Assembly: GCA_913009315.1 (NCBI GenBank)
Contig: CAJVZA010000052.1
Span: 1 to 14,649, forward strand
Direction of reading: 5' to 3'
Length of the DNA stretch: 14,649 nucleotides
Source: an uncultured Hippea sp.
GTDB taxonomy: Bacteria; Campylobacterota_A; Desulfurellia; JAADFJ01
Numbering within the stretch: the first letter of the stretch is position 1; each line of letters starts with the position of its first letter. The notes beneath the pieces were generated by a model. The model saw only the letters and a list, made by a program, of their open reading frames with translations, was not told the origin of the DNA and did not search any database. This document shows, one piece after another, positions 1-14,649 of the stretch. The position numbers were made by a program, and so were the translations under genes.

Positions 1-289
1 CGATCATCTTGAGTCCCAATTCCATCTCCTCTGCGTTGCAAATTTTGGCAATAGCTCTGCTATTACCTGTAATTTGCGTCTTGATGAGACGGATTTGAAT
101 TCTCAATTTGAAACGCTTAGAATTAATAGAGTTGCCCTATAGAAAACCTCATAAAAAGCTGTAAATTTGTTTATTGTGCAGTGGTCTCATTAAGAGAAAA
201 TATAAAAAAATTGGAATCAAAATAAGGTTTTTGTAAGCGCAAACATGTGTCAAAGGCAAAAAATGTCAGATTAGAAAGGAGGAAGAATT
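1..289. other. Upstream region, no confident gene
   Basis: No gene can be called with confidence here. A + frame is open from base 2 to a TAG at 140-142, and could be the 3' end of a gene cut by the window edge. A minus-strand frame is open from 136 to the edge, but a stop lies immediately upstream of it and no good start is visible. Neither translation resembles a family I can name. Bases 143-274 are A/T-rich and probably hold the promoter of the first ligase gene, but no clear -35/-10 pair with normal spacing was found. The Shine-Dalgarno AAAGGAGG at 275-282 belongs to that gene. Confidence 0.5.
180..190. promoter_or_regulatory. Candidate regulator half-site, AGTGGTCTCAT
   Basis: This 11-mer is the exact reverse complement of the core (8238-8248) of the palindrome in front of the thioesterase gene. 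Its own dyad is incomplete: only one arm is conserved here. It lies 100 bases upstream of the first ligase start, a plausible position for a repressor or activator site. An 11-base match between two intergenic regions can occur by chance, so this is only a candidate for a shared operator. Confidence 0.22.
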
Positions 290-1957
290 ATGAAGATTGT
301 AAAAGGATTTCCATCGACTATGCAGGATGATTATCAGTTGAACATGATCAATATTATCAAGCATGGCGCGAGAAATTGGGCAAAACAGGAGATTGTTACC
401 AAGAAAGCGGATGGTCTTTTTCGGTACACTTACAAGGATGCTTATGAAAGAATCAAGAGACTTGCCAATGCTCTGGATGGTTTGGGGGTAGGAATCGGCG
501 ATCGTATAGGGGTGCTTGAATGGAACACGAATAGATACTATGAAATGGACTTCGGTATTCCAGGCACGGGTGCTGTTCTTCTCCAGATGAATTTGAGGTT
601 ATCGCCGACTGATCTGAGCTTCGTTGTCAATCACGCGGAAGCAAAATTTATCTTTGTCGATGAGACACTGATACCTGTTGCCGAAGCCATTGCCCCTATG
701 TGTAAGGCGGTAAAAGGCTATGTCATCCTGACTGACAAAAAACCCGGCAATATCAAGACAAAACTTAGCCCAATCTACAGCTATGAAGAACTCCTCAAGA
801 AGGCAAAACCTGAGTACGAATGGCCTAACCTTGATGAAAAATCCGCCTATGCCGCCTGTTATACCACTGGAACAACCGGCAATCCGAAAGGAGTCTATTA
901 TTCACATCGCGATGTTTATCTTCATTCTATGGCGATAGCTATGAATGCGGAGATAACGTATAGGGATTGTTTTTTTCAGCTCGTTCCCATGTTCCATGCT
1001 ATGGGGTGGGGCACTCCCCAGGCTGTCACCATGGCCGGAGGAAAACTTCTGCTTTCGGGAAGATACGCGGTGGAGGATCTGGGTCCTCTCGTTGATCTGA
1101 TGGTACAGGAGAAAGTGACCGTGGGGGATGGTGCCCCTGCCATCTTTTTACCTATGCTCAGATATATAGAAGAAATGAAAGAAAAGCCAAACTTCAAAGG
1201 CGCTCGTTTCCTCTCCGGCGGCACCGAACCTCCGATAGCCTTGATGAAAGGTTTATATGACTTAACGGGCGCCGAGATTGTTCATGCTTACGGCGCTACG
1301 GAGACCACTCCTCTTGTTACCATAAACAGGTTGAAACCGTGGCTGGAGAAAGAACTTTCGGAAAAAGAAAGATGGGATCTCAGGAGAAAACAGGGTTATA
1401 TTATTCAGGGTCTTGATGCCAAAATAATAGATGACTCGGGAAAAGAGCTGCCTCACGACGGCAAATCTGTCGGAGAGCTCTGTGTCAGAGGACCGTGGAT
1501 TACCGGCACATATTACAACGCCCCCGAAACTGAAAGTCAATTTACAAAAGATGGCTACTGGAAGAGCGGAGATGCCGGGACGATAGATAAAGAGGGGTAC
1601 ATGAAAATAACGGACAGGATAAAAGACATGATAAAAAGCGGGGGAGAATGGATTTCAGGTACAGATATGGAAAATGAAATAGTTTCCCATCCCGCGGTCT
1701 TAGAAGCTGCTGTCATAGGAGTGCCACATCCGAAATGGGAAGAGAGACCTCTGGCATTAGTGATTTTGAAGGAAAAATATGGGAGAAAGATTACCAAAGA
1801 GGATATTCATAAGCATCTCAGCAAAAAGTTTGCAAAATGGCAACTTCCGGATGAAGTTTTATTTGTAAACGAAATTGCAAAAACCAGCGTCGGAAAACTG
1901 AATAAAAAGGTGCTTAGAGAACAATACAAAAAAGCATACGTTAGCGAATCTTTATAA
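290..1957 (+). CDS. AMP-forming fatty-acid-type acyl-CoA ligase
   Basis: Activates a carboxylic acid to its CoA thioester with ATP through an acyl-AMP intermediate, probably in the cytoplasm. At 555 residues it has the usual length of the ANL superfamily. Visible motifs are the phosphate-binding loop YTTGTTGNPKG (191-201), YGATETTP (334-341), GELCVRGPW (396-404), GYWKSGDAG (422-430) and the hinge region DRIKDMIKSGGEWIS (442-456). The catalytic lysine is K536 in TSVGKLNKK. The GGEWIS hinge and overall character resemble the AlkK-type medium/long-chain ligases, so a fatty acid is likelier than acetate or an aromatic acid; this is inference. AAAGGAGG at 275-282 supports the ATG. It is the first clear gene of the cluster and lies 97 bases upstream of the HMG-CoA-synthase-like gene. 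The exact substrate cannot be read from sequence. Confidence 0.93.
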   Translation: MKIVKGFPSTMQDDYQLNMINIIKHGARNWAKQEIVTKKADGLFRYTYKDAYERIKRLANALDGLGVGIGDRIGVLEWNTNRYYEMDFGIPGTGAVLLQMNLRLSPTDLSFVVNHAEAKFIFVDETLIPVAEAIAPMCKAVKGYVILTDKKPGNIKTKLSPIYSYEELLKKAKPEYEWPNLDEKSAYAACYTTGTTGNPKGVYYSHRDVYLHSMAIAMNAEITYRDCFFQLVPMFHAMGWGTPQAVTMAGGKLLLSGRYAVEDLGPLVDLMVQEKVTVGDGAPAIFLPMLRYIEEMKEKPNFKGARFLSGGTEPPIALMKGLYDLTGAEIVHAYGATETTPLVTINRLKPWLEKELSEKERWDLRRKQGYIIQGLDAKIIDDSGKELPHDGKSVGELCVRGPWITGTYYNAPETESQFTKDGYWKSGDAGTIDKEGYMKITDRIKDMIKSGGEWISGTDMENEIVSHPAVLEAAVIGVPHPKWEERPLALVILKEKYGRKITKEDIHKHLSKKFAKWQLPDEVLFVNEIAKTSVGKLNKKVLREQYKKAYVSESL

Positions 1958-2054
1958 ATGCATTGCGATTTCTGCCAGGATAAAGATATATGATGAGGTG
2001 AATCAAAAATAAGCGAAAACCCGAATTAATATAAAATATTATAGGAGGCAAAAA

Positions 2055-3524
2055 ATGGTCGGAATTGTTTCGATGGGTTTTTATCTGCCGTATTACAGGC
2101 TTGATAAGAAGAAAATTTTTGATGCATTTGGATGGTATGATCCGTCACAAATTAAAAATGCGAGGGGAAAGCTTGCTGTTATGAACTTTGATGAAGACAG
2201 TATTACGATGTCCGTTGCGGCAGGTTCTAACTGTGTTGAAGATGATACAGATAAAAATGATATAGGCGCTCTGTACTTTGCAACAACCACACCTCCTTAC
2301 AGAGAAACTTCAAACGCATCTATCATTGCTGCTGCCCTTAGCCTCAATGAAAATATTCGTACATCCGATTTTACAAATTCATTACTATCAGGAACAAACG
2401 CTATGCTGTCAGCCGGAGACAGTGTCAAAAGCGGCTCAGTTAAGAATGCCCTTATTTGTGCTGCCGACAATCGCCTCGGCAAACCCTCCGGCAATCTGGA
2501 ATATCTATTTGGAAATGCTGCTGCATCAGTCCTAATAGGAAATGAACATGTAGTTGCCGAAATAACGGACAGTTTTTCCATATCTAAGAACTTCATAGAT
2601 TATAGAAGAACATCGGATGACAAGTATGTTAGAACGTGGGAAGAGAGGTGGATTAAGGATGAAGGTTATGTGAAAACGGTTCAGGAAGCTGTGAATGGAA
2701 TCCTTAAAAAAGGGAAGTTGAATCTTTCTGATTTTTATAAGGTTATATATTATTGCCCCGACATGCGTGCATTTAAAGTGATAGGAAAAACACTAAACCT
2801 TAAGCCTGAACAGATGGAAGACCCGCTCTTTAACACAGTAGGAAATACAGGAACAGCCCACCCATTTTTAATGCTTGCAAATGCCCTAAAAGAAGCAAAA
2901 CCGGATGATAAAATTCTACTCGTAGGATATGGCAACGGTGCTGATGGTATAATTTTGAATGTAACAGATGAAATAGAAAAGAAAAGAGAACAATTTAATC
3001 TTGAAAATGTATCGAGTAGAAAAAGAGAATTAGACAATTATGAACAGCTTGCAACCTTTAGAGGCAAAGCAGATGTTGAAAAAGGTATCAGAGGAGAAGT
3101 TGCGTCTTCCTCGCTTTCTGTTCTCTGGCGTGAAAGGAATGCCATACTAAAGCTGCACGGATCGCGTTGCAAAAAATGCGGTACACCTTTTTATCCGCCT
3201 CAGCGTATATGCGCCAATCCCAAATGTGGAGCAATAGATGAAATGGAGGACTATGTATTTGCTAATAAAAAAGGCGAAATTTTCACTTTTACTGCGGATA
3301 GATTGGCATTTAGTCTAAATCCGCCCGCCATATATGGTATCATAGATTTTGATGGAGGAGGGCGCTACTGGTTTGACCTGACGGATTGCGTTTCTGATGA
3401 ACTTTATGTAGGTATGCCTGTTAAAATGACTTTTAGGCGTAAATTTTATGATAAATCAAGAGGTCTGTACGGATATTTTTGGAAAGCAACCCCGGATACT
3501 GATAATGGAGGTAATGATGTCTGA
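2055..3524 (+). CDS. HMG-CoA-synthase-like protein fused to C-terminal DUF35 (zinc ribbon + OB fold)
   Basis: Residues about 1-305 follow the HMG-CoA synthase/KAS III fold along their whole length, from the N-terminal GIVSMGFYLP through GNTGTAHP (263-270) to GYGNGADG (291-298). After a charged linker (about 305-365) comes a DUF35 module: a zinc ribbon with C372, C375, C386 and C391 (CX2C-X10-CX4C), then an OB-fold region to about 480. Against archaeal HMG-CoA synthases as I recall them, the catalytic Glu, Cys and His align with T78, L110 and Y233, so ordinary synthase chemistry looks impossible. Asn263 of the GNT motif is kept. DUF35 proteins bind CoA thioesters and partner with thiolases, and the next gene is a thiolase overlapping by 8 bases, so a complex is likely. 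AGGAGG at 2043-2048 supports the ATG. Similar fusions occur in actinobacteria, from memory; I know of no settled function. Confidence 0.88.
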   Translation: MVGIVSMGFYLPYYRLDKKKIFDAFGWYDPSQIKNARGKLAVMNFDEDSITMSVAAGSNCVEDDTDKNDIGALYFATTTPPYRETSNASIIAAALSLNENIRTSDFTNSLLSGTNAMLSAGDSVKSGSVKNALICAADNRLGKPSGNLEYLFGNAAASVLIGNEHVVAEITDSFSISKNFIDYRRTSDDKYVRTWEERWIKDEGYVKTVQEAVNGILKKGKLNLSDFYKVIYYCPDMRAFKVIGKTLNLKPEQMEDPLFNTVGNTGTAHPFLMLANALKEAKPDDKILLVGYGNGADGIILNVTDEIEKKREQFNLENVSSRKRELDNYEQLATFRGKADVEKGIRGEVASSSLSVLWRERNAILKLHGSRCKKCGTPFYPPQRICANPKCGAIDEMEDYVFANKKGEIFTFTADRLAFSLNPPAIYGIIDFDGGGRYWFDLTDCVSDELYVGMPVKMTFRRKFYDKSRGLYGYFWKATPDTDNGGNDV

Positions 3525-4719
3525 AGGTATTAAAAATAAAGTAGCAATAATTGGCATGGGCTGCACCAGGTTTGGTGAAAGATGGGATAAAAGTGAAGAA
3601 GATCTGATAGTGGACGCTTATAAAGAAGCAATTGAAGATGCCGGCATAGAACCAAACAAAATTGAAGCAGCATGGTTAGGCAGCTGTTTTGATGAAGTAA
3701 ATATTGGTAAAAGTGCACTTCCCCTTTCGACCACATTAAAACTCCCTTTCATACCTGTAACAAGAGTAGAAAATTTCTGCGCAACAGGCACAGAAGCTTT
3801 TAGAGGCGCATGCTATGCTGTGGCGTCCGGAGCGTGCGACATAGCTATAGCTGTAGGAGCCGAAAAATTAAAAGACACAGGTTACGGCGGACTTCCTGAA
3901 TTTAATTCTTCAATGGGAACAAAAAATCGTTATATATTACCCAATATAACCGCACCCGGAGCATTTGCGATGCTTGCTACAAGATATTTTTCAAAATATA
4001 AAATAAAATATGAAGAAGGCAGAAGGACATTAGCAAAAGTTTCCATAAAAAGTCACAAGAATGGGGCATTAAATCCAAGAGCCCATCTAAGAAACGAGAT
4101 CACAGAGGAATCTGTATTGAAAGCACCTATGATTTCAGCTCCTTTAGGGTTATATGATTGCTGCGGTGTAAGCGATGGAGCCGCAGCGGTAATAGTGGTT
4201 CGGGCAGATAAAGCAAAAGAGTTCAGAAAAGATCCAATCTATGTAAAAGCTTTACAAATTTCGGTAAGCTCAGGTGAAGAATCTTTATATACCAAGTGGG
4301 ATGGAACAAATATACCTACCACATATTATGCCGGTGCAAGGGCATATAGAGAGGCAGGGGTAAAGAATCCGAGAGAAGAAATCAATACTATGGAAGTGCA
4401 TGATTGCTTTTCTATAACGGAGCTTATTGTTTATGAGGATTTGCAAATATCACCCCGCGGCAAGGCATCGGAAGATGTGGCATCCGGCCTTTTTAACTTA
4501 GATGGCCAAATTGCCTGTCAAACAGATGGCGGACTAAACTGTTTTGGTCATCCGATCGGAGCATCGGGAATCAGAATGATCTATGAGGTTTATAAGCAAC
4601 TTCAGGGGAAAGCCGGTCCTCGTCAAATAAAAAACGCCCGCTTGGGGCTTACGCATAACTTAGGAGGTTTTCCCTCCATGAGTGTGACAAGTGTAGCCTT
4701 ATTCGGTAATGAACTTTAA
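3517..4719 (+). CDS. SCP2-type thiolase (acyl-CoA acetyltransferase family)
   Basis: Cleaves or forms a 3-oxoacyl-CoA. The 400-residue protein has the nucleophile Cys88 in NFCATG, VHDCFS (294-299), the catalytic His345 in NCFGHPIGASG (341-351), and HNLGG (380-384) where classical thiolases carry the second Cys in a CxG motif. That pattern marks the SCP2/archaeal-type thiolases, the class that works with DUF35 partners such as BbsA-BbsB of anaerobic toluene degradation and the archaeal acetoacetyl-CoA thiolase. The start is set at 3517: GGAGG at 3507-3511 is 5 bases upstream, and the longer frame from 3448 runs through the preceding gene without a ribosome site. ATG 3514 is adjacent but too close to the GGAGG. 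The gene overlaps the DUF35 fusion by 8 bases, implying coupled translation and a stoichiometric complex. Unlike its partner it keeps its key catalytic residues. Confidence 0.93.
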   Translation: MSEGIKNKVAIIGMGCTRFGERWDKSEEDLIVDAYKEAIEDAGIEPNKIEAAWLGSCFDEVNIGKSALPLSTTLKLPFIPVTRVENFCATGTEAFRGACYAVASGACDIAIAVGAEKLKDTGYGGLPEFNSSMGTKNRYILPNITAPGAFAMLATRYFSKYKIKYEEGRRTLAKVSIKSHKNGALNPRAHLRNEITEESVLKAPMISAPLGLYDCCGVSDGAAAVIVVRADKAKEFRKDPIYVKALQISVSSGEESLYTKWDGTNIPTTYYAGARAYREAGVKNPREEINTMEVHDCFSITELIVYEDLQISPRGKASEDVASGLFNLDGQIACQTDGGLNCFGHPIGASGIRMIYEVYKQLQGKAGPRQIKNARLGLTHNLGGFPSMSVTSVALFGNEL

Positions 4720-4798
4720 CCGGTTTGCACAGAATGTTGCTGCATAATTATAGGTAAGTATATCCATTAAAGGAATAAATCTGAAAAGGAGGAATAGT

Positions 4799-5566
4799 AT
4801 GGAAATAAAAGATTGTGTTGCTATTGTTACAGGAGGCGCGTCAGGATTGGGGGCCGCCACAGTTCGACAATTGTCCGGTAAGGGTGCACGAGTTGCTATC
4901 TTTGACGTTAAAGCAGACAAAGGTGAATCACTGGCTGAAGAGATAGGAAATAATGTTATATTTGTCAATGTCGATGTTACCAGTGAGAATAGCGTGAGTT
5001 CAGGAATAGAAAAAACCATTAATACCTTTGGCGGTATCAATATAGATATTAATTGCGCCGGCATTGGAGTTGCGGAGAAAATTCATGGCAGAAAAGGCCC
5101 GATGTCTCTTAATCATTTTAACAAAGTAATTCAAATCAACCTATTAGGAATGGTAAATGTAATCAGGTTGTCTGTAGAACAGATGATCAAAAATAAGCCG
5201 GGCGATGATGGTGAAAGAGGCGTTATAGTAAATACTGCTTCCGTTGCTGCATTTGATGGTCAGATTGGTCAAGCTGCATATAGTGCATCTAAAGGAGGTA
5301 TCGTAAGTATGACTCTTCCGATAGCAAGAGAGTGCGCTGCGTATGGGATTAGAGTGATGGCGATTGCGCCGGGCATATTTGATACTCCAATGCTCGCATC
5401 ATTGCCGGAAAAAATACGGGACGCTTTAGGTGCAATGGTGCCGTTTCCGCAAAGATTGGGTAAACCATCGGAATATGCAAGGCTGGTTCAGCATATCATT
5501 GAAAATAGAATGCTGAATGGTGAAGTTATCAGATTGGACGGCGCCATTAGAATGCAGCCTAAATAA
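4799..5566 (+). CDS. SDR-family 3-hydroxyacyl-CoA dehydrogenase, HSD10-like
   Basis: Oxidises a 3-hydroxyacyl-CoA to the 3-oxoacyl-CoA with NAD+. The 255-residue protein is a classical short-chain dehydrogenase with TGGASGLG (11-18), acidic D36 at the end of beta-2 (NAD preference), NCAG (85-88), N114, and the catalytic Ser148, Tyr161 and Lys165. It resembles human 17-beta-HSD type 10 (2-methyl-3-hydroxybutyryl-CoA dehydrogenase) strikingly across its length, including [27 protein letters not shown] and the C-terminal [15 protein letters not shown], as I recall that sequence. This makes the CoA-ester role more likely than a generic SDR role, and 2-methyl-branched substrates plausible. AAAAGGAGG at 4784-4792 fits the ATG. 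It sits between the thiolase and the acyl-CoA dehydrogenase, as in a beta-oxidation operon. Confidence 0.9.
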
Positions 5567-5675
5567 GTATTACTTCGCATTACCTCTAATATATATTTAT
5601 AAAAGAACAGCCTGCATATAAAAATAGGCTCATTTGTAAAACAGATGAATTGTAAATAAGAGAAGGAGCTGGCAT

Positions 5676-6821
5676 ATGGATTTTAGGTTAACGGAAGAAC
5701 AAACTATGATTAGAGATATGGCACGAAAATTTGCACATGATGTTGTAGCACCGCAAGTTAAAGCTATAGAAGAAGCCGGAGAATATCCTTATGAAATCTT
5801 AGAACAGATGGCAGAGCTTGGAATGATGGGTATCCCGTTTCCTGAGAAATACGGCGGAGGCGGAGGGGATTGGGTGGAAATGCACCTTTGCATAGAAGAG
5901 TTGTCACGTGTAGATATGAGTCTTGGAGCTTTGCTGGATGTTACAACCGGCCTCATAGCTCAGGAGCTGTACGAATTTGGTACAGAGGATCAGAAGCAAA
6001 AATGGCTGATTCCTATAGTACAAGGTAAAAAGATTGGTGCGTTTGGACTTACCGAATCTGATGCGGGTTCTGATGCCGGAGCTACCAAAACAACAGCGAT
6101 TCTTGATGGTGATGAATGGGTTATAAACGGAACGAAACAGTTTATAACAAATATTGGGCTTGATAATGCTTCCATCATAATCATTACAGCTAAGGTAACA
6201 CCTAAGACAAAAGTTGGTAAACCTGCAATCAACACCTTTATTGTTCCTAAAGGTACGCGTGGATTTACAGTTGGGAAAAGGTATAATAAAATGGCAGTAC
6301 ATCGTTTGGCAACAAATGAATGTATCTTTGAGGATTGTCATATCCCTAAGAGCTATATACTGGGGAAGCAAGACAGGGGTTTTGCCCAACATCTTGCTGT
6401 TTTGAATACAGGCCGCATTAGTATTGGCGCCATGAGTGTAGGTCTGGCTCAGGCATGTTTTGATGCTTCACTCAAATATGCGAAGGAGAGAGTTCAATTT
6501 GGAAAACCGATTTACAGTTTCCAGGGAGTTTCCTTCAAGATAGCTGACATGGCTATGAATATTGAGCTGGCAAGAAACATGTATCTTAAAGCAGCATGGT
6601 TGAAAGATAATAATATGCCGCATGCATTGGAAGCGTCCTATGCCAAGCTTTTTGGTTCTGAAATGGCAGAAAAGGCTGCAAGTGATGCCTTGCAAATTCA
6701 CGGAGGATATGGCATTATGGATGATTATCCGGTGTCACGTTACTATAGAGAATGCAAGGTAGGACAGATTGTGGAAGGTACATCGGAAATACAGCGTATA
6801 GTTATAAGCAGGAACTTATAA
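5676..6821 (+). CDS. Acyl-CoA dehydrogenase
   Basis: FAD-dependent alpha,beta-desaturation of an acyl-CoA, passing electrons to ETF. Length (381 residues) is that of short/medium-chain enzymes. Visible are the N-terminal helical domain starting FRLTEEQ, the flavin-binding AFGLTESDAGSDAG (122-135), INGTKQFITN (150-159), RVQFGKPI (272-279), IHGGYGIMDDYP (341-352), and the catalytic base E367 in QIVEGTSEIQR (364-374). The loop after the beta-domain reads KMAVHRLATNE (205-215) where many family members have a KMG-R-S type sequence, so the substrate pocket may be distinctive. GAAGGAG at 5662-5668 supports the ATG. It is flanked by the HSD10-like SDR and the racemase-like CaiB protein; its probable redox partner EtfAB is encoded 4 kb downstream. 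Chain length or branching cannot be read directly. Confidence 0.95.
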   Translation: MDFRLTEEQTMIRDMARKFAHDVVAPQVKAIEEAGEYPYEILEQMAELGMMGIPFPEKYGGGGGDWVEMHLCIEELSRVDMSLGALLDVTTGLIAQELYEFGTEDQKQKWLIPIVQGKKIGAFGLTESDAGSDAGATKTTAILDGDEWVINGTKQFITNIGLDNASIIIITAKVTPKTKVGKPAINTFIVPKGTRGFTVGKRYNKMAVHRLATNECIFEDCHIPKSYILGKQDRGFAQHLAVLNTGRISIGAMSVGLAQACFDASLKYAKERVQFGKPIYSFQGVSFKIADMAMNIELARNMYLKAAWLKDNNMPHALEASYAKLFGSEMAEKAASDALQIHGGYGIMDDYPVSRYYRECKVGQIVEGTSEIQRIVISRNL

Positions 6822-6969
6822 TGTTTATATTATCAGTTGTTAGTTTAGATGCTGAAACGATGTATATGAAAAGCAAGTTACCTATTAATTTGTGAGATAG
6901 CTGATTTAGATAAACTATTGATATATAGCTTTTATGGATTTAAGTGATGATAAAAAAGGAGAATTAAAG

Positions 6970-8148
6970 ATGTCGTTTGATGCATTATCGGGCATACGTG
7001 TGCTTGACCTGTCACGTCTGCTGCCCGGACCATACTGTTCTATGATGTTAGGAGACCTTGGCGCAGAAATTATTAAAGTGGAAGAGCCGGGCAGAGGCGA
7101 TTATATAAGATATTATCTCCCAAAACTTAAAGCGGAAAGTGCGTTTTTTCTTGCACTGAACAGGAACAAAAGAAGCATGACTTTAAATCTTAAAAGCGAA
7201 CGTGGTAAAAAAATATTTATTGATCTGGTTAAGAATGTTGATGTTGTGTTGGAGAGCTTCCGTCCCGGTGTAATGGAAAAGCTTGGAATTGGATATAAAA
7301 AACTTCAAAAATCTAATCCTAAAATTATTGTTTGTTCCATATCCGGCTATGGTCAGGATGGTCCGTATGCAGAGAAAGCCGGCCATGATATAAATTATTT
7401 ATCTATTGCGGGCATCACAGGGCTAACGAAAACTAAAGATGGAAAGCCTGTAATACCCGGCATACAGATTGCTGATATTGGTGGGGGCATGATGGCGGCT
7501 TACTGTATTTTAGCTGCCATTATTGATAGAGAAAAAACAGGTAAAGGACAGTATATCGATATATCTATGACAGATGCTGCTATGACATGGTCAACCATGT
7601 ATCTCGGGAAATATTTTGCCGATGGTAAAATTCCCAAACCCTCATCCGAGTTACTAACAGGACAATTTGCCTGCTATAATATATACAAAACAAAAGATGG
7701 CGGATATATGTCTTTGGGTGCTCTTGAACCTCAATTTTGGTCAGCTTTTTGTAAGGCCATAGGAATGGAGGACATGATACCAAGACAGATGGATGAAGGC
7801 GAAAAGGCTGAGAAGCTAATATCTGAAGTAAAAAAGGTATTTTTAGAGCATACGAAAGATGAATGGATTGAGTTATTAAAAGATGTAGATTGCTGCTGTG
7901 AGCCGGTCAATAGTTTTGATGAAATGCTTTCCGATCCTCAAATTATTCATCGCAAAATGATTTGTGAGATAGAACATCCTAAAGAAGGAACGATTCGCCA
8001 GATAAATTTTCCGGGTAAATTTTCAGCTACACCTGCACGAGTAAGACTATCGCCCCCTGCCCTTGGTCAACATACGGAAGAAATATTAAAAAAACTGGGA
8101 GAAACAAATAAAGAAATTGTGAATCTTAGAAAAGAAAAGGTTATATAA
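6970..8148 (+). CDS. CaiB/BaiF-family protein, probable alpha-methylacyl-CoA racemase
   Basis: A 392-residue class III CoA-transferase-fold protein (N-terminal GIRVLDLSRLLPGPYCSMML). The family contains both CoA-transferases and alpha-methylacyl-CoA racemases. Three residues known from the mycobacterial racemase (His126, Asp156, Glu241) have counterparts here: H139 in GHDINY, D169 in ADIGGGMM, and E253 in ALEPQFW. I therefore favour racemisation of 2-methylacyl-CoA (R to S, the form used by acyl-CoA dehydrogenases) over CoA transfer. D140 next to H139 is the equivalent of the transferase catalytic Asp, so a transferase remains possible. The start is ATG 6970, with AAAAAAGGAG at 6952-6961 placed correctly; an in-frame ATG at 6934 has no ribosome site and would add 12 non-family residues. 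It follows the dehydrogenase by 148 bases. Confidence 0.87.
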   Translation: MSFDALSGIRVLDLSRLLPGPYCSMMLGDLGAEIIKVEEPGRGDYIRYYLPKLKAESAFFLALNRNKRSMTLNLKSERGKKIFIDLVKNVDVVLESFRPGVMEKLGIGYKKLQKSNPKIIVCSISGYGQDGPYAEKAGHDINYLSIAGITGLTKTKDGKPVIPGIQIADIGGGMMAAYCILAAIIDREKTGKGQYIDISMTDAAMTWSTMYLGKYFADGKIPKPSSELLTGQFACYNIYKTKDGGYMSLGALEPQFWSAFCKAIGMEDMIPRQMDEGEKAEKLISEVKKVFLEHTKDEWIELLKDVDCCCEPVNSFDEMLSDPQIIHRKMICEIEHPKEGTIRQINFPGKFSATPARVRLSPPALGQHTEEILKKLGETNKEIVNLRKEKVI

Positions 8149-8234
8149 GAAATAGACAAGCAGGCTAAATGGCAGAGTATAGGAGATATACGACATTTAT
8201 TGTTTCCAGGATGATTTAGCACAAATGTAAAATA

Positions 8235-8254
8235 ATTATGAGACCACTCATAAT
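8235..8254. promoter_or_regulatory. Perfect 8+8 palindrome, candidate operator
   Basis: ATTATGAG-ACCA-CTCATAAT is a perfect 8-base inverted repeat with a 4-base centre, in the 166-base gap between the racemase-like gene and the thioesterase, 61 bases before the latter's start. It has no following T-run, so it is not a terminator. Its size and symmetry suit a dimeric repressor of the TetR or GntR type, which often control fatty-acid genes. Its spacing differs from the Bacillus FadR box as I recall it. Part of its core recurs inverted at 180-190. No regulator gene is in the window. Confidence 0.35.
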
Positions 8255-8314
8255 GATAAAGACATATCAACGGATTGCGCAAAACATCCGGCAAATTGTT
8301 GAGGAGGAAGATTG

Positions 8315-8734
8315 ATGAAAAACAGGATAAGTGAGCATATACAGATTCGTTTTAGAGATACAGATGCGATGGGTCATGTCAATAATGCAGTATATGTTAC
8401 GTATTTTGAAATGGTGAGAATCAAGCTGTTTAAAGAGATATTCGGTTTGAATAGCAGCGATAGAATGTTGAGCAAAGCACCTGTAATAGCTGCTATGAAT
8501 AGCTGCAATTATAGAATACCTCTTTTTATAGGCACAAAAATAAAAGCTGAATGCTGCGTATCTAAGATAGGCCAAAAGAGTTTTACTATATTTACAGAAA
8601 TTATCGGAGAAGAGGACGGAACTATATATGCAGATGGAGAAACCGTCATTGTCTTTTATGACTATGATTTGAAAAGATCAACGGATATTTCTCAGAAATA
8701 TAGGACAGCTTTGCAGAAACTTTCCTGCGAGTAA
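8315..8734 (+). CDS. Acyl-CoA thioesterase, 4HBT hotdog family
   Basis: Hydrolyses an acyl-CoA to acid and CoA. The 139-residue protein is a single hotdog domain with the family signature RFRDTDAMGHVNNAVYVTYFE near residues 12-32, split here as RFRDTDAMGH then VNNAVYVTYFE. D17 occupies the position of the catalytic Asp of 4-hydroxybenzoyl-CoA thioesterases, and HVNNAVYVTYFE is the helix start typical of the YbgC/FadM-like branch. GAGGAGG at 8301-8307 sets the ATG at 8315; a TTG at 8312 is too close. In a degradation cluster such an enzyme usually frees CoA trapped in dead-end thioesters or releases an end product; which one is not visible. A palindrome lies directly upstream, so it may begin a separately controlled transcript. 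Confidence 0.88.
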   Translation: MKNRISEHIQIRFRDTDAMGHVNNAVYVTYFEMVRIKLFKEIFGLNSSDRMLSKAPVIAAMNSCNYRIPLFIGTKIKAECCVSKIGQKSFTIFTEIIGEEDGTIYADGETVIVFYDYDLKRSTDISQKYRTALQKLSCE

Positions 8735-8803
8735 TACACTGATGAGGCAATTCATTCATGCTGAAAGAGAAAAAATATGATTGATGATCAAATGAGGAAA
8801 ATC

Positions 8804-8999
8804 ATGGTAAAACAGGAGACTTTCAAAGGGATTCGAGTGTTGGATATTACCGGATATGGTATTATACTATAGTCTATGGGCATCTACGCTCCTGTCAGTT
8901 ATGGGAGCGGAGGCAGTTCATGTGGAAATGCCGGGAGCAGGGGATGTTCTTATAAGGGCAGGAAGTCCCGGGTATATTCCCAGGAGGTATTCCGCATAA
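8804..8999 (+). pseudogene. CaiB/BaiF CoA-transferase remnant (N-terminus only, frameshifted)
   Basis: From ATG 8804, preceded by GAGGA at 8794-8798, the first frame reads FKGIRVLDIT, the family N-terminus, then meets TAG at 8870-8872. A second frame then continues with ASTLLSVMGAEAVHVEMPGAGD (split as ASTLLSVMGAE and AVHVEMPGAGD), the following conserved CaiB/BaiF segment, up to TAA at 8997-8999. About 65 codons remain of roughly 390. The stretch between the two parts is 28 bases where intact relatives have about 21, so one frameshift plus a large C-terminal deletion is the simplest reading. Its VEMPGAGD sequence differs from the intact CaiB gene at 6970 (VEEPGRGD), so it is not a recent copy of that gene. 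A sequencing error could explain the frameshift but not the truncation. Confidence 0.68.
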
Positions 9000-9033
9000 A
9001 ATATAAGAAAAAGTTAAAATTGAGGGAGGAACA

Positions 9034-10686
9034 ATGAAAAAAGATCAACCCGCGGACAATGCAGATAAAAGCTGTTTCGAAACATTAAATAAAGGGAATA
9101 TAGAGTATATACTCAAGCGTTACAATAAAGTCAATCGTTGGGTAATAGCGGATATGATCCGGCGCAGCGCTTATCATTTTCCGGATAAAACTGCGCTGGT
9201 TTACAAGGATATCAGCCTAACTTATGACGAGCTGGAAAAACAATGCAACAAGACGGCTAATGCACTGCTCGGCATAGGGGTTAAAAAGTATGACCGGGTG
9301 GCAATTCTGGCCCATAATAGTCTGCATCATGTCTTAACATGGATGGGCTGCTGCAAAGCAGGTGCAGTTTATCTGGCAATCAACTATCTTTTGCGCGGAC
9401 CGGAAATTGAATATTGTATAAATAACTCCGAAAGCAAGGTTTTTATTATTGAAGACAGCTTGTACGATCTGGTCAAAGATGTCCTTAAAAATATGCCGAG
9501 CGTCAAAACCTTGATCTGGTCTAATCAAGGCGCAGGACAAGCAGCACCGGATGATACTTTTCTGGACTTCGATTCATTGTATAACGCTTATCCGGAACAG
9601 GAACCGAATAAGATACTGCGCATCGAAGATCCTTGCCAGATGACTTACACAAGCGGAACGGAATCCAAACCCAAAGGGGTAATTATCAATAATCAGGCTT
9701 TAATAGCTGAATACATGGGGTGCATCATAGATGGAGGATACGATAGTTCCGATATCAATATCAATGCCATGCCTATCTACCACTGTGCCCAAAGAGATGT
9801 ATTTCTGAATCCGATATTTTATATTGGAGGCACCAATATCCTTATGGGCCCGAATATTGAAGAGATTTTGAAGAAAGTTCAGGAAACTAAGGCAACTATG
9901 CTTTTTGCTCCGCCGACAATCTGGATCGGAATTTTGCGGCATCATGCATTTGACAACTATGATCTTTCCAGCTTGAAAAAACTCTATTACGGAGCATCAA
10001 TCATGCCGATAGAAATATTGAAAGAGCTGCTGCAAAGGCTGCCCGGAACAAAGATCTACAATTATTACGGTCAAACCGAGCTTGCGCCGTATCATACCAT
10101 TTTAAAGTCGGAAGATGCCCTGAGAAAGTTGGGTTCCGCAGGCATGGGTGCGCTCAATATGGAAACCAGATTAGAGGATGACTTCGGCAATTCCATTGAC
10201 AGCACAAATCTGCCCGGGGAGATCTGCGGTCGGGGACCTCATACTATGATGATGTATTTTAAAAATGCCGAAAAAACAGAAGAAGCGATGAAAGGCGGGT
10301 GGTTTCATTCCGGAGACTTGGGTGTTCTGGATGAAGACAGATACATATCAGTAGTCGATCGCAAAAAGGATATGATCAAAACCGGTGGAGAAAATGTTTC
10401 CACGAGAGAGGTAGAAGAGGTAATTTATCTGGATAAACGCGTTCAGGAGGTGGCCGTTATTGGATTATTTCATCCAAAATGGATAGAGGCGGTTAGCGCT
10501 GTGGTTGTACCCAAATCAGGTGAAAAGATTACTGAAGATGAAATTATCAAACATTGCAGGGAACATCTGGCTCCGTTTAAAATTCCTAAAAAAGTCATTT
10601 TTGTTCAAACACTGCCAAAAACCCCGACAGGAAAAATTTTAAAGAGGGATTTGCGGCAAGATTATAAGGATATATTCAAAAGATAA
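9034..10686 (+). CDS. AMP-forming acyl-CoA ligase (second copy, different subfamily)
   Basis: Forms an acyl-CoA from acid, ATP and CoA. The 550-residue ANL-superfamily protein has YYGQTE (344-349), GEICGRGP (395-402), GGWFHSGDLG (421-430), the hinge DRKKDMIKTGGENVS (442-456) and the catalytic K534 in PTGKILKR. The phosphate loop is YTSGTESKPKG (205-215), with Glu-Ser replacing the usual Thr-Gly. I recall this together with the MPIYHCAQRDVF-like segment (246-257) as a subfamily trait of some fatty-acyl-CoA synthases, so it should not be read as a defect. It is clearly divergent from the ligase at 290, suggesting a different acid or chain length. GAGGGAGG at 9022-9029 supports the ATG. It follows the CaiB remnant directly and precedes the ETF unit by 160 bases. 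Confidence 0.92.
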   Translation: MKKDQPADNADKSCFETLNKGNIEYILKRYNKVNRWVIADMIRRSAYHFPDKTALVYKDISLTYDELEKQCNKTANALLGIGVKKYDRVAILAHNSLHHVLTWMGCCKAGAVYLAINYLLRGPEIEYCINNSESKVFIIEDSLYDLVKDVLKNMPSVKTLIWSNQGAGQAAPDDTFLDFDSLYNAYPEQEPNKILRIEDPCQMTYTSGTESKPKGVIINNQALIAEYMGCIIDGGYDSSDININAMPIYHCAQRDVFLNPIFYIGGTNILMGPNIEEILKKVQETKATMLFAPPTIWIGILRHHAFDNYDLSSLKKLYYGASIMPIEILKELLQRLPGTKIYNYYGQTELAPYHTILKSEDALRKLGSAGMGALNMETRLEDDFGNSIDSTNLPGEICGRGPHTMMMYFKNAEKTEEAMKGGWFHSGDLGVLDEDRYISVVDRKKDMIKTGGENVSTREVEEVIYLDKRVQEVAVIGLFHPKWIEAVSAVVVPKSGEKITEDEIIKHCREHLAPFKIPKKVIFVQTLPKTPTGKILKRDLRQDYKDIFKR

Positions 10687-10820
10687 ATAAGTAAAATCGA
10701 TAGAATGATGGTAATGCAATTAAAATATAACATAATGATGCGCAAGCATATAATGGCGCCACAGATGTGTAAGTGTAGAAAATATAATTTAAGCTGCAAA
10801 AATTACTTATGGAGGCATTT

Positions 10821-10850
10821 ATGAAACAATTGTTTGGGAGGTTAGGATGA
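10821..10850 (+). CDS. Nine-codon leader minigene coupled to etfB
   Basis: ATG 10821, with GGAGG at 10811-10815 five bases upstream, encodes the nonapeptide MKQLFGRLG. Its TGA (10848-10850) overlaps the etfB start as ATGA. The etfB ribosome site GGGAGG (10836-10841) lies inside the minigene. This layout suits translational coupling or a leader whose translation opens the etfB site. The peptide has no recognisable similarity and may be a chance frame, but the well-placed Shine-Dalgarno and exact overlap argue for use. It has no run of a single amino acid, so classical attenuation is not indicated. Confidence 0.4.
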   Translation: MKQLFGRLG

Positions 10851-11599
10851 AGATAGCCGTTTTGGCTAAGGTTGTAAGCGATTATGAAATACCGTCATCG
10901 GATTTTGAACTTGAGGGTAACAGAATAAAAGATCGTTACAACAAAATGATAGGATTGTATGATGAACATGCCATTGAACTTGCGATTCAGGTTGCCGAAA
11001 AATCCGGTGCCGAGGTTGAGATAATCAGCTATGGCAGCAAATCGGATGTAGCAATTTTGAGAAAGGCGCTCGCTATGGGTGCAAATTCATTAACTATGAT
11101 TGAGGGAAACGATGATGATCCGGCCGTGATTGCTGCTGAATGCGCAAAGATTATCAAAGAAAAACAGCATGATCTTATTCTTGCGGGGCGTCAATCCTCA
11201 GATCTTGAACGCGGGGTTGTTCCTGCATTAGTGGCAAGCATGCTCTCTTTGCCGTACGTACCCATAGTAAAACAGATCAGCATCAACGAAAATGAACTGA
11301 TACTTATTAAGCAGATCAAGGGAGGCATATTAAAACTTAAAGCTGCAGCGCCTGTGGTATTATCGATTACCGACGATCCTACCAATGTTCCGAGAATTCC
11401 GGCCGTTAGGGGAATATTGCAGGCAAAAAGAAAACCTGTCGACATATTAACCGCCGACTCGTCGAATGATTCGGTTATGAAGGAGATATCGGTTGAAATC
11501 CCAAATCTTGAATATGAATGCGAAATTTTGCCTTCTGATGATATTCATGAAGCAGCCGATCTGCTTGTAAATAATCTGAAAAAGGAGCACCTGTTATGA
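10847..11599 (+). CDS. etfB: Electron transfer flavoprotein beta subunit
   Basis: Small subunit of the heterodimeric ETF, which accepts electrons from acyl-CoA dehydrogenase. The 250-residue protein begins MKIAVLAKVV and has the family segments DEHAIELAIQ (39-48), ALAMGAN (74-80), GRQSSDLERG (114-123), and the C-terminal signature region NVPRIPAVRGILQAKRKPVD (180-199). GGGAGG at 10836-10841 is 5 bases before the ATG. It is followed by etfA with a 4-base ATGA overlap, the standard beta-alpha order. Whether this ETF bifurcates electrons or acts as a simple carrier cannot be decided by eye: that needs comparison of the NADH-site residues against bifurcating ETFs. The acyl-CoA dehydrogenase at 5676 is the natural donor. 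Confidence 0.95.
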   Translation: MKIAVLAKVVSDYEIPSSDFELEGNRIKDRYNKMIGLYDEHAIELAIQVAEKSGAEVEIISYGSKSDVAILRKALAMGANSLTMIEGNDDDPAVIAAECAKIIKEKQHDLILAGRQSSDLERGVVPALVASMLSLPYVPIVKQISINENELILIKQIKGGILKLKAAAPVVLSITDDPTNVPRIPAVRGILQAKRKPVDILTADSSNDSVMKEISVEIPNLEYECEILPSDDIHEAADLLVNNLKKEHLL

Positions 11600-12486
11600 A
11601 GGCATTGATAATAAGCTCAGATAATCCAAAAAGATTAGGGGAATTGAAAACTGTTGCAGCCGCATTGTGCACCGATCATGAAGCTATTGTAATTACCGAT
11701 AAAAATAGTGTCCCGGGATCATGGAATAAGGCATGGGTGACAACAGAATCTCTTGGAGCAAATCTTACCGATTCTGTGTTGAAACTTGCAAATGACGCTG
11801 ATTATATAATATCATCGGGTGACATAGGTCTTTCTATATTGCCTGAAATAGCATTCAAGCTTGGTGCATCTCTAACAACGGAAGTCACCGATATTCAAAA
11901 AGAAAACGATCATATCGTATTTACTCATCCGGTATATGGCGGTAAAGCGATTGCCAAATATGAATCGAATAAAAAGAAAATCTGTATTTCTCTCAGGGAA
12001 AATTACTTTAATCCTAATCCGCTGGACGGCCAAACCGAAGCTGAAAACATAGCGGTTTCAGAAAAAAGGATTGAACTATTGGAAACCAGTATGGAAGAAG
12101 CCGAAGGAATCAGCCTGGAAGATGCCCCGGTCATAGTTTCAGGAGGAAGGGGAATCGGAGGAGCCGAAGGATTTGACAGTCTTTCCAGACTTGCAAAACT
12201 TTTCGAAGGAACCATCGGTGCTTCAAGAGCAGCAGTTGATGCCGGTTGGGTTCCAAACAGCCTGCAGGTCGGCCAGACAGGAACAATTGTGGCACCCGAT
12301 CTATATGTTGCGGTTGGAATTAGCGGAGCAAGTCAGCATTTAGCCGGAATTACCAATGCAAAAATTGTTGTAGCAGTGAACAAAGACGAGGAAGCTCCAA
12401 TATTCAAAAGGGCTCGATTTGGAATTGTGGCCGACTGGAAAAAATTCATACCTGCTTTAACAGAAAAGATTAGCCGGCTAAAATGA
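11596..12486 (+). CDS. etfA: Electron transfer flavoprotein alpha subunit
   Basis: Large subunit of ETF, carrying the FAD. At 296 residues it is slightly shorter than the common 310-340. The C-terminal FAD domain is complete: SGGRGIG (182-188), SRAAVDAGW (210-218), QVGQTG (224-229), GISGASQHLAG (241-251) and NKDEEAPIF (262-270). The N-terminal domain (about 1-175) is more divergent. There is no N-terminal ferredoxin domain of the kind found in some anaerobic EtfA proteins. The ATG overlaps the etfB stop (ATGA, 11596-11599), with AAAGGAG at 11581-11587, and the thiolase start overlaps its stop in the same way, so the subunits and thiolase are translationally coupled. Confidence 0.95.
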   Translation: MKALIISSDNPKRLGELKTVAAALCTDHEAIVITDKNSVPGSWNKAWVTTESLGANLTDSVLKLANDADYIISSGDIGLSILPEIAFKLGASLTTEVTDIQKENDHIVFTHPVYGGKAIAKYESNKKKICISLRENYFNPNPLDGQTEAENIAVSEKRIELLETSMEEAEGISLEDAPVIVSGGRGIGGAEGFDSLSRLAKLFEGTIGASRAAVDAGWVPNSLQVGQTGTIVAPDLYVAVGISGASQHLAGITNAKIVVAVNKDEEAPIFKRARFGIVADWKKFIPALTEKISRLK

Positions 12487-13670
12487 AAGAAAAAGAAGTA
12501 GTAATTATAGATGGCGCCAGAACACCGTTTGGCGATTTCGGAAAGGCACTGAAAAATTTTTCCGCAGCCGATCTTGCCGTAATTGCAACAGAGCATCTCT
12601 TTAAAAAATTGGATTTTCCGAAAGGCGTGATAGACCATATCGTATTTGGGAATGTCATACAAAGCTCAAAAGACGCCATATATCTTGCAAGACATGTTGG
12701 ACTGAAAAGCGGAGTTCCTATTGAGGTGCCGGCACTCACGGTTAACCGCCTCTGCGGTTCAGGTTTCGAGGCGGTTATTGAAGCGGCAAGACAAATAATG
12801 ATAGGTGAATCGGATGTTGTTCTGGCCGGAGGCACCGAATCAATGAGCCAGGTGCCATATTGCTTAAGAGATGTCCGTTTTGGAAAAATGAGACTTGGCG
12901 GCAAACCGCCGTTAGAAGACTATCTCTGGGAATCGCTAACCGACAGTTATACGGATTTGCCGATGGCGCTCACTGCTGAGAATATTGCAGAGAAAGATAA
13001 CGTAAGTAGAGACGAGGTTGACGATTTTGCGTATATGAGCCAGAAACGAGCAGCAAAAGCTGCGGAATCAGGCAGATTGGATGATGAGATTATTGAAATA
13101 TATGATCCGAAAAAGATGAAAAAGCCGTTAAAAATCGATGAGCATATCAGATTCGATATTTCACGAGATGATTTAGCGAAGCTCCGACCCGCATTCAAAA
13201 AAAATGGTACGGTTACCGCAGGCAATGCATCGGGGATCGTAGATGGAGCAGCCGCAGTCATTGTGGCTTCTTTGGAATGGGCAAAGGCGAATGGATACAA
13301 TCCGATCGGCAGAATACTCTCATGGGGTATAAGCGGCGTTGATCCATCCTATATGGGCTTGGGGCCTGTTCCATCAATGAAAAAGGCTGCGAAAAATGCC
13401 GGCATTGCCATTGGTGATTTTGATTTGATAGAGATTAATGAAGCATTCAGTTCCCAATTTTTGGGAGTTGCCAAAGAACTTGAGCTTGATCTTGACAGAA
13501 CAAATGTTAACGGAGGTGCAGTTGCAATCGGACATCCGCTGGCTGCAACCGGCACAAGGCTGATAATCACTATTTTGAAGGAGCTCAAGAGACGCCGCAA
13601 AAATAAGGGCATTGTCTCGGCTTGTATTGGAGGAGGTCAGGGAACCGCAGTTGTTATGGAGACGATGTGA
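12483..13670 (+). CDS. Thiolase, acetyl-CoA C-acyltransferase
   Basis: Thiolytic cleavage of 3-oxoacyl-CoA to acetyl-CoA (or propionyl-CoA from 2-methyl substrates) and a shortened acyl-CoA. The 395-residue protein is a canonical thiolase: nucleophile Cys91 in NRLCGSG, NEAF (319-322), His351 in GGAVAIGHPLAATG (344-357), and the second catalytic Cys381 in CIGGGQG. All active-site elements are present, unlike the SCP2-type thiolase at 3517, so the cluster holds two thiolases of different classes. The start ATG overlaps the etfA stop (ATGA, 12483-12486); no strong separate ribosome site is seen, which fits coupling. It is also followed by a GTGA overlap. Biosynthetic acetoacetyl-CoA thiolase activity cannot be excluded. 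Confidence 0.95.
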   Translation: MKEKEVVIIDGARTPFGDFGKALKNFSAADLAVIATEHLFKKLDFPKGVIDHIVFGNVIQSSKDAIYLARHVGLKSGVPIEVPALTVNRLCGSGFEAVIEAARQIMIGESDVVLAGGTESMSQVPYCLRDVRFGKMRLGGKPPLEDYLWESLTDSYTDLPMALTAENIAEKDNVSRDEVDDFAYMSQKRAAKAAESGRLDDEIIEIYDPKKMKKPLKIDEHIRFDISRDDLAKLRPAFKKNGTVTAGNASGIVDGAAAVIVASLEWAKANGYNPIGRILSWGISGVDPSYMGLGPVPSMKKAAKNAGIAIGDFDLIEINEAFSSQFLGVAKELELDLDRTNVNGGAVAIGHPLAATGTRLIITILKELKRRRKNKGIVSACIGGGQGTAVVMETM

Positions 13671-14452
13671 CTGCCGGACTGGCTATTATTGCGACGCCGA
13701 GAAACGATGGAAACAGTGAGATTGCGGCAAAAATAATTCTTGATGCTGCAGGGTTTGAGCATAAATCAATTATCAATCTGTACGATCTGAATCTAAAGCC
13801 ATGCACTGCTTGCTACAGCTGCCTTTTTCAGGAAGGATGCGTAATAGATGATGATGTAACATGGATATTAAATAAGATTAACAAGACAGATGCCCTTATC
13901 TTTATCAGTAATACTTATTTTATGGGGATAAATGGGGTTTGGAAGCTGTTCTTAGATAGAATGCTGCTTCTGAACCAATATAAGAACATAAAAAATACGC
14001 CTGTTGTATTGCTGGCTGTTTCGGGAATCAAGGGATGGGAAGGGCTTACACTCTCTTCCCTTGCGTCTGCTGCATTTTCAATGGAGCTTGATGTCAGAGC
14101 AGAAGCCGATTTTGTAGCCACTCTTCCGGGTGATATCGAAAATCACAAGAAGCAGATCATTAATATCGGCAAAATTTTGTCGGGAGAGATTAAAAAAGAA
14201 ACCAATTATGATGAATTCTGCAATTTCTGCGGCTCAAACTGCTTTAAAATTTCAAACGAAACCGTTAACTGTGCTGTCTGCGGCAAGCCCCATAAAACAG
14301 GCGAACCTGTTATAACAGCTAACTGGTCTAATCATGGAGATTGGCTCAGGAAAAAGAAGAATGAATTTTTGGCAAGAAGAAAAGAACTTCTAACAATACA
14401 TAATAGATACAATAAACTGAAATACAAAATAAAACCGGATAAGGAGAGTTAA
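13667..14452 (+). CDS. Iron-sulfur flavoprotein (Isf-like) with C-terminal zinc-ribbon-like tail
   Basis: Flavodoxin-fold FMN protein of the NADPH-dependent FMN reductase/Isf group, probably carrying electrons. Start GTG 13667 overlaps the thiolase stop (GTGA), with GGAG at 13658-13661; the longer frame from TTG 13622 lies inside the thiolase. In the 261 residues, TPRNDGNS (10-17) is the FMN phosphate loop. C46, C49, C52 and C58 form CX2CX2CX5C, the compact [4Fe-4S] motif of the Methanosarcina iron-sulfur flavoprotein, followed by DDDV; SNTYFMGINGVWKLFLDR spans 81-98. After the flavodoxin domain (to about 175) a second cysteine group, C185, C188, C192, C202 and C205, resembles a zinc ribbon. 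A basic tail ends the protein. Coupling to etfBA and thiolase suggests a role as electron acceptor or donor for ETF, which is inference. Confidence 0.86.
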   Translation: MTAGLAIIATPRNDGNSEIAAKIILDAAGFEHKSIINLYDLNLKPCTACYSCLFQEGCVIDDDVTWILNKINKTDALIFISNTYFMGINGVWKLFLDRMLLLNQYKNIKNTPVVLLAVSGIKGWEGLTLSSLASAAFSMELDVRAEADFVATLPGDIENHKKQIINIGKILSGEIKKETNYDEFCNFCGSNCFKISNETVNCAVCGKPHKTGEPVITANWSNHGDWLRKKKNEFLARRKELLTIHNRYNKLKYKIKPDKES

Positions 14453-14468
14453 TTAAAAAGGTTTAATT

Positions 14469-14618
14469 GTGATAATGTTTATGTTGGGGACAGTTGGGTT
14501 ATCTGCGTGCGTAGGAAGCGGCAGCTCCGTCAGTTCAATAGGTCCGTCTGCAGATAAACTGACATTTAATCTTGCCGGTGAAACGATTCCGTTTCCAAAT
14601 GATTTGACATGGGCTGCC
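14469..14618 (+). CDS. Partial lipoprotein, similar to bacterial virulence-factor lipase N-terminus
   Basis: The frame is open to the end of native sequence and truncated there. A hydrophobic stretch MFMLGTVGLSAC gives a clear lipobox (LSAC, Cys14 from GTG 14469), followed by a Ser/Gly-rich linker and then TFNLAGETIPFPNDLTW. The IPFPNDL motif recalls the N-terminal region of VolA-type surface lipases, where a sequence ending in IPFPNDLL is typical; this is from memory. The start is uncertain. GTG 14469 has only a weak AAGG before it and gives no basic n-region. A strong AAGGAG at 14441-14446 instead points to a start near 14452-14455, which is out of frame unless the A-run at 14455-14459 is one base short. 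If it is a surface lipase, it would supply fatty acids to the pathway encoded upstream. Confidence 0.6.
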
Positions 14619-14649
14619 AGATCGGAAGAGCACACGTCTGAACTCCAGT
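14619..14649 (+). other. Illumina TruSeq adapter, sequencing artefact
   Basis: The last 31 bases begin AGATCGGAAGAGC and continue as the standard Illumina TruSeq read-1 adapter without a mismatch, to the window end. This is not genomic DNA. Any frame running into it, on either strand, is artificial there. Native sequence ends at about 14618. Confidence 0.98.

Follow-up and report, generated by a model that had tools for sequence, protein, structure and literature searches.

The question raised by this locus is what an HMG-CoA-synthase-like protein carrying none of the catalytic residues of HMG-CoA synthase (HMGS) does directly upstream of a thiolase. The window, i.e. the whole stretch of 14,649 nucleotides analysed, contains twelve genes in the same direction which likely constitute, judging from the products they appear to encode, an operon for acyl-CoA degradation (Table 1). 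The first half of this series encodes an acyl-CoA synthetase, the fused gene discussed here, its thiolase, an SDR, an acyl-CoA dehydrogenase and a CoA-transferase III, and the second half a 4HBT thioesterase, a second acyl-CoA synthetase, EtfB, EtfA, a BktB-type thiolase and a weak FMN-reductase-like match. The BktB-type thiolase (12483-13670) is a second thiolase sharing the operon with the partner thiolase of the fused gene. The fused gene is a single open frame whose product is composed of an archaeal-type HMG-CoA-synthase fold and a DUF35 zinc ribbon and OB domain. In Pfam the protein matches ACP_syn_III_C (2.3e-7) and, above cut-off, both DUF35 domains, zf-ChsH2 (3.8e-7, 30.2 bits against 23.2) and OB_ChsH2_C (2.6e-10, 40.5 bits against 27.1). 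The zinc ribbon, described as intact in the initial annotation, retains C372, C375, C386 and C391, all four of which are invariant in the 16 homologues aligned.

Table 1. Features of the fused gene, its partner thiolase and the surrounding likely operon in the window.
Feature	Position	Strand	Evidence
Likely operon, twelve same-direction genes	290..14452	+	ORFs, Pfam, profile matches
GGAGG ribosome-binding site of fused gene, 6 bases 5' of ATG	2044..2048	+	Sequence
Fused pseudo-HMG-CoA-synthase/DUF35 gene, 489 aa	2055..3524	+	ORF, Pfam, HMGS profiles, AlphaFold2 model
HMG-CoA-synthase fold, residues 1-340	2055..3074	+	NF003274 match 1-339; model superposition on 6esq_I
T78, place of catalytic Glu82	2286..2288	+	Alignment to 6esq_I
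L110, place of catalytic Cys114	2382..2384	+	Alignment to 6esq_I
Y233, place of conserved His238	2751..2753	+	Alignment to 6esq_I
zf-ChsH2 zinc ribbon, residues 367-393, with C372, C375, C386, C391	3153..3233	+	Pfam
OB_ChsH2_C (DUF35 OB fold), residues 401-461	3255..3437	+	Pfam
GGAGG ribosome-binding site of thiolase, within end of fused gene	3507..3511	+	Sequence
Partner thiolase (PRK06157/SCP2-like)	3517..4719	+	Profile and structure-sequence matches
Thiolase nucleophile Cys (Cys88 from ATG 3517)	3778..3780	+	Cys in 63/63 fused partners
Thiolase HDC motif (His295, Cys297 from ATG 3517)	4399..4407	+	Kept 61/61 where readable
Thiolase GHP His (His345 from ATG 3517)	4549..4551	+	Kept 61/61 where readable

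Archaeal HMGS profiles cover residues 1-339 of the fused protein end to end, and every curated HMGS cut-off is missed: NF003274 gives 223.6 bits against 244, TIGR00748 167.8 against 353, and two further HMGS equivalog models 69 bits against 360 and 18.8 bits against 286. In the alignment to the HMGCS of Methanothermococcus thermolithotrophicus (6esq_I; 1e-28) T78 corresponds to Glu82, L110 to Cys114 and Y233 to His238, and the catalytic Glu, Cys and His of HMG-CoA synthase are all missing from the fused protein. Unlike Glu82 and Cys114, which are named as the key catalytic residues of the archaeal enzyme (PMC6392133), His238 is counted as the conserved His from the alignment. The AlphaFold2 model of the fused protein (five models, 16 homologues; pLDDT 85.9, pTM 0.89) has the HMGS fold of the thiolase superfamily; 338 of its residues can be superposed on 6esq_I at 1.8 A (Z 46.9, the best structural match, tied with 9skh_A) and 337 on PhlA (5m3k_A) at 1.9 A (Z 45.8). 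Since the model superposes on 6esq_I, the correspondence of the domains is not a product of sequence alignment, and misalignment is ruled out by the agreement of sequence alignment and structure superposition. The end-to-end match to archaeal HMGS and the three replacements, both of which the initial annotation had proposed, hold in these comparisons, the replacements to the residue.

Relatives were gathered from genome searches, from named genomes that were scanned for them (among others MAGs with the labels Desulfobacteraceae, Syntrophobacterales, SAR324, Chloroflexota and Aquificota) and from plasmids (Sphingomonas, Sphingobium, Variovorax, Azoarcus, Tistrella and others), and the joint alignment contains 60 distinct fused proteins from many bacterial families, 12 unfused proteins and 4 references. 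None of the 60 fused proteins has Cys at position 110 or His at position 233, and 59 lack Glu at position 78, the sole exception being the outlier L020. A conserved Cys/Glu/His set, which would argue against the pseudoenzyme suggested initially, was sought at the active site of these homologues and is absent; with the loss of the triad common to the 60 of them, degeneration in one genome is ruled out. As judged from sequence, the HMG-CoA-synthase-like domain is a pseudoenzyme. In the unfused neighbours the E/C/H set is complete in 11 of 12; the remaining one, L080, is grouped with PhlA in the tree and reads S/G/H at these sites. L080 (G183:C19:8500-13500) is an unfused PhlA-like operon, whose thiolase carries HDS instead of HDC. 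The outlier L020 is a divergent fused HMGS/DUF35 gene with Glu at both 78 and 110; it is found in a 13 kb fragment (L100, G038:C13:36000-49000) with three thiolases and several DUF35 genes.

The catalytic residues are not the only ones to have changed. Active HMGS have 99 invariant positions in common; each of 27 is retained by at least 80% of the 41 non-redundant fused proteins compared, and each of another 28 by less than 5%, the latter including E82, E111-F112-A113-C114, H200 and H238. With 28 of the 99 positions lost the background loss is therefore considerable, and the loss at the three catalytic sites alone would be only modestly above it; the case for a pseudoenzyme is built on the triad being absent altogether, and no statistical excess is claimed.

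About 32 of 386 sampled genomes, belonging to roughly 23 families, carry the fused form, which is at present annotated as hypothetical protein, OB-fold protein or 3-oxoacyl-ACP synthase III C-terminal protein. Two genomes of the window's own genus do not have the fused gene/thiolase pair, which for this reason looks like an accessory module. On a plasmid of Rhodococcus opacus PD630 (L095, 6983-8366) the fused homologue is split across two overlapping frames, annotated as UPF0219 protein and as uncharacterized protein, possibly by a frameshift or a sequencing error.

The partner thiolase is of the SCP2/archaeal type and has the nucleophile Cys, the HDC and the GHP motifs all present. Its ATG lies within the fused gene, just ahead of the stop codon of the latter (3522-3524), so that the two genes overlap; the ORF list begins this frame at an upstream ATG (3448), which gives 423 amino acids. 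A thiolase of the same type is found directly 3' of the fused gene, mostly 0-50 nt apart, in 65 of 70 records, some of which are overlapping fetches of one gene. Of the five remaining records, L007 is truncated where its contig ends, in L074 a thiolase lies about 1.4 kb 3' of the fused gene, and no thiolase was found in the DNA read around the fused genes L064/L097, L065 and L084/L099. For the fused HMGS/DUF35 genes of L097 (G122:C116) and L099 (G096:C60) the surrounding 14 kb contain zero thiolases. The order of genes is fused gene-thiolase here versus HMGS-thiolase-DUF35 in the unfused operons. Compared with solved structures, the partner thiolase gives 1e-57 to 1e-49 for acetoacetyl-CoA and SCP2 thiolases and 5e-23 for PhlC.

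In the family tree of HMGS-DUF35 fusions, which the initial annotation had put forward as a check, the fused proteins form one branch, all lying on one side of it (FastTree 1.0, IQ-TREE quick 79%); active HMGS form a separate branch (99%) and the PhlA-like proteins another (95%). The fused family does not group with PhlA in this tree, which is effectively unrooted, FabH being too long an outgroup. The thiolases linked to fused genes also form one branch (100%), apart from those linked to unfused genes, and the distances of fused protein and thiolase in a mirror-tree comparison correlate with r=0.73 (36 pairs, with shared ancestry uncontrolled).

The annotated plasmid operons around the pair contain CoA-transferases or CoA ligases, acyl-CoA dehydrogenases, MaoC or enoyl-CoA hydratases, and SDRs. 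An SDR is near the pair in 14 of 28 larger loci, and three Desulfobacterota loci have in common a putative regulator, two acyl-CoA dehydrogenases and an SDR, followed by the pair. In at least seven of the 28 larger loci examined (L087-L093) no recognised beta-oxidation gene was found near the pair, and Pfam scans of the neighbours in some loci gave unrelated genes. These loci rule out one beta-oxidation operon at every locus, and because of them the role in the pathway may vary. Leads to acetone degradation and to VceA/VceB gave no match to the fused/thiolase system. The genome of the window has two further pairs of neighbouring thiolase and DUF35 genes without an HMGS-like domain (L001, G000:C28; L044, G000:C5).

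Among solved structures the sequences closest to the fused protein are PhlA-type subunits (1.4e-40 and 1.8e-34). The PhlACB system (PpATase and CsATase; 5m3k, 9skh) is similar to the pair in that an HMGS-fold subunit without Glu and Cys is found together with DUF35 and a catalytic thiolase bearing its Cys. In PhlACB, PhlA lacks the Glu and the Cys, the substrate is contacted by residues of PhlC only and PhlC alone catalyses (PMC6392133); all three genes are required, PhlB bridges the dimers, A, B and C together line the cavity, and A and B are described as needed for assembly (PMC6392133, PMC12955522). PhlACB is in distinction encoded by three separate genes, while the A- and B-like parts are in one frame here; it performs a CoA-independent acylation of phenols, while the thiolase here resembles CoA-dependent ones; and PhlA is on a separate branch with C/G/Q at the three catalytic sites, where the window has T/L/Y. 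MucABC of Streptococcus macacae (9vbo), known here from PDB titles only, also has HMGS-like, DUF35 and thiolase-like subunits and an HMGS-like chain without the triad (C/E/Q), but as three separate chains and at 24% identity. The archaeal thiolase/HMGCS complex (6esq) is composed of the same three folds and includes the closest solved thiolase (2.8e-57), and its DUF35 holds thiolase and HMGS together (PMC12329534); however, its HMGCS is an active enzyme (Glu82, Cys114) of mevalonate synthesis, whereas the window has no competent HMGCS, and its DUF35 is a separate gene, which is fused here. The benzoylsuccinyl-CoA thiolase BbsAB (7pxp) and the steroid DUF35 aldolases Shy/Sal and ChsH2/Ltp2 resemble the pair in combining a thiolase fold with a DUF35 partner for degrading unusual acyl-CoA esters (PMC12329534), but have no HMGS-like domain, the DUF35 being alone or attached to a MaoC domain. 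The kind of system is thus already known from PhlA; different here are the two-gene fused form, the separate branch, the CoA-catabolic contexts and the broad unannotated spread. No paper on the fused family was found in the open-access literature searched, and the catabolic two-gene form with its fusion seems not to have been described in the searchable literature.

Most probably, the pseudoenzyme-DUF35 subunit serves to assemble the thiolase and to complete its substrate cavity, for action on 3-ketoacyl-CoA in a beta-oxidation-like catabolism. The fused protein, representing A and B in one chain, would join the thiolase encoded by the next gene in a hetero-oligomer, keep it in working form, and contribute to the walls of the acyl-binding cavity and perhaps of the CoA channel; in known complexes DUF35 is the bridge between the synthase-like and thiolase subunits. 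The bond would be made or broken by the thiolase alone, through Cys88, His295, Cys297 and His345. The complex would probably cleave or, reversibly, form 3-ketoacyl-CoA, in a pathway for bulky or unusual acids; thiolytic cleavage is favoured since the thiolase is nearest to CoA-dependent thiolases and the annotated operons are catabolic. Complex, role in the cavity, thiolytic direction and class of substrate are what we infer. A pseudoenzyme acting as scaffold of the thiolase had been one of the initial suggestions, and it is well supported by the family-wide absence of the triad, the conserved residues of the adjacent thiolase and the structural precedent of PhlA.

A multicomponent C-acyltransferase such as PhlACB or MucABC, building its product by acylation, would likewise have a dead HMGS-like part. 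Enzymes of this type typically contain such an inactive HMGS subunit, and the nearest solved sequences are PhlA-type. Against this, the fused family and the PhlA group lie on different branches, the partner thiolase is far nearer to acetoacetyl-CoA and SCP2 thiolases than to PhlC and keeps the HDCF motif, and the operons encode CoA ligases and CoA-transferases together with acyl-CoA dehydrogenases, hydratases and SDRs, which makes this explanation unlikely.

It is even less likely that the HMGS-like domain is still an enzyme, with a new chemistry based on C234, S112 or other residues, as considered in the initial annotation. In its favour, 19 of 41 non-redundant homologues share C234, which adjoins the His position, and 33 of the 41 share the Thr at position 78; the fused family has fixed R140 and D154, and in two homologues a Cys stands beside position 110. 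However, neither C234 nor S112 is conserved, position 112 being Ala in 30 and Ser in 6 of the 41 and position 234 otherwise mostly Ala, Ser, Pro or Leu, and the site has no conserved Cys, Ser, His or acid (L/Q/M/T/V at 110, P/Y/A/S/T at 233); an intact catalytic set is already supplied by the neighbouring thiolase. The initial claim that the CoA-site region around GNT (263-265) is kept is not confirmed: G263 is invariant, but position 264 varies between N, D, E and Y, and where active enzymes have a Tyr after GNT the window has Gly.

That the protein is an active HMG-CoA synthase serving the mevalonate pathway, with the mismatch an alignment artefact, has next to no probability, since the end-to-end match of the archaeal HMGS models is opposed by agreeing sequence and structure alignments, by all the missed HMGS cut-offs and by a genome (87.6% complete) in which no match to HMG-CoA reductase (PF00368) was found and DXP reductoisomerase, an enzyme of the MEP route, is present, which rules out a mevalonate role. 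The genome has no other archaeal-type HMGS.

For the thiolase-assembling pseudoenzyme, which we prefer, the old pocket itself may still matter. Newly fixed in the fused family (n=41) are R140 (98%), Asp at position 154 (90%, Asn in the window), and G204 and G266 (98% each), and since R140 and Asp154 are new polar residues some binding function of the pocket is possible. More tentatively, the dead synthase pocket, remodelled around R140 and D154, might now accommodate a bulky acyl chain or bind an allosteric ligand, and the fused/thiolase pair might represent a distinct and widespread two-component class of C-C cleaving or forming systems.

The fused family shows the "dead HMG-CoA synthase" of a few antibiotic acyltransferases to be one instance of a theme that is broad among bacteria. 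From the annotation point of view, HMGS profile matches on fused genes could wrongly suggest a mevalonate step. The fused/thiolase pair offers a ready system for asking why a thiolase retains an inactive paralogue as its partner, and a marker of uncharacterised catabolic operons.
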